Source: Minwuia sp.
GTDB lineage: Bacteria; Pseudomonadota; Alphaproteobacteria; Minwuiales; Minwuiaceae
DNA: 64,000 nt
Direction: 5' to 3'
Assembly: GCA_029210175.1 (NCBI GenBank)
Contig: JARGPL010000015.1
Span: 310,001-374,000, forward strand
Shown here: piece by piece, positions 1 to 64,000 of the stretch
Numbering within the stretch: position 1 is the stretch's first letter
Layout of the letters: every line of letters starts with the position of its first letter
Notes under the pieces: model-generated
What the model was told of the DNA's origin: nothing
Databases searched by the model: none
Seen by the model: the letters and a program-made list of their open reading frames with translations, nothing else
Program-made: the position numbers and the translations under genes

Positions 1-1322
1 TTCGTGGCATAACGGAACGTCAGATCATCTGCCGGGGTCAGCTGCAGGAACATGTCCTTCAGGTTTCCGGCAATCGTCATTTCGGACACCGGGAAAGCGA
101 TCTCCCCGTTCTCGATCCAGAACCCGGCGGCGCCACGGCTGTAGTCGCCAGTGACTCCATTCACACCAAAACCAATAAGTTCAGTGACATAGAACCCAGT
201 GCCAACATCCCGGATCAGATCGGCCACGGCTGTCTGGCCGGCGGCAAGGTAAAGATTAGACGTGCCCGGAGACGGTGGGCCACCGGTTCCGCGTGATGCA
301 TGGCCAGTGGTTTTCAGCCCGAGCTGCCGGGCGGTGGCGCAATCCAGGATCCAGCTTTGCAGGCGTCCATCCTCGATCAATGCCAGTTCCTTGCCAGCGA
401 TGCCTTCACCATCGACGGCGCGCGACCGCATCCCGCGCGCGCGCAGCGGATCATCCACGATCCGGATACCGCTCGCGAAAAGCTGATCGCCCATCCTGTC
501 CTTCAGGAACGAACTGCCCCGGGCCACGGTTGACCCGTTGATGGCACCGGCAAGATGACCGACGAGGCTGGAGGCCACGCGCGGATCGAACACCACAGGC
601 ACCTTGCCCGATGCCATCTTGCGCGCGCCGACGCGTCGCACGGCCTTTTCGGCGGCGGTCCGGCCAATGCCAGCCGCGTCGCCCAGTTCCGACATGTGTC
701 GCACGGAACTGTAATCGTAGTCCCGTTCCATATGCCCTTCGCCGTCTTCGGCAATCACCGAGCAGGACAGGCTGAAGCTGGAAGTGGAATAGGCGGCGCC
801 GAAGCGAATACCGTCACCACGGATGGCAAGCGCTACACAGCCTGCTCCATATCCGGACGACGCCCCTTCGGACTGTTTCACGCCCTTGATCTGCAGCGCA
901 GACTCCTCGGCAATGCGGGCACTTTCGATCAGGCTCTCGACGTCAGGAACCGTTGGATCATAAAGGTCCAGATCAGGCACGCTGGCTGCAATCTGGTCCG
1001 CGTCGGCGATACCACACCAGCGATCTTCCGGGCTGGCCTTGGCCATGGCAATGGCACGGGCGGCCAGTTCATCCATCATGTCGGATTTGAGGTCGGTGGA
1101 AGAGACAACAGCCTGCTGCTTGCCGATCAGGCAACGCAGTCCGACGTCGAAACTCTCGGAACTCTCGATATCCTCCGGCTTGCCCTGACGATAGGACGCG
1201 CCAAGGGACCGGCTCTCAACCATAACGGCGTCAGCCGCATCGGCACCGCCCTTCAAGGCCCGGCCCAGCAGATCATCCAGCATTTCGAGGGCCCGGGATT
1301 CAGCGGTGTCGCGATTGGTCAT
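1..1322 (-). CDS. pmbA: TldD/PmbA family protein PmbA (3' end cut by window edge)
   Basis: The reading frame opens at the ATG at 1322 and stays open to the left edge, giving 440 codons of a family that is usually about 450 residues long, so only the extreme C-terminus is missing. The C-terminal part reads GFGVNGVTGDYSRGAAGFW followed by ENGEIAFPVSEMTIAGNL, the signature of the PmbA/TldD metalloprotease fold. An acidic internal stretch (RAVDGEGIAGKELALIEDG) also fits PmbA. In this family PmbA pairs with TldD to form a protease acting on small modified peptides and antitoxins such as CcdA; PmbA itself lacks the zinc-binding HExxxH, and none is visible here. The gene stands alone and runs divergently from the transporter at 1517. 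Identification is firm; the substrate in this organism is unknown. Confidence 0.93.
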   Translation of the reverse strand, partial: MTNRDTAESRALEMLDDLLGRALKGGADAADAVMVESRSLGASYRQGKPEDIESSESFDVGLRCLIGKQQAVVSSTDLKSDMMDELAARAIAMAKASPEDRWCGIADADQIAASVPDLDLYDPTVPDVESLIESARIAEESALQIKGVKQSEGASSGYGAGCVALAIRGDGIRFGAAYSTSSFSLSCSVIAEDGEGHMERDYDYSSVRHMSELGDAAGIGRTAAEKAVRRVGARKMASGKVPVVFDPRVASSLVGHLAGAINGSTVARGSSFLKDRMGDQLFASGIRIVDDPLRARGMRSRAVDGEGIAGKELALIEDGRLQSWILDCATARQLGLKTTGHASRGTGGPPSPGTSNLYLAAGQTAVADLIRDVGTGFYVTELIGFGVNGVTGDYSRGAAGFWIENGEIAFPVSEMTIAGNLKDMFLQLTPADDLTFRYAT

Positions 1323-1516
1323 GCGTGAGGATTCCTGATCTGTTGCTGACCGTCATATAGGCGCGTCGGGGCGACTGTCACAAGGGGGGCAGGTGCGGAA
1401 GCAACGCCGTGACGCCGCATCCGCGTGTTTCAGGCATGCACGCAGGACATGGGCCATGTTCATGGCGTGTAAGGGACTTTGTGGTTTATGAAGATGCTTC
1501 AGGGTGCCCTCGGTCA

Positions 1517-2515
1517 ATGTCATTTGCACTCGCATCGCGCCTGTTTGGCGCAGAAATCGGACCCGTTGTGATAGAGAAGTTCGAGAAACTGCCAGGCAAT
1601 GTGCGTGGCGCACTTTGGCTGCTTGTTGCTGGTATATTCCTGTCTGCGATGGGCGTTTTCATCAAGATGGCGGCGGAGGAACTGCATCCGTTCCAGATCG
1701 CCTTCTTTCGTGCGTTTCTCGGACTCTGCATCGTCGCACCCTTCGCGCTGCGCCATGGCTTTGGTGCGGTCCGGACCACACGCCCGACGCTGCATCTGAT
1801 CCGCGGCCTGATCGGTGGCGTGGTCATGCTGTGCATGTTCTACGCGGTGGCCAACCTGCCGCTTGCCGATGTCACCGCGCTCAGCTTCACGAAGCCCCTG
1901 TTCCTGATTCCGCTGGCTGTCATCTTCCTGGGGGAGAAGGTGAAGATGCGCCGCACGATCGCGACTGCTGTCGGTTTCATCGGTGTGATCATCATGCTGC
2001 GGCCAGCGGGGGAGACCGATCCGGTGGCGTTCGTCGCCCTGTTCGCGGCTGCGCTGATCGCCGGAATCACCATCATGATGAAGATCCTGTCGCGGCTGGA
2101 TTCACCCACGACACTGGTGTTCTGGTCCAGTGTGATCCTCAGCCTGTGCACTCTTGGTCCCGCACTCTGGTTCTGGAAGATGCCGAGCACGGATGTGCTG
2201 ATCATCATGCTGGCGCTCGCGGTATGCGGCACCATCGGCCAGACCATGCTGATCCGGGGCTATGCAGCGGGGGAGGCGATGGCGGTTACCCCGTTCGATT
2301 ACGCCCGGTTGATCTATTCAGGCGTCTTCGGATACCTGATATTCTTCGAGGTGCCGGATGCATGGACGGTGGTCGGTGCGCTGGTGATCGTCGGATCGAC
2401 CATCTACATCGCGCGTCGGGAGGCGAAGATGAAACCCGGCAGTGCCAGGCCAGCAGCCACTTTCGACGGCCCCGCCGGAACAGGTACGACCGCCGTGCAT
2501 CAGGAGGTCCGCTGA
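1517..2515 (+). CDS. DMT-superfamily (EamA) transporter
   Basis: A drug/metabolite-transporter permease with two EamA halves and about ten hydrophobic helices. The first helix begins near GALWLLVAGIFLSAMGVFIK, and the pattern SFTKPLFLIPLAVIFLGEKV with a later FDYARLIYSGVFGYLIFFE is typical of the EamA/RhaT group in alphaproteobacteria. The substrate cannot be told from sequence. The frame is open from 1409, but the first 36 codons there look non-coding; candidate starts are ATG 1517 and GTG 1568, neither with a strong Shine-Dalgarno sequence. ATG 1517 is used here, and GTG 1568 would give a more family-typical N-terminus just before the first helix. It ends 82 bases before the dehydrogenase at 2598, so co-transcription is possible. 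Confidence 0.88.
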   Translation: MSFALASRLFGAEIGPVVIEKFEKLPGNVRGALWLLVAGIFLSAMGVFIKMAAEELHPFQIAFFRAFLGLCIVAPFALRHGFGAVRTTRPTLHLIRGLIGGVVMLCMFYAVANLPLADVTALSFTKPLFLIPLAVIFLGEKVKMRRTIATAVGFIGVIIMLRPAGETDPVAFVALFAAALIAGITIMMKILSRLDSPTTLVFWSSVILSLCTLGPALWFWKMPSTDVLIIMLALAVCGTIGQTMLIRGYAAGEAMAVTPFDYARLIYSGVFGYLIFFEVPDAWTVVGALVIVGSTIYIARREAKMKPGSARPAATFDGPAGTGTTAVHQEVR

Positions 2516-2597
2516 CCCTGACGCCGCAGGTGGCTGACAAGCGGCCCGCCGTCAGCTACAGGTTGGCCAGCATGAATCCGAGAGGGAGGATGAACAG

Positions 2598-3359
2598 ATG
2601 AATCTCAATGGTATGGCAGCAGTCGTGACCGGCGGTGCGTCCGGTCTGGGCGAAGCGACGGCGCGTGAACTGGCATCAGCTGGTGCAAAGGTCGCTATCC
2701 TGGACCTGAACGAGGACCTGGGTCAGAAGATGGCGAAGGAACTCGGTGGCGTCTTCGCCAAGTGCAACGTGGCTGACGAGGCCTCCGTCGTGGCAGCGTT
2801 CGAAACCGCCAAGGCAGCCCACGGCCCGGCACGCATCCTGATCAACTGCGCTGGCATCGGCATTGCCGCCAAGACGACGTCAAAGGGTGAGCCGCATGCC
2901 CTGGACATGTTCCAGCGCGTCATCAGCATCAACCTGATCGGCACGTTCAACTGCATACGCATCGCGGCGACCGAAATGGCCGCGCAGGACCCGACCGAGA
3001 ACGGCGACCGGGGCGTCATCGTCAACACGGCATCCGTGGCCGCGTATGACGGCCAGATCGGCCAGGCCGCCTATTCCGCATCCAAGGGTGGCGTTGTCGG
3101 CATGACCCTGCCGATCGCGCGTGATCTGATGAATGACGGCATCCGCGTCTGCACCATCGCACCCGGCCTGTTCGGCACCCCGATGCTGCAAAGCCTGCCC
3201 GACAACGTGAAGGAAGCCCTGGCAGCAACGGTTCCGTTCCCCAAGCGTCTTGGTGAACCTTCCGAATATGGCCGCCTGGCCCGCCACATATGCGAGAACC
3301 AGATGCTGAACGGCGAGACCATTCGCCTGGACGGCGCTATCCGCATGGCCCCGCGCTGA
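2598..3359 (+). CDS. Short-chain dehydrogenase, 3-hydroxyacyl-CoA dehydrogenase type-2-like
   Basis: A 253-residue classical SDR. The NAD-binding glycine motif TGGASGLG is at residues 11-18, the NCAGIGIA element follows, and the catalytic pair is Tyr159/Lys163 in YSASKGG. The C-terminal stretch [14 protein letters not shown] with the [18 protein letters not shown] pattern matches the HSD17B10/FabG-like group that oxidises short branched 3-hydroxyacyl-CoA esters. A good GGGAGGA ribosome-binding site precedes the ATG. Length is exactly that of the family. It is likely cytosolic and involved in acyl-CoA breakdown, in keeping with the acyl-CoA ligase, hydratase and thiolase elsewhere in the window, but the true substrate is inferred only. 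Confidence 0.93.
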
Positions 3360-3372
3360 GCCGACGGGATCA

Positions 3373-3401
3373 CTCCGGGTCGCGGGTTGCGTGACCCGGA
3401 G
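3373..3401. terminator. Convergent-gene hairpin, probable bidirectional terminator
   Basis: A perfect 9-bp inverted repeat, CTCCGGGTC and GACCCGGAG with an 11-base loop, lies between the stop of the dehydrogenase (3359) and the stop of the minus-strand efflux gene (3474). There is no T-run on either side, so termination efficiency is uncertain, but position and stem strength suit a shared terminator. Confidence 0.55.
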
Positions 3402-3473
3402 CATGTATCGACAAGACGAACGACGGCGCGGCTGGGGTGACCCGGTCGCGCCGATTGCGTCTGCGCCTCCGGT

Positions 3474-4694
3474 TCAGGTGGGTGTCGCCCTTTCCCGGCC
3501 TTCGAGCATGAACACGGCCGCGGCCATCAGCGTCGCCGCCAGCATGACCAGCGGGTAGGTCAGAACCGGCTCCTGTTCCTGATAGAGGCCGACCAGGGCG
3601 CTGCCTGCTGCGGCACCAGCCATTTGCAGGAAACCGAGCATTGCCGAAGCCGACCCGGCGCGTTCCGGAAAAGCCTGCAGGGCCGTCGCCATGGCGGTTG
3701 GCAGGAAGATGCCGAGGCCCGTGACAAAGATGATGACAGCCAGGTTGAAGCCGTGCTTGTGCACGATATCCAGCAGCGGCAGGACCACGCTGATCACAGG
3801 CCCGGCAATCAGCACCACCAGACCCAGCTTGCAGATGCCGACACTGCTGACCTTGCCGGTGAGGCGGCTGACCGTGATGCCACCGATCACGAAGCCGATG
3901 GAGGCAAGCGGGGGATAGAACCCGAATTCCGTGGGCGTCACCCCCAGGACATCGATGTAGAGCTTTGGAGACCCGCCAAAGAACGCGAACATGGCCGCAA
4001 AGATGAAGGCATTGGCGAAGGCATAGCGGCGAAAGTGCGCCGACCGCAGAATCATGCCATAGCCTGCAAAGACCGATGCCATGTCGAGGCGGGGCAGGGG
4101 CGTATGCAACGTTTCCGGGATCTTGCGGTACATCCAGACAAGGACGATGACCCCGGCGCCGCCAGTCAGCACGAAGATCCATCGCCAGCCCGCATATTGT
4201 TCCACGATGCCACCGATGAACGGTGACAGGCCGGGGACAAGCGCGAAGAACACGCTGACAAGCGCCATGACCCGTTGCAGCTGGTCGCCATCGAAACTGT
4301 CGCGGACCACGGCACGTGCCACAACCAGGCTGGCCGCCGCGCCCACCGCCTGCGTGATGCGGCCAGCGATCAGCATTTGCATGGATGGGGCCAGCACGCA
4401 GACCGCTGACCCCAGCATGAACACCGCAATGCCGTATATCAGCAGCGGCCGACGCCCGTAGCGGTCGGAGATCGGCCCGTAGACGAGTTGCATGACTGCG
4501 AAGCCGATCAGATAGGTGGTCAGCGTCAGCTGCGCCATCGTGTCGTTGGACAGGAATTCGTCACGAATGGCGGGCAGGGAGGGCAGATAGACATTGGTGG
4601 CAAACTGACCAATCGCCATCAGGGCGGCCAGCAGGGCGATCATCAGCGCCGTAGCCTCGACCTTGCTCGGGCCAGCAGTGCTCTGCACGGTCAT
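3474..4694 (-). CDS. MFS multidrug efflux transporter, Bcr/CflA family
   Basis: A twelve-helix major facilitator of about 406 residues. The N-terminal stretch NVYLPSLPAIRDEF and the loop PISDRYGRRPLLIYGI are characteristic of the Bcr/CflA subfamily (14-TMS-like drug:H+ antiporters acting in the inner membrane). The ATG at 4694 (MTVQSTAGP) is preferred because an AGGAA precedes it at suitable distance and the 14 codons before it look non-coding. The gene converges with the dehydrogenase at 3359. The substrate is unknown; in Enterobacteria the family exports bicyclomycin, sulfonamides and cysteine. Family assignment is secure. Confidence 0.92.
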   Translation of the reverse strand: MTVQSTAGPSKVEATALMIALLAALMAIGQFATNVYLPSLPAIRDEFLSNDTMAQLTLTTYLIGFAVMQLVYGPISDRYGRRPLLIYGIAVFMLGSAVCVLAPSMQMLIAGRITQAVGAAASLVVARAVVRDSFDGDQLQRVMALVSVFFALVPGLSPFIGGIVEQYAGWRWIFVLTGGAGVIVLVWMYRKIPETLHTPLPRLDMASVFAGYGMILRSAHFRRYAFANAFIFAAMFAFFGGSPKLYIDVLGVTPTEFGFYPPLASIGFVIGGITVSRLTGKVSSVGICKLGLVVLIAGPVISVVLPLLDIVHKHGFNLAVIIFVTGLGIFLPTAMATALQAFPERAGSASAMLGFLQMAGAAAGSALVGLYQEQEPVLTYPLVMLAATLMAAAVFMLEGRERATPT

Positions 4695-4820
4695 GTTTCG
4701 GTTCCTGTTCGCCGGTCCGGGGTGATCACTGGGCAAGCGTGGGGGTAGGGGATCCGTTGTCAGCGCTCCACCGGATACGCAAGGCAGGACCCATCGATTT
4801 CCAGCGGCTGGCTGACTGGC

Positions 4821-6305
4821 CTATTCGCTGATGATCTTCACCTTCTGGCCGACCTGCAGCACGGCGTCCTCATCAAGCGCATTGACCGTCCTGAACCGCA
4901 TTTCATCGAACCGGTCGATGTTCATGCGCGCGGCCAGGCCGGAGATCGTGTCTCCACGTCGCACCGTGTAGGCGTAAATCCTGAGCGGTTTGTACCCGGC
5001 CGCCTCGGATTGGCTCAACCCCCGGAAGCTGTTGATCGCGTCATCAAAACTGCGGGCATAGCGATCGGCGACTTCTGCTGGCGCCGCCATCATGAAACGG
5101 AATATCTGAGTGTCGGAAAAGCGTATTGCGGCAATCCTAGCCTCGAAGCGCTGGCCATTCTGTGCGGTCATGAACACGATGGCCGTTGCCGCCGGAAAAC
5201 CGCCGATGGTGACGCTCCTCAAGTCGCGCCCACGGGCGCCCTTCGCCCACTGCCGACTGATGTAGTTCGCCATGTTGCTGTACTGGGCAACGACCTTTCG
5301 ATCCGATTCCCGATCGAACGAGATCCGCGTTCCGTCCGGTCCCGATGCCAGGACGGCGTTCGGCAGATTGTCGAGCCGGAATCCGTCCGGCACATCGAAG
5401 GCAAAGCGCATGTTGGGATGCACGAAGCGTGTCCCCCGCGCAAAGCCCTGCTCGGGCGTGTCGCCATAGATCATGCCGGAAACCGTGTTGAGGTAGCTGT
5501 CGCGTCCGACAACAGCGTTCTGCGCGGTAAAGGACTGCCGCGCCAGGGACACGGTGTTCGCCACACGCTCCGGCGTCTGAGGGTGAGTCTGGAAGAAATT
5601 GAATTCCTGCGCCTCCTGACCGCTGACCTGCGAAAGCATGGCGCTGTGGCGTCCGATGGCCTCCAGCGATCGGGCCATGCCGAGGGTCTGGTAACCGGTT
5701 CGCGACAGATAACGCACGCCAAGCTGGTCAGCTTCGCGTTCGTTGTCGCGGCTGTAACTGGCGAGGAAGCCCTGCGCCGCGGCCTGACCCAGCTGTGCGA
5801 CCTGGCGATTGCCACTCAGGATGCCGACACCTGCGGCGAGAATGTTCGCGATCATGCCCTGGGTCTGGCGACGGGCACCATGGCGCGCCGTGACGTGTCC
5901 GATTTCATGCCCCATGACGCCGGCCAGTTCCGACTCGTCGTTCAGGATCGTCAGCAGGCCACGCGTGACATAGACGTATCCCCCGGGCAGCGCGAACGCG
6001 TTGACGACCGGCGTGTCCAGCAGGGTAAAGGTGAAGGTATCGGCGGGCAATTCCGCATTCTTGGCAAGGTTTTGGCCAATTGTATTGACGTACTCTCTCA
6101 GAACCGGATCGCTGTACTCTCCACCGAATTCCGCCAGAACCTTCGGGTGTTCCTGCTGGCCAATGGCGCGTTCTTCCGCTGGCGATACAGCGGACAGTTC
6201 GCTTTCACCTGTCGCCGGGTTCGTCACACTGGTGCAGGCGGCGGTCAGGGTCATGACGGCCAGCGGCAGCCAGACAAAGAGTGATTTCCAGGTAAGCTTT
6301 CTCAC
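4821..6305 (-). CDS. M48-family zinc metalloprotease lipoprotein with C-terminal LysM-like domain
   Basis: A 494-residue BepA/LoiP-like periplasmic protease. The signal peptide ends in a lipobox LTAAC with Cys24, predicting lipidation. The zinc site HEIGH is at residues 133-137, inside GHEIGHVTARHGARRQ, and the third ligand comes from the later NEREADQLGV. A region with the sense of a TPR/hydrophobic middle follows, and the last about 50 residues (YTVRRGDTISGLAARM) resemble a LysM repeat, which would hold the enzyme at peptidoglycan. BepA-type enzymes degrade or chaperone misassembled outer-membrane proteins such as LptD. The downstream minus-strand neighbour is the efflux gene; the upstream one is the nuclease-fold protein, 10 bases away, so the two may share a transcript. 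Confidence 0.93.
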   Translation of the reverse strand: MRKLTWKSLFVWLPLAVMTLTAACTSVTNPATGESELSAVSPAEERAIGQQEHPKVLAEFGGEYSDPVLREYVNTIGQNLAKNAELPADTFTFTLLDTPVVNAFALPGGYVYVTRGLLTILNDESELAGVMGHEIGHVTARHGARRQTQGMIANILAAGVGILSGNRQVAQLGQAAAQGFLASYSRDNEREADQLGVRYLSRTGYQTLGMARSLEAIGRHSAMLSQVSGQEAQEFNFFQTHPQTPERVANTVSLARQSFTAQNAVVGRDSYLNTVSGMIYGDTPEQGFARGTRFVHPNMRFAFDVPDGFRLDNLPNAVLASGPDGTRISFDRESDRKVVAQYSNMANYISRQWAKGARGRDLRSVTIGGFPAATAIVFMTAQNGQRFEARIAAIRFSDTQIFRFMMAAPAEVADRYARSFDDAINSFRGLSQSEAAGYKPLRIYAYTVRRGDTISGLAARMNIDRFDEMRFRTVNALDEDAVLQVGQKVKIISE

Positions 6306-6315
6306 GCGACTATTC

Positions 6316-7212
6316 TCACTCCGTTTCGGATGTTTCGGGCAACCGTTCGATCTGTTCCGGGTGGCTTGCCTCGATCATAGGGCCATTGCGATTCCGCAGC
6401 CAGCCACGGGCGCGGATGTTCTTGCCCGTCCAGGATGCAGGATCGAGACCAGCCTTCGTGAAGCGCCGCACGGCCTTGCGATCGATCATGACCGTGAAGT
6501 CCTCGCGCCAGTCCGCGCCGAAATTCAGGTAGATCGTTCCCCGGACATTCGCAGCGTCCATGATCCTGCCCTCCACCAGTTGGAACGTGCCGATCAGGGC
6601 AGGGGTTTCATCCACCATGCGTACTGCATAGAACGGCTGGGACCAGATACCAAAACGCCCGACCCGGGCTATTTGTTCCAACGCCAGCATTTCCGGCAGC
6701 AGTGCCGTGTTGTCCGGAAAGGAATAGACCCGGGCCATGCCGAGGCGCAGCATCTCCCCCTGCAGCCAGACACCCTTGTCCGATACAAGGTGGGCCAGAG
6801 CGCGGCCATGGCGGTCCATCCGCTGGCCGCCGAAATGCGGTGTGAAACGCCGGTCCCGGACCAGCGCCGTCAGCGTGGCCCTTGATTCATCCGCCAACGG
6901 CCAAGGTTTGAACCCCTGGCGTCCCAATGGAAGCTTTGGTGCCTGGATCCCGACCATGCGGACTTCCACGCCTGTATCCAGAATCACGGTGTCGCCGTCG
7001 ACGACGGTCACCACGTCGCCTGCCTTCCCCGCAGGCAGATCACTTGGGCGTGCTGCAACCGCCGGATTGCCGGACGCGAGGGCGAGGGTCAGCATCAGAA
7101 TGGCAACCGCCATCACGCCGATGACAGCTTCACGGTGCCTGTCGGATTGCACCCGACCGGATTTGACCCTAGGACTGTCGGGCAATGATGGACGACTGAG
7201 GAGGGTCTTCAT
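6316..7212 (-). CDS. Staphylococcal-nuclease-like (SNase/thermonuclease fold) protein
   Basis: About 298 residues with a hydrophobic N-terminal segment (AVIGVMAVAILMLTLALASG) followed by an SNase-like domain: VVDGDTVILDTGVEVRMVGI, then DRHGRALAHL and ARVYSF. The first arginine of the usual RLxGIDAPE site is present in the VRMVGIQAP variant, while the acidic residue after it is not (APK instead of APE). Nuclease activity is therefore uncertain. Candidate starts are ATG 7212 (MKTLLSRPSL) and ATG 7113 (MAVAILML, directly before the hydrophobic segment); neither has a good ribosome site. With ATG 7212 the start codon overlaps that of the divergent gene at 7211. It is likely secreted or membrane-anchored, and possibly co-transcribed with the M48 protease. 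Confidence 0.82.
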   Translation of the reverse strand: MKTLLSRPSLPDSPRVKSGRVQSDRHREAVIGVMAVAILMLTLALASGNPAVAARPSDLPAGKAGDVVTVVDGDTVILDTGVEVRMVGIQAPKLPLGRQGFKPWPLADESRATLTALVRDRRFTPHFGGQRMDRHGRALAHLVSDKGVWLQGEMLRLGMARVYSFPDNTALLPEMLALEQIARVGRFGIWSQPFYAVRMVDETPALIGTFQLVEGRIMDAANVRGTIYLNFGADWREDFTVMIDRKAVRRFTKAGLDPASWTGKNIRARGWLRNRNGPMIEASHPEQIERLPETSETE

Positions 7213-7741
7213 GAAAATCGGTCTGTTCCTGCGATCGCTGAGGGTGCTCGCGCTTCCGCTGGCGATTGTCGCGGCTTTTGCCAGCCCTGCCAACGCTGAT
7301 GACCCGTCCCTGGACGGTCCGCTCTACAGCGTTTCGCTCGGCTTCTTCGATTCCGTGCAGCTGGAAGAGGAAGCGCTTCAGGTCCGTGTCGAATACCGCC
7401 ATGACAAGGGACTGGGCTTCCTGAAGCCTTTCGGCGGGTTCATGGTCAACGATGAATCGGCGGCCCACCTGTACGCTGGTGTGCTGATCGACTGGTATGT
7501 CAGTGACAGCTTCGTCATCACGCCCAGCTTTGCACCCGGCCTCTACATGAAGGGTCAGAGCAAGGACCTGGGGTATCTGCTGCAGTTCAGGTCGCAGATC
7601 GAATTCGCCTACCGGTTCGATGGCGGAACACGGCTCGGCATCAATCTGAACCATATTTCGAACGCCGGGCTGGGGAAACAGAACCCCGGATCCGAGAGCA
7701 TTTCCATCAGCCTCATCATGCCGGTCAAATACTGGTGGTAA
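7211..7741 (+). CDS. Acyloxyacyl hydrolase, PagL-like lipid A 3-O-deacylase
   Basis: A 176-residue outer-membrane protein with a signal peptide ending near ANA-DD at residue 29. The C-terminal motif HISNAGLGKQNPG, with candidate catalytic His148 and Ser150, and the preceding GINLN strand match the PagL family, which removes the R-3-hydroxymyristate from position 3 of lipid A. The protein ends in aromatic KYWW, as beta-barrels do. A strong GAGGAGGG ribosome site sits 5-8 bases before the ATG at 7211, so the much longer open frame upstream is not used. Alternating strand-like segments rich in aromatic residues support a barrel. Such enzymes remodel the outer membrane and dampen endotoxicity. 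Confidence 0.85.
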   Translation: MKIGLFLRSLRVLALPLAIVAAFASPANADDPSLDGPLYSVSLGFFDSVQLEEEALQVRVEYRHDKGLGFLKPFGGFMVNDESAAHLYAGVLIDWYVSDSFVITPSFAPGLYMKGQSKDLGYLLQFRSQIEFAYRFDGGTRLGINLNHISNAGLGKQNPGSESISISLIMPVKYWW

Positions 7742-7758
7742 TCGACGGCGGGGGCTGA

Positions 7759-8400
7759 TCAGCGGCTGCGGCGAGGTTTCGCCCGCCCCAGCACGGCATA
7801 GCCATAAAGCAGCCCGCACAGCAGGCCGCCCAGATGCGCCTCCCACGCAACGCCGGTGCCGCCCGCGAACGCCATGAACAGGTTCATCACCACGACGATG
7901 CAGACCATGACCATCATCATGCGTGCTCTGGGATCCACTTCCCGGTCGCGATAGAGCAGTACCGCGGCGGCGCCCATCAGGCCATTCACGCCCCCGGACG
8001 CGCCCAGCATGACCCCCTGACTGTCGACCAGCCAGAATGCCAGCGCACCACCAATGGCGCAGAGCGCGAAGATCACGAGAAACAGAAGCCCCCCCACCGA
8101 CCGCTCCACATAACTGCCCAGAGCCAGCAACAGGGCCGCATTGAAGCCGACATGAAACCAGTCGGCATGCAGCAGGGCATAGGTAAGCAGGCTCCAGTAA
8201 TACGGGTAGCCCGCCTCCAGCGCGGCAGGCTGGAACACCAGCATGCTGCCGATCTGGTTGACCAGATCGTCGGGGGCCAGGAAGACCGCAAGATGGATCA
8301 GCAGCAACAGACCGGCCAGGCGCAGGGACCATGGCGGGGCGTTGAACATTGGCTGTCGTCTGATGGGTTGTGACATGCCCCCGATATGACTGTCATTCAT
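7759..8400 (-). CDS. Rhomboid-family intramembrane serine protease
   Basis: A 213-residue protein with six hydrophobic helices. The catalytic serine is Ser135 in GASGG, and the partner histidine is His189 in WEAHLGGLLCGL; the L1-loop HADWFHVGFNAALL pattern with its conserved His and Asn is also present. These enzymes cleave transmembrane helices of substrates within the inner membrane. Start ATG 8400 is used; the ATG at the internal MSQPIRR, eight codons later, is also possible. It converges with the PagL-like gene, which ends 17 bases away. The substrate cannot be inferred. Confidence 0.93.
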   Translation of the reverse strand: MNDSHIGGMSQPIRRQPMFNAPPWSLRLAGLLLLIHLAVFLAPDDLVNQIGSMLVFQPAALEAGYPYYWSLLTYALLHADWFHVGFNAALLLALGSYVERSVGGLLFLVIFALCAIGGALAFWLVDSQGVMLGASGGVNGLMGAAAVLLYRDREVDPRARMMMVMVCIVVVMNLFMAFAGGTGVAWEAHLGGLLCGLLYGYAVLGRAKPRRSR

Positions 8401-8514
8401 CTCGATGAGAAGGGAAAAATTGCCCTCAGGCGCCTGACGGCTGGCTGTTCAGCACAAGTCAGGGCAAACTCGGGGCAGCAGTCTTGACGACGGTTTGTCC
8501 TGGGGAGGTAAGTG

Positions 8515-9690
8515 ATGCGTGGTGGTGTGATCCGGTTTTCCGAGATGGAACAGGTCATCTTCGGCCAGGCCGCAGCCGACGCGGTAAAGGCAGAGGCCCA
8601 GCGGCTGGACAAGAAGAAGGTCTTTCTGCTTGTCGGTGGCACGATGAATGCCAAGACCGATGAAGTGGATCGGGTCGCGACGGCCCTGGGTGACCGCTAT
8701 GCCGGGCGTTTCGCCGGAATTCCGCCGCATACGCCCCGCGACAAGGTGGTGGAGGCTGCCAATGCAGCACGGGAAGCCGGAACAGACCTGCTGGTCACGT
8801 TCGGCGGCGGATCCGTCACGGATGCCGGCAAGGTGATGCAGGTATGCCTGGAGCATGGCGTGACCGACATGGCTGAGCTGGATGACTATTGCATCGGCAC
8901 GACAGCGGACGGGAAGGTGTCGATGCCGGATCTGCGTCCATCCACGGTGCGCCAGATTGCCGTGCCGACAACGCTTTCGGGCGGCGAATTCAATCCGCTG
9001 GGTGGGTGTACCGACCCGCGCATCAAGGTGAAGCAGGGCTATCGCCATCCGTCTCTGGTGCCCGTGTCCGTCATCCTGGATCCGGCGCCGACGGTTCACA
9101 CGCCGGAATGGGTCTGGCTGTCCACCGGCATCCGCGCGGTCGATCATGCGGTTGAGGCGATCTGCAGCCCCCAGACCAATGCCTATTGTGATGGCGCATC
9201 CCTGCATGCCCTGCGGCTGCTGTCGTCAGGGCTGGCGAAGGTGAAGGCCGACCCGATGGATATGGCGGGGCGGCTTGAATGCCTTCAGGGCACTTGGCTG
9301 TCCATGACCGCTGTCGTTGCCGGTGTGCCGATGGGGGCGAGCCACGCCATCGGGCATATCCTGGGGGGCACCTGCGATGTGCCGCATGGCTATACCAGTT
9401 GCATCATGTTGCCGACCGTTCTGCGCTGGAATGCTGAAGAAGACGTGCACCGCGAGCGTCAGAAGATCATCGCCGAAGCCTTTGGCAAACCTGGCGAAGC
9501 TGCGGGTGATGTGGTCCATGAATTCATCGCCGGTCTTGGTCTGCCGCGCACCCTGAACGCCGTGGGTGTGGGGCCGGATCAGTTCGATCTGGTGGCGAAG
9601 AACAGCCTGCATGACCGCTGGCTGCATACCAATCCGCGCAAGGTGAACGGCATCGACGACATCATGACCCTGCTGAACATGGCCGCGTGA
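8515..9690 (+). CDS. Iron-containing alcohol dehydrogenase / maleylacetate reductase family
   Basis: A 391-residue group III (Fe-ADH) dehydrogenase. The NAD(P)-binding GGGSVTDAGK element, TTLSGGEFNPLG, and the metal-site histidines in DHAVEAICSP and GASHAIGHILGG and VPHGYTS are all present. Maleylacetate reductases and lactaldehyde-type alcohol dehydrogenases both fit; the sequence does not decide. GTG 8512 and ATG 8515 are adjacent, and ATG 8515 has the better distance from GGGGAGGT. MarR lies downstream in the same direction with its own promoter-like region, so the regulator may control this gene or the two may only be neighbours. Confidence 0.9.
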   Translation: MRGGVIRFSEMEQVIFGQAAADAVKAEAQRLDKKKVFLLVGGTMNAKTDEVDRVATALGDRYAGRFAGIPPHTPRDKVVEAANAAREAGTDLLVTFGGGSVTDAGKVMQVCLEHGVTDMAELDDYCIGTTADGKVSMPDLRPSTVRQIAVPTTLSGGEFNPLGGCTDPRIKVKQGYRHPSLVPVSVILDPAPTVHTPEWVWLSTGIRAVDHAVEAICSPQTNAYCDGASLHALRLLSSGLAKVKADPMDMAGRLECLQGTWLSMTAVVAGVPMGASHAIGHILGGTCDVPHGYTSCIMLPTVLRWNAEEDVHRERQKIIAEAFGKPGEAAGDVVHEFIAGLGLPRTLNAVGVGPDQFDLVAKNSLHDRWLHTNPRKVNGIDDIMTLLNMAA

Positions 9691-9705
9691 GAAGACAGCG
9701 GCGGG

Positions 9706-9740
9706 TTCAAGACTGATCTTGGTTCCGTATAGTATGGAAC
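9706..9740 (+). promoter_or_regulatory. Promoter-like elements with overlapping MarR-type operator
   Basis: An imperfect 19-bp palindrome, GTTCCGTATAGTATGGAAC, spans 9722-9740. It overlaps a TATAGT -10 candidate (9728-9733) placed 16 bases after a weak TTCAAG -35 candidate (9706-9711). A dyad of this size covering the -10 box directly before a marR gene is the usual layout for MarR autorepression. Assignment of the operator is inferred from position and symmetry. Confidence 0.5.
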
Positions 9741-9771
9741 ACATAAAGTTCAGAATCGGACCCATCAGGCC

Positions 9772-10206
9772 ATGGCGGAAGACGACCCCCTCGACAGGAA
9801 CCTCGAATTCCTCATCACCGATGTCGCGCGCCTGATCACGCGGGAATATGACCGCAGGGTGAAGGACCTGAATCTGACCCGGTCGCAATGGTGGGTGCTG
9901 GTCTATCTGATCCGTTATGACGGGGTGAATCAGACGGAGCTGGCTGACCTGCTCGATATCGGCAAGGTCGCGCTCGGCGGCCTGCTGGACCGTCTGGAGA
10001 ACAAGGGCTGGGTTGAGCGACGCCCGGACCCGAAGGATCGCCGCGCCAAGCGTATCTTCCTGACTGACGATGTCCGCCCCCTGATCCTGCAGATGACGGA
10101 GCGTGCGCGGGTGATGCATCGGGAGCTGACGCGCAACATGGCGAAGGACCGCCAGGACGCCTTTGTTGCCCTGCTGCAGGACACCAAGACCAATCTCTCT
10201 GGCTGA
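9772..10206 (+). CDS. MarR-family transcriptional regulator
   Basis: A 144-residue winged-helix regulator. The recognition-helix area reads NQTELADLLDIGKVALGGLL and is followed by the wing DRLENKGWVERRPDPKDRRAKRIFLT, the classic MarR pattern including the DxRxKR motif. It probably binds DNA as a homodimer, released by a small aromatic or phenolic ligand. A 19-bp palindrome upstream (9722-9740) suggests autoregulation. Neighbours are an Fe-type dehydrogenase upstream and, on the other strand, a YqaA-like membrane protein; no clear target operon is visible. Confidence 0.94.
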   Translation: MAEDDPLDRNLEFLITDVARLITREYDRRVKDLNLTRSQWWVLVYLIRYDGVNQTELADLLDIGKVALGGLLDRLENKGWVERRPDPKDRRAKRIFLTDDVRPLILQMTERARVMHRELTRNMAKDRQDAFVALLQDTKTNLSG

Positions 10207-10271
10207 AGGCGTGGTTGTTCCGGGCAGGAGCTATTTCGTCGTTTGATGGACCGGTCTGTCAGGGGGCCGCG

Positions 10272-10853
10272 CTAGAAGACGAAGCGTATGGCCACGAAAC
10301 CGCCGATCAGGCAGATCACGAACAGGACGAACAGCGGCCCGAGATACCGTTCGATGAACCTGCGGATCGGCTCGCCGAAATACCAGAGCAGGGTCGCCAC
10401 CATGAAGAACCGCAACCCGCGAGCGGCCACACTGGCCACGATGAAGACCAGCAGGTCCAGACGCGTGACACCGCTCGCGATCGTGATCACCTTGTAGGGG
10501 AAGGGGGTAACGCCAAAGACGAACACCGCCCAGCCTCCATGTTCCTGATACCCCTTGCGGAACGCGTCAAAGGGCTCGGTGTATCCGTAGAATGCGATCA
10601 TCGGCTCGGCAAACTGGTCGAACAGGAACACGCCGATGGCGTACCCGGCCAGACCGCCGAGCACGGAGCAGATGGTGGCAATCAATGCCAGCCGAAAGGC
10701 TCTCTGGCGATCAGCGAGAATCATCGGGATCAGCATCACGTCGGGCGGGATGGGGAAGATGCTGCTCTCGATGAAGCTGATGATGCCCAGAGCGGGCCCG
10801 GCGCGACGGTGGCCAGCCAGGCCCAGGGTCCAGTCGTAAAGCCGTCGCAGCAT
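10272..10853 (-). CDS. YqaA family / DedA-like (VTT-domain) membrane protein
   Basis: A 193-residue inner-membrane protein with about five helices. Features of the YqaA/SNARE-associated (VTT) family are visible: FIESSIFPIPPDVMLIPMIL near the N-terminus and the later VFVFGVTPFPYKVITIASGV with its conserved re-entrant F-P-K-V segment. DedA-superfamily members flip or scramble phospholipids and undecaprenyl phosphate or maintain membrane potential; the role of YqaA itself is not settled. The gene is monocistronic on this strand and is divergent from DinB at 11006. Confidence 0.9.
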   Translation of the reverse strand: MLRRLYDWTLGLAGHRRAGPALGIISFIESSIFPIPPDVMLIPMILADRQRAFRLALIATICSVLGGLAGYAIGVFLFDQFAEPMIAFYGYTEPFDAFRKGYQEHGGWAVFVFGVTPFPYKVITIASGVTRLDLLVFIVASVAARGLRFFMVATLLWYFGEPIRRFIERYLGPLFVLFVICLIGGFVAIRFVF

Positions 10854-11005
10854 CTGCTCTCAAACCCTCAAGTGACAGTCCGTTCATGCACACGCGGTGC
10901 TGCGGCGGGACAATGGCGTCAGGACCATCGAATGTCCATGATGGCATTGTCTATCGACGCAGGAGCTCTAAGTCGACAGGGAGCGGGAACAGGAAGGGAA
11001 CAACC

Positions 11006-11506
11006 ATGTTCAAACCGTATTTCATGCGTCTGGCGAATTACAACATCTGGGCCAATGGATTGCTCTACGACGCTGCGGATCAGGTTCCGAAGGATCAGCA
11101 GACCGAGGACGTGGGTGCATTCTTCGGGTCGCTGTCGGGGACCCTGAATCATATCATCATCGCCGACAGGATCTGGCTGCGTCGCCTGCGCGGTGACGGG
11201 CCGGAGGAAACACAGCATGACCGGATTGTCAGCCACGACATGGCCAAGCTCCGCGCCGCCCGTCGGGTCGAGGATGATCGGGTGATGGATTTTGTCGGAA
11301 CGCGGCAGGAATCAGACTATGCCGGCACCATCAGTTACCGCACCACCTCCGGTGAGCCGTTCAGCCAGCAACTGGACGCCGTTCTGGCACACTTCTTCAA
11401 TCACCAGACCCATCACCGGGGGCAGGCGCATGACATCCTGACCCGCCTGACCGGATCAGCCCCGAGCATCGATCTGCTGTATTACATCCGCAGCCTGGAT
11501 GACTGA
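11006..11506 (+). CDS. DinB-family protein
   Basis: A 166-residue four-helix-bundle DinB/YfiT-like protein. MRLANYNIWANGLLYDAA at the N-terminus and the metal-ligand histidines in GTLNHIIIADRIWLRRL and FFNHQTHHRGQAHDIL fit the family, which binds a divalent metal and includes thiol transferases and DNA-damage-induced proteins of unknown activity. ATG 11006 is preferred because AGGAAGGGA lies just upstream and the longer frame to 10886 is not gene-like. It converges with the acyl-CoA ligase at 11522. Confidence 0.9.
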   Translation: MFKPYFMRLANYNIWANGLLYDAADQVPKDQQTEDVGAFFGSLSGTLNHIIIADRIWLRRLRGDGPEETQHDRIVSHDMAKLRAARRVEDDRVMDFVGTRQESDYAGTISYRTTSGEPFSQQLDAVLAHFFNHQTHHRGQAHDILTRLTGSAPSIDLLYYIRSLDD

Positions 11507-11521
11507 TCCGTCCGGGAAACA

Positions 11522-13057
11522 TCAGATCTGGCGGCCCGCAGCCTCCCAGTAAGGTGCGCGGAGCTTGCGCTTGAAGATCTTGCCGGAGTCCTCTCGCGGC
11601 AGGTCCCGGGCGAAGACGATATCCTTCGGCACCTTGAAGCGGGCAAGGTGGCTGGCGACATAGCTGCGCACGTCGGCTTCGGTGATCGACGTGTCCGCCA
11701 GTTCCACGTGGGCCGAAAGGGATTCACCGAATTCCTCATCGGGAATACCGAAGACGGCGCAATCCTTGACACCGGGCATGCCGATCAGCACTGCCTCGAT
11801 CTCGGCCGGATATATGTTCACACCACCGGAAATGACCATGTCCTTCTTGCGGTCGCAAAGGAACAGGAAGCCGTCCTCGTCGAGGTAGCCGACGTCACCA
11901 CAGGTGATCAGGTGGTCCAGCCCGGCCTCCGCCCGCTTTTCCGGGTTCTTGTTGTAGGTGAAGTCGGGCCATGAACTGACGCGCATGTAGACTTCTCCGA
12001 TTTCCCCCGGACCAAGGGCCTGCATGTTGTCATCGACGATGCGTACCTCGGCGTCAGGGACGGGGCGGCCAACGGTGCCTGGCTTGGCCAGGGCTTCCCC
12101 GGAGTCATGGAAGAACACGGCACCCGTTTCAGTCCCGCCATAGTACTCGTTGATCACCGGTCCCCACCACTCGATCATCTGTCGCTTGATGTCTGGCGGG
12201 CAGGGGGCGGCAGCGTGCACCACAAACTTCAATGACGAGAGATCGTAGCGATTGCGCACGTCCTCCGGCAGTTTCAGCAGGCGCACGAACATGGTCGGCA
12301 CCATGTGGATGTGGGTCAGCCGTTCCTTCTCGATCAGTGCCAGAAGTTCCTCCGCATCAAAGCGCGGCTGCAGGATGACAAGGCCACAGCAGAGCGCGGC
12401 GAACTGGCCATAAGCGTTCGGGGCCGAATGATACATCGGGCCGGTGATCACCGTGCGGATTGACGGGTCCGGACTGATGCCGAAGACATGGGTGAATGTC
12501 TTGTACTGCCATTCCTGCTGCTGGGGCGTCACGGGCTCCCGCCGTACGCCCTTCGGATTGCCTGTGGTGCCGGAGGTATAGATCATGTTGCTGCGCGTGG
12601 TCGCCGGTTCGCCGGTGATCGGGGGCTGCGCCTCCAGCCAGGAGTTCCAGTTGGTGTTGCCTGCCTGCACAACGCATTCATCGGGTGCGATCCGGTAGGC
12701 TTCCATGACCTCCACAGGCGTCGGCACCACAAATACCTGGCAGTCATCGGGAATGCCTGCGACGACCGCTGGCAACAGGTCCGCATGAATGACAAGCGCC
12801 CGCGCGTCGCAGTCATCGAGGATGTATCCGACTTCCTCCGCCGTTCCATGCCAGTTGACCGGCACCGCATAGGCACCCGCCATCGTTGCACCCATGGAAG
12901 CCTCGAAGAACGCGAAGTCGTTGCGCAGCATCAGGCAGACCGCATCGTCCTCCCCGACGCCGAGTGCCTGGAACCCACCCGCAGCTTTCGCCACCCGCGC
13001 GTTCAAGGTGTCGCGGTCCATCTCCCGATCGCCTGATCGGATATAGCCCTGATCCAT
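11522..13057 (-). CDS. AMP-dependent acyl-CoA synthetase/ligase
   Basis: A 511-residue member of the ANL superfamily that activates a carboxylic acid as its acyl-adenylate and then as CoA thioester. The P-loop MIYTSGTTGNPKGVRR, the YGGTETGAVFF motif, the hinge-region GDVGYLDEDGFLFLCDRKKD and the C-terminal catalytic lysine in PREDSGKIFKRKL are all present, so the enzyme should be active. Length fits medium/long-chain or aryl-acid CoA ligases. It is divergently oriented from the MscS gene at 13227. The substrate is unknown; other acyl-CoA genes in the window are not linked closely enough to decide. Confidence 0.93.
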   Translation of the reverse strand: MDQGYIRSGDREMDRDTLNARVAKAAGGFQALGVGEDDAVCLMLRNDFAFFEASMGATMAGAYAVPVNWHGTAEEVGYILDDCDARALVIHADLLPAVVAGIPDDCQVFVVPTPVEVMEAYRIAPDECVVQAGNTNWNSWLEAQPPITGEPATTRSNMIYTSGTTGNPKGVRREPVTPQQQEWQYKTFTHVFGISPDPSIRTVITGPMYHSAPNAYGQFAALCCGLVILQPRFDAEELLALIEKERLTHIHMVPTMFVRLLKLPEDVRNRYDLSSLKFVVHAAAPCPPDIKRQMIEWWGPVINEYYGGTETGAVFFHDSGEALAKPGTVGRPVPDAEVRIVDDNMQALGPGEIGEVYMRVSSWPDFTYNKNPEKRAEAGLDHLITCGDVGYLDEDGFLFLCDRKKDMVISGGVNIYPAEIEAVLIGMPGVKDCAVFGIPDEEFGESLSAHVELADTSITEADVRSYVASHLARFKVPKDIVFARDLPREDSGKIFKRKLRAPYWEAAGRQI

Positions 13058-13226
13058 GGCCAGCTTCCTCCCCAGTCCGTTGTGCCGCCGTCATTGTCCA
13101 TCGCTTCTGTCGTGATGGAAAGGCCGCGTCACCATGAAATCGGCGCTATCGGCAAACGACGTCGTCCTGCATGATCACGACTGAACCTGTGGCGGGGGCA
13201 CACGGGTGAAGGGGAGAGCCCAATCC

Positions 13227-15491
13227 ATGCGCAGTCTTCTGATGGCCGTTGGCCTGTTCGTTCTGGCCTTTGCGGTCCCGGTTGCGGCGCAGATCCCCGG
13301 CATGGGCGGTGGCGGCAGTGAGGCAAAGCAGGCTGCCCTGCCGGAAAACCCCACACCCGAACAAACGCGGGAAATGGTTTCGCGCCTGTCAGACGAACAG
13401 GTGCGCGCACTGCTGCTGCAGCGGCTGGACGCCGTGGCGCAAGCCGAAGGCACAACGGCCGAGCGCGGCAGTATCATCGACTTCATCGGGCGCGCGGCGT
13501 CGGACATCGCCTGCTCGGTGACTGAGGCCGTCGTGCGCCTGCCCACACTGGGGCGCAGCCAGGCCGAAGCGTTCGGGCGTTTTGCCGAGGAACGCGGAGC
13601 CGGGGGCCTGTCCTCCTTCTTCGCGCTGCTCGCGGTGGGGGTTGCCCTGGGCTTTCTGGCGTCATGGGCCGCCACCCGCGCGGCCGGCAGCTGGCGGGCG
13701 CGTATTGCGAAGGCAAAGGGCACGGAAGGCCTGGGGGAAACAGTCAGAATTCTGGGGCAGCGTCTGTTGCTGGACCTGGTTGGTGTGCTGGTATTTGCCT
13801 TGGTGACGCGCACGGTGCTGGGTCTGATCATGGACGAAGCGGATCGCGAAATCGCCCGTATCTTCGTCATCAGCCTTGTGGTGGCGCCAATGACCATGGC
13901 TGCGGTGATCAGCTTCCTGCTCGCCCCGAAACGGCCGGAATTGCGTCTGGTTCATACTGACAACGACACTGCTGTCTATCTCTACCGGCGGCAGATCATC
14001 TTTGCGATCATCTGCGGGTTTCAGTTCGCGATCCTGGATTTCAATGCCAGGCATGGCGTGCCGATAGGTGAAACCCGGATCGGTTTCTGGCTGAACGTGC
14101 TGATTCTGTCTTACGTCGCCTGGGTTTCCTGGCAGGCACGGGATGGATTGCGCATGATGATGCGCGGTGGCGACGTGGAACTCGGCCCCATCGAACGTCG
14201 CATTTTCGACTGGTTTCCCCTTATCGTAATCGCGCTCTGTTTTCTGACCTGGCTGCTGGTGGAGATCCTTGCCGGGCAGGGGATGTTCCATCTTCTGGCG
14301 AATGGTCAGGCATACTGGACGCTGTTCATCCTGATCACGTGCCCGACATTCGATACCATCCTGCGTGGACTGGTGCGCCACCTGGCGCCCCCCATGAAGG
14401 GCGAAGGCGTTGTGGCGATGGAGGCCCATGTGGCCACCCATCGCAGTTACCTGCGCATCGGTCGGGCCATCACATTCGCCATCATCATCCTGATCATCGC
14501 CAGGATCTGGAACATCGACTTCCACAATCTGGCCAGTGCGGGCTTTGGTGCGCGGGCAGCCGCATCCCTGATCAGCGTGTTCGTCATCCTGGGTATCGGC
14601 TTTGTTGTGTTCGAGGCAATGACACTGTGGATCAATCGGAAACTCGCCAATGAGCAGACAGCGCTTGGCATTGACCTGAATTCGGAGGACGTGGGTTCGG
14701 AAGGCGGCGGTGCCGGCGGATCACGCCTGTCCACCGTGCTGCCCCTGCTGCGATGGACGTCCCAAGCGGCGATTGTCACCATCACGGGGCTGCTCGCCCT
14801 TGGCAATCTCGGTCTCGACATCACGCCGCTGCTGGCTGGTGCAGGCATCGTCGGATTGGCCATCGGCTTCGGCGCGCAGAAGCTGGTGGCCGACATCGTA
14901 TCGGGCATCTTCTTCCTGATCGATGATGCCTTCCGCACCGGCGAGTATGTGGAGATCGAGAGCACGGTCGGCACAGTGGAGCGCATCTCCATCCGGTCGC
15001 TGCAGCTGCGCCATCATCGCGGGTCCATCCACACCATCCCGTTTGGCGCGGTACCGAAGATCACCAATTATTCCCGCGACTGGGTGATCATGAAGCTGAA
15101 GTTCACCGTGCCCTTCGACACCGACCTGAAGAAGGTCAAGAACATCTTCAAGCAAATCGGCAAGGAAATTTTACAAATACCTGAATTTGAAGGTGACGTG
15201 ATACAAACCTTCAAGAGCCAGGGCGTGCTGGAAGTCGACGATGTGGGCATTGTCGTGCGCGGCAAGTTCATGGCCAAACCGGGCACCCAGTTCACCATTC
15301 GCAAGTTCATCTATGACCGGGTGCAGAAACTGTTCGACGAAAACGGCATCCAGTTCGCCCGCCGCGAAGTGCGTGTCCGCCTCAATGAAGGGGAGGAGGG
15401 CGCAGTTCCGCAACTGACGGAAGACCAGAAGCGCCAGATCGCCGCCGCCGCCTCGGATCAGCCGGTTGGAGAAAAGCCTGCGGAGAACTGA
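13227..15491 (+). CDS. Large mechanosensitive channel of the MscS family (YbiO/YjeP-like)
   Basis: A 754-residue inner-membrane channel with a signal peptide (SLLMAVGLFVLAFAVPVAAQ), a periplasmic region, multiple helices and a C-terminal MscS core. In that core GAGIVGLAIGFGAQKLVADI is the pore-lining TM3 and FRTGEYVEIESTVGTVERI begins the beta domain. Such large members open at moderate membrane tension to release solutes on osmotic downshock. ATG 13227 has GGGGAGAG at the right distance; the GTG at 13206 is less likely. The last residues (after position about 720) form a charged tail. It converges with dapB. Confidence 0.94.
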   Translation: MRSLLMAVGLFVLAFAVPVAAQIPGMGGGGSEAKQAALPENPTPEQTREMVSRLSDEQVRALLLQRLDAVAQAEGTTAERGSIIDFIGRAASDIACSVTEAVVRLPTLGRSQAEAFGRFAEERGAGGLSSFFALLAVGVALGFLASWAATRAAGSWRARIAKAKGTEGLGETVRILGQRLLLDLVGVLVFALVTRTVLGLIMDEADREIARIFVISLVVAPMTMAAVISFLLAPKRPELRLVHTDNDTAVYLYRRQIIFAIICGFQFAILDFNARHGVPIGETRIGFWLNVLILSYVAWVSWQARDGLRMMMRGGDVELGPIERRIFDWFPLIVIALCFLTWLLVEILAGQGMFHLLANGQAYWTLFILITCPTFDTILRGLVRHLAPPMKGEGVVAMEAHVATHRSYLRIGRAITFAIIILIIARIWNIDFHNLASAGFGARAAASLISVFVILGIGFVVFEAMTLWINRKLANEQTALGIDLNSEDVGSEGGGAGGSRLSTVLPLLRWTSQAAIVTITGLLALGNLGLDITPLLAGAGIVGLAIGFGAQKLVADIVSGIFFLIDDAFRTGEYVEIESTVGTVERISIRSLQLRHHRGSIHTIPFGAVPKITNYSRDWVIMKLKFTVPFDTDLKKVKNIFKQIGKEILQIPEFEGDVIQTFKSQGVLEVDDVGIVVRGKFMAKPGTQFTIRKFIYDRVQKLFDENGIQFARREVRVRLNEGEEGAVPQLTEDQKRQIAAAASDQPVGEKPAEN

Positions 15492-15513
15492 CGGCTGCGT
15501 GCCGTGACGACCG

Positions 15514-16314
15514 TCAGCGCAGGCCCAGCACGTCGATCATGTCGTAACGACCTGGCTTCTGCCCCGCACACCAGAGCGCTGCACGCACGGCGCCGGAGGC
15601 GAAAAGCGCCCGATCGGTTGCGATATGGTTCATGATGATTCGTTCATTGTCACTCGCGAAGACCACGGAGTGTTCACCGACCACATTGCCCCCGCGCAGG
15701 GCGGCGTAGCCGATCTCCCCCTTCTGCCGTTCCCCTGTGATGCCGTGCCTGCCGCCAATGGCCACCTTGTCATGGTCCTGACCACGGCCTTCTGCCGCCG
15801 CCTGGCCCAGCATCAGTGCCGTGCCGGACGGGGCATCCACCTTCCAGCGGTGATGCATCTCCATCACTTCCACGTCCCAGTCGATGCCGAGGGAAGCCGC
15901 GACCTGGGCCGTGATCTGGACCAGCAGGTTGACGCCCAGGGACATGTTTCCCGCCTGCACGATGGCGACCTTCGTCGCGGCCCGGTCGACCTCCGCCTGA
16001 TGGCTGGCTTCCATGCCCGTGGTGCCGATCACCATGGCGGTCCCGTGACGGGCGGCGTGGCCAGCATTTGCCACTGTGGCATCAGGTACGGTGAAATCGA
16101 TCACCACATCGGCGGCGGCGAACACTTCATCGGGGTCATCGCTGACAAGGATGCCCAGCGGTGCAATACCGATCAGCCCGCCCAGGTCTGCGCCAACATC
16201 CGGGGATTCTGTCCGTTCCAGTCCGCCTGCGATTTCCGCACCTTCCGTCGTGTTGATCTCTGTCAGCAACATGCGGCCCATTCGGCCTGCGGCACCTGCG
16301 ATTGCAATCTTCAT
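15514..16314 (-). CDS. dapB: 4-hydroxy-tetrahydrodipicolinate reductase
   Basis: A 266-residue NAD(P)H-dependent reductase of the lysine/diaminopimelate pathway that makes tetrahydrodipicolinate. The N-terminal dinucleotide site GAAGRMG is at residues 7-13, and the catalytic segment EMHHRWKVDAPSGTAL contains the histidine pair and lysine that bind substrate. The C-terminal LWCAGQKPGRYDMIDVLGL closes the fold. Length is normal. The upstream aminotransferase-like gene (start 17465) is on the same strand with an 17-base gap, so the two may be co-transcribed, although the enzyme is not an obvious lysine-pathway transaminase. Confidence 0.97.
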   Translation of the reverse strand: MKIAIAGAAGRMGRMLLTEINTTEGAEIAGGLERTESPDVGADLGGLIGIAPLGILVSDDPDEVFAAADVVIDFTVPDATVANAGHAARHGTAMVIGTTGMEASHQAEVDRAATKVAIVQAGNMSLGVNLLVQITAQVAASLGIDWDVEVMEMHHRWKVDAPSGTALMLGQAAAEGRGQDHDKVAIGGRHGITGERQKGEIGYAALRGGNVVGEHSVVFASDNERIIMNHIATDRALFASGAVRAALWCAGQKPGRYDMIDVLGLR

Positions 16315-16331
16315 TCTGTCATCTCCCCCCC

Positions 16332-17465
16332 TCAGACCAGCCTGCGCAAGGCATCGATCAGCCGTTCCGTATCGGTGTCATTGTTGTAGAGGTGCGGTGT
16401 GACCCGCATCGAGTCCCCGCGCTGGCTGACATGCACCTGTTCCGCCGCCAGCCGTTGAACCAGCCCCTCCGGCGCGCCGCCAGGAAACCGCAGGCCCAGG
16501 AAATGGGGCGCGCGGGCGCTGTCCGGCAGGGCCTGCAGGCCCAGGGTCGCCGCACGCCTGGCGATGTCTGAGGTCCGGGCGCCGAGCGTTTCGGAAATCG
16601 CCTCGGGCGACCAGTCGAGCAAGTGCTGCATGGCCTGAATCGCCGCAGGCATGAGTGCGAAGTTCGACCGCTCCCCCATGTCATAGCGCCGGGCACCGGG
16701 CTGCATGTCCTCGGCATAATCCAGCAACCGGGCGAAATCCTCCGATCGGGCGCGGGTGATCCAGCCCTGTTCCAACGGACGCCCGGCCTGCCACTTCGGC
16801 GCGACATACATGAAGCCGATGGAATAGGGACCCAGCATCCACTTGTAGCAAGCGCAGACCATGAAATCAGGCTGGATGGCGGGTACTGAAAACGGCATCG
16901 CGCCCAGCGATTGCGTCAGATCCAGCACCAGCGCCGCGCCGACCGACCTCAGCTTCGCCCCCACCGCGACCAGATCAATCAGGCTGCCATCGGTCCAGTG
17001 ATTGTGGGGCAGGGCAGCCATGGCCGTACTGTCCGTGATCGCGTCCAGGATGACCCGCGTCCAGTCGTCATCCTGACCCTTCTGCAAGGTCCGCAGCGTC
17101 GCCCCCGTTTCCTGTGCCAGTTCGCGCCAGCTGTAGACATTCGACGGAAACTGTTCAGCCAGGATCAGGATTTCCTGCCCGCTTGCGACCGCCACATTGG
17201 CGGCAGCGCTGGCGATGCCATAGCTGGCAGAGGGTACGATTGCGACATCGTCGGCCGTCGCGCCGATCAGCTGCGCGAACAGACCGCGCGCGGTCTCGCT
17301 GTCGGTGAAGAAATCCTGCGGAAAGACCGTCCATGGTTGCGCCTTGCGCGCCATGCCGACGGCTCCGGCCTCTACCACTGGCTTCATCAGGGGCGACATG
17401 TAGGCACAGTTGAGGTAGGCGATATCGTCCGGCATGTCGAACAGATGGCGTTGCGAGGCGATCAT
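16332..17465 (-). CDS. Class V aminotransferase-fold PLP enzyme
   Basis: A 377-residue PLP enzyme of the cysteine desulfurase/isopenicillin epimerase-like group. The segment VPSASYGIASAAANVA binds the cofactor phosphate, ALVLDLTQSLGAMPF carries the aspartate and glutamine that hold the pyridine ring, and the Schiff-base lysine is in CYKWMLGPYSIGFMYV. The start at ATG 17465 begins MIASQRHLFDMPDDIAYLNC, as family members do; the longer frame to 17699 is antisense to the TPR gene. Substrate is unknown; cysteine desulfurase, kynureninase-like and selenocysteine lyase-like relatives share these motifs. It lies divergently 34 bases from the TPR lipoprotein. Confidence 0.88.
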   Translation of the reverse strand: MIASQRHLFDMPDDIAYLNCAYMSPLMKPVVEAGAVGMARKAQPWTVFPQDFFTDSETARGLFAQLIGATADDVAIVPSASYGIASAAANVAVASGQEILILAEQFPSNVYSWRELAQETGATLRTLQKGQDDDWTRVILDAITDSTAMAALPHNHWTDGSLIDLVAVGAKLRSVGAALVLDLTQSLGAMPFSVPAIQPDFMVCACYKWMLGPYSIGFMYVAPKWQAGRPLEQGWITRARSEDFARLLDYAEDMQPGARRYDMGERSNFALMPAAIQAMQHLLDWSPEAISETLGARTSDIARRAATLGLQALPDSARAPHFLGLRFPGGAPEGLVQRLAAEQVHVSQRGDSMRVTPHLYNNDTDTERLIDALRRLV

Positions 17466-17498
17466 GACAAAACAGTCCCTGACAGAAGGTGGCGGCAC

Positions 17499-18269
17499 TT
17501 GAACCCCGGCTCGACACTGCGTCAAGGATTCCTGCCGCTGATCTGCGCCCTGATGCTCGGTTGCCTGCCTACACAGGCTGCCGTTCCAGAGGTGGAAACC
17601 TACGCGGAATGCCTGGACGCGGTGGAGCGCGACCCGCGGGAGGGACTGACCGCCGCACTGCAGTGGCGGGATCTGGGGGGTGGCACATCCGCTGAACATT
17701 GTGCTGCGCTGGCGCTGTCCGCGACCGGCAGCCGTCGCCTGGCCGCCGTGCGCATGCAGGAACTGGCAGAAAGGTTCGGGGTCGGCAGCCCGGACATGGC
17801 CGCCGAGATCATGGGTCAGGCAGGCGCGCTCTGGGTTCTGGCGCGGGAGGATGAGCTGGCCCTGAAGGCACTGGACCGGGCACTCGTCTGGCGCGGCAAC
17901 AGTTCACTGCTGCATCTCGACCGCGCCCATGTGCTCGCCGGGCTGGGCCGTTTCAGGGAAGCGCGCGACGCGGTGGGTGTCGTGTTGAGTATCGATGAGC
18001 TGTCGGCAGCGGCCTATGCCCTGCGCGCCATGATCAACCGCCGCGAAGGGGATCGGGAAGGTGCGGACAGTGACATCGCCAACGCCCTGGCGCTGGAGCC
18101 GGACCAGCCGCATGCGTTGATCGAACGCGCCCGCGCACAGGCCGCATCCGGCGATCTTGATGGGGCACGGGCCGACTTGCTGGCCGTGATCAATCAGGAC
18201 GCAGAAGCACCGGAAGCCGAGGATGCACGGCGTCTGCTGGAAGAACTGGATGTGTCCGGAGCGGACTGA
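17499..18269 (+). CDS. TPR-containing lipoprotein-like protein
   Basis: About 256 residues starting from TTG 17499, which follows GAAGGTGG and gives an N-terminal hydrophobic signal ending in LMLGC, a plausible lipobox (Cys19). Several helix-turn-helix TPR-like pairs follow, for example ALKALDRALVWRGNSSLLHL and AHVLAGLGRFREARDAVGV and DSDIANALALEPDQPHALIE. Such proteins scaffold periplasmic or outer-membrane complexes. There is no ATG in frame that keeps the signal peptide, so the TTG choice is inferred. The much longer frame upstream is the antisense of the aminotransferase gene. lepA follows 85 bases later from its own promoter. Confidence 0.78.
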   Translation: MNPGSTLRQGFLPLICALMLGCLPTQAAVPEVETYAECLDAVERDPREGLTAALQWRDLGGGTSAEHCAALALSATGSRRLAAVRMQELAERFGVGSPDMAAEIMGQAGALWVLAREDELALKALDRALVWRGNSSLLHLDRAHVLAGLGRFREARDAVGVVLSIDELSAAAYALRAMINRREGDREGADSDIANALALEPDQPHALIERARAQAASGDLDGARADLLAVINQDAEAPEAEDARRLLEELDVSGAD

Positions 18270-18316
18270 TGCGTTCGCGGATCGGATCGCTGCGCCAGCC
18301 CGCGGCAACAGCGGGC

Positions 18317-18345
18317 TTGCAAGGGCAGGCGGGCACACCTAATAC
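18317..18345 (+). promoter_or_regulatory. Sigma70-type promoter of lepA
   Basis: TTGCAA (18317-18322) and TAATAC (18340-18345) are separated by exactly 17 bases. Transcription would begin about 18351-18353, one to four bases from the lepA ATG at 18355, so the message would have almost no leader. Confidence 0.65.
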
Positions 18346-18354
18346 TCCGCCGCC

Positions 18355-20154
18355 ATGGACCAGAAGCACATCCGAAATTTCTCTATCGTCGCCCATATTG
18401 ATCACGGCAAGTCAACGCTTGCCGACCGGTTGATTGAGGCTACCGGCGGCCTTGAAAACAGGGAGATGCAGGCGCAGGTGCTCGACTCCATGGATCTGGA
18501 GCGGGAACGCGGCATCACCATCAAGGCACAGACCGTGCGGCTGAACTACAAGGCCGCCGATGGGGAGATGTACGAACTGAACCTGATCGACACCCCCGGC
18601 CACGTCGATTTCTCCTACGAAGTCAGCCGCAGCCTGGCCGCCTGTGAGGGCGCGCTGCTGGTGGTCGACGCCAGTCAGGGGGTGGAGGCGCAGACCCTGG
18701 CCAATGTCTATCTGGCCATCGACAATGATCTCGACATCGTGCCGGTGCTCAACAAGATCGACCTGCCCGCCGCCGAACCGGACCGGGTGAAGGAACAGAT
18801 CGAGGATGTGATCGGTATCGACGCTTCCAATGCCGTGATGATCTCCGCCAAGACCGGCCTCGGCATCCCCGATGTGCTGGAGGCGCTGGTCACCCGGCTG
18901 CCCGCACCAAAGGGCGACAGGGACGCGCCGCTGAAGGCCTTGCTGGTGGACAGCTGGTACGACGCATATCTGGGTGTCGTCGTGCTGGTTCGCATCTTCG
19001 ACGGTGCGATGAAGAAGGGATCCAAGATCCGCCTGATGTCCAGCGGTGCGACGCACCAGATCGACCGGGTGGGTATCTTCACACCGAAGATGGCGACGGT
19101 TGCAGAACTGGGTCCGGGCCAGATCGGTTTCTTCACAGCTTCCATCAAGACGGTGGCGGAAACCGACGTCGGTGACACGGTGACGGACGAGAGCAAGCCC
19201 GCCAGTGAGCCGCTGGCCGGTTTCAAGCCATCCATTCCGGTGGTGTTCTGCGGCCTGTTCCCGATCGATGCCAACGATTATCAGGACTTGCGGGACAGTC
19301 TGGCCAAGCTGCGGCTGAACGATTCCAGCTTCCATTTCGAACCGGAGAGTTCCGCCGCGCTGGGTTTCGGGTTCCGTTGTGGCTTCCTGGGGCTGCTGCA
19401 CATGGAAATCGTGCAGGAACGGCTGGAACGGGAATTCAACCTCGACCTGATCACGACCGCACCAAGCGTGGTCTACAAGCTGCACATGACCAATGGCGTG
19501 CTGCAGGAACTGCACAATCCCGCCGACATGCCCGACCCGGTCAAGATCGACCAGATCGAGGAGCCGTGGATCAAGGCAACGATCATGTGCCCCGATGAAT
19601 ACCTCGGGCCGATTCTGAAGCTCTGCGAGGAAAAGCGCGGCATCCAGTCAAACCTGACCTATGTCGGCAACCGCGCCATGGTGGAATACCAGCTGCCGCT
19701 GTCGGAGGTGGTGTTCGATTTCTACGACCGTCTGAAATCGGTCAGTCGGGGCTATGCCAGTTTCGATTACGAGATCATCGAATATCGCGAAGGTGACCTG
19801 GTGAAGATGTCGATCATGGTCAATGCCGAACCGGTCGACGCCCTGGCCATGGTCGTTCACCGCAAGCGCGCCTATGAGCGGGGTCGCCAGCTTGTGGAAC
19901 GGCTGAAGGACCTGATCCCCCGCCAGATGTTCAAGATACCGATCCAGGCCGCCATCGGCGGCTCCGTCATCGCGCGGGAGACCATCTCTGCCATGCGCAA
20001 GGACGTGACCGCGAAATGCTACGGCGGCGACGTTACCCGCAAGAAGAAACTGCTGGAGAAGCAGAAAGCCGGCAAGAAGCGGATGCGCACCTACGGCAAG
20101 GTCGAGATCCCGCAGGAAGCCTTCCTCGCCGCGCTGCGGATGGGCGACGAGTAG
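18355..20154 (+). CDS. lepA: Elongation factor 4 (LepA), ribosomal back-translocase GTPase
   Basis: A 599-residue translational GTPase. The G motifs are AHIDHGKST (G1), [10 protein letters not shown] (G2 region), [11 protein letters not shown] (G3), NKIDLP (G4) and SAKTG (G5). The LepA-specific C-terminal domain ends [19 protein letters not shown]. The factor acts on stalled or mistranslocated ribosomes and in 30S biogenesis. No Shine-Dalgarno sequence precedes the ATG, and a good promoter ends ten bases upstream, consistent with a leaderless message. Assignment is certain. Confidence 0.98.
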
Positions 20155-20257
20155 CCCGCCTGATCTCGCTTTCCACGAATGACTGCCCCACCATCTCTTC
20201 TTTGGTTCTCGCTATTGATCTGACAGTAGGAAGAATCGGTACAAATGGGCGGTGCGA

Positions 20258-20286
20258 TTGAGCATGCTGCAGATATCGGCTAAAAT
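20258..20286 (+). promoter_or_regulatory. Promoter of the GMC oxidoreductase operon
   Basis: TTGAGC (20258-20263) and TAAAAT (20281-20286) are spaced by 17 bases, a near-consensus sigma70 arrangement about 58 bases upstream of the first gene of the operon. The whole interval from lepA onward is visibly more AT-rich than its surroundings. Confidence 0.55.
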
Positions 20287-20344
20287 GCTTTTTCCGCATT
20301 GTTCAGCGCAAGCTCTGCAAATGGTGTCAACCTGAGAAGACGAC

Positions 20345-20716
20345 ATGAAACTCAGAACTACTATCGTACTTTTAGCAAGCTTGTTGCTGTCGATCGAGAT
20401 CGTGTTTGTGGACGCCCTATTATCCCACCAGAGCGCTACGGTATCGCTGACTCCAGCAGCCTGGGAACTCCGCACCTCAAATTTTCACTATGACGTTTTC
20501 ACATACAGGGTCATTTTGACCTTTTTGTCCGCACTTTTACTGGGCGCAATCATCCGCTTCACAATGAGTCGCGTCCGTTTCGGTGGACCGAGCGATGGGA
20601 TTCAGGATTCAATACGGAAGTCCGCTGCTTGCGGAACCGCCGTGCTTTTGTGCTTGCTTGCGATTCAGGCATATTTCGGAATAGTGCAGATGCAATCGAT
20701 AGGGGATTTGGTATGA
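20345..20716 (+). CDS. Small membrane protein of the GMC operon, unknown function
   Basis: A 123-residue protein with three hydrophobic segments, roughly residues 5-26 (IVLLASLLLSIEIVFVDALL), 56-74 (VILTFLSALLLGAIIRFTM) and 98-115 (ACGTAVLLCLLAIQAYFGI). I do not recognise a family. Its stop codon overlaps the next start as ATGA (20713-20716), so translation of the three genes is probably coupled. Base and codon usage is less GC-rich than in neighbouring housekeeping genes, suggesting acquisition by transfer. A role anchoring or accepting electrons from the GMC enzyme is a guess based only on position. Confidence 0.72.
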   Translation: MKLRTTIVLLASLLLSIEIVFVDALLSHQSATVSLTPAAWELRTSNFHYDVFTYRVILTFLSALLLGAIIRFTMSRVRFGGPSDGIQDSIRKSAACGTAVLLCLLAIQAYFGIVQMQSIGDLV

Positions 20717-20850
20717 ATCGTAGGTTTTTCCTTGTCGGCTTGGTCAGTGTTGGTCTTTTGCGGAGGGTGGGCATGTTTCCCCTCACGACAATCGTCGTAG
20801 CAAATGGGTGGCTGCTTGATAGCAATGACATCAACAGGTCGCCTGAATGA
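20713..20850 (+). CDS. 45-residue Tat-signal-like small protein coupled to the GMC oxidoreductase
   Basis: A tiny ORF that overlaps both neighbours by ATGA (20713-20716 and 20847-20850). The N-terminus reads MNRRFFLVGLVSVGLL, containing the twin-arginine pattern RRxFL followed by a hydrophobic stretch, so it could be a Tat substrate. The remainder includes NGWLLDSNDI; a GW-L motif of this sort occurs in the small Tat-exported partner subunits of some flavin sugar dehydrogenases, which is the basis for a tentative subunit assignment. It is about a third of the length of those subunits or less. It is too short for family assignment by eye. Confidence 0.6.
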   Translation: MNRRFFLVGLVSVGLLRRVGMFPLTTIVVANGWLLDSNDINRSPE

Positions 20851-22340
20851 TACTGAGCTTCGCTGAACTCCTAAACCAGAACCAACCAAGCTACGACTAC
20901 TGCGTCGTCGGTACTGGCCCTGCTGGCACAACCTTGGCCCTTGCCTTGTCTGGGGACTCAGGAAAACGAGTTCTCTTGGTTGAAGGAGGTCGGGAAGACT
21001 TCGACGACCAATCTCAGGAACTGTACACTGGATCGAGTTCCGGGCGGGAATATGCCGATCTTGATGCCACTCGTTTGCGCCAGCTAGGGGGGTCTTCCAA
21101 TCATTGGTCAGGCTACTGCTTGCCGTTATCTGATCATGACTACGACCGGGACGAACTAGATGGAATCGATCCCTGGCCAATTAGCAGCGATCAGATTCGC
21201 AGATATTCGAGACAAGCGTCGGATATTCTGGAGCTACCCGTTTTTGGTCGAGACTCCGACAAGTCAATTCTGCCTGGCTCAGATGGCCTCTTCCGTGTTG
21301 CATTCGGGGGAAGTTCCAGGGTCAATTTCGGAGAAAAATACAAAGATAAGATCGGGTCATCCAAGAACATAGATCTGGTCTTGGGAGCCAACTTGGTTGA
21401 GCTGTTTCCTGCACCCGAAACAGGACGGATTGTCTCCGCTGAATTGGCGAGCCTGGATGGAAGATTACGCATCAGGGTGAGTGCAGAGGTATTTTCGATT
21501 TGCTTGGGCGGCATCGAGAATCCGAGAATGCTTCTGAATTCGAATTCAGTGATCGAGAACGGCCTGGGAAATGAACGGGATCTGGTTGGCAGGTATTTCG
21601 CCGATCATTTGCATCTGGAATTTGGATGGTATGTCGCCTTCGACCCTGATCGGATAAGTGGTTTGAGCAACGGCAAGTTCATCGAACCCGTTCCGTTGTT
21701 GCTCGAGAACGGCAGTCTTCTGAATTTCGGCTGGGAAGCGGAACCGGCCTTTCCCCACAACGTTGCTGATCATATTGTTGCTGACTTCAAGGAGATAGCG
21801 TGCGCCAGCAGCATCTTTCGGGATCTGACCCGTCTGACTGGCCGGGACATCTTTTGTCGTCGCATAAAGCGCCCCACCGTCGGCAGGTTGCGCTTGGTCG
21901 CTGAATGCATGCCAGATTTTGAAAGTCGGGTTTCATTGGGAACCCAACTCGACCGATTTGGAAAACGGAAGGTCGATCTCCATTGGAAAATTCACGAGGC
22001 TGATCGCCACACTTATAATCACGCCGCAGTGTCGATAGCGCAATTTTTCATCCGCAATAATCTGGGGCGCATCAAGGTTGAACCATGGGTGCTCGACTTA
22101 TCCATGGATTGGCCCGGTCGAACCACTCACGAGCTTTACGGTCATCACCACATTGGCACGACCAAGATGGGGTCATCGCCAAGCAATGGTGTTGTCGACA
22201 TGAGCTGTCGAGTCTTCGGGCATGATAACCTCTTTGTCTGCGGATCGAGCACCTTTCCGAGAGGGGGGTATGCTAATCCCACATATACGATTGTGGAACT
22301 CGCACTCTACTTGGCCGATGAGATAAAGCGATTGCAGTAA
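20847..22340 (+). CDS. GMC-family FAD-dependent oxidoreductase
   Basis: A 497-residue flavoprotein. The FAD dinucleotide-binding site is VVGTGPAGTTLALALSG near residues 20-36, then LLVEGG, and QLGGSSNHWSGYC further on. The C-terminal GMC signature is complete: HHHIGTTKMG, then NLFVCGSSTFPRGGYANPT. Members oxidise alcohols or sugars and pass electrons to a quinone or cytochrome partner; no cytochrome gene is present here. There is no signal peptide of its own, so if exported it would have to ride on the 45-residue Tat protein encoded just upstream. It is translationally coupled to that gene. Codon use is AT-richer than the flanks. Confidence 0.88.
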   Translation: MILSFAELLNQNQPSYDYCVVGTGPAGTTLALALSGDSGKRVLLVEGGREDFDDQSQELYTGSSSGREYADLDATRLRQLGGSSNHWSGYCLPLSDHDYDRDELDGIDPWPISSDQIRRYSRQASDILELPVFGRDSDKSILPGSDGLFRVAFGGSSRVNFGEKYKDKIGSSKNIDLVLGANLVELFPAPETGRIVSAELASLDGRLRIRVSAEVFSICLGGIENPRMLLNSNSVIENGLGNERDLVGRYFADHLHLEFGWYVAFDPDRISGLSNGKFIEPVPLLLENGSLLNFGWEAEPAFPHNVADHIVADFKEIACASSIFRDLTRLTGRDIFCRRIKRPTVGRLRLVAECMPDFESRVSLGTQLDRFGKRKVDLHWKIHEADRHTYNHAAVSIAQFFIRNNLGRIKVEPWVLDLSMDWPGRTTHELYGHHHIGTTKMGSSPSNGVVDMSCRVFGHDNLFVCGSSTFPRGGYANPTYTIVELALYLADEIKRLQ

Positions 22341-22471
22341 AATAGCGCATTTGCTTTGACTGCTCAGGCACTACTTTGGTCGATGGACACGAGGTTTATT
22401 GACGGCAAAGACCCTTGGTAGACGCACTGAAGATCTTGCCTGAAATGATCGGGCCATAGAATTGTTCGGGC

Positions 22472-23020
22472 TCAATTCGCGTGCTTCACCAGTTGCCCTC
22501 GGGCGGAGCGGACTTCGGCACCATCGACGGTACGGCTGAAGTCCAGCTTCATGCCCAGCGCCGACAGGGTACGGCGGTAGATCTGCAGGTCGGCGCGCCC
22601 GGTCTCGCTCACCCCGAGGCTGTAGACGGTCAGGGTCTGGTCCTCGACCCGTGCCCAGTAATAGGCCTCTCCACTCACCGGATCGACCTGCCGGGTATCA
22701 CGCCAGACATTTGTCCGGCCTGCTTCGGGGATGAATTCGACGACCGCCTGCTTCAGGGTTTCGCTGGGGGCGTTCGGGTTGCCTTCCTGGCGCAGCACGG
22801 TGGCCCAGCGGAGCGTGAAGCCGCCGACAGCGTAAGGGCGGATCTCCACATCCAGATCGCGGGCGGTGACACGGAACTGCGAACTGATCTCGCTCTCCGA
22901 CACAGCGCTGCCCTTCCAGAGGCCGAAGAAGGCCTTGATGGACAGATCCTTCGCCGTGGCCGGGGCTGTCGCCAGCACCAGTCCGACCAGCAGCATGCCG
23001 CCGAAAACCCTGCTCCTCAT
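22472..23020 (-). CDS. Secreted hypothetical protein
   Basis: A 182-residue protein with a clear signal peptide (GGMLLVGLVLATAPATAKDL). The mature part reads as beta-rich (VEIRPYAVGGFTLRWATVL, TVYSLGVSETGRADLQIYRR). I do not recognise the family. A short Cys-less, soluble periplasmic protein is likely. It lies 30 bases downstream of hemF on the same strand, so it may be the last gene of a trmL-hemF transcript. Confidence 0.75.
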   Translation of the reverse strand: MRSRVFGGMLLVGLVLATAPATAKDLSIKAFFGLWKGSAVSESEISSQFRVTARDLDVEIRPYAVGGFTLRWATVLRQEGNPNAPSETLKQAVVEFIPEAGRTNVWRDTRQVDPVSGEAYYWARVEDQTLTVYSLGVSETGRADLQIYRRTLSALGMKLDFSRTVDGAEVRSARGQLVKHAN

Positions 23021-23049
23021 TCAAGCTACCCCCTTGCAAGCCCCTGTTC

Positions 23050-23913
23050 TCAGGGCCATTTCACCTCCGGCGGCAGGCTCATCAGAATGGCTTCTGTATT
23101 GCCGCCGGTCTTCAGACCGAACGTCGTTCCACGATCATAGAGCAGGTTGAACTCCACGTAACGCCCCCGACGCACCAGCTGGTGTTCACGCTCTTCCGTC
23201 GTCCATGGCTCATTCATGTGGGCGCGGACGATGGGCACATAGGTGTCCAGGAATGCCTGGCCCACATCACGGGTGAAGGCGAAGTCCGCGTTCCAGTCGC
23301 CGGTGTCGACATGGTCGTAGAAGATGCCGCCGACGCCGCGCGGTTCATCGCGATGCTTGAGATAGAAATACTCGTCGCACCACTTCTTGAACTTCGGATG
23401 GTAGTCGGGGTCATGCGCATCGCACGCGGCCTTCAGGCCGCCATGGAAGGCGGCTGTATCCGAATCATCGGGCACCATCGGGGTCAGATCAGCGCCGCCG
23501 CCGAACCAGCCGACGGAGGTTCTGATGTGGCGGGTGTTCATGTGAACGGCGGGCACACGCGGGGATCGCATGTGCGCGACGAGGGAAATGCCGGAGGCCC
23601 AGAACTTTCCGCCCGATTCGGCGGCGCCGCGAATCTGGCCCGCGAAATCATCTGAGAATGTGCCGTCGACAGTGGAGATATTGACGCCGACCTTTTCGAA
23701 CACCCGCCCGCGCATCACCGACATGACACCGCCGCCGCCGCCCGGGCGATCCCACGCCGTGCGCTCGAACCGGCCCGCGGGCAGATCGGACATCTGGCCG
23801 GTCAGGTCATCCTCGATCGATTCGAAGGCGGCGCAGATCCGGTCCCGCAGTTCCCTGAACCATGTCTGTGCGGCTGCCTTGTGCTGATCCGCAGTTTCCT
23901 CGCTGTCCGTCAT
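23050..23913 (-). CDS. hemF: Oxygen-dependent coproporphyrinogen III oxidase
   Basis: A 287-residue enzyme converting coproporphyrinogen III to protoporphyrinogen IX with O2, in heme synthesis. Characteristic segments are [29 protein letters not shown] with the DLTP motif, [21 protein letters not shown], and the C-terminal [23 protein letters not shown] 23913 is chosen because it begins the family-like region and has GGGGAG nearby; a TTG at 23991 that overlaps the trmL stop (TTGA) would add 26 unusual residues. Cytoplasmic homodimer. It sits just downstream of trmL. Confidence 0.96.
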
Positions 23914-23987
23914 TCCCTCAGTCTCCCCTTCAGCATTGTCTGTCGCGACCTTGTGGCCTGCACTGAACGCCAGCACCTTGATCAAGG

Positions 23988-24446
23988 TCAATCGCCAAGC
24001 TGCGGCAGGCCCAGTTGCCGGGTTGCCTCACCCAGCGCCATTGCCGCCGCCATGGCGACATTCAACGACCGGGCACCGGCAACCATGGGGACAATGATTC
24101 GCGCATCCACCCCGTCATGCACTTCATCCGGAACCCCGGCACTTTCGCGGCCCATCACCAGGATGTCCGACGGGCGGAACGCGAAGTCGTGCAGCGATTC
24201 CGCCCCGCGCGTCGTGCAGAGAATCAGGCGTGCACCGCGGCGGGTATCCAGAAATGCCGCCCATCCGGCGTGCAGGACGATGTCCGCCCGGTCCGTGTAG
24301 TCCATTGCCGTCCGACGCAAGTCCCGGTCATCCAGGGGAAAGGCTGCCGGTCGGATCACATCCAGACCAGTGCCCAGACAGGCGCACAGCCGGATCGTGG
24401 CCCCCAGATTCTGCGGGATGTCGGGTTGAAACATCGCCAGTCTCAT
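23988..24446 (-). CDS. trmL: tRNA (cytidine(34)-2'-O)-methyltransferase
   Basis: A 152-residue SPOUT methyltransferase of the TrmL/YibK class that methylates the wobble nucleotide of leucine tRNAs. [13 protein letters not shown] near the N-terminus, [16 protein letters not shown] and the knot segment [19 protein letters not shown] are diagnostic. ATG 24446 ([19 protein letters not shown]) is the natural start; the longer frame to 24701 would run into the petA promoter region. It is divergently transcribed from petA, as in many Rhodospirillales. Confidence 0.94.
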
Positions 24447-24642
24447 GGATTTTCCTCTGCTGACCCAACCAGGGAACGGTGGGGATTGGGGACGCCGGCA
24501 ACGATGCGGCTCACTGTCGCAACGATCTCCGATTTCTGGACTTGGCCCGTCATTCCTGATTGTTACGGTAGTTCCGGCATCGGGTGGGGATTGCTGTTGG
24601 CAAGTCCGATGTCCAGTTGAATGAACAAGAGGGTTAGAGCCC

Positions 24643-25173
24643 ATGAGTGCAGCTTCCCATGGGGAAGATGGCGTCGAACGCCGCGACTTCCTCGTGATCA
24701 CGGCAGGCGCGTTTGTCGGTGTCGGTGCGGTCGGCCTCGTCTGGCCGTTCGTCGACCAGATGAATCCGTCCGCTGACGTTCTGGCCTTGTCGTCGACCGA
24801 GGTCGATATCTCGGCGATCGAACCTGGTCAGAGCATTACCGTCAGCTGGCGTGGCAAGCCGGTCTTCATCCGCCGTCGGACCGAGGCCGAGATCGAAGCC
24901 GCGACGGCCGTCGATCTTTCCGATCTGCCGGATCCGGAGACCGATGACGTGCGCCACAAGGAAGGCAAGGCCGAATGGCTGGTCCTTGTTGGCATCTGCA
25001 CCCATCTCGGCTGCGTTCCGCTCGGTTTCCAGGGTGAGTACGACGGCTGGTTCTGCCCCTGCCACGGCTCGCATTACGATACGTCCGGACGGATCCGAAA
25101 GGGTCCCGCACCCACCAATCTGGAAGTGCCGGAGTACGATTTCGTGACCGACACCCAGATCAAGATCGGTTGA
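24643..25173 (+). CDS. petA: Ubiquinol-cytochrome c reductase Rieske iron-sulfur subunit
   Basis: A 176-residue Rieske protein of the bc1 complex. A Tat-type RRDFL lies at residues 13-17 before the single membrane anchor. The 2Fe-2S ligands are Cys119 and His121 in CTHLGCVP and Cys138 and His141 in CPCHGSHYD. It transfers electrons from ubiquinol at the Qo site to cytochrome c1. A GAGGG ribosome site precedes the ATG. petB starts 12 bases after its stop; the operon ends with the hairpin at 27254. Confidence 0.97.
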
Positions 25174-25185
25174 GGTAACTGACAC

Positions 25186-26424
25186 ATGTCCTTTCAGACC
25201 GATAACAAGCTGATCAAGTGGTTCGACGACCGTCTGCCGCTTGTCACCGTGATGCATCACACGTTCGTGCAGCACCCGTATCCGCGCAATCTGAACTTTG
25301 CCTACCAGTTCGGTTCGATCCTTGGCGTCATGCTGACCCTGCAGATCGTGACCGGTATCGTCCTGGCCATGCATTACACGGCGCATACGTCGATGGCGTT
25401 CGATTCCGTCGAACACATCATGCGCGACGTGAACTATGGCTGGCTGCTCCGGTACATGCATGCGAATGGCGCATCGATGTTCTTCATCGCTGTCTACCTG
25501 CACATGTTCCGCGGCCTCTATTACGGATCGTACAAGGCACCGCGCGAGATGATCTGGATGATCGGTGTGGTCATCCTGCTGGTCATGATGGCCACCGGTT
25601 TCATGGGCTACGTCCTGCCCTGGGGCCAGATGAGCTTCTGGGGTGCCACGGTCATCACCAACCTGTTCAGCGCCCTGCCGATAGTGGGTGATCCCATCGT
25701 GACCTGGCTCTGGGGTGGCTTTGCGGTCGACAATCCGACCCTGAACCGGTTCTTCAGCCTGCATTACCTGCTGCCGTTCGTGATCTTTGGCCTGGTGTTC
25801 CTGCATCTGGTCGCCCTGCATCAGAAGGGTTCAACGAACCCGCTGGGGATCGAGATCAAGGGCCCGGCCGATTACATCTCCTTCCATCCCTACTTCACGG
25901 TGAAGGATTTCTTCGGCTTCGCCGTCTTCGGTACGGTCTTCGCGGTGTTCGTCTTCTGGTTCCCGAATTATCTGGGGCATGCGGACAACTACATCCCCGC
26001 AGATCCGTTGGTGACACCGGCGCACATCGTGCCCGAATGGTACTTCCTGCCGTTCTACGCGATCCTGCGTGCCGTGCCCGACAAGCTGATGGGTGTGCTG
26101 GCCATGTTTGCTGCCATCGGCGTGCTGTTCATCCTGCCCTGGCTTGATCGCAGCCGGGTCCGGTCCGCCGCATTCCGCCCGCAGTACAAGTGGTTCTTCT
26201 GGATCTTCGCTCTCGACTGCGTGGTTCTGGGGTATGTCGGCAGCCAGCCCGCTGAGGGCCTGATGCTGGTGATCTCGCGCATCGCGACGATCTACTACTT
26301 CGCGCACTTCCTGATCCTGATGCCGGTACTCGGCTGGTTCGAGAGGCCAAAACCATTGCCAACCTCCATCGCTGAGGCGGTTCTGGCAGGCAAGACAAGC
26401 ACGTCGGAAGGGGAGAAAGCCTGA
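25186..26424 (+). CDS. petB: Cytochrome b subunit of the bc1 complex
   Basis: A 412-residue cytochrome b with eight helices holding two b hemes. The N-terminal [18 protein letters not shown], heme-ligand histidines in the [11 protein letters not shown] and [19 protein letters not shown] helices, and the Qo-site PEWYF motif in [11 protein letters not shown] are visible. Its stop (26422-26424) overlaps the cytochrome c1 start as TGATG, so translation of petB and petC is coupled. Normal length; inner membrane. Confidence 0.97.
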
Positions 26425-27194
26425 TGGTCTATCGTAGCATCAAGGTCCTTGCCGCCGCTCTTGTCGGCCTGGGCCTCACCACCGGTGCCGCACTGGCCGC
26501 CGGTGAAGTGAAGCCACCGCGCACCGTCGACTGGCACCATTCGGGCCCGTTCGGCACCTATGACCGGGCACAGGTCCAGCGTGGATTTCAGGTCTACAAG
26601 GAAGTCTGCGCGTCCTGTCATGGTCTGAAGTACATCGCTTATCGCAATCTGATGGAAATCGGCTTCAGCGAAGATCAGGCCAAGGCCATTGCCGGCGAGT
26701 ACACGGTCGAAGACGGACCTGACGCGAGTGGTGACATGTTCGAACGGCCTGCACGCCTTTCGGACAAGATTCCGTCACCTTTCCCGAACGCCAATGCCGC
26801 CAAGGCATCCAACGGCGGGGCCTATCCGATCGACCTGTCGCTGGCGGCCAAGGCCCGCGTCGGGGGTGAGGATTACCTCTACTCCCTGCTGAGTGGGTAT
26901 ACCGACGACACGCATGGTCACGAATGCAGCACGGGCACCTATTACAACCCGTACTTTCCGGGCAGCTGCCTCGCCATGCCGCCGCCGCTGCTGGATGACC
27001 TGATCGAATATGTCGACGGAACCCCGGCGACCACCGAACAGATGTCGAAGGACGTTTCGGCGTTCCTGACCTGGACCGCCGAGCCGAAGATGGAAGAGCG
27101 GAAGCAGATGGGCTTCAAGGTGATCGTGTTCCTGATCATCATGGCTGGCCTGCTCTATGCCGCGAAGCGCCGGATCTGGGCCCGCCTGCACTGA
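26424..27194 (+). CDS. petC: Cytochrome c1 subunit of the bc1 complex
   Basis: A 256-residue cytochrome c1. The signal peptide runs to about residue 26, the heme-attachment motif CASCH is residues 62-66, and the axial methionine is provided by a later CLAMPPPLLDD segment. The C-terminal KVIVFLIIMAGLLYAAKRRIW anchors the protein in the inner membrane. It receives electrons from the Rieske protein and passes them to a soluble or membrane cytochrome c. Last gene of petABC, followed by a strong hairpin. Confidence 0.97.
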   Translation: MVYRSIKVLAAALVGLGLTTGAALAAGEVKPPRTVDWHHSGPFGTYDRAQVQRGFQVYKEVCASCHGLKYIAYRNLMEIGFSEDQAKAIAGEYTVEDGPDASGDMFERPARLSDKIPSPFPNANAAKASNGGAYPIDLSLAAKARVGGEDYLYSLLSGYTDDTHGHECSTGTYYNPYFPGSCLAMPPPLLDDLIEYVDGTPATTEQMSKDVSAFLTWTAEPKMEERKQMGFKVIVFLIIMAGLLYAAKRRIWARLH

Positions 27195-27253
27195 TCGCGC
27201 TTTCGGTTCGACCATTGGACGAGCGCGGACCATCAATCTGCGCAGGAAATCAG

Positions 27254-27278
27254 GGGGTGACGGTTTGGCCGTCGCCCC
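27254..27278 (+). terminator. Terminator of the petABC operon
   Basis: A 10-bp stem (GGGGTGACGG with CCGTCGCCCC, one G-T wobble) with a 5-base loop, flanked by A-rich and T-rich ends (TTTCCTGTTTC on the 3' side), 60 bases downstream of petC. Confidence 0.75.
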
Positions 27279-27320
27279 TTTCCTGTTTCTGGTACGGTAC
27301 GGGCGTGGCATTGTCTTCCG

Positions 27321-28340
27321 ATGAATTCTGACGAAACCAGAATCGCACCGCCGGGAACGATATCGAACGACGTGGGCGACATGCGGGCTGACCGGGATGA
27401 CCGACCGGTCGCGCATGGTGGCGCGCCGATGCTGCGTGCCGATGCCAGTCAGGACGCCCTTGTCCGTATGGTATCCAGCCCCGAAACGGTCACGGGCCGG
27501 ATTTCACCCTGGGCGCTCATCTTTCAGTCGTGGCGGCTGTTCCTCGCCAATCTGGATGTCTTTCTTGCACTGATGTGGCGCCCGTTCGCCATCACGGCAC
27601 TGGCCGCATATTGTGCCGTCGAGCTGGTGCCATTCCTGGGCGTTGACCTGACGACGATGCTCTACACGCTGGTCGCCATGATCGTTGTCATCCCGGTGAT
27701 CACGGCCTGGCACCGGATGATCCTGCTGGGGTCCGACAATCCGGAAGCGCGCGTGACCTATCGTGTCGGACAGGCCGAATGGGCCTATCTGCGCGGTGCC
27801 GCGCTGCTCTATGGCCTGGGGTATGTCATCGGCCTGCTGGTGGAACAGCTCTATGGTCCGCTGATCGGCGGCCCGCTGCTCTGGGCCGCGCGGGAGGGTT
27901 GTGACGTCGGCGGGCTGATATCCACCTACGGCCCGGCGGTTGTGCACTGGACCGCCGTCGCGGTCATCGTCGGGTTTCTGGTGGCCCGGTTCTTCCTGGT
28001 CCTGCCGGCCGCTGCGGTGGGGCTGCCGTTCAGCTTTTCCCAGTCGGCATCTGTCACCCGGGGGCAGGGGCTTCGGCTGATCATGGCCTACCTGATGGCC
28101 AGCCTGCCTGCGTTCGGCCTGGCGTTCCTGTTCGACCCGCCGGAGGTCGTGCTTTCCAGCGGGGGGACCTCGGACGCCCAGTTCCTGAACATGGTTCTTG
28201 CCATCCTGCCGCGCATCCTGCTCTACACGATCGCCGTGGGAATCCTGTCGCTGGCGTTTGAGCGACTGGTGGGCGTGCCAAGCCGTTTGCGCCGCAAGGT
28301 GCTGGCCGATGTGCAGGCGATCAACGGGCCAATGAGATAG
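27321..28340 (+). CDS. Polytopic membrane protein of unknown function
   Basis: A 339-residue protein with a charged N-terminus of about 60 residues followed by around six hydrophobic segments, for example TTMLYTLVAMIVVIPVITAW and FLVARFFLVLPAAAVGLPFS. The stretch WHRMILLGSDNPEARVTYRVG resembles cytoplasmic loops in alphaproteobacterial proteins of unknown role. No catalytic motif is visible. It sits between the petABC terminator and mtnP; the 58-base gap to mtnP would allow co-transcription. Confidence 0.75.
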   Translation: MNSDETRIAPPGTISNDVGDMRADRDDRPVAHGGAPMLRADASQDALVRMVSSPETVTGRISPWALIFQSWRLFLANLDVFLALMWRPFAITALAAYCAVELVPFLGVDLTTMLYTLVAMIVVIPVITAWHRMILLGSDNPEARVTYRVGQAEWAYLRGAALLYGLGYVIGLLVEQLYGPLIGGPLLWAAREGCDVGGLISTYGPAVVHWTAVAVIVGFLVARFFLVLPAAAVGLPFSFSQSASVTRGQGLRLIMAYLMASLPAFGLAFLFDPPEVVLSSGGTSDAQFLNMVLAILPRILLYTIAVGILSLAFERLVGVPSRLRRKVLADVQAINGPMR

Positions 28341-28398
28341 GACACTGGCAGCGGGCAATTTCTGCGCCGTACGGTACATGCGGAGTGTGAGGGGACAG

Positions 28399-29280
28399 AT
28401 GACGGAACAATCGGAAGTCGTGATCGGCGTATTGGGTGGCAGTGGGATCTATGGCATGGATGCCCTGCAGGACACGGATTGGAAGCGCATCGAAAGTCCG
28501 TTCGGCACACCGTCGGATGAGGTGCTGACCGGCCGCCTGCACGGCGTGCGAATGGTGTTCCTGCCCCGACATGGCCGCGGCCACCGGATCAGCCCGACGG
28601 AAATCAACTACCGCGCCAACATCGACGTCCTGAAACGTGCTGGCTGCACCGACGTCATCTCGGTATCCGCCTGCGGATCGTTTCGGGAGGAACTGGCGCC
28701 AGGCAGCTTCGTCATCATCGACCAGTTCATTGATCGCACCTTTGCGCGTGAGAAATCCTTCTTCGGATCGGGCCTGGTGGCCCATGTCTCCATGGCCGAT
28801 CCGGTCTGTTCTCGCCTGGGCGATGCGCTGGAGGCGGCAGCCGTCGAATGCGGCATCGACCATGCACGCGGTGGCACCTATCTGGCGATGGAAGGGCCGC
28901 AGTTCTCGACCCGGGCGGAAAGCTTCCTCTACCGCGACTGGGGCTGTTCCGTCATTGGCATGACCAACATGCCGGAAGCCAAGCTGGCGCGTGAGGCAGA
29001 GCTTTGCTACGCGACGGTCGCGATGGTGACGGACTATGACTGCTGGCGCGCAGGCGATGCCCATGTGGATGTGGAGGCTGTCCTGCAAGTCCTGCACGGC
29101 AACGCAAGCAAGGCGCAGGATCTGCTGTCGACCGTCGTGCCAAAGCTCGCCAACCGTCCGGATACCTGCACCGTCGGGTGTGACCGGGCGCTGGAAGTCG
29201 CCCTGATCACGCCGCCGGACGCCCGTGACGAGGCCATCGTCAACCGCCTGGATGCCGTGGCTGGCCGCGTTCTTTCCTGA
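28399..29280 (+). CDS. mtnP: S-methyl-5'-thioadenosine phosphorylase
   Basis: A 293-residue purine-nucleoside phosphorylase-fold enzyme that splits methylthioadenosine to adenine and methylthioribose-1-phosphate. [13 protein letters not shown], the [20 protein letters not shown] phosphate/base site, [10 protein letters not shown] and [13 protein letters not shown] are all as expected. ATG 28399 has GAGGGGA just upstream; the ATG at 28378 is less likely. apt follows after 23 bases, so adenine released here can be salvaged at once. Confidence 0.95.
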
Positions 29281-29303
29281 AGTCATCGGAGACCTTGCCC
29301 GCA

Positions 29304-29837
29304 ATGAATGACGAGATTCGCGACCATATCCGCACGATCCCCGACTATCCGAAGCCCGGCATCATGTTCAGGGACGTGACGACGCTGTGGAATGACGCGC
29401 GCGGGTTTCGTACGGCCATTGACCGGCTGGTACAGCCCTATGCCGGCGTCCGCATCGACAAGGTCGCCGGGATAGAGGCCAGGGGGTTCGTGCTCGGGGG
29501 CGCGGTTGCGCATCAGCTTTCGGTCGGCTTCGTGCCGATCCGCAAGCAGGGAAAGCTGCCCGGGGCCACGATCGGGCAGGACTATGACCTGGAGTACGGC
29601 ACCGACCGTGTGGAGATACACACGGATGCCATTGCACCGGGCGAGAATGTGCTGGTCGTGGACGACCTGCTGGCCACCGGCGGCACGGCAGAAGCTGCCG
29701 TGAAACTGATCCGCCAGGCGGAAGGCACGGTGGTCGGCTGCTGCTTCATCGTCGACCTGCCGGATCTGGGCGGCATGAAACGACTGCAGGACCTGGGTCT
29801 CAGTGTCATGGCACTCTGTGCCTTCGAAGGGGAGTAA
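29304..29837 (+). CDS. apt: Adenine phosphoribosyltransferase
   Basis: A 177-residue purine-salvage enzyme making AMP from adenine and PRPP. The PRPP-binding loop is [14 protein letters not shown], and [21 protein letters not shown] and [13 protein letters not shown] are typical. ATG 29304 ([20 protein letters not shown]) is preferred to TTG 29295. It lies directly after mtnP, a logical pairing for methylthioadenosine salvage. The next frame starts inside its last codons. Confidence 0.95.
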
Positions 29838-30732
29838 GCGAACGTCAGACGCGAAGGATGTTTCAGGCGTACTGCGCGGCATCGATCATCTGGTCCATGC
29901 GGTGAATGATCTGGAGGCCTGCGCCTCCGCCTTCCGCAAGCTTGGATTCACGCTGACCCCGCGTGGTCGGCACCGGAACATGGCCACCGGCAATTACTGC
30001 ATCATGTTCCCCGACGACTATATCGAACTGATGGGCATTGTTGCGCCGGACAAGCCGGACCGGGGCCTGCGCGATCGCATGGCGGTTCAGGGCGAGGGTC
30101 TCGACCGGTGTGCCTTCGCCGTCGCGGATGTCGATGCGGCTGTCGCCACCCTGTCGGAGGCCGGGTTCAAGACCCGTGGCCCGCTGGAACTGCGCCGCCC
30201 GCTGGAACTGCCGGAAGGGGAGGTGGAACCCCGGTTTCGCCTGATCCATTTCGATGGCGGGGAGATGCCGTTGCTGAACGGCTTCATCTGCTACCACGAC
30301 ACGCCGGAGATCACCCGACGCCCCGAATGGCTTACACATGCCAACGGTGTCACGCGTGTGGTCGGCCTATTCGGTGTCGCCGACGATGCGACCACCGTTC
30401 AACCGCAGTGGGAGCGGATCCTTGGCAAGTCAGCCGTGTCGGCGTCCCAATCCGGCATCCACCTCAGTGTCGGCACACATCGGATCGACATCATTCATCG
30501 GGAGAATTTCTCGACAGTCCTGCCCGGCGTCCCAGCCTCTGACCTGCCTGCTGGTGCCCGCATCCGAAACAGGTGGAACAGTGGTGGTCTTCCGGGAAGG
30601 CCAGGAACAGATACCCGACACCTGGCAGATGATCGCTGGCGTGCGGGTGCACACGGGCGTGGTCGCGCCATCGGGGTTCGGTCTAAGATCAGGCATCACA
30701 GCTTGTCGGCCGGGGAGGGCCTTGAACAATGA
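29803..30732 (+). CDS. VOC/glyoxalase-like protein with a probable C-terminal frameshift
   Basis: About 309 residues as read. The N-terminal two thirds are a good glyoxalase-like domain: [20 protein letters not shown], then [14 protein letters not shown] and a second half with [15 protein letters not shown]. From about 30555 onward the frame becomes Arg/Gly-rich ([20 protein letters not shown]) and unlike the family, whereas a +1 frame reads [16 protein letters not shown], a plausible family ending. The start is uncertain: GTG 29803 or GTG 29818, both inside apt. The 3' end overlaps the enoyl-CoA hydratase start (ATGA at 30729). Substrate unknown. Confidence 0.7.
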
Positions 30733-31577
30733 GTGACCTTGAAACAGTCCTGTATGAGCGTCCGTCGGATCACATTGCCCGGATCGTGCTGAACCGGCCC
30801 GATGCCCGCAACGCCCAGAACACCCAGATGCTCTATGACCTGAACACCGCGTTCGACCGTGCGGCGCAGGATGATGCGGTGAAGGTGATCATGCTGGCAG
30901 GCAATGGCCCGCATTTCTCCTCCGGTCATGACCTGCGGGAGGCGAACGGCTACGACAACATGGATGACCATGACACTGTCGGCACCTGGTGTGGCTGGCA
31001 CTGTGCCGGGGCCGAAGCGCAGATGGCGCGGGAGAAGGAAATCTATATCGGGTTCTCCGAACGCTGGCGCAATATCCCGAAGCCGACGATCGCCGAGGTA
31101 CAGGGCAAGGTCATTGCCGGCGGGCTGATGCTGATCTGGCCCTGCGATATCATCATCGCTGCGGCAGGATCCATGTTCCTGGACAACACCGTCGGCATGG
31201 GCGTCGGTGGTGTCGAATACTTCGGACATCCGTGGGAAGTGGGTGCCCGCAAGGCCAAGGAGATGCTGTTTACCGCCGACTGGCTGAGTGCTGAAGACGC
31301 CAAGGCGCTCGGCATGGTCAATCACGTGGTGCCCGCCGCCGAATTGTCCGACTTCGCCATGTCGATGGCGGAACGCATCGCCGCAAAGCCGCTGTTCGCG
31401 CTGAAACTGGCGAAGGAAGCGGTCAATGCCGCGCAGGACTGTTCTGGTCGACTGAATGCCATGCAGACAGCCTTTGCCTTGCATCACATTGCCCATAGCC
31501 ACAACATGCAGGTGCACGGCATGCTCGTTGATCCCACAGGGCTGTCGCCCGCCGTTAAGGGAAAAGAAAATATTTGA
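30729..31577 (+). CDS. Enoyl-CoA hydratase/isomerase family (crotonase) protein
   Basis: A 282-residue crotonase-fold protein. The CoA/oxyanion segments are HFSSGHDLREANG and the later VQGKVIAGGLMLIWPCDIIIAA; the catalytic-glutamate pair is not obvious by eye, so hydratase, isomerase or hydrolase remain possible. It overlaps the VOC gene by ATGA at its start and the kinase by TTGA at its end, so three unlike proteins are translated as a chain. Cytosolic; probable acyl-CoA degradation. Confidence 0.92.
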   Translation: MSDLETVLYERPSDHIARIVLNRPDARNAQNTQMLYDLNTAFDRAAQDDAVKVIMLAGNGPHFSSGHDLREANGYDNMDDHDTVGTWCGWHCAGAEAQMAREKEIYIGFSERWRNIPKPTIAEVQGKVIAGGLMLIWPCDIIIAAAGSMFLDNTVGMGVGGVEYFGHPWEVGARKAKEMLFTADWLSAEDAKALGMVNHVVPAAELSDFAMSMAERIAAKPLFALKLAKEAVNAAQDCSGRLNAMQTAFALHHIAHSHNMQVHGMLVDPTGLSPAVKGKENI

Positions 31578-33040
31578 CTGATAGGGTCAGCGGACACCAA
31601 GACGGCGTTCGAAGGCTGCGTTTTTTGAAGTCCCAACAGGAAATCGTTGAACGGCACAGGGCTGCGCTTACCAAGGTCTTTTGCGCCTTCCGGGATCCGG
31701 AGATCGAGCGGCGTTTCGATCTGAACAGATGGCCGACGGTGCGCCGCAAGATTCGCTTTGTGGCGGTCACCATAATGACCGTGACCTGGCCACTGACGTT
31801 CGTGGACTTCTTGAACCTTGGTTTCTCATCGACCTTCATCCTGATCTGCTGCACCAGAGGCGTTGAACTGTTGTCTGCCGTTGGCCTGTTCTGGGTCACG
31901 CGGAAACAGGAGCGATCTGGTGCCGCTTTCGTACTGGTATTCACGCTTGGCATGGCAGTCTTCGTGCAGACCCTGATCAACGCGATGCTCTATCAGCACA
32001 TTCTGGAAAGCGTCCTGTTGCAGCAGTTGCTCGTCGGCATCTTTGCATTGATCTACTATCCTTTGCCCTTGAGGCTTGTTTCGCCGGTGGTCTTCGGGCT
32101 GTTCGCGATCTCTATCATGATTTTCAGCGGTGAGGACACCTTTGCGGACCCCGAACTGGGCCGCATGACGATCTGGGGAACAGCAGGTCTGATTCTGGGA
32201 CTCTATACGGCGCGGCAGCTCAATCGGGCGGAGAGGCTGAATTTCCTGGAACTCCACAAGCGCGACCTCGCCGAGGAACAGCTTGTTGCCGCCCGGACCG
32301 AGGCCGAATCTGCCAATCGCGCCAAGTCCGAATTCCTGGCCAACATGAGCCACGAACTGCGGACCCCGCTGAACGCGGTAATCGGCTTTTCCGAGATGAT
32401 GAGCCACAAGGTATTCGGGCCACTGGGGAACAGCCGCTATGAGGAATATGCCAACGACATCGGCACCAGTGGCCGCCATCTGCTGTCGCTGATTGATGAA
32501 GTGCTGGACTTCACAAAGATCGAGGCCGGCAGGCAGGAGCTGACGCTGCAGTGGCTCGATCTGGGCCTGATTGCCAATGCAGTTTCCCGGATGCTGGCCC
32601 CACAGGCGATCGACGCGCAGATACGAGTTTCGGTACATACGGCAGAAGAACCGGTGATGGTGCTGGCCGATGACCGGGCCGTACGACAGATCCTGCTCAA
32701 CCTGGCATCGAACGCGATCAAGTTCACGCATCCGGGCGGGCAGATTGACATCACGATCAACCGTACGCCGGACGGGGCGGGCATCGTGATTGTTCAGGAC
32801 ACAGGAGTTGGCATCCCCGATTCGGAAATGGAACGCATTCTCCGCCCCTTTGAACAGGTGGAGGGCGTCACCACGCGGTCAAAGCCTGGTTGGGGCCTTG
32901 GCCTGTCGATTGTCAGCTTGCTGGTACGTCTGCATGGCGCAGCGATGCAGATAGACAGCCAGCATGGGGAGGGGACGCAGGTGTCGATCACCTTCCCCAT
33001 CCCCGACCCTGCCGAGGATCAGACAAGAGGCGTTGCCTGA
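31574..33040 (+). CDS. Membrane-bound sensor histidine kinase, orphan
   Basis: A 488-residue kinase. Five or six hydrophobic segments occupy residues 55-210 (MTVTWPLTFVDFLNLGFSS, then LLSAVGLFWVT and YTARQLN). The dimerisation helix carries the phospho-acceptor His260 in ANMSHELRTPLNAVIG. The ATP domain has the N-box ILLNLASNAIKF, the G1 DTGVGIPD and a G2 variant GWGLGLSI. TTG 31574 overlaps the hydratase stop; a second TTG at 31625 would drop 17 residues. No response regulator adjoins. The sensed signal is unknown; the GFSEMMSHKVFGPLG segment is typical of alphaproteobacterial hybrid-less kinases. Confidence 0.9.
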   Translation: MTDRVSGHQDGVRRLRFLKSQQEIVERHRAALTKVFCAFRDPEIERRFDLNRWPTVRRKIRFVAVTIMTVTWPLTFVDFLNLGFSSTFILICCTRGVELLSAVGLFWVTRKQERSGAAFVLVFTLGMAVFVQTLINAMLYQHILESVLLQQLLVGIFALIYYPLPLRLVSPVVFGLFAISIMIFSGEDTFADPELGRMTIWGTAGLILGLYTARQLNRAERLNFLELHKRDLAEEQLVAARTEAESANRAKSEFLANMSHELRTPLNAVIGFSEMMSHKVFGPLGNSRYEEYANDIGTSGRHLLSLIDEVLDFTKIEAGRQELTLQWLDLGLIANAVSRMLAPQAIDAQIRVSVHTAEEPVMVLADDRAVRQILLNLASNAIKFTHPGGQIDITINRTPDGAGIVIVQDTGVGIPDSEMERILRPFEQVEGVTTRSKPGWGLGLSIVSLLVRLHGAAMQIDSQHGEGTQVSITFPIPDPAEDQTRGVA

Positions 33041-33049
33041 TCCGATCCG

Positions 33050-35458
33050 TCAGCCGCGCAGCGTTGCCCCGGTTGTCTTGGCCATATTGGCGACGATCCT
33101 GGCAGCGACGGCATCGATCTCTTCATCCGTCAGGGTCCGGTCAACCGGTTCCATCCGAACCGACATGGCAACGGACTTCGCGTCCGCACCGATGTTCTCA
33201 CCCTCATAGAGGTCGAAGATCTCGACACCGGTGATCAGATTCTTGTCGGCCCCCCGCGCCGCGCGGATCATGTCGGCAACAGCCGTGTCACGCCCCACGA
33301 CAAACGCGAAGTCACGCGAAACCGCCTGGAAATCCGAAACAATCAGCGGTGGACGGGTGGTCTTGCGGCCCGCCTTCGGCTGTGGAATGGCTTCCACGAA
33401 CACCTCGAACGCAACCACAGGCCCCTTGATGTCGAGCGCTTCCAGAATGGACGGATGCACCTCACCGAACTGGGCCAGTCGCAACTTCGGCCCCAGCTGG
33501 ATGACACCCGACCGGCCCGGATGAAACCATTCCGGTGCGCCACGGGCGACCTGAACCTTGGTCGTATCGACGCCCAGGGAACGCAGGACGGCCTCAGCGT
33601 CGGCCTTGGCATCGAACGCGTCCACGGCACGGGGCGCAGACGCCCAGTGACGGGCGCCCATGCGCCCGCGCCGGACACCACTGGCAAGCGTGTCCTGACC
33701 TGTGGGGCTGTCATCGCGGTACTGCGGACCGACTTCGAACAGGGCGATGTCGCCATTGCCCCGGGCCGCATTGCGACCTGCGGCCGTGATCAGGTTCGGC
33801 AGCAGCGAAGGCCGCATGCAGTCAAGATCAGCCGAGATCGGGTTGGCCAGGCGCAATGATGCATCACCACCGCCAAACAGCTCCGCCTGTGCGCCCGGAA
33901 TGAACGACCAGGTGACACATTCAAACATGCCCCGACCAGCCAGAACCCTGCGCGTGGTGCGCACATTGCGCTGACCGACGCTCAGGGACGGTGTCGCCAC
34001 ATCGCTCACGCGCGGCAACTGGACAGTCTCGATGCGGTCATAGCCGAAGATGCGGACCACATCTTCCACCAGGTCCGCCTCCCCATCCACATCAATGCGC
34101 CAGCTCGGCACGCTGACCTGCATGGCCTCACCGTCACCGGAAACACCAAAGCCGAGATCTGTCAGGATGCGCCGGGTCTCCGCCTCGGGTACCTGGACCC
34201 CGCCGAGCGAGGCGATACGGCTCTGGCGCAGACGTACGGTGCGGCTCTGGTCCGGGATTGTTCCCGTCTGGACAATGTCGCTGGCCTCACCGCCACACAG
34301 TTCCATGACCAGCCGGACGGCCACATGGATGCCCCAGGCAACGCTCTCAGGATCAACACCGCGTTCGAAGCGATAGCGGGCATCGGAATCAATGCCATGC
34401 CGGCGGCCAGTCTGTGCGGTCCTGATCGGGTCGAACCAGGCGCTTTCGACGAAGACATTCACCGTTTCCGCCGAACAGCCATTGGCAGCCCCGCCCATGA
34501 CACCGCCGAAACCGTGTGCACCAGCGTCATCGGCGATGACACATTCCGTACCCGCCATCTCGTAGGTCTTGTCGTCCAGAGCCTCGAAGCTTTCGCCCGC
34601 CCGTGCCAGGCGCACCTGCAGGTCGCCCTGCACCTTGTCGGCATCAAACACGTGCAAGGGGCGGCCAAGGTCATAGGTCACGAAGTTGGTGATATCCACC
34701 AGGGTCGAGATCGGGCGCAAGCCGATGGCGCGCAGACGCTGCTGCAGCCACTCCGGGCTGGGGCCATTCCTGACACCGCGGACGTAGCAGCCGTGAAACA
34801 CGGGGCAGGCATCCGCAGTCGCCGCGTCATCGAATGCGAACCTGACCCCGATGGGGGAGGGGAATGCACCCGTTACCGGTTCGCGGTTGAATGGTTTCAG
34901 CTTGCCCAGGCCCGCCGCCGCCAGATCCCGCGCGATGCCGTGAATGCCCAGGCATTCCTGACGGTTCGGCGTGATCGCAACCTCGATAACCGGGTCATCC
35001 ATGCCCATGACAACCGCAAACGGTTGCCCCACCGGCGCGTCAGCGGGGAGTTCGATGATACCGTCATGTTCGTTGGACATGCCCATCTCCCGCTCGGACA
35101 CCAGCATGCCATTGGACTCGACGCCCCGGATCTTCGTCGGCTTCAGGGTCAGGCCGGTGCCGGGTATGGTCAGACCGGAGCGGGCAAAGACACCCTTCAT
35201 GCCCGTACGCGCGTTCGGGGCGCCACAGACAACCTGTTCGATGCCATTGCCCGTATCGACCTTGCAGACCCGCAGACGGTCCGCATCCGGGTGCTGCACG
35301 GCTTCGATCACGTGAGCCACCGTGTAATCCGCCAGTTCGGCAGCGCGGTCCGTCACGCCTTCGACTTCCAGCCCGACCGCGGTCAGGGTCTCAAGCACTT
35401 TGTCGAGCGGAGCATCCGTCTCCAGATGCTCCTTCAGCCAGCCGAGGGTGAGTTTCAT
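33050..35458 (-). CDS. pheT: Phenylalanine-tRNA ligase beta subunit
   Basis: An 802-residue subunit that with PheS charges tRNA-Phe. The N-terminus [15 protein letters not shown], the tRNA-binding domain (residues about 40-155, with [20 protein letters not shown]), the B5 region and the C-terminal anticodon-binding domain (residues about 710-802, [16 protein letters not shown]) are all there. The start at 35458 overlaps the pheS stop as ATGA, so the two subunits are coupled. The longer frame to 35617 is antisense within pheS. It converges with the kinase, 9 bases apart. Confidence 0.98.
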
Positions 35459-36528
35459 CGGCTCAACCCTCCACCAAGGGACGGCACATCGGTCGGCTGG
35501 AAACCATAGTGGCGCAGCCAGCGGACATCGGATTCGAAGAATGCGCGCAGGTCGGGGATGCCATATTTCAGCATGGCAATGCGATCGATGCCCATGCCCC
35601 AGGCAAAGCCCTGCCATTCCTCCGGGTCCAGCCCGCAGGCGCGCAGCACGTTCGGATGCACCATGCCGCAGCCCAGGATCTCCAGCCAGTCGGTGCCTTC
35701 ACCGATCCGGATCTGTCCCTTGTCGAAGGAACAGCCGATATCGACCTCCGCCGACGGCTCCGTGAAAGGGAAATAGCTCGGGCGGAAGCGCATGCGCACT
35801 TCATCCAGTTCGAAGAAGGCACGGCTGAACGCTTCCAGCGTGCCTTTCAGATGTCCCATGTGCAGGTTCCGGTCGATGACCAGCCCCTCGATCTGATGGA
35901 ACATCGGCGTATGCGTCATGTCGGAATCGGAGCGGTAGGTGCGGCCCGGAATGACGATCCGGTGCGGCGGGTCCTGGGTTTCCATGGTGCGGATCTGCAC
36001 GGACGAGGTATGGGTGCGCAGCAGCATCCGCTCCCCGTCCGCCTTCGGGTCGAAGAAGAACGTGTCGTGCATGTCCCGCGCCGGATGGGCAGGCGGGAAG
36101 TTCAGGGCCGTGAAGTTGTGGAAATCATCTTCGATGTCCGGACCTTCGGCGATGGCAAAGCCCATGTCGGCGAAGATCTCGGTGATCTCGTCGACCACCT
36201 GGCTGACCGGGTGAATGCGCCCTTCGATTTCGGGGCGGCTGGTCAGGGTGATGTCGATCTGTTCGGCACTCAGGCGGGATTCCAGCTCTTCGCGCTTCAG
36301 GGCGCTGCGCCGGTCATCGATGGCCTGATTGAGGGTGTTCTTCAGGGCATTGAGCCGGGGTGCCACGGTCTGGCGCTCCACCGGGTCCATCTTGCCCAGA
36401 CCGCGCATGACTTCACTCAGGCGGCTCTTCTTGCCCAGCGTGGCAACACGCGCGGCTTCCAGGTCAACCAGATTGGCCGCGCCTGAAATCTGGCCGGTCA
36501 GCTCGGCCTCAAGACTCTCGATATCCAT
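35455..36528 (-). CDS. pheS: Phenylalanine-tRNA ligase alpha subunit
   Basis: A 357-residue class II synthetase subunit. [20 protein letters not shown], the motif 2 loop [20 protein letters not shown] and the motif 3 region [20 protein letters not shown] are clear, and the F-P-F-T-E-P substrate-binding region occurs as [12 protein letters not shown]. Normal length. It lies downstream of rplT with 87 bases between, which hold a strong hairpin (36559-36597); pheT follows by a 4-base overlap. Confidence 0.98.
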
Positions 36529-36558
36529 TGTATAACGCTGCTCGCTGTTGGTCCGGCG

Positions 36559-36597
36559 GGAACAGGCCAGAACCGTCTTCAGGTACGGGCCTGTTCC
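36559..36597 (-). promoter_or_regulatory. Intercistronic hairpin between rplT and pheS
   Basis: A perfect 10-bp inverted repeat (GGAACAGGCC at 36559-36568 and GGCCTGTTCC at 36588-36597) with a 19-base loop lies between rplT and pheS. There is no T-run after it on the minus strand and no phenylalanine-rich leader peptide, so it is not an ordinary terminator or Phe attenuator. It may adjust expression of pheST relative to the ribosomal proteins or mark a processing site. Confidence 0.5.
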
Positions 36598-36615
36598 ACC
36601 AGATCAGTCGAGGCG

Positions 36616-37005
36616 TCAGCCGGCGGACTCATCCTTGCCGGCGTACTTTGCCTCGCGGGCGGCCCGGGCCTGATCGACCAGAACCTTGAAGCCGGCCGGG
36701 TCGCGCACGGCGATGTCGGCCATGACCTTGCGATCCACTTCAATGCCGGCGTGCTTCAGACCGTCGATAAACAGGCCATAGTTCATGCCGTGTTCGCGCG
36801 TGGCAGCGTTGATGCGCTGAATCCAGAGCGCGCGGAAATTCCGCTTCTTTACCCGCCGGTCGCGATAGGCGTACTGCAGCGACTTCTCGACCCGTTCCCG
36901 GGCGATGCGGATGGTGTTCTTGCTACGACCCCGGAAGCCCTTGGCCTGTTCCAGGATATCCTTATGACGCGCCCTGCTGGCGACGCCACGTTTTACACGT
37001 GCCAT
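36616..37005 (-). CDS. rplT: 50S ribosomal protein L20
   Basis: A 129-residue L20, slightly longer than usual at the C-terminus. [20 protein letters not shown] and [19 protein letters not shown] are invariant features. It binds 23S rRNA early in 50S assembly and in many bacteria represses its own operon. rpmI ends 20 bases upstream, pheS follows. infC, which often heads this operon, is not adjacent here. Confidence 0.98.
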
Positions 37006-37025
37006 TTCTCTGCGTCTCCTTCAGG

Positions 37026-37223
37026 TCAGCCGTAAGGCATGTATTTTTTGACGATCTTCGCATCGGCTTCGGACATGATCGTTGTCCCGCGCTGATTGCG
37101 GATCTGCTTCTGGGTACGCTTGATCATGCCATGGCGCTTGCCCGCCTGCTGCATGCGCACCTTTCCGGTGGCTGTAAGGCGGAACCGCTTCTTGGCGCCG
37201 CTCTTCGTCTTCATCTTGGGCAT
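37026..37223 (-). CDS. rpmI: 50S ribosomal protein L35
   Basis: A 65-residue basic protein starting [20 protein letters not shown], the standard L35 N-terminus, with a GAGAGAGG ribosome site. It is the first gene of rpmI-rplT-pheS-pheT. A consensus promoter lies about 107 bases upstream. Normal length. Confidence 0.97.
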
Positions 37224-37329
37224 TTGCTTCCTCTCTCGATGGATGATGCGATCGGCACCTGTTCGGTGCTGCCCGCATCTGCTGAACGGTCGACACGGCA
37301 TGCCCTGCCGGAAGACCGGTGAACGGCGG

Positions 37330-37358
37330 CTTATAGCGGCTGCCTGCGCGGGTTTCAA
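37330..37358 (-). promoter_or_regulatory. Sigma70-type promoter of rpmI-rplT-pheST
   Basis: Read on the minus strand, TTGAAA (37353-37358) and TATAAG (37330-37335) are separated by exactly 17 bases. It gives a leader of about 100 bases before rpmI, long enough for an L20-type autoregulatory structure, although none was identified. Confidence 0.7.
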
Positions 37359-37436
37359 GCGTTGCAACCGGGCCTGCTGGCGGCGGGAGTCGCAATATCT
37401 CCGAAACCGCTGGCTGACGGGCATGAAACATGATAC

Positions 37437-37451
37437 TTTACGTAGCGTAAA
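37437..37451. promoter_or_regulatory. Orphan operator-like dyad TTTACG-N3-CGTAAA
   Basis: Two perfect 6-bp arms separated by TAG. Dyads of this kind are bound by MerR- or TetR-type regulators of acyl-CoA catabolic genes in other proteobacteria, but no such gene lies beside it, and the regulator is not identified. Confidence 0.4.
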
Positions 37452-37823
37452 TCACATGAAGCGGAGGCTAGAAAAATGACGCCACCGAACTGTACAGACA
37501 CGATCTGAACATTGGATGTGAAAGGCGGTATCAACCGCTCACATCGCCGACCGAAACGCAGCGTCGGACAAGCGGCTGCAACATGTTGCACCCGACGCGT
37601 ACTGGCCGGAGAAATCACCGGCCCCACTGCAAGGCAGTGAATGCTGTCACCGACCCCACGCAGGAACCCGGGCTGACTGGCTATCGCCTTTCCCACCAGT
37701 CTGCCGCTGATCCCCTGAAGTGCGGGCACGCCGCAAAGGCAACCAGGACAGCGACACCAACAGGCCGCAAGGCCTATGCTGGACCCCGTCGACATCCCCA
37801 GTTCGGCGGGGTCTTGCTGTGTG

Positions 37824-38303
37824 ATGAACAAACATTCCTTCGAAATCAGGCGGTTCCGGGCCGCAGATGTGGCGGCAGTTGCATGCCTGTACCGGCGTGC
37901 GGTCCGCATCGGCGCCGCCCATGCCTATCCCCGCACGGCGCTGATTGCCTGGGCGACACCTCGCCAGGGCATCAGTTTCCTTCGCAACCGCCTGCTCGCG
38001 ACCTGGACGTTCGTCGCCACCGATGTGGCCGGCAGGGTGCTCGGGTTTTGCGAGGTCATGCAGAATGGACACGTCCGCATGTTGTTCACCGACCCGACCG
38101 CAACCCGCAGGGGCATCGCGACAGCCCTGCTGGATCGTGGACTGGCGCAGGCCCGCGCGACCGGCATCCGGCGATTCGATACGGATGCCAGCCGCGTGTC
38201 CGCGCCGGTCTTTGCCCGTGCCGGGTTCCGATGCACGGGCAGGCGCATGCGCGGCGTGTCCCGAGCGCGCCTGTTGAGCCACCGGATGATCCGTCGGGGC
38301 TGA
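37824..38303 (+). CDS. GNAT-family N-acetyltransferase
   Basis: A 159-residue acetyltransferase. EIRRFRAADVAAVACLYRRA starts the fold, and the acetyl-CoA-binding segment is LFTDPTATRRGIATALLDRG, an RRxGxA/G-type P-loop. A second helix reads ARATGIRRFDTDASRVSAPV, and FARAGFRCTG is the usual C-terminal motif. ATG 37824 follows a GTG; no strong ribosome site is seen. Acceptor substrate is unknown. It is followed after 32 bases by the first TPR protein. Confidence 0.88.
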   Translation: MNKHSFEIRRFRAADVAAVACLYRRAVRIGAAHAYPRTALIAWATPRQGISFLRNRLLATWTFVATDVAGRVLGFCEVMQNGHVRMLFTDPTATRRGIATALLDRGLAQARATGIRRFDTDASRVSAPVFARAGFRCTGRRMRGVSRARLLSHRMIRRG

Positions 38304-38335
38304 CAGAACGCCATGATTGGCATTACCCTGTTCAA

Positions 38336-39433
38336 ATGACTCAGGGAAACGGGCAGGGCGCGCGCATCGGATCAGGGACCGCTTCGGCGCGCCGGGTGAT
38401 CGCGGCGGGCGGGCTGTTCGCTCTGATTCTGGCCGGTGGCACGATCGTCGCCCCTGATTTTGCCCACGCCATCGAACCGCCACAGGTCACGCGGGACGTC
38501 CCGCCACAGTCTGAAACAACCGTACAGCGCGCCCGCGAGTTGCTTGCGGCCTCGGCCCGGCGCTGGATGCGCATCGGCCAACTGGCCGCCGACGCAGACC
38601 TGGACCGTGCCATCTATGCCTATCGCAATGCGCGGCGGCTGGCGCCGAAGGATTTCTGGGCCGCCGTCGAACTGCTGCGGCTGCTGCGCAAGAAAGGCCA
38701 GACCGGGCGCGCCGCCCGGGTCGCCCGGATCGCCGTCCGCAATGCCGAGGACGACTGGCAGCTTTCCGTGGCGCTTTCCTACCGCGGCCAGCTGGCTCAT
38801 CAACTGGGCAAGCATGACGATGCACAGGACCACCTCGGTCGCGTGATCAGCCTGCGACAGGCCCTGCTGTCCAGCAGCCTGGAACCGGAACACGCCAGGA
38901 TCGATCTTGCCGAGGCCCACGGCGACATGTGCGACGCGCGCCTCGCCGCCGGGGCATACAGCCAGGCCATCGACAGCTGCGAGCGCACCATCGCGATCCT
39001 GCAGCCAGCCGTTGACCGGGACATGAGTGCTTCGGGCGATGACAGCGGGTCGATTGATTCCCGCGCCAACCGTCGCGCACTGGCCCTGACCTACATGCAT
39101 CTGGGCGACGCGCTGCTGGCCAATGGCCATGTTGCTGCCGCGCGCGACGCGTTCGAGCGCGATGTGCGGCTGTCGCGATCCCTGGCGGCGGAGGCGGGTC
39201 GCACCTCCATCAGCGCCCAGCGCGACCTGTCGATCAGTCTGGAACGGATGGGCGACCTGCTGGCTGTCCAGGGCCGCATCGAAGACGCCATTGCCCGATA
39301 TATCGACAGCCACCGGATCGCCGAAACCCTCGCCGCCACCCACCCCGAAGACAGCAGTCTGCGCAACGACCTGACCATCACCCGGGAACGGCTGAGCGAA
39401 CTGCAGGCGAGACTAAGGAACCGCGGCGGGTGA
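38336..39433 (+). CDS. TPR-repeat secreted protein (paralogue of 40019)
   Basis: A 365-residue protein with a hydrophobic N-terminal segment (VIAAGGLFALILAGGTIVAP) and TPR-like repeats. The parts RIGQLAADADLDRAIYAYRN and RRLAPKDFWAAVELLRLLRK, and then SISAQRDLSISLERMGDLLAVQG, correspond to the same positions of the protein at 40019, so the two are paralogues. ATG 38336 begins a short, plausible N-terminus; the longer frame to 37583 overlaps the acetyltransferase. Likely periplasmic or membrane-anchored. Role unknown. Confidence 0.8.
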   Translation: MTQGNGQGARIGSGTASARRVIAAGGLFALILAGGTIVAPDFAHAIEPPQVTRDVPPQSETTVQRARELLAASARRWMRIGQLAADADLDRAIYAYRNARRLAPKDFWAAVELLRLLRKKGQTGRAARVARIAVRNAEDDWQLSVALSYRGQLAHQLGKHDDAQDHLGRVISLRQALLSSSLEPEHARIDLAEAHGDMCDARLAAGAYSQAIDSCERTIAILQPAVDRDMSASGDDSGSIDSRANRRALALTYMHLGDALLANGHVAAARDAFERDVRLSRSLAAEAGRTSISAQRDLSISLERMGDLLAVQGRIEDAIARYIDSHRIAETLAATHPEDSSLRNDLTITRERLSELQARLRNRGG

Positions 39434-39440
39434 GGGGGGC

Positions 39441-39881
39441 TCAGGCCCCGAAGGGCTTGCGCATCGACACACTGTTGCCCTGCCGCCCCGTCTCCACCCA
39501 GCCGAGCTGGCTATAGAGTCTGACATTGTCCGGCATCGCCGCATGGGTGTTCAGCCGCATCTCCGTGCAGCCCCGCGCCGCAGCCTCTGCCTCCGCCAGC
39601 GCGATCAACCTGCGCCCCAGACCCTTGCCCGCATGCGCGGGATGCACCGCCACGTTGGCGAGCTTCATGGTCTCGCCCTGATGCATCAGAAACAGCGCCC
39701 CGATGGCCTGACCATCATCAACTGCGATCCAGACGAGGTTTTCGGCAATCTCCTCCGCCACGCCCTCTGACACTGCAGGCAGGTCCGGGATGGTCGCCGC
39801 ATACCGCGCATAGGCCGCATCAATGCATGAAACCAATGCCTGAACGTCTGCGGGTCCTGCGCGGCGGATCTGGATGGGCAT
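39441..39881 (-). CDS. GNAT-family N-acetyltransferase
   Basis: A 146-residue acetyltransferase starting MPIQIRRAGPADVQALVSCI. The acetyl-CoA loop is VAVHPAHAGKGLGRRLIALA, and RLYSQLGWVETGR ends the fold. ATG 39881 is chosen; the 40 codons upstream of it are arginine/proline-rich and not family-like. It converges with the TPR gene at 39433 and is divergent from the next TPR gene at 40019. Acceptor unknown. Confidence 0.9.
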   Translation of the reverse strand: MPIQIRRAGPADVQALVSCIDAAYARYAATIPDLPAVSEGVAEEIAENLVWIAVDDGQAIGALFLMHQGETMKLANVAVHPAHAGKGLGRRLIALAEAEAAARGCTEMRLNTHAAMPDNVRLYSQLGWVETGRQGNSVSMRKPFGA

Positions 39882-40018
39882 GGGTTTCTCACGTGGGTTC
39901 TGGTGCGGTTCTGGTCGGGCGTGAAATCTACAGGACGGGCGCGGGATGGACAGCCGGATGGTGGCGCGGCGGATTCTGGTTGTAGGATGGGGGAAGGGCA
40001 CCAGATGCGGGCAGACTG

Positions 40019-41500
40019 ATGACTGACGAGACCGGAAATTCGGAGGGGGTGCTGGGATTCCTGACCCAGATTCTGCCGGACTGGGTATTGGTCATCGTCC
40101 TGATCGTTGTTGTCCTCGTCACTATGCTGTTGTTCTTCGAGCGCGTGAGGCGGTGGATCGCGGACATGGTCAGCGGTTGGCGCTGGGCGAGCAAGTTTGT
40201 TTCCAATCCAAGGCAAGCAATCGCCGAAGCCGCGAATCCCGCTGCGAAAGAACCCATGACGCCCGAGGTTCTGGCCCAGCTGAAACGCATTGAGGCGATG
40301 CTTGATCAACTGGAGGGTGGCCACCCCCCTGACCCAGAACAGCGCGAACGCCGGCATGAAGCCGCGCGAGATCTTGTCACCGATCCGGATCCGGATGCCC
40401 GGGCCGCTGTCGAGGAAATCACCAGCGAAGATAGTAACATCGACCATGCGGTTGAACGGCTTGAGAGAGAGGCACGTGCCTCTGAAAGCAGGGCATTGGC
40501 CGCAACAGCCGACGCCGCCGCGAAGTGGCGCCGCATCGGCGATCTGGTCGCGGGCTTCGACACCGCCACGGCACTGAATGCCTACGAACAGGCGTTTCGC
40601 CTGGACCCGGATGATTTCTGGACCATCGTGATGCTTGCTCGCGCACGACGTTTGGCCGGGAACCTTGAGGGCGCACTTGAACTGGTGCCGTGCATGGACA
40701 GCGCCGCCGCAACGGAACGGGACCGGTCAGTTGTTGGTAGTGAAACGGGTCTGCTTTTCCTGGAATCTGGCCAGTTTGAAGTTGCTCGCGCAGCCTATCA
40801 GCGGTCTCTGGAAATGGCTGAGGCGCTTGCGGCGTCGAACCCGGGGTCGGCGGCGGCGCAGCGTGACCTGTCCGTCAGTCTGGAACGGCTGGGTGATGTG
40901 GAGGTTCAGGCGGGGGACCTTGCTGCGGCGCGGCTGGCCTATGCGCGGTCTCTTGAGGTAATGGATGCGCTTGCTGCGACGAACCCGGGGTCGGCTGCGG
41001 CGCAGCGTGACCTGTCCGTCAGTCTGGAACGGCTGGGTGATGTGGAGGTTCAGGCGGGGGACCTTGCTGCGGCGCGGCGGGCCCATGCGCGGTCACTGGA
41101 GGTCAGGGAGGCGCTTGCGGCGTCGAACCCGGGGTCGGCGGCGGCGCAGCGTGACCTGTCGGTCAGTCTGAACAAGCTGGGCGATGTGGAGGTTCAGGCG
41201 GGGGACCTTGCTGCGGCGCGGCGGGCCCATGCGCGGTCACTGGAAATCGATGAGGCGCTTGCGGCGTCGAACCCGGGGTCGGCTGCGGCGCAGCGGGACC
41301 TGTCGGTCAGCCTGGAACGGCTGGGCGATTTGGCAGAGCGTAGCGGAGATCCTGGCGCTGCGGTTGCGCTGTACGAGCGGAGTTTGCCGATCGCCGACAT
41401 ACTGGCCAGAAGCAATCCTTCGCATCCGGGATTGCAACGGGATTATGAGATCACGCGATGGCGGCTGGATGACCTGAGGCGGAAGCTTGGGGATGAGTGA
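40019..41500 (+). CDS. Membrane-anchored TPR protein with tandem 48-residue repeats
   Basis: A 493-residue protein. A hydrophobic helix (WVLVIVLIVVVLVTMLLFF) near residues 22-40 anchors it. A long charged linker follows, then FDTATALNAYEQAFRLDPDD and four units of a 48-residue repeat containing NPGSAAAQRDLSVSLERLGD and VEVQAGDLAAARRAHARSLE. The repeat is a pair of TPR-like helices. The first three units are almost identical in DNA and protein, the last is diverged. Function is unknown; it resembles TPR proteins common in Rhodospirillales. A related protein is at 38336. Confidence 0.85.
   Translation: MTDETGNSEGVLGFLTQILPDWVLVIVLIVVVLVTMLLFFERVRRWIADMVSGWRWASKFVSNPRQAIAEAANPAAKEPMTPEVLAQLKRIEAMLDQLEGGHPPDPEQRERRHEAARDLVTDPDPDARAAVEEITSEDSNIDHAVERLEREARASESRALAATADAAAKWRRIGDLVAGFDTATALNAYEQAFRLDPDDFWTIVMLARARRLAGNLEGALELVPCMDSAAATERDRSVVGSETGLLFLESGQFEVARAAYQRSLEMAEALAASNPGSAAAQRDLSVSLERLGDVEVQAGDLAAARLAYARSLEVMDALAATNPGSAAAQRDLSVSLERLGDVEVQAGDLAAARRAHARSLEVREALAASNPGSAAAQRDLSVSLNKLGDVEVQAGDLAAARRAHARSLEIDEALAASNPGSAAAQRDLSVSLERLGDLAERSGDPGAAVALYERSLPIADILARSNPSHPGLQRDYEITRWRLDDLRRKLGDE
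40823..41398 (+). repeat. 144-bp tandem repeat inside the TPR gene
   Basis: Four copies with period exactly 144 bp, starting at 40823, 40967, 41111 and 41255. Copies one to three differ by only a few bases (for example CTGGAACGG versus CTGAACAAG near 41167); copy four decays after about 75 bases. The period equals 48 codons so the reading frame is kept whatever the copy number. High nucleotide identity points to recent expansion or gene conversion. Confidence 0.93.
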
Positions 41501-41828
41501 TGTCGGTTTGCGGCACAGGCTGCGTGTCGTTGGCGGATTTGGCTGATGGTTTCTGCGCCGAAGGTGCTGAGAGACGGTGGGCTGGCCAACCGGGCCATCC
41601 CCAGCCCACCTGCGCCAATAATTTACCATAATATTGATTATACGGTATTCATGATCACCAGACGAAGCACCGACAAGCGGCTCCCTCCCGTCCTCCGGCC
41701 TCGCACCAATCCGCTTCTCGCAGTTGGCCCATGCCATCGTGCCGCTGGGCCACTTAATGCAACCGTGTTAATCTCATCGCCATGACAAGCGTCGGCCAGA
41801 AGACCGGCACCTTTGGGGAACGAACATC
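41501..41828. other. Non-coding interval before the dioxygenase
   Basis: Contains a 10-bp inverted repeat (41576-41610) and an AT-rich patch (41617-41653) with an imperfect dyad TACCATAAT...GTA. No gene is supported; short frames here are not gene-like. The patch may hold the promoter of the dioxygenase. Confidence 0.5.
41576..41610 (+). terminator. Probable terminator hairpin after the TPR gene
   Basis: A perfect 10-bp stem, GGTGGGCTGG and CCAGCCCACC, with a 15-base loop, begins 75 bases after the TPR stop. It lacks a T-run, so only the stem argues for termination. Confidence 0.45.
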
Positions 41829-42686
41829 ATGGCGGACACCGCAGCACGGCAATCCCTGCATATCGAGCCCTCACCCGGTGGTGTTGGCGCTTTCGTGCAT
41901 GGCATCGATCTGGCGCATGATCTGAACGGCAACACGGTCGGTGTGCTGCGTCAGGCGCTGGGTGATCATGGTGTGCTGTTCTTCCGCGATCAGGATCTGA
42001 CGCCGGATCAGCACATCGCGGCGGCCGAGCAATTCGGTGAGATCAACGTCAACCGCTTCTTCTCCCGCCTGCAGACCCACGACAAGATCGCCCTGGTGGT
42101 CAAGGAGCCGGAACAGCGCGGCAATATCGGTGGTGGCTGGCATACCGATCATACCTACGACCAGATTCCGGCGATGGGGTCGATGCTGCTGGCGCGCGAA
42201 ACGCCGCCACGTGGTGGCGACACGCTGTTTGCCAACATGTACACCGCCTACGAAAGCCTCTCGGACGGCCTGAAGGAAACCCTGTGCGGCCTGCGTGCCG
42301 TGCATTCCAGCCGCCATCGCTTTGGTGCCTCAGCGCAGAACCGCGACCAGTTCAAGGGTCGGCTGGGCAATGCCGAGGCCGCGACGCAGGATGCGGTGCA
42401 TCCGGTGGTCATCCGCCACCCGATCAGTGGCCGTCCGTCACTCTACGTCAATGATGCCTTCACATTGCGGTTCGAAGGCTGGACGGATGCCGAAAGCGCA
42501 CCCCTGCTGCAGATGCTCTATGCCCATGCCGCGAAGCCCGAACACACCTATCGCTTCGCCTGGGCCGAGGGATCCATCGCGTTCTGGGACAACCGCGCCA
42601 CCTGGCACTATGCCCTGAACGATTACCACGGGGCGCGGCGGGAAATGCACCGGATCACCCTGGAAGGCTGCGCGCTGGAGGCCTGA
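41829..42686 (+). CDS. TauD/TfdA-family Fe(II)/2-oxoglutarate-dependent dioxygenase
   Basis: A 285-residue dioxygenase. The iron-binding HxD pair is in GGGWHTDHTYDQIP, and the distal histidine and 2-oxoglutarate-binding arginine lie in WDNRATWHYALNDYHGARRE and the following RITLEG. An N-terminal GVGAFVHGIDLAHDL matches the family start. Members release sulfite from taurine or hydroxylate small acids; which substrate is used here is unknown. The gene is intact, and the broken TRAP operon lies just downstream, so it may once have acted on the transported compound. Confidence 0.93.
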   Translation: MADTAARQSLHIEPSPGGVGAFVHGIDLAHDLNGNTVGVLRQALGDHGVLFFRDQDLTPDQHIAAAEQFGEINVNRFFSRLQTHDKIALVVKEPEQRGNIGGGWHTDHTYDQIPAMGSMLLARETPPRGGDTLFANMYTAYESLSDGLKETLCGLRAVHSSRHRFGASAQNRDQFKGRLGNAEAATQDAVHPVVIRHPISGRPSLYVNDAFTLRFEGWTDAESAPLLQMLYAHAAKPEHTYRFAWAEGSIAFWDNRATWHYALNDYHGARREMHRITLEGCALEA

Positions 42687-42801
42687 ACCACGCGGCCCGC
42701 GCCTGCCCCTTCATATGCAGCGTTCCCATTGCACGCTGTGATTCCTGCTGGTGTTGCCCCCTGTCCCTGATCCCAGCCGTCGCCCCATGGCCCAGACGTA
42801 A

Positions 42802-43300
42802 CTGGTCGCCGCCAGTTGCTTTCCGCAAGGTTCGTTCTTTTCCAAGCGCGTCGAGAGCGTTGTGAAGCAGATCAATGAACAAGGCGGCAAGACGGTCAAG
42901 ATCAACTGTCTGGGTGGCGCACCGGCCATCGGCAGCCCGTTCACGATGGTTCAGAAGCAGGCTCGGGGCGTCTATGACCTGGTGAACTGCACCGGTGCCT
43001 ATTACCAGAACGTGGTGCCGGAATCGGACGCCTGGAAATTGCTGGAACGGCCTGAGTGACAAGGCCCGCAAGCTGATTTCCACCACCGTCATGCAGATGG
43101 AAAAGAAGTCGGTTGATGTCGACAAGAAGGCCGTGGTCAATGCCATGAAGAAGCAGGCAGATCAGTACAAGATCGTCACCTTCGAAGGCGCCGACCGGAA
43201 GAAGTGGCTGGATACCGCCCGCGACGCCGGCTGGAAGGGTGTTGCCGAGACAAGCCCGGTAACGGGGCCGAAGCTGCGTGCCCTGTTCGCCAAGGAATAG
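42802..43300 (+). pseudogene. Broken TRAP transporter substrate-binding protein gene (dctP-like)
   Basis: Two fragments of a DctP-type solute-binding protein. The first, in one frame, runs from about 42829 (GSFFSKRVESVVKQINEQGG and later VYDLVNCTGAYYQNVVPESD) to a stop near 43059. The second, in another frame, runs from about 43044 to 43300 (LSDKARKLISTTVMQMEKKS, ending KLRALFAKE). The signal peptide region is interrupted by a TAA at 42799, and roughly the middle of the protein is absent, with a frameshift at the junction (43040-43060). No functional product is possible. Confidence 0.85.
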
Positions 43301-43371
43301 CGATCCCGCCGGGTGAGGCGGTGCGTCATGTGTCCCCTCACCCGGCATCTCCCCGGAACTGAAGAAATTCC

Positions 43372-43755
43372 ATGCGGGCGTTCACAGCCATCGACCGCGC
43401 CCTGGGCGCAGCCTATGCCCTCGTCGGGGCGCCGTGGGTACTGCGCCAGGGGTCGCATGTGCGGGTTGATCTGCTGGTCAGCAACCTGCCCACGGGTCTG
43501 GCGCGCTGGCTCGACAAGGCGCTGGATCTGGTTGGTTGCATCATCTGTGGCCTCTTGATTCACTACGGCTGGGTCAGCCTCAGCTCCGCCTGGATGTTCC
43601 AGTCCATGCAGCACAAGTACTTCGTGATGCCCGAATGGGTATTGTTGAGCGTCTTTGTCAGCTGTTTCGTCCTGCTGTTCATCGAATTCCTGTTTCGCCT
43701 CATTCGTGGCGGCGCAGCACCGGAAGCCGCCATGACAGAGGCCAAGGGACTGTGA
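43372..43755 (+). pseudogene. Truncated TRAP small permease subunit (dctQ-like)
   Basis: An open frame of 127 residues that looks like DctQ but lacks the first helices: MRAFTAIDRALGA is joined directly to AYALVGAPWVLRQGSHVRVD, whereas intact members carry about 45 further residues with a membrane helix between these parts. The remainder (GWVSLSSAWMFQSMQHKYFV and later WVLLSVFVSCFVLLF) is normal. An in-frame internal deletion is the simplest reading. It could still be translated but is unlikely to be functional. Confidence 0.8.
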
Positions 43756-43761
43756 GGCACA

Positions 43762-44345
43762 TGATCCTTGCCCTGCCGGAGATGCCTGCACCGGATTGCG
43801 TTGCCGCCCTGCTGGTCTGCATCTGCTACGGCGAACTGACCCTCGGGCGGCTGAAGAAGGCGCTGACCGAGACCGCCAAGATCAACGTCATGATCCTGTT
43901 CATCATCCCCGGCTCCCTCACCTTCTCCCAGATCCTGCAGATATCCGGCGCGACCAGCGGGCTGCTGGCACTGGTGGGAACATTGAATCTGACGTCGATC
44001 ACGGCGATGGCGCTGATGATGCTGATCCTGCTTTTTCTCGGGGCCTTCATGGATCAGGTCAGCATGGCGCTGCTGACACTGCCGTTCTTCCTGCCCATCG
44101 CCGACAATCTGGGCATGAACCCGATCTGGGTCATGGTCATGATGCTGATCGCGATGGAGATCAGCCTGATGACGCCGCCCTTCGGCCTGCTGCTCTACAT
44201 CATGAAGGGCGTCGCCCCGCCAGAGATCCGGCTGACCCAGATCTATGCCGCCGCCCTGCCCTTCATCGGACTGGAGATGCTGGTGCTCGTGTTCCTCATG
44301 CTGTTCCCGGCAATCGCGGTCTGGCTGCCGCAGCAGTTCCGATAG
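43762..44345 (+). pseudogene. Truncated TRAP large permease subunit (dctM-like)
   Basis: An open frame of 194 residues that carries only the C-terminal half of a DctM protein (families are about 430 residues). A short N-terminal piece, MILALPEMPAPD, is joined to the family segment CVAALLVCICYGELTLGRLK, then TAKINVMILFIIPGSLTFSQ and GAFMDQVSMALLTLPFFLPI follow. The N-terminal half of the permease is missing, so it is a remnant. It begins six bases after the dctQ-like stop. Confidence 0.85.
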
Positions 44346-44462
44346 CCTGCCGGTGTGTCGGATCGGTAATTCAATTGCCCCTGCCGGGGCCGTGCGGTAA
44401 ATCGGGTCCACGGGCTGTTGCAGATGCTGCCCGCCGTTCATAGCCTGGAGAAGGCCCGACAG

Positions 44463-45101
44463 ATGACGCGCTACGTGAATATCGGCTGTGGCCACAGTGT
44501 CGGTGCAGGATGGGAAAACTACGACGCCAGCCCGACCTTGCGGCTGGAACGTCTGCCCGTCCTCGGCAAGCTGGTGAAGAAGAACAAGAACCGCTTTCCG
44601 AGCGAAGTGATGTACGGCGATATCACACGCGGCCCGATCGGCGCACCGAACAGCGTCTCAGCGGCCTTCTGCTCCCACATGCTGGAACATGTCTCACAGG
44701 AAGACATGCGCAACAGCCTGAAACACATTCACATGATGCTGGAAACGGGCGGTGTCTTTCGCCTGATCGTGCCGGATCTGTCGGTCCGCGCCCGCATGTA
44801 CGTCGGCAAGCTGGGGCAACCGGACGCTGCCAGCAGATTCCTGGAAATGTGCGACCTGGGCCAGCGCGGCAGCCGCAGAGGCATGAAGAGCCGCCTTTAC
44901 GCCATGCTGGGCAACAGCGCACACCTGTGGATGTACGATGAGGCATCCATGCGACAGGAACTGGAACTGGCTGGATTTGTCGATATCCGCCCCTGCGCGT
45001 TTGGCGACAACCCGGACCCCGCGTTCGCCGAGGTCGAAGACCCCGACAGGTTCGGCACCCCGGACTTCAGGGAAGTCGCCATGGAATGCCGCAAGGCCTA
45101 G
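44463..45101 (+). CDS. Class I SAM-dependent methyltransferase-like protein
   Basis: A 212-residue protein with the start MTRYVNIGCGHSVGAGWENY; the NIGCG motif is the SAM-binding loop (E/DxGxG class). A later FCSHMLEHVSQEDMRNSLKH matches the HxLEH region of Methyltransf_11-type enzymes, followed by LIVPDLSVRARMYVG. ATG 44463 follows GGAGAAGG at good spacing. Acceptor unknown; such genes often sit in cell-surface or lipid loci. It stands between the dead TRAP operon and the oxoprolinase gene. Confidence 0.85.
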   Translation: MTRYVNIGCGHSVGAGWENYDASPTLRLERLPVLGKLVKKNKNRFPSEVMYGDITRGPIGAPNSVSAAFCSHMLEHVSQEDMRNSLKHIHMMLETGGVFRLIVPDLSVRARMYVGKLGQPDAASRFLEMCDLGQRGSRRGMKSRLYAMLGNSAHLWMYDEASMRQELELAGFVDIRPCAFGDNPDPAFAEVEDPDRFGTPDFREVAMECRKA

Positions 45102-45114
45102 CACACGCCTGACC

Positions 45115-45255
45115 ATGGCCATCACAAACACGGCCATCCGATCCATCAACCGCCCGGGCGAGACCATCTGTGTGGACATCCTTGTCCGCCCTGAAGGCAC
45201 GTTCGGCTTCGATGAATTTTGCCGTGACCTGGAGGATCTGCGTAGCTGGTTCGGC
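45115..45255 (+). pseudogene. Truncated small ORF at the edge of the oxoprolinase locus
   Basis: From ATG 45115 the frame reads MAITNTAIRSINRPGETICV, then DILVRPEGTFGFDEFCRDLE, a gene-like sequence of about 46 residues. It then runs, with no stop, into bases that are antisense to the 3' end of the oxoprolinase gene. I recall no family with certainty. The simplest reading is a small conserved gene whose 3' end was lost at the join near 45255. Confidence 0.45.
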
Positions 45256-45263
45256 GTTGCTCG

Positions 45264-48200
45264 TCAGACCCTCCCGAAGCCACCACCGCCGGGGCTTTCG
45301 ATGATGATGGCGTCGCCGGGTTCCAGTTCGGCGATGGCCCAGCCAGGACGCTGTTCGGTGTCGCCATTGGCGCGGACGACGAAGTTGCGACCGACGGCCC
45401 CGTCTGCGCCCCCTTCCAGCCCGAATGGCGCGACCTTGCGGTGGCTGGACAGGAATGACGCGGTCATCTTCTCCAGGAACCTGATCCGACGCACCGTTCC
45501 GTCACCGCCCGAATGCGCGCCCTTGCCGCCGGACCCGGTGCGGACGTGAAAGTCCTCCAGAATCACCGGATAGCGGAATTCCAGCACCTCCGGGTCGGTG
45601 AGCCGGGTGTTGGTCATGTGGGTATGCACCGCGCTGGTTCCATCGAAGTCGGGTCCGGCCCCTGCCCCGCCGCAGATGGTCTCATAATACTGATGGCGGT
45701 CGTTGCCGAAGGTGAAGTTGTTCATCGTCCCCTGCGCCGCAGCCATCACACCAAGCGCACCGAAGAGGCAGTCCGTGATGCACTGGCTGGTCTCGACATT
45801 GCCCGCCACGACCGCCGCCGGATAGACCGGCCGCAGCATGGATTTCTGCGGGATGATCACGTTCAGCGGTTTCAGGCAGCCGCCGTTCAGCGGAATTTCC
45901 GAATCCACCAGGCAACGGAATACGTACAGCACGGCGGCATAGGCCACCGCCGTGGGCGCATTGTAGTTGGTCGGGTGGGTTTCGGACGTGCCCGTGAAGT
46001 CAATCGTGGCTGACCGGGCTTCGTGGTCGATACTCACCTTCACCTTGATGACCGAGCCATCGTCCATCGGATAGGTGAACGCGCCGTCATGCAGCACGTC
46101 GATGACCCGCCTGACGGATTCCTCGGCATTGTCCTGTACATGGCCCATGTAGGCCTTCACGACCGGCAGGCCGAAGTCCGTGACCATGCGGCGAAGTTCC
46201 CGCGCACCCTTCTCGCAGGCGGCGATCTGGGCAGCGAGGTCGGCCATGTTCTGGTGCGGATTGCGCGCCGGGTAGGTGCCGGAACTCAACAGGGCGATCG
46301 TTTCCTGTTCTAGCAATTTGCCACCATCGACCAGCAACACATTGTCCAGCAACACACCTTCTTCATCGACGGTGGTGGAATCAGGTGGCATGGAACCCGG
46401 CGTCTTGCCGCCGATATCGGCATGGTGACCACGGGCGGCGGTATAGAACAGCACCTCCGACCCGTCCTCGCTGTAGACCGGGGCGATGACGGTGACGTCG
46501 GGCAGATGCGTGCCGCCGTTGTAGGGCGCGTTCAGCATGTAGACGTCGCCGGGCTTCATGGTCGCCGCGTTTTCCCGCACCACGGTCTTGATGGATTCCG
46601 ACATGGAGCCCAGGTGCACCGGCATGTGCGGCGCATTGGCGATCAGTTCGCCGGCCGCATCGAAGACCGCGCAGGAGAAGTCCAGCCGTTCCTTGATATT
46701 GACCGAATAGGCCGTGCGTTCCAGCACCACGCCCATCTGCTCGGCGATGTTCATGAACAGGTTGTTGAAGATCTCCATCATCACCGGATCAGCCTCGGTG
46801 CCGATGGCGCGGCTGTCGCGGCGGGCCTCCACCCGGCGCACGACCATGTGACGCTTGGCGGTCAGTTCGGCCTGCCAGCCGGGTTCCACGACGGTCGTTG
46901 ATGTCGCCTCGCGAATGATGGCCGGGCCGTTCACGGTGGCACCGGGCTGCATGGTATCGCGGTCATAGACGTTGGTGCTGCACCGCTCCGCATCCATCCA
47001 GGATTCGACGGTCGCCACCGACTCCGGCGTATTGGCCGCGCCGTCGGTCGCCGGATCGTCGATCACGTCACCGGGGGCCATGGCTTCCACGGTCGCAGCC
47101 TCGACAATGATGGTCTTTTCCGGGCTGGTGAAGCCGAACTGCTGCTGATGCGCGGTCTCGAACGCCTGCTGTGTCTGCTCGAGATTGGTGAAGTCGATGG
47201 CCAGAGCGGTATCGGACCCGTCGTAGCGGACAAGTGCCCCATGCTTCATCTGGATCACGTCAGCATCGATTTCCTGTGCCAGCAGTTCCTTTTCCGCCTC
47301 GGCGCCGAGTTCGGCATGGATACGGCTGACTTCAGCCACACCATCCGCATCCAATGGCAATTCCACGGCCCGTTCGCGCAGCGCGCGGGTGTCGGCCAGG
47401 CCCATGCCATAGGCAGACAGGACACCGGCGTGCGGATGCAGGAACACGGTCTCCACCCCCAGCTTGTCAGCAACCAGACAGGCATGCTGCCCCCCTGCCC
47501 CGCCAAAGCAGTTCAGCACGTACCTGGACACGTCGTAGCCGCGCTGGATGGAGATCTTCTTGATCGCATTGGCCATGTTCTCGACCGCGATCTCCAGGAA
47601 CCCGGCCGCCACTTCTTCCGGTGTGCGCATGTCGCCGGTTTCACGGGCAATCCGGTCGGTCAGAACCGCAAACTTCTCCCGCACCGCATCCACGTCCAGC
47701 GGTGCATCCCCATCCGGTCCGAAGACATGGGGAAAATGTTCCGGCTGCAGCTTGCCAAGCATGACGTTGCAATCGGTAACTGCCAGCTGCCCGCCCTTGC
47801 GGTAGCAGGCCGGACCGGGGTTTGCCCCCGCTGAGTCAGGCCCCACCTGATAGCGCCCATCCTCGAAATGCAGGATCGAACCTCCACCGGCGGCAACCGT
47901 GTGGATCAGCATCATCGGCGCCCGCATGCGCACCCCCGCAACCTCGGTCTCGAAAGCCCGCTCGAACGTGCCATCATAATGGGAAACGTCGGTGGACGTG
48001 CCGCCCATGTCGAAACCGATGACCTTGTCGAAGCCAGCCATCTCGGCCGTGCGCACCATGCCGACCACGCCGCCAGCCGGGCCGGACAGGATTGCATCCT
48101 TGCCCTGGAACAGGCGCGCGTCGGTCAGGCCGCCATTCGACTGCATGAACATCAGGCGCACATCGCCCAGTTCCTGCGACACCTGATCAACGTATCGTCG

Positions 48201-48848
48201 CAGGATCGGTGACAGATAGGCGTCGACCACGGTGGTGTCGCCACGGCTGACGATCTTCATCAGCGGACTGGTTTCGTGGCTGGTGGACACCTGCGTGAAG
48301 CCGATTTCCCGCGCCAGCATGGCCACGGCCTTTTCGTGATCGGAAAAGCGATAGCCATGCATGAAGACAATCGCCGCGGCGCGGATTCCATCGTCGAATG
48401 CGGCCTGCAGTCCTTCGCGCGCGACATCCAGGTCCAGCGGCTCTAGCTCGGCACCGGCAGCATCGACCCGACCCGGCACCTCGATCACACCGTCGTAGAG
48501 CATCTCGGGCAGTTCGATCTTCAGGGCGAACAGGTCCGGGCGGTTCTGATATCCGATCCGCAGCACATCGCGGAATCCGCGATTGGTCACGAACAGGCAC
48601 CGGTCGCCCTTGCGTTCCAGCAAGGCATTGGTGGCAACCGTCGTGCCCATCTTCACCGCATCGATCTGATCCGACGGGATCGGGTCACCAGGTTTCAGAC
48701 CCAGCAGGTCGCGAATGCCCTGCACGGCGGCGTCACGATACCGTTCCGGGTTTTCCGACAGCACCTTGTGCGTCACCACCGCCCCATCGGGACGCCGCCC
48801 GACGACATCTGTGAAGGTCCCGCCACGATCTACCCAGAACTGCCACAT
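45264..48848 (-). CDS. 5-oxoprolinase/hydantoinase, HyuA-HyuB fusion
   Basis: A 1194-residue ATP-dependent hydrolase. The N-terminus has the actin-fold Hydant_A domains: [19 protein letters not shown] (phosphate loop), then [16 protein letters not shown] and [15 protein letters not shown]. From about residue 700 the HyuB part follows ([40 protein letters not shown] and GGGGFG at the end). The fusion and length match OplaH-type 5-oxoprolinase, which opens 5-oxoproline to glutamate with ATP, although hydantoinases and acetone carboxylases share the domains. It is the last gene of the LysR-DUF1445-TRAP locus and uses GAGACGA near its start. Confidence 0.92.
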
Positions 48849-48907
48849 GGATCTCGTCTCCTTCGTTGTCGCGCGCTTGGTACTTGATGAACTCTCGGTG
48901 CCGGGAA

Positions 48908-50191
48908 TCAGTAGAACAGACCGGGCAGCCAGAGAGCGATCTCGGGAAAGATCAGCAGCATTGCAATCATTGCAAACATGGTCAGGACAAAAGGCGCTGA
49001 ACCGATCATGACATCGGAAAGCTGTCCCTTTTCGCGTACCCCCTGCACCACATACAGGTTGATGCCGATGGGTGGCGTGATCAGCGCCGTCTCCAGCAGC
49101 ACCATCAGCAGGATGCCGAACCAGACCGGGTCAAACCCCAGCGCCACCACGATGGGTGTGATCAGCGGGGCCGTGGTCAGCAGCATCGACAGGGTTTCCA
49201 TGAAGCAGCCGATGACGACCAGCACGGCGATCAGCATCAGCATGGTCTGCATCGGCGTCAGCCCCAGGCCGGTGACGAAATCCGCCAGCGCCTGGGTCAG
49301 GCCGATGATCGACAGCACGAAGTTCAGGAACACGGCAGCAAAGATGATCAGCATGATCATTGACGTCGTGCGCATCGTCCCCTCGAGCGCGCTTCTGAGC
49401 ATCCGCAGGGTCAGGGTGCCGTTCGATGCCGACAGGATCAGCGCCGCGACGACACCAAGGGATGCGGCTTCGGTCGGCGTGGCGAGGCCGGTGTAGATCG
49501 ATCCCACAACCACGATGAAGATACCGATGGGCGGCAGCAGCGACGGCAGGGCGGCAATGCGCTCCGCCCACGTGACACTGATCTTCTCCCCACCCCAGGA
49601 ACGGCGATAGAGGCAGAGGACCACGACCGTCAGCATGAACAGCGCTGCCAGCATGAACCCGGGGATGAAGCCCGCAAGATACAGCTCCGGCACCGACGTG
49701 TCTGTCAGCAGGCCATAGAGGATCAGGTTGATCGATGGCGGGATCAGGATGCCGAGGGTGCCCCCGGCGGCAATGGTGCCGAGAAACAGGCGTTCGTTGT
49801 ACCCGCGTTTCTCGATCTGCGGGATGGCGACAGTGCCGATGGTCGCTGCCGTGGCAACCGACGACCCGGAAGTCGCGGCAAACAGCGCACACGAGCCGGT
49901 GTTGGCATGCATCAGACCACCGGGCAACCAGCCAAGCCACTTCACGATGCCTTCGTACATCCGCTCCGCAATGCCGGACCGCAGCAGGATTTCCCCCAGC
50001 AGCACGAACATCGGAATGGCGACCAGGATGAAGTCGGTGCCGGTCTGCCAGACCATGTCACCCAGCGCGCGATGCAGCGGCATCGGGCTGTCCATGTACT
50101 GCAGTGACAGGCCGAGCCAGCCAAGGGCCGCGGCAACGGGTACCGCAAGCGCGATCAGTCCAAGCAGGATAAGCAGGGTTTTTGTAAGCAT
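48908..50191 (-). CDS. dctM: TRAP transporter large permease subunit
   Basis: A 427-residue, about twelve-helix DctM/YiaN protein: [40 protein letters not shown] and [16 protein letters not shown] are typical. The start overlaps the dctQ stop at 50191, so the two permease subunits are coupled. It moves solute with a sodium or proton gradient, fed by the DctP protein. Distinct from, and intact compared with, the remnant at 43762. Follows 59 bases before the oxoprolinase start. Confidence 0.96.
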
Positions 50192-50751
50192 CAGACTTTC
50201 TCGTCTTCTATCTGCTCGTCCAGGCTCTTCATGCCGATAAGACGGTCAGCGCTGGCACTGTCGCCGCGCAGGACGCTGACGAGTGCGGCAAGAAAAAGCA
50301 GGCAACCGCAGAGGACAAAGAACAGCCAACCGGCCAGCCAGGGTACTTGCGGCCAGGCCAACGGCGTCCGCATCGGCGTGATGGAACGGGAACCGTGGTT
50401 CAATGTGTCGGCCACCATGTCCCAGCCCATCGAGGCGATGACAGCTGCAAAACCGGTCAGCAGGGCCAGACCGAAGAAGTTCAGGGCGATCTTCGCCGGT
50501 CGCGGCAGGATCATGAAAAGGGCATCGACGCGAATGTGTGCGCGCTCGAACAGCGCGTAGGCCAGGCCCAATGTGGTGGCTACGCCGAACGCGTATCCGG
50601 AAACCTCGTCTGCACCGCCAAGGCTGATGTTCGCGAACTTGCGAAGGAAAATCTCCAGCGTGACCAGCAGGGCGGAAAGCAGGATCATGCCTCCGCCAAT
50701 CCAGACAAGCAGGCGCGAAAGGCGGTGGGTAGCGTCGACCAGGCGCTGCAT
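50191..50751 (-). CDS. dctQ: TRAP transporter small permease subunit
   Basis: A 186-residue four-helix DctQ protein (LLVWIGGGMILLSALLVTLE; GADEVSGYAFGVATTLGLAY; ALFERAHIRVDALF). ATG 50751 is preferred because GGGGGAC lies eight bases before it; the ORF to 50823 carries 24 odd residues and runs toward the repeat array. Together with DctM it forms the membrane part of the TRAP system. A 27-bp repeat array lies between its start and the dctP stop. Confidence 0.95.
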   Translation of the reverse strand: MQRLVDATHRLSRLLVWIGGGMILLSALLVTLEIFLRKFANISLGGADEVSGYAFGVATTLGLAYALFERAHIRVDALFMILPRPAKIALNFFGLALLTGFAAVIASMGWDMVADTLNHGSRSITPMRTPLAWPQVPWLAGWLFFVLCGCLLFLAALVSVLRGDSASADRLIGMKSLDEQIEDEKV

Positions 50752-50852
50752 GACACGTCCCCCAGAATTGTTTTGGATGAAGTGCCCGGCCACCCCTTCA
50801 GGCGAAAGGATGGCCGGACCCATTCTCAGCCGGCAATTACCGTGCTGTTCGT

Positions 50853-51032
50853 CTCAGTCGGCTTACGCCGAACTGGTTGCTCAGTTGGCTTTCGCCGAAC
50901 TGGTTGCTCAGTTGGCTTTCGCCGAACTGGTTGCTCAGTTGGCCTTCGCCGAACTGGTTGCTCAGTTGGCTTTCGCCGAACTGGTTGCTCAGTTGGCTTT
51001 CGCCGAACTGGTTGCTCAGTTGGCTTTCGCCG
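50853..51032. repeat. 27-bp tandem repeat array between dctP and dctQ
   Basis: About 6.6 copies of a 27-bp unit start at 50853, 50880, 50907, 50934, 50961, 50988 and 51015; the first is slightly diverged and the others are nearly identical. The unit is CTCAGTTGGCTTTCGCC plus GAACTGGTTG. The dctP stop codon (51016-51018, TGA on the minus strand) lies inside the copy at 51015, so the array reiterates the last codons and stop of dctP. In mRNA sense each unit offers GGC-GAAA-GCC and AACTG-N6-CAGTT stems. There are no spacers, so it is not a CRISPR. Confidence 0.92.
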
Positions 51033-52053
51033 TCAGGCCCAACAGGCTGCCGACGGTGTCATTCCAGTTGGACGCGCACTCTGCGCCGCAACGCTCTGCC
51101 CAGCGGGCCAGGACCACTTCATTGGCAATCTTGTCACGCAGGGCAATGTCCGAAGCGGACGGCTTGACCAGCACCATCGCACCAGGCTCACCGATATCGC
51201 ACTTGCCACCGGTGATGCAGCTGACAGCAATCGTGTCTTCCGCAGCCGTGTTCGCCCACATCTCATCGGTCAGCGTCGCGATCTCCTTGGTCAGCAGGGC
51301 CTGCTGGTCTGCGGACATGGAGTTCCACTTGTTCATGTTCATCGCACCGAAGGCAAGGCCCCAGCCAACGCGCAGGGTAAAGGCATGGGTGGCAACCTGG
51401 TGCCACTTGGCCTGGTACGCAGCCATGGTGCCGGTGATGCCGCAGTCGACAACGCCCTTTTCCAGCGCCGGAATGACTTCCGCGAACGGAACGGTGACGG
51501 AAGTGCCGCCTACGCCCTCGACAAAATCACCAAGCGTGGTGGCATAGACGCGGATCTTCTTGCCCTTCAGATCGGCAATGCTGTTGACCTCCGCATTGCA
51601 CCACAGCATCTGGCTGGGGAACGGGTAGAGCATCATCAGCTTGGCGTTGTAGTACTTGGCAAATGCCGCTTCCAGGGTCGGAAAATAGGCATCCGCCACT
51701 TTCCGCTGGGTCTCGATGTCCTGGGTCACCGATGACAGGTCACCACCTTCGAAAACCGCATTCTCGGCAGCGACATAGCCCGGCAGGCCAAAGGCGAAAT
51801 CGAACACGCCGTTCTTCACCAGACGCATGATCTCGAAGCCCTTCAGACCCAATTCGGTCTGCGGCTTGATATCGCCGATGATGGTGCCGTTCGACACCTT
51901 GGCAATCCGTTCATTCCAGAACGGGCCTTCGTGCTGCTTGTAGTTGGTCAAGCCACCCCAGGTTCCGACACCCTTTACCACAACGGGGCCTTCGGCCAGC
52001 GCGGCGGTCGCTGTCACTGCCAGAGCGGCAGCAATCATTGCTATTTTTTTCAT
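51016..52053 (-). CDS. dctP: TRAP transporter solute-binding protein
   Basis: A 345-residue periplasmic DctP-family protein with signal peptide MKKIAMIAAALAVTATAALA. Family segments include NGTIIGDIKPQTELGLKGFE and LKGKKIRVYATTLGDFVEGV, the latter containing the conserved arginine region that binds a carboxylate. Substrate is therefore probably an organic acid; the operon suggests glutamate or oxoproline-like molecules. The stop falls within the 27-bp repeat array. The operon runs dctP-dctQ-dctM on the minus strand. Confidence 0.95.
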   Translation of the reverse strand: MKKIAMIAAALAVTATAALAEGPVVVKGVGTWGGLTNYKQHEGPFWNERIAKVSNGTIIGDIKPQTELGLKGFEIMRLVKNGVFDFAFGLPGYVAAENAVFEGGDLSSVTQDIETQRKVADAYFPTLEAAFAKYYNAKLMMLYPFPSQMLWCNAEVNSIADLKGKKIRVYATTLGDFVEGVGGTSVTVPFAEVIPALEKGVVDCGITGTMAAYQAKWHQVATHAFTLRVGWGLAFGAMNMNKWNSMSADQQALLTKEIATLTDEMWANTAAEDTIAVSCITGGKCDIGEPGAMVLVKPSASDIALRDKIANEVVLARWAERCGAECASNWNDTVGSLLGLTAKAN

Positions 52054-52078
52054 ATTGTTAGCTTCCCTGTTTGAGATT

Positions 52079-52885
52079 CTAGTTGATTGTAGCGTTCTTC
52101 CTGTCGTCGATATCCGCGATCAGCATCCGGCCCGGTGTATGGGTGATGCAGATCGGGGGTCGTGCGTTGGTCAGGGCGTTCTGCGGTGTGACACCGCACG
52201 CCCAGAAGACGGGTACGTCGGCAGGGCCGCACGGCGGGTCACCCCAATCCGGCGCCTCGATGTTGCTGATCCCTATTGCTGCCGGGTCACCCACATGGAT
52301 GGGCGCGCCATGCGCCCAGGTGAAGGCGGAGGTGATCTCTGTCACCCGCGCCACCTGATCCGGCGCAACATAGCGCATGGACACCACTATGCCGCCGCTG
52401 AACGGGCCGACCGGCATGGTTTCGATGTTGGTCCGGTACATGGGGACGGTGCGGTCGGCGGCGATGTGGTGCATCGGAATGCCCGCCTCCAGCAACGCCT
52501 GCTCGAACGTGAAGGAACACCCCAGGGCAAAGCCCACCAGATCATCGCGCCAGTATTCGGTGATATCGGCAACCGTTTCCGCCAGAACCCCATCGCGATA
52601 GATGTTGTAGGTCGGCACATCGGTGCGCAGGTCGATGTCGCCCAGACCAGGCATCATCGGGCTGCCCGGCTCCGTCATGCCGACCAATGGACACGGACGG
52701 GGGTTGAGACGGCAGAATTGTTCGAAGTCTGCGGCCATTGATTGCGGCAGGATCGCCAGATTGGTCTGCAACCGCCCGGGCGCCAGTCCAGCCGTGTGCC
52801 CCTGATAGCCGCCGGCGCGGATCACCGCGCGTACATCGACAATATCGCGGGTCTTCAATATCTCGAATGAGGTGGCGTCCGGCAT
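52079..52885 (-). CDS. DUF1445 family protein (D-glutamate cyclase / putative hydro-lyase)
   Basis: A 268-residue protein of normal length for the DUF1445/UPF0317 family. It shows the family's GLAPGRLQTNLAILPQ, CPLVGMTEPGSPMMPGLGDI and DITEYWRDDLVGFALGCSFT, and ends with ARPPICITHTPGRMLIADID. Members include the D-glutamate cyclase domain that turns D-glutamate into 5-oxo-D-proline; the older label is hydro-lyase. A 5-oxoprolinase in the same locus makes the cyclase reading attractive, but this is inferred. It starts 25 bases upstream of dctP. Confidence 0.93.
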   Translation of the reverse strand: MPDATSFEILKTRDIVDVRAVIRAGGYQGHTAGLAPGRLQTNLAILPQSMAADFEQFCRLNPRPCPLVGMTEPGSPMMPGLGDIDLRTDVPTYNIYRDGVLAETVADITEYWRDDLVGFALGCSFTFEQALLEAGIPMHHIAADRTVPMYRTNIETMPVGPFSGGIVVSMRYVAPDQVARVTEITSAFTWAHGAPIHVGDPAAIGISNIEAPDWGDPPCGPADVPVFWACGVTPQNALTNARPPICITHTPGRMLIADIDDRKNATIN

Positions 52886-52919
52886 TGCGTAACTTCCCTT
52901 GACGTTGCGTAAGCGACGT
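52885..52919 (-). promoter_or_regulatory. Operator-like repeats before the DUF1445 gene
   Basis: The dyad ACGTTGC-GTAA-GCGACGT (52902-52919, one mismatch) and two direct TTGCGTAA copies (52885-52892 and 52905-52912, 20 bp apart) sit between the lysR stop and the DUF1445 start. Two sites about two helical turns apart are typical of LysR-family regulators. Binding by the adjacent LysR is inferred. Confidence 0.45.
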
Positions 52920-52968
52920 TAGGGGACGGATGCACAAAAAACCAATCTCGAATTTGTATCACTATCGA

Positions 52969-53859
52969 TCAACTATTTTGATCATACGCCTCAGCCACGG
53001 TCCGCGCGATCTCGGCAGCCCGGGCACCGACGACGCTTTCCGGCGACCCCAGATAGGACGCCGTGAACGCCAGCGGTTCCGGGCTCCAGCCAGGGTCGAA
53101 GCGTTCCATCTCTGCGCGCGTCAGATAGGGTTCGGCCAAGGCCAGTGGCAGCGCGCCGACACCAAGACCGGACGCGACCAGGCGGAAACATGCGGACAGC
53201 GATGATGAGGGGAACAGCACCACGCCAGGGCCATAGCGTTCCAGAAAGGCTTCCTTCAGCAGGCGGAACGGTCGCGTGTCACGGGCGAAGGAGATGACCG
53301 GACAGGTCTGGAATATTTCAGTCGGTTCCAGGCCCTGCACATGGCCCGGGGCGCAGAACCATGCGATCTCATGGTCCGGCAGATGCACGTTCTCGACACG
53401 ATAGTTGGATACTGGCCCCATCAGGATCGCGAAATCGATGGCACTGGTCAGCAACCTGTCACGCAGATTGCGTGATATGTCGACATCGATCTCTACCGTC
53501 AGACGCGGAAAGACACTGCGCAGTTCGGCAATGAAGTCCGGCAGCCATGACTGGACGATGGTTTCCGAAACACCCACACGAAACAGTTGGTCAATGCTGT
53601 CCGCGCGCCCGACGTCACGCTGGATCAGGTCATTCAGTTTCAGGAACTGCTCGGCGTAGCTGACCAGCGCGATGCCATCCTTGGTCAGGGCCATGGTGGC
53701 CTTGCGGTCGAACAGCTCGACCCCCAGCGCCTCTTCCAGGTTCTTGATGCGGGCCGTGATCGCGGGCTGGGTCAGATGCAGCGACTGCGAGGCCCTGCGT
53801 ACGCCCCCTTCCCGCACGATGGCGAGAAAGGTCCGTATCTGGTCAAACGTGAAACGCAT
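52969..53859 (-). CDS. LysR-family transcriptional regulator
   Basis: A 296-residue regulator. The helix-turn-helix is in TFLAIVREGGVRRASQSLHL and TQPAITARIKNLEEALGVEL, and the C-terminal domain has the two-lobe binding fold of LysR effectors (PLALAEPYLTRAEMERFDPG). Unusually for LysR it points the same way as its presumed target operon rather than divergent. The gene ends 83 bases before the DUF1445 start, in an interval with operator-like repeats. Likely activator of the DUF1445-TRAP-oxoprolinase operon. Confidence 0.94.
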   Translation of the reverse strand: MRFTFDQIRTFLAIVREGGVRRASQSLHLTQPAITARIKNLEEALGVELFDRKATMALTKDGIALVSYAEQFLKLNDLIQRDVGRADSIDQLFRVGVSETIVQSWLPDFIAELRSVFPRLTVEIDVDISRNLRDRLLTSAIDFAILMGPVSNYRVENVHLPDHEIAWFCAPGHVQGLEPTEIFQTCPVISFARDTRPFRLLKEAFLERYGPGVVLFPSSSLSACFRLVASGLGVGALPLALAEPYLTRAEMERFDPGWSPEPLAFTASYLGSPESVVGARAAEIARTVAEAYDQNS

Positions 53860-53900
53860 GTCTGCTGGCCCCCGACGGTCAACGGCTGCCAGACAGTGGA

Positions 53901-55055
53901 TCAGGCAGCGAGGGCGCTTTCCGCCTCGACAATCCAGCCACCCCCCAGAACCCGACCCTCATCGTAGAAGACACAGGCCTGTCCTGGCGAGACACCAAAC
54001 TCCGGCGCACCGAACAATACCGTTGCCATGCCATTCCCCGCAGGCAGTAGCTGGCAGGGAACGGCAGGCGCGGTATTGCGAATTTTCGCCATGACCGCCC
54101 GCCCTGTGGCGGACAACGGTGTGTCACCCAGCCAGTTCAGTTCATTGACGGTCACACTGCGGCAGGCGAGCGCATCCCGCGGACCAACGATCACTTCAGC
54201 CCGCGCCGGGTCGAGGCGCAGCACGAACTGTGGGTCGGTGCCGGTCTCCCCCCCCAGTCCCAGGCCCTTGCGCTGCCCGATGGTGAAACCGATGATGCCG
54301 TCATGCTGGCCCAGCACCTTGCCCGACACATCCACGATGTTGCCGGGAATGCGCGCGTCGGGCCGCAGTTTCTCGATGACCCGGCGGTAATCGCCATTGG
54401 GCACGAAGCAGATGTCCTGACTGTCGGGCTTTGCCGCAACCGGCAGGTCGAACTGCGCCGCAAGCCGCCGAACCTCGCTTTTCGGCAGATCACCAAGCGG
54501 AAAACGGAGGAAATCCAGCTGCACGCCCGTCGTGGCGAACAGGAAATAGCTCTGGTCGCGGCTGTGATCGACGGCGGCGTGAAGCTGCGCCCTGTCTGCC
54601 CCGCCGACCCGGCGCACGTAATGGCCGGTTGCCAGTGCATCGGCACCCAGGTCGCGGGCCGTCTGCATCAGGTCGCGAAACTTGACAGTCTGATTGCAAC
54701 GGATGCAGGGAACCGGCGTCTCGCCACGCATGTAGCTGTCGGCGAAATCATCGATCACCGAATCCCGGAACCGACTCTCGTAATCAAGCACATAGTGCGG
54801 AATGCCGATCCGCTCCGCCACACGCTGGGCGTCGAGAATATCCTGCCCGGCGCAACAGGCGCCTTTCCGTTCGACAGCTGCACCATGGTCATAGAGCTGA
54901 AGCGTGATGCCAACAGTGTCATATCCCGCCGCTTTCACCATCGCCGCCGTCACCGATGAGTCCACACCCCCGGACATGGCAACCACCACACGGGTCTCCG
55001 CGCGGGGCTTGGCGATATTCAGATCCAGATCAATCTCGGTTTCCATGTGGTGCAT
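53901..55055 (-). CDS. mnmA: tRNA-specific 2-thiouridylase
   Basis: A 384-residue enzyme that thiolates the wobble uridine of tRNAs for Lys, Glu and Gln. The PP-loop SGGVDSS is residues 28-34. The two catalytic cysteines occur in [18 protein letters not shown] and in [16 protein letters not shown]. Starts at ATG 55055 (MHHMETE) or 55046 (METEIDL) are both possible and neither has a clear ribosome site. Divergent from the thioesterase at 55178. Confidence 0.96.
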
Positions 55056-55177
55056 ATAGGTTGTTTTCCATCGGCGGAAAACCGGTCCTGACAGGCTGTG
55101 CGACGAAGCCGTCACACTTGACGACACCCAACCCCTCGGGCAAGTCACGATAAAGCCTTTCTCGTCCTGGAGCCTTC

Positions 55178-55603
55178 ATGATGGCCGCAGCCCTGACAAC
55201 CGCCGAACTGGAACAGATACTGGTCCGGGAGTTTCCACAGTCCAGCCATCTTGATCTGGAGATCGAACAGGCGGGCGACATGACTGCGCGGCTGCGCATG
55301 CCGATCAATGATTCACAGTTGCGTCCCGGTGGCACCGTGTCGGGGCCGACCCTGTTCTGGCTGGCCGATGTTGGCCTGTATGTCGCGGTCATGGCCATGG
55401 TCGGGCCCAAGACCCAGTCTGTTACAACATCCATCACCGTGAACTTCCTGCGCCTGCCCAGCACCGCGGGCCTGATCGCCGAGGTCAAGCTGCTGAAGCT
55501 TGGACGGCGGCTGGCGGTGGGTGAGGTTTCCCTGTTCTCCGACGGTATGGCCGATCCCGTGGCGCATGTGACGGGCACGTACGCCCTGCCGCCGGAAGCC
55601 TGA
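55178..55603 (+). CDS. PaaI-family hotdog-fold thioesterase
   Basis: A 141-residue hotdog protein. LRPGGTVSGPTLFWLADVGL carries the usual acidic catalytic residue (here Asp in LADVGLYV) and SVTTSITVNFLRLPS is the second family block. Members hydrolyse acyl- or aryl-CoA esters. It starts at ATG 55178 and ends 9 bases before the O-antigen ligase-like gene, so it may be co-transcribed, though its role there is not obvious. Confidence 0.88.
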   Translation: MMAAALTTAELEQILVREFPQSSHLDLEIEQAGDMTARLRMPINDSQLRPGGTVSGPTLFWLADVGLYVAVMAMVGPKTQSVTTSITVNFLRLPSTAGLIAEVKLLKLGRRLAVGEVSLFSDGMADPVAHVTGTYALPPEA

Positions 55604-55612
55604 TCGCCTGCC

Positions 55613-56860
55613 ATGACACGCACCCTCGCCCTGCTGGGCATTGGCCTGATCGCCTTCCTGCTGCCCTGGATCGCCTTCTTCTCTGACCGGAGCCTGGCAT
55701 GGCTGGCCGGCGGTGCGGCCATTCTGGGGCTGCCCTGGCTGATCGCCCACGGGCGCACGGCCCTGAGGGACCTGCCGGGGGCAACATGGCTTGGCCTTGC
55801 CGGACTTGTCGGCATCACGGCGCTGGGACTTCTCAGCCCGATGTGGGCCGATGCGGAACATGCCCCCCGCATGCAGGTGCTGGCCTGGCGCAGTGCGCTG
55901 GCGCTGGTCACCGGTATTCCGCTGCTGCTTGTCGCACTGCGTCTGCCCGGTGCGCGGCAGATCATCGTCCGCGCCCTGATCGCAGGCATCGCCATCGGCG
56001 TGGCGATCGCCCTGTTCGACCTGTTGAGTGATCATCTGGCCCTGAGAATCCGGACCGTTTTCGCGAAGAATCTGCCGACCCCGGACGGCGTTCTGGCCGC
56101 CGCGTGGCTGACCACTCCGGATGTCTTCATGAGTCGCTTCAATGACTTCTGGGTCATCATGACCTCGTCGGTTGCACTGGTGATTGCCTGCGCCCGCCCT
56201 GGCTGGCTGTTCGTGCTGGCGCTGCTGGCCATGCTCACCATGTCGTTCTTCACCATCAGCGAGACATCGCAGCTGATTGGCGTGATAGGTATCCTTGTGT
56301 TCGTGTTCTGTCGCGTTCTCGGACAGACAGGCGTCATTGTCATGGCTTTGGTGACAACTGGTGTCCTGGTTGCCACGCCAGTCCTGTTTCCCGCGATCAA
56401 CAACCTGTTGCTGGCATCGATCGACGGCTCCAGCCTGCTGGAATACAAGCTGCTGGAACGCTTCGAGATATGGGCCGCCATCGCCGAGACGGCGCTGGAT
56501 CGCCCTCTGCTTGGCTATGGTCTGGAATATGAACGACTGAAAGCCGTCTATACCGGGCCGGGAACCTATTACCAGTTGGATCACCTCTGGCACCCGCACT
56601 CCCTGTTCGTGCAACTCTGGCAGGATATCGGGCTTGCTGGCGTCGTTGCAGCCTGCGCCATGCTGATTGCCATTCACCTGGCTGCACTGTCCCTGACACG
56701 CGCGGGTGCGGCCGCAGTTGCCGCATTGACGGCGATGGCAGTCGGAGCATTTGGTGCTGCCCATTCGATCTGGCTCGGATGGTGGATCTGCCTGTTCATC
56801 ATTCTCACCATTCTGGCAATCGCAGGCACGCGGGACGCCGATCGGGAGCAAACGCAATGA
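55613..56860 (+). CDS. O-antigen ligase / Wzy polymerase-like membrane protein
   Basis: A 415-residue polytopic protein with about eleven helices. The large periplasmic loop before the last helices contains GYGLEYERLKAVYTGPGTYY and HLWHPHSLFVQLWQDIGLAG, the HxxHNxxxxxxxxxGxxG-like signature of the WaaL/Wzy superfamily (PF04932). It would link a polysaccharide to lipid A core or polymerise it. Its stop overlaps the next start as ATGA. The gene heads a four-gene coupled cassette. Confidence 0.85.
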   Translation: MTRTLALLGIGLIAFLLPWIAFFSDRSLAWLAGGAAILGLPWLIAHGRTALRDLPGATWLGLAGLVGITALGLLSPMWADAEHAPRMQVLAWRSALALVTGIPLLLVALRLPGARQIIVRALIAGIAIGVAIALFDLLSDHLALRIRTVFAKNLPTPDGVLAAAWLTTPDVFMSRFNDFWVIMTSSVALVIACARPGWLFVLALLAMLTMSFFTISETSQLIGVIGILVFVFCRVLGQTGVIVMALVTTGVLVATPVLFPAINNLLLASIDGSSLLEYKLLERFEIWAAIAETALDRPLLGYGLEYERLKAVYTGPGTYYQLDHLWHPHSLFVQLWQDIGLAGVVAACAMLIAIHLAALSLTRAGAAAVAALTAMAVGAFGAAHSIWLGWWICLFIILTILAIAGTRDADREQTQ

Positions 56861-58335
56861 TCCGTGAAATCACGGTAATTCTGGTTGGTCAGCAGACACC
56901 TCTGCGGCAGGCCCTGACCGCCCTGAATGAAGGTGGCCTGGGCTGCGTGATGCTTGTCGACGGCGATCAAAGGTTTGTTCGGGTGGTTACGGATGGAGAC
57001 TTGCGACGCGCCATTCTGGCGTCTGACGATCTTGATCAGTCGCTGGCCGGTCTGGCGCCGGTCACGCCGCTGACCGCGTCGGAAGACACTTCCGCTGCGA
57101 CAGCTCGACAGGTCATGAATCGCGCAAAGGTCGTGCATCTGCCTGTGGTCAATGCCGACAACCGCCCTGTCGGGCTGTTCCATCTGCCATCGATGGATGC
57201 GCCGATCCTGCTGTCTGCCCCGCACATGGGTCAGGAGGAACGGCAGCTGGTTGCCGAAGCTTTCGAGACCAACTGGATTGCCCCGGTGGGCCCGCATGTG
57301 GACGCGTTCGAGGCGGAGCTCGCCGATCTGGTGGGCATGGACGGTGCCGTGGCGCTGAGTTCCGGCACCGCCGCGATCCACCTGGCACTGCGTCTGCTGG
57401 ACGTGGGACCGGGCGACACCGTGTTCTGCTCCACCCTGACCTTTGTCGCCAGTTGCAACCCGATCCTGTACCAGGGTGCATCCCCGGTGTTCATCGACAG
57501 CGAACCGGAAAGCTGGAACATGAGCCCGGGCGCGCTGGAACGTGGCCTGACGGATTCCCGCAAGCGCGGCAAGCTGCCTAAAGCCGTCATCTGCGTGAAC
57601 ATCTATGGGCAAAGCGCCGATTACGACGCCATCGGGCGCATCTGTGATGCATTCGACGTGCCGCTCATCGAAGACGCGGCGGAGAGCCTGGGGGCGACCT
57701 GTGGCGGCAAGGCGAGCGGCACATTTGCGCGGTTCGGCATCTATTCCTTCAACGGCAACAAGATCATCACCACATCGGGCGGCGGCGCGCTGGTCAGCAA
57801 CGACCTGGCCGCGCTGGACCGGGCCAAGTGGCTGGCGACGCAGGGTCGTGACCCGGCAGCGCATTACCAGCACAGCGAGATGGCGTACAATTACCGGCTT
57901 TCGAATGTTCTGGCCGGTATCGGCCTGGGGCAGTTGCGCCTGTTGCCCGCGCGCGTGGAACAGCGGCGGGCGATCTTCGATCGCTATCGGAACGGCCTGC
58001 ACGATGTGCCAGGCATGGACTGGATGCCGGAACCGAACTGGAGCCGCAGCAACCGATGGCTGTCTGTCTGCACGTTCGATCCGGATGTGGTCGGCCTGCA
58101 TCCCTATGCCATCATGCGCCAATTGCAGCAGCACGAGATCGAGACCCGTCCGGTCTGGAAACCCATGCACATGCAGCCGCTGTTCCGTGATGCCCCCTAC
58201 TACGCCCATGACGAGGATCATTCCGTCAGCGACCGGCTGTTCCTCACCGGTCTTTGCCTGCCATCGGGAACAGGCATGGTGGCGGCGGATCAGGACCGTG
58301 TCATCGCCGCCATTCGCAAGGTTCTCGGCGCATGA
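56857..58335 (+). CDS. CBS-domain/DegT aminotransferase fusion
   Basis: A 492-residue protein. Residues 1-115 form two CBS motifs (ILVGQQTPLRQALTALNEGG, VVTDGDLRRAIL, then VMNRAKVVHLPVVNADNRPV). From residue about 120 a DegT/DnrJ/EryC1 PLP aminotransferase begins: FETNWIAPVGPHVDAFEAEL, ALSSGTAAIHLALRLLDVGP, DAAESLGATCGGKASGTFAR and the Schiff-base lysine Lys302 in SFNGNKIITTSGGGAL. Relatives with that last motif make 4-amino sugars for surface glycans. CBS domains usually occur on the sugar nucleotidyltransferase, not on this enzyme, so the fusion is unusual. ATGA overlap on both sides. Confidence 0.9.
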   Translation: MIREITVILVGQQTPLRQALTALNEGGLGCVMLVDGDQRFVRVVTDGDLRRAILASDDLDQSLAGLAPVTPLTASEDTSAATARQVMNRAKVVHLPVVNADNRPVGLFHLPSMDAPILLSAPHMGQEERQLVAEAFETNWIAPVGPHVDAFEAELADLVGMDGAVALSSGTAAIHLALRLLDVGPGDTVFCSTLTFVASCNPILYQGASPVFIDSEPESWNMSPGALERGLTDSRKRGKLPKAVICVNIYGQSADYDAIGRICDAFDVPLIEDAAESLGATCGGKASGTFARFGIYSFNGNKIITTSGGGALVSNDLAALDRAKWLATQGRDPAAHYQHSEMAYNYRLSNVLAGIGLGQLRLLPARVEQRRAIFDRYRNGLHDVPGMDWMPEPNWSRSNRWLSVCTFDPDVVGLHPYAIMRQLQQHEIETRPVWKPMHMQPLFRDAPYYAHDEDHSVSDRLFLTGLCLPSGTGMVAADQDRVIAAIRKVLGA

Positions 58336-59153
58336 TCCGGTTGATGCTCATTCCGGAAACGATCGAGATGGCACGCGATGCGCTGAACGCCGGGGTGGAC
58401 CGGCTGTTCCTGGACCTTGAACGCGCAGGCAAGCAGCAGCGCCAGGGTACGGGCACCTGGATCAGCGCCCAGAACCTGGACGACGTGCGGCGCTATCGCG
58501 ATGCCTTTCCGGACGCGGACATGATCGTTCGCACCGATCCCTGGTCGGCGCTGGAGATCAGTGACCTTGAACAGGTGATCGCCATCGCGCCAAGCCAGAT
58601 CATGTTGCCGATGATCAGCGGTTTCGCGGATGTGGCCGCAATGCGCGATGCCATTGCTGGCCGGATGCCCCTGTTGCCGCTGATCGAGACCGTGGCGTCG
58701 GCTGACCTACTCGCCGAAATCGTCGCGCTTGATGGTGTCGACGAGATCGATATCGGCCTGAACGACCTGCACCTGGACCGGGGCGACAGTTTTATGTTTC
58801 AGCCCCTGGCGGACGGTACGGTGGCGCGGCTCGCCGCCATCGCGCTGGCGGCTGGGGTCCCGTTCGGCTTTGGCGGGATTGCCCGCCTGGGCCATGGCGA
58901 CCTGGATGCGGAGCTGATCATTGCGGAACATGTGCGCCTCGGCTCCACATCCGTGATGCTGTCGCGCAAGTTCAAGGACCGTGCAACCGGCCCGTTCGAC
59001 TGGAGCGGCGAGATCGGACGCATTCGGGAAGCGGAAAAGCGCTTCGCCCGACGCAGCGAGGCGGAGGCTGAAGCGGACAGACAACGTCTCGTCGCCACCG
59101 TTGATCAGATCGTCCGGCGCAAGACCGCCGATCAGAAACAGGGGCCACGCTGA
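58332..59153 (+). CDS. HpcH/HpaI-type aldolase/citrate lyase-like protein
   Basis: A 273-residue TIM-barrel protein. NAGVDRLFLDLERAGKQQRQ resembles the HpcH family start, and PLIETVASADLLAEIVALDG carries the glutamate of the metal/phosphoenol site, with GGIARLGHGDLDAELIIAEH later. Such proteins sometimes appear in polysaccharide clusters, where the substrate is unknown; an aldol reaction on a keto acid is plausible. The ATG overlaps the aminotransferase stop (ATGA) and the stop overlaps the asparagine synthetase start (TGATG). Confidence 0.82.
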   Translation: MIRLMLIPETIEMARDALNAGVDRLFLDLERAGKQQRQGTGTWISAQNLDDVRRYRDAFPDADMIVRTDPWSALEISDLEQVIAIAPSQIMLPMISGFADVAAMRDAIAGRMPLLPLIETVASADLLAEIVALDGVDEIDIGLNDLHLDRGDSFMFQPLADGTVARLAAIALAAGVPFGFGGIARLGHGDLDAELIIAEHVRLGSTSVMLSRKFKDRATGPFDWSGEIGRIREAEKRFARRSEAEAEADRQRLVATVDQIVRRKTADQKQGPR

Positions 59154-60934
59154 TGTGCGGCATTTATGGATACTTCGACCGCTCCGGTGCCGCCTTGCCC
59201 GAAGGTACGTTGCATGAGATGGACCGTCTGCTGACCCATCGTGGACCGGACGACAGCGGGCATCTGCACTTCAGCCATGGGGCCATCGGCAATCGCCGCC
59301 TTTCGATCATCGACATCGAAGGCGGACACCAACCGATGAGCGCCGCCGACGGCCAGGTCTCGGTGGTGCAGAACGGCGAGATCTACAATTTCGTCGAACT
59401 GGCCGAGATGCTGCGCCGCGACGGCATTCACCTGCGGACACGTTCGGACACTGAAGTCCTGCTGGCGCTCTACCTGCGGGACGGAGTGGATTTCGTACGT
59501 CACTTGAACGGCATGTTCGCCATCGCCGTGCACGACAGCCGCGGCGACCAGCCTGTGCTTCACCTCTACCGCGACCGTGTGGGTGTCAAGCCGCTGTATG
59601 TCCATGATGATGGCACGCGGCTGGTGTTCGCCTCGGAAATCAAGCCGATCTTCGCCACGGGGGTCCGCCCGGTCGCCAACCCGGAAGCCCTGCATCACTT
59701 CCTCGTGCTGAACTATGTGCCGCCACCGCTGACCGCGTTCGCGGGAATTCGCCATGTCGCCCCCGGGGGGCGGCTGTCCATCAGCCCGACGGGCATGATC
59801 GAAGACGCATGGTGGCGGCTGGCCGATATCGAACCCGAACCGATGAAGCTTGCGGACGCATCGGCGGAACTGCTGGCGCTGCTGGATGATGCTGTTCGCA
59901 TCCGTCTTCGTGCCGATGTGCCGTTCGGTGCGTTCCTGTCCGGTGGCATAGATTCCAGCACCGTTACCGGCGTGATGTCGATGCACATGTCGCGGCCAGT
60001 AGATACCTTCTCCATTGGCTTCGAGGATCAACGCTTCGACGAGACCCGGCATGCAGAAGCCGTCGCCCGGCGTTTCGGCACCAATCACCGCCACGAGATC
60101 GTCTCCCCCCGCATGCTGGACCGATGGCCTGACGTGCTGCGCCACCTGGAACAGCCGCACGGTGACGTGTCGTTCATGCCTACCCTGCGCGTCGCGGAAC
60201 TCGCCGCCAGCGAGACCAAGATGGTGCTGACCGGCGATGGCAGTGACGAGTTGTTCGCGGGCTATGACAAGTATCGCGATTTCTTCCATGCCGATGCTGT
60301 GTTTGCCGATGATGCTGCCTTCGCGCGCAGCTATGCCGACAGTGCGTTGACCCTGTTTCCCGAAACATCACTGCATGACAGTATCTACAGTCCGGGGGCG
60401 TCGCGTGGCGTGTCCGGACTTTCGACGCACGACCTGATCGCGGACCACCTGGCCGATGTGCCGCAATTCGACCATCTGACACGCGCGCTGTATCTCGACA
60501 CGCTGCTGCTGCTGCCGGGCAACAATCTGGTGAAACCTGACCGGATGGGCATGGCAGTATCGCTGGAAGCGCGAACACCCTTCCTCGACTACCGGGTCGT
60601 GGAACTGGCATTCCGCATGGCCGCCGATCTGAAGCTGCGCAATGGCGAGACAAAGCACGTTCTGAAACATACGGTGCGGCCGCTGCTGGGTGGTGCCCTG
60701 ACCGACCGATCCAAGCAGATGTTCACTGTTCCGGTGGGCGAGTGGCTGAAACAGGATCTGGCCGGGCACGCCCGCGACATGCTGCTGACAGACCGTTTCA
60801 ACGACCGGGGCCTGTTCCAGCCGGACACGGTGCGAAACCTGCTGGAGAGCCATATTCAGGGCAGCCGCAACAATACCCGTGAGGTCCGTGCCATGATGGC
60901 ACTGGAACACTGGCACCGACTGTTCATCGACTGA
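59153..60934 (+). CDS. asnB: Asparagine synthetase (glutamine-hydrolysing)
   Basis: A 593-residue amidotransferase. The nucleophile is Cys2 in MCGIYGYFDR and the glutaminase domain includes LLTHRGPDDSGHL and RLSIID. The synthetase domain has the PP-loop FLSGGIDSSTV and VLTGDGSDELFAGYDKYR. In surface-sugar clusters AsnB relatives often amidate uronic or keto-acid sugars rather than making asparagine. Here it is the last gene of the coupled cassette, so a role in glycan amidation is inferred. Confidence 0.93.
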   Translation: MCGIYGYFDRSGAALPEGTLHEMDRLLTHRGPDDSGHLHFSHGAIGNRRLSIIDIEGGHQPMSAADGQVSVVQNGEIYNFVELAEMLRRDGIHLRTRSDTEVLLALYLRDGVDFVRHLNGMFAIAVHDSRGDQPVLHLYRDRVGVKPLYVHDDGTRLVFASEIKPIFATGVRPVANPEALHHFLVLNYVPPPLTAFAGIRHVAPGGRLSISPTGMIEDAWWRLADIEPEPMKLADASAELLALLDDAVRIRLRADVPFGAFLSGGIDSSTVTGVMSMHMSRPVDTFSIGFEDQRFDETRHAEAVARRFGTNHRHEIVSPRMLDRWPDVLRHLEQPHGDVSFMPTLRVAELAASETKMVLTGDGSDELFAGYDKYRDFFHADAVFADDAAFARSYADSALTLFPETSLHDSIYSPGASRGVSGLSTHDLIADHLADVPQFDHLTRALYLDTLLLLPGNNLVKPDRMGMAVSLEARTPFLDYRVVELAFRMAADLKLRNGETKHVLKHTVRPLLGGALTDRSKQMFTVPVGEWLKQDLAGHARDMLLTDRFNDRGLFQPDTVRNLLESHIQGSRNNTREVRAMMALEHWHRLFID

Positions 60935-61004
60935 CCGGCCTCAGTTCTTGCTGAGCAGACGCGCCACCAGCCAGGCGAACGGGCAACTGGAAATTTCTGT
61001 CCGA

Positions 61005-61565
61005 TCATGACGCATCAGGCATCCTCCCCGCGGACGGCAGACGATCAACGGCGGGTACCGATGCCTGCGCCTGGGGCAACTGTCTTTGCGACACCTGTTT
61101 CCAGCAATCCGGCATCAGGGGCTGGAATGGCATTGGCACCAGGGCCGCACTGGCGAACCGATCTGAAAGGCGTTGCAGGTTTTCGGCGGCGATCCGACTG
61201 CCGGTCCCATCAACCATCAGTGCCAGCACAGCCTCCGCCAAGGGGCGCAGCTCAGCAGACATGGCACCAAAGGCACGCAGCAGGATCACTTCGTCGCTGC
61301 TGATTGCAGATGTGCGCCGGCGACGGATATCCAGATTGCGGCTGGCGCAGGTGGCAATCGCCATCATCAGACCATCAACCGCTGTCGCGGCGTCCGGGAT
61401 TCCATGCGCCATCAGACCCGTCTGGATCTCATGATCAATATCGATGCTCTGGTTCAGCCCCTGAACCCATGTCCGGATCAGCCAGAGAAAGAGCCTCTCG
61501 GCCTCTCCCAGATCGCCCGACACCGCTTCCGTGTTCTGCGGCTGCATGGCCACGATGGCACCCAT
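61005..61565 (-). CDS. Hypothetical protein preceded by a Fur-box-like dyad
   Basis: A 186-residue, mostly helical protein (GEAERLFLWLIRTWVQGLNQ; AISSDEVILLRAFGAMSAEL). I do not recognise its family. A GGGGAC ribosome site precedes ATG 61565, and a Fur-like dyad lies 28 bases upstream at 61593-61613, so expression is probably iron-controlled. No signal peptide or membrane helix is seen. The C-terminal tail (QLPQAQASVPAVDRLPSAGR) is low-complexity. Confidence 0.72.
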   Translation of the reverse strand: MGAIVAMQPQNTEAVSGDLGEAERLFLWLIRTWVQGLNQSIDIDHEIQTGLMAHGIPDAATAVDGLMMAIATCASRNLDIRRRRTSAISSDEVILLRAFGAMSAELRPLAEAVLALMVDGTGSRIAAENLQRLSDRFASAALVPMPFQPLMPDCWKQVSQRQLPQAQASVPAVDRLPSAGRMPDAS

Positions 61566-61592
61566 GGTCGTCCCCTGTGCTGCACCTCAATA

Positions 61593-61613
61593 TGCAAATG
61601 ATAATCGTTCGCA
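61593..61613. promoter_or_regulatory. Fur-box-like 21-bp dyad
   Basis: A 21-bp near-palindrome whose halves begin TGCAAATGATA and end TCGTTCGCA; only two base pairs and the central base break the symmetry. The pattern TGCAAATGATAATC is the half-site of Fur boxes in alphaproteobacteria. It covers the expected promoter of the minus-strand gene at 61565 and lies 108 bases before a plus-strand ORF, so it could control either or both. Confidence 0.65.
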
Positions 61614-61720
61614 TTCATGAGTGCAATACAGGAAACAAGTGTTCCATGCTCCAGATGGCCATCTGCACAACACGGAACCATGAATGGGAATCCGAAACGT
61701 CGTTGTGTGTGGGATCTACC

Positions 61721-62068
61721 ATGAGCCGGCCTGAACATTCCGAGCAGCCGAAGACATTGCTGGAACGCATGAACAGTGCGGTCTATCGCACCGTGACCAG
61801 GCCCTTCCGCCACAGCCTGCTGGACGAAACTCCGGACTTCGACGACTACAAGCCTGGCAAGGTGGAGCACTTCATCACCAACTCCTCCATTCAGCATGCG
61901 GGCCGATGGAGCAACTGGTTGACGGGGCTGCTCTCTCCCCGCCGTGCCTGGGGCTGCCTTGGTCTGGTTGTCCTGCTGGTCGTGATCCTCAGCCTGTCAA
62001 GTCAGACCCGCTCCACGACCACTGCGATCCCCTGCCCCACGCCGATACACATGGCGCAAAGAGCATAG
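61721..62068 (+). CDS. Small membrane protein overlapping the thiolase 3' end
   Basis: A 115-residue protein with one hydrophobic segment (CLGLVVLLVVILSL) near its C-terminus after a charged N-terminal part (RPFRHSLLDETPDFDDYKPG). The last 22 residues are antisense to the thiolase C-terminus (overlap 62002-62068). ATG 61721 is used, ATG 61648 is an alternative. No family recognised. The N-terminal half looks gene-like; the tail may be a run-on after loss of a nearer stop. Confidence 0.5.
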   Translation: MSRPEHSEQPKTLLERMNSAVYRTVTRPFRHSLLDETPDFDDYKPGKVEHFITNSSIQHAGRWSNWLTGLLSPRRAWGCLGLVVLLVVILSLSSQTRSTTTAIPCPTPIHMAQRA

Positions 62069-63207
62069 CGGCCGCCTGTCCGATGCAGCTGGTTGACCGC
62101 CGTCAGGATCAGGCGCGCACCACTGGCACCAAGCGGGTGTCCCAGCGCAATCGCGCCGCCATGCGGGTTCACATGATCCGCATCGTCGGGAAGACCAAGT
62201 TGCCGCGTGACGGCCAGCGCCTGCGCGGCAAAGGCTTCGTTGAGTTCCACCACATCCATGTCGCTGATCGTCAGACCGACCTGGGCAAGGACCTTCTCGG
62301 ATGCCGGTGCCGGGCCAAAGCCCATGATGCGCGGCGCGACACCAGCCGTTGCCATGCCGAGGATGCGGGCGCGCGGGGTCAGGCCATTGCGGGCAGCAGC
62401 CGCCTCCGACGCCACGAACATGGCGCAGGCACCGTCGTTGACGCCAGATGCGTTGCCAGCCGTTACCGACCCGCCTTCCCTGAACGGTGCAGGCAGCCTG
62501 GCCAGCGCCTCCAGCGTGGTGTTGCCACGGATATGCTCATCATCGGCCACGACGATCGCATCTCCCTTGCGCTGCGGGATCGTCACGGGCGCAATCTCCT
62601 CCGCGAAGATGCCTTCGGCCTGCGATTTGGCAGCGCGCTGCTGGCTGCGATACGCGAAGGCATCCTGGTCCTCACGGGTGACCTGATAGTCAGCAGCAAC
62701 GTTCTCTGCCGTCTCCGGCATGGAATCGACGCCGTACTGTTTCTTCATCAACGGATTGACAAAGCGCCAGCCGATCGTGGTGTCGTACATCTGCGCAGAG
62801 CGGGAAAATGCGCTGTCGGCCTTCCCCATGACGAATGGCGCGCGTGTCATGCTTTCAACGCCGCCGCCGATCATCAACTCGGCCTCACCTGATTTCACGG
62901 CACGGGCTGCGGTGCCCACCGCATCCATGGATGATCCGCACAGGCGGTTGATCGTCGAACCCGGCACGCTTTCCGGCAATCCGGCCAGCAGCGACGCCAT
63001 GCGCGCCACGTTGCGATTGTCCTCACCTGCCTGATTGGCACAGCCATAGATCACGTCATCGACCGCATCCCAGTCGACCCCGGTCGCGCGTTCCTTCAGC
63101 ACCCGCAGCGGATGCGCCGCCAGATCATCGGCCCGTACGGTCTTCAGACCACCGCCAAAGCGACCGAACGGCGTCCGCACCGCCTCACACACAAATGCTT
63201 CCGCCAT
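62002..63207 (-). CDS. Thiolase, 3-oxoadipyl-CoA thiolase-like
   Basis: A 401-residue acyltransferase. The nucleophile Cys90 lies in NRLCGSSMDAVGTAAR; NPHGGAIALGHPLGASG and the second active-site cysteine in CAMCIGVGQG complete the site. YDTTIGWRFVNPLMKKQYGV is characteristic of PcaF-type enzymes of the beta-ketoadipate pathway, so that role is favoured over ordinary fatty acid thiolysis. GAGGAGACG precedes ATG 63207. It adjoins the remains of a kynurenine pathway. Confidence 0.93.
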   Translation of the reverse strand: MAEAFVCEAVRTPFGRFGGGLKTVRADDLAAHPLRVLKERATGVDWDAVDDVIYGCANQAGEDNRNVARMASLLAGLPESVPGSTINRLCGSSMDAVGTAARAVKSGEAELMIGGGVESMTRAPFVMGKADSAFSRSAQMYDTTIGWRFVNPLMKKQYGVDSMPETAENVAADYQVTREDQDAFAYRSQQRAAKSQAEGIFAEEIAPVTIPQRKGDAIVVADDEHIRGNTTLEALARLPAPFREGGSVTAGNASGVNDGACAMFVASEAAAARNGLTPRARILGMATAGVAPRIMGFGPAPASEKVLAQVGLTISDMDVVELNEAFAAQALAVTRQLGLPDDADHVNPHGGAIALGHPLGASGARLILTAVNQLHRTGGRYALCAMCIGVGQGIAVVVERV

Positions 63208-63272
63208 CTTCGTCTCCTCCCAAAGTGCATTGTACCGTTCAAGATAGGGTCTCGGGTGATGCTGTAAACGCC

Positions 63273-63787
63273 TCAAAGCGTCGTGCGCACGTCCCACAGT
63301 TCGGGGAACAGCACGACGTCGAGCATGCGGCGCAGATAGGAAACACATTCGGTGCCGCCGGTGCCGCGCTTGAAGCCGATCACCCGCGCCTGGCCAGCAG
63401 CGCGATGGACGTATCGTAAATGCTGGGCTGGGTCACCAGTTCCTGCAACATGGCCTGGGCCTCCGGTCGGTCAGCATGCAGCTTGATGAAGCTGTTCTGC
63501 CTGTTGCCGGCCATGAACTCGATGGCCCGATACTGCCAGGACTGGAAACCCGATGACGGCCCCAGGACATCACGGAACGTGGTGTATTCACTGGGGGTCA
63601 TGGTGCGCAGCACCTGCCAGGCTGAATTCAGCTGTTCGAATATCCGCGCGACACGCGTCAGCATCTTCATGGCCGGGCGCAGGTCATCGTCGGCAATGCA
63701 GTCCCGGGCGCTGTGCAGTTCATTCAATGCCAGTTTCATCCAGAGTTCGGAAGTCTGGTGCTGAATGATGAACAGCAACTCGTCACA
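63273..63787 (-). pseudogene. kynA: Remnant of tryptophan 2,3-dioxygenase (kynA)
   Basis: A decayed gene lacking the 5' end and part of the middle. One frame, about 63380 to 63787, reads LFIIQHQTSELWMKLALNEL and GPSSGFQSWQYRAIEFMAGN, unmistakable TDO sequence. It stops early after IALLARRG. Another frame continues [20 protein letters not shown] to a TDO-like end ELWDVRTTL at 63273. Around 60 residues between these parts are missing and the frame changes. The N-terminal part was replaced by the kynU fragment. Confidence 0.9.
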
Positions 63788-63942
63788 GCATCCGCAACAC
63801 GGGGCGGAACGTGAGCAGGCAGCACGCCGAGGGAATTGCCGTCGAGGTAAGTCAGGCCGTCGGGAATGACAAAGCGATCCCGCCAGCTTGCCAGCGGGTC
63901 ATCGGCGTCCATCTTCTCGGCAAGCAGTTTCAGGTCATTCAT
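63778..63942 (-). pseudogene. kynU: N-terminal fragment of kynureninase (kynU) joined to kynA
   Basis: The start MNDLKLLAEKMDADDPLASW with RDRFVIPDGLTYLDGNSLGV is the N-terminus of kynureninase, then at about residue 50 the sequence switches to the interior of kynA in another frame. About 350 residues of KynU are missing. The fusion gives a stop after about 68 codons, so no functional product. Confidence 0.85.
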
Positions 63943-64000
63943 CCTGGCTGTCCCGTGTTTGCTGCCGGTGCCCTTTTGGCCGGAACGGATCAGAGGTCGG

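Follow-up and report, generated by a model that had tools for sequence, protein, structure and literature searches.

Background

In Escherichia coli, a structure between malE and malF protects the malE message; in other ABC operons, the stabilised gene is also the binding-protein gene (PMC5927463). In the ABC importers of cellulolytic Clostridia, leaky internal terminators follow the binding-protein genes, many of them are U-poor, and the folding energies of the stem-loops range from -10 to -38 kcal/mol (PMC9045158). In Rhodobacter capsulatus, the message of the puf operon is protected from RNase cleavage by hairpins, as cited in PMC7509114. Bacterial minisatellites (VNTRs), for their part, are short near-identical tandem units that occupy one locus, include variant copies and are absent from relatives.

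Here, we describe the gap between dctP and dctQ in a TRAP transporter operon of Minwuia sp., located in a stretch of 64,000 nucleotides that was analysed as a whole (hereafter, the window). As in malE-malF, a hairpin lies between a 5' substrate-binding-protein gene and the permease genes (PMC5927463), but the transporter is of the TRAP and not the ABC type, the hairpin is a predicted one, and a lineage-specific array adjoins it; the repeat unit also differs from the protective structures of E. coli in not being a dispersed REP-type element. With the clostridial terminators, the locus shares a stem-loop that directly follows the gene of the binding protein and a frequent paucity of U residues, whereas those stem-loops belong to Firmicutes ABC operons in which termination was measured, and the hairpins considered here are predicted and mostly have no T-rich tail. 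With the puf operon, the likeness consists of multiple hairpins inside an alphaproteobacterial operon and the difference of the genes involved. The array has all of the minisatellite features listed above and differs in that the gap of a relative still reveals the two-copy state from which it was founded.

Organization of the TRAP operon

On the minus strand, the genes are arranged in the order LysR gene, D-glutamate cyclase, dctP, dctQ, dctM and hydantoinase/oxoprolinase. The transporter genes are as follows:

51016..52053, minus strand: dctP, TRAP-transporter solute-binding protein (ORF; Pfam DctP PF03480, E=4e-22)
50191..50751, minus strand: dctQ, TRAP small permease subunit (Pfam DctQ PF04290, E=7.5e-22)
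48908..50191, minus strand: dctM, TRAP large permease subunit (Pfam DctM PF06808, E=1.5e-91)

The dctP gene ends with the stop codon TGA at 51018-51016, and the C-terminus of the protein reads ...LTAKAN*. The start of dctQ is most likely the ATG at 50751-50749, since this start is conserved in L038, a same-genus relative with 95% DctP identity; when this start is taken, the dctP-dctQ gap is 264 nt long. It contains the following elements:

50853..51032, minus strand: 27-bp tandem array, unit GGCGAAAGCCAACTGAGCAACCAGTTC (TRF; single locus in its own genome)
50882..51010, minus strand: five near-identical hairpins CAGUUCGGCGAAAGCCAACUG with 6-nt spacers AGCAAC (folds)
50855..50875, minus strand: last, variant array hairpin with a GUAA loop (folds; alignment with L038)
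50827..50847, minus strand: degenerate weak small hairpin CAGCACGGTAATTGCCGGCTG (fold; counterpart hairpin in L038)
50784..50819, minus strand: strong intercistronic hairpin of 16 bp, immediately before dctQ (-29.9 kcal/mol; counterpart of the gap hairpin of orthologues)

Structure of the 27-bp array

The original prediction, made from the sequence of the window, had placed a 27-bp array of seven copies, six of them almost identical, in the dctP-dctQ gap. TRF confirmed it at 50853-51032 with a period of 27, 6.7 copies, 97% matches, 0 indels and a score of 339. The array starts within the final dctP codons: copy 1 is partial (51015-51032) and coincides with the dctP 3' end, and six full copies then follow. 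Four of these are identical, one (50934-50960) has a single change that converts the GAAA loop to GAAG, and one (50853-50879) has two changes and a GUAA loop. The nine-codon unit that reiterates the dctP end and its TGA, also part of the original prediction, is borne out by the in-frame reading, in which the dctP frame continues through the array as AKAN-stop-ATSSAKAN-stop-ATSSAKAN-stop..., the final dctP residues and TGA recurring in each unit; the last copy carries an additional TAA.

As all copies place TGA in the dctP frame, the repeats might be taken for a reserve of stop codons that makes dctP termination fail-safe. We give this idea next to no credence, since a single extra stop would be enough, the relatives are without the array, and the in-frame stops simply result from the length of the unit, nine codons of which the stop is one.

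Another question is whether the assembled copy number could be an artefact of draft sequencing, because the draft genome comprises 43 contigs and short tandem arrays are prone to miscounts. This appears very improbable, as the array is just 180 bp long and has distinct variant copies both in its middle and at its end. The array itself is very probably present, and its exact copy number alone is uncertain.

Each full unit is predicted to fold into one bulged hairpin, CAGUU-C-GGC-GAAA-GCC-AACUG, with an energy of -10.1 kcal/mol compared with -3.2 +/- 1.8 kcal/mol in dinucleotide shuffles, 0.2% of which equal it. The pairing and the GAAA tetraloop that had been predicted were thus recovered, although the two small stems envisaged are not separate but parts of this one hairpin. 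The CAGUUCGGCGAAAGCCAACUG hairpins lie at 51010-50990, 50983-50963, 50956-50936, 50929-50909 and 50902-50882. Two further hairpins downstream, the weak one at 50827-50847 and the strong one at 50784-50819, had not been mentioned in the original prediction. A scan against Rfam revealed no family above the gathering threshold and only chance matches; the best, to mir-5681, reached 27.3 bits where the gathering score is 88 and reflects a long stem matched by chance.

Read as DNA, the arms of the unit (CAGTT-N11-AACTG) also fit the T-N11-A pattern of LysR-type operators; this motif is present in every full copy, well above the chance level of the window, and a LysR gene lies upstream. That the array is a row of such operators is nevertheless extremely improbable, as the motif is absent from the region upstream of the operon, and the array is located within the operon. 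Moreover, the corresponding arms in L038 are 15 nt apart, not 11, with the inner GGC/GCC pairing kept, and pairing in RNA fits better. This reading was dropped on the grounds of the arm spacing in L038 and the position of the array.

Distribution and origin of the array

Searches of its own genome with up to three mismatches allowed (<=3) revealed no copy of the unit outside the array, and a dispersed palindromic repeat of the REP/BIME type is ruled out, since the unit occurs at one locus only. No copy was found in viral contigs and plasmids. The array is not present in two same-genus genomes with orthologous dctP (95% and 87% DctP identity), the genus sample comprising three dctP orthologues only, with one genome per species, and no 27-bp array was found in the scanned dctP-dctQ gaps of the relatives. 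The head-to-tail arrangement of near-identical units, together with their confinement to a single locus and a single lineage, as judged from its own genome and the gaps of relatives, agrees with a minisatellite (VNTR).

When five units are removed, the gap measures 129 nt and can be aligned over its full length with that of L038 (133 nt), both small hairpins and the strong one being part of the alignment. In the first small hairpin, both members of one arm pair differ between the two genomes (U-A here, A-U in L038). In the collapsed sequence, a distance of 27 bp, equal to the unit length, separates GGCGAAAGCCAACTGAG at the end of dctP from GGCGTAAGCCGACTGAG, the founder hairpin, which to judge from the alignment is probably the variant array hairpin at 50855..50875.

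The ancestral gap may therefore be pictured as that of L038, in which the end of dctP is followed by a pair of small hairpins, a strong one and finally dctQ. In the present lineage, GGCGAAAGCCAACTGAG and GGCGTAAGCCGACTGAG would have been similar enough, at a distance of 27 bp, to mispair, and replication slippage would then have added five 27-bp units. The array thus probably arose when the 3' end of dctP slipped against the similar hairpin 27 bp further on, and it would capture the birth of a minisatellite in which a gene end and a hairpin resembling it supply the mispairing; apart from an origin that is unusually easy to read, it is an ordinary minisatellite.

Since the unit consists of whole codons, the stop among them, no copy number would do harm. 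Because DctP is left intact whatever the number of nine-codon units with TGA, the array could persist, and arrays that repeat a stop codon are expected to survive since the protein is unchanged. An independent case was found in L011 (positions ~2500-2560), downstream of a distant dctP (39% identity), where a tandem 13-bp unit, GTATGACTGACCG, present in 3.8 copies, repeats the stop codon, which indicates that stop-codon duplications occur and are tolerated.

Conservation of the strong hairpin before dctQ

Gaps were taken from 57 orthologues with an adjacent dctQ (59-95% DctP identity), giving 58 sequences with the window. The best gap hairpin had an energy of -14 kcal/mol or stronger in all 57 orthologues, with a median of about -21 kcal/mol. 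In these orthologues (n=57), it starts a median of 13 nt past the dctP stop and ends a median of 26 nt before dctQ, the dctQ starts in relatives and in own-genome paralogues having been set by rule, so that a few may be off. The mean folding z-score of the orthologue gaps was -2.96, with values < -2 in 46 of the 57. An uninterrupted helix of at least 8 bp was found in 98% of the gaps versus 27% of shuffles, and its arms have diverged, 52 being distinct among the 58 gap sequences. The hairpin that separates the binding-protein gene from the permease genes is therefore both stable and conserved beyond chance, and in both respects it corresponds to the malE-malF type.

The kept position and the pairing in diverged sequence imply covariation at the strong hairpin, as an argument from sequence comparison and not as a formal score. 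RNAalifold, applied to 27 Roseobacter-group gaps aligned by sequence, gave no consensus structure, because the diverged arms misalign; per-sequence helix statistics were used instead.

At loci without this dctQ after dctP (mostly of the Oceanospirillaceae type), the longest helices downstream of the dctP stop usually measured 7-9 bp and varied in position, and a few were strong and resembled terminators. Since the hairpin is kept where the dctQ junction exists and is inconsistent where it does not, it is tied to the junction of the binding-protein and permease genes. This genome has further TRAP operons, of which L116, L117, L119, L122, L123 and L125 carry a strong hairpin in the dctP-dctQ gap, and the gaps of L120 and L121 are probably very short. 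Nearly all TRAP operons of this type, and most of those in this genome, thus retain a hairpin between dctP and dctQ.

In five relatives (L068, L086, L083, L080 and L047), the dctP-dctQ gap contains two or more different hairpins. The possession of several gap hairpins is therefore not unique to the species studied, whereas identical tandem units are. The R. capsulatus puf hairpins are not known to be arranged as identical tandem units either.

Possible roles of the hairpin and the array

The original prediction also proposed an mRNA-stability element between dctP and dctQ. The place is well chosen, given the hairpins of 57/57 orthologues and the precedents in ABC operons (PMC5927463, PMC9045158), but the array is probably not the element: it is confined to the species among the genomes compared and its units are weak, and what is conserved is the strong hairpin that adjoins dctQ. 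In the reading that we consider likely, although by a margin that leaves room for others, the array is a young lineage-specific minisatellite, and the strong hairpin is the working element. The array would then be a neutral bystander whose weak hairpins have little or at most a modest effect, because they are far weaker than the strong hairpin (about -10 vs -30 kcal/mol) and are missing in all relatives.

The mechanism might begin with endonuclease cleavage in dctQM or partial termination at the strong hairpin, which would then shield the 3' end of the dctP mRNA; by analogy with malE-malF, the outcome would be DctP in excess of DctQM. The strong hairpin thus probably makes the cell produce more binding protein than membrane pump, and its retention across TRAP operons suggests that the amount of binding protein relative to permease may be set in these systems in the same way as in ABC systems. 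In the open literature, beyond which most subscription papers lie, we found no paper stating such ratio-setting in TRAP systems.

It is possible, if rather doubtful, that the strong hairpin is a leaky intrinsic terminator and not an RNase barrier, yielding more dctP than dctQM transcript. This explanation is compatible with the minisatellite origin of the array, as it concerns the hairpin and not the array, and it can draw on the U-poor internal terminators found after the binding-protein genes of clostridial ABC operons (PMC9045158) and on the T-rich tail that follows 5 of the 58 gap hairpins. However, the other 53, including that of the window, have no such tail; the window hairpin is followed by no T run and therefore does not have the form of an intrinsic terminator, a GC-rich stem with a U-tract, and a scan for promoters and terminators found nothing in the dctP-dctQ gap. 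With a T-rich tail in so few cases, protection from RNases seems somewhat more likely than termination by analogy with the systems described, though both fit.

A different proposal concerns the array, which might be a selected, copy-number-tunable RNA barrier after dctP that adds to the strong hairpin and slows 3'-5' exonucleases or the access of endonucleases, raising DctP relative to DctQM. Some observations run in this direction and against the bystander reading: every full copy folds well, the variant last copy is still paired and closed by a GNRA loop, which selection for a hairpin would also predict, and the complete gap region folds with z = -5.9 to -6.4. In addition, a ribosome at the dctP stop would hide the first hairpin, and extra copies could then matter. 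The founder small hairpin, kept in L038 with a two-sided change, may likewise mean that small hairpins matter here. We nevertheless regard a selected barrier as unlikely, since the array is in none of the relatives examined, and each of its hairpins contributes only ~-10 kcal/mol with a hairpin of -30 kcal/mol downstream; furthermore, selection is not readable from copies so alike, and slippage accounts for the sequence without selection. Quite improbable as well is that the array acts as a rheostat, in which slippage would alter the number of hairpins after dctP and heritably tune the ratio of binding protein to permease while leaving both proteins untouched.

Other features of the window

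The TRAP genes are grouped with the D-glutamate cyclase gene and a hydantoinase/oxoprolinase-type gene in the interval 45264-52885, and the same neighbours are common in relatives, with the cyclase at 58 of 78 loci and the oxoprolinase at 41 of 78 (flank <=3 kb). Judging from these neighbour genes, the substrate of the transporter may be 5-oxoproline or D-glutamate instead of a C4-dicarboxylate. Elsewhere in the window, at 40820-41333, a repeat with a 144-bp period, 3.6 copies, 91% matches and a 72-bp sub-period was found, which is possibly part of a repeat-protein gene.
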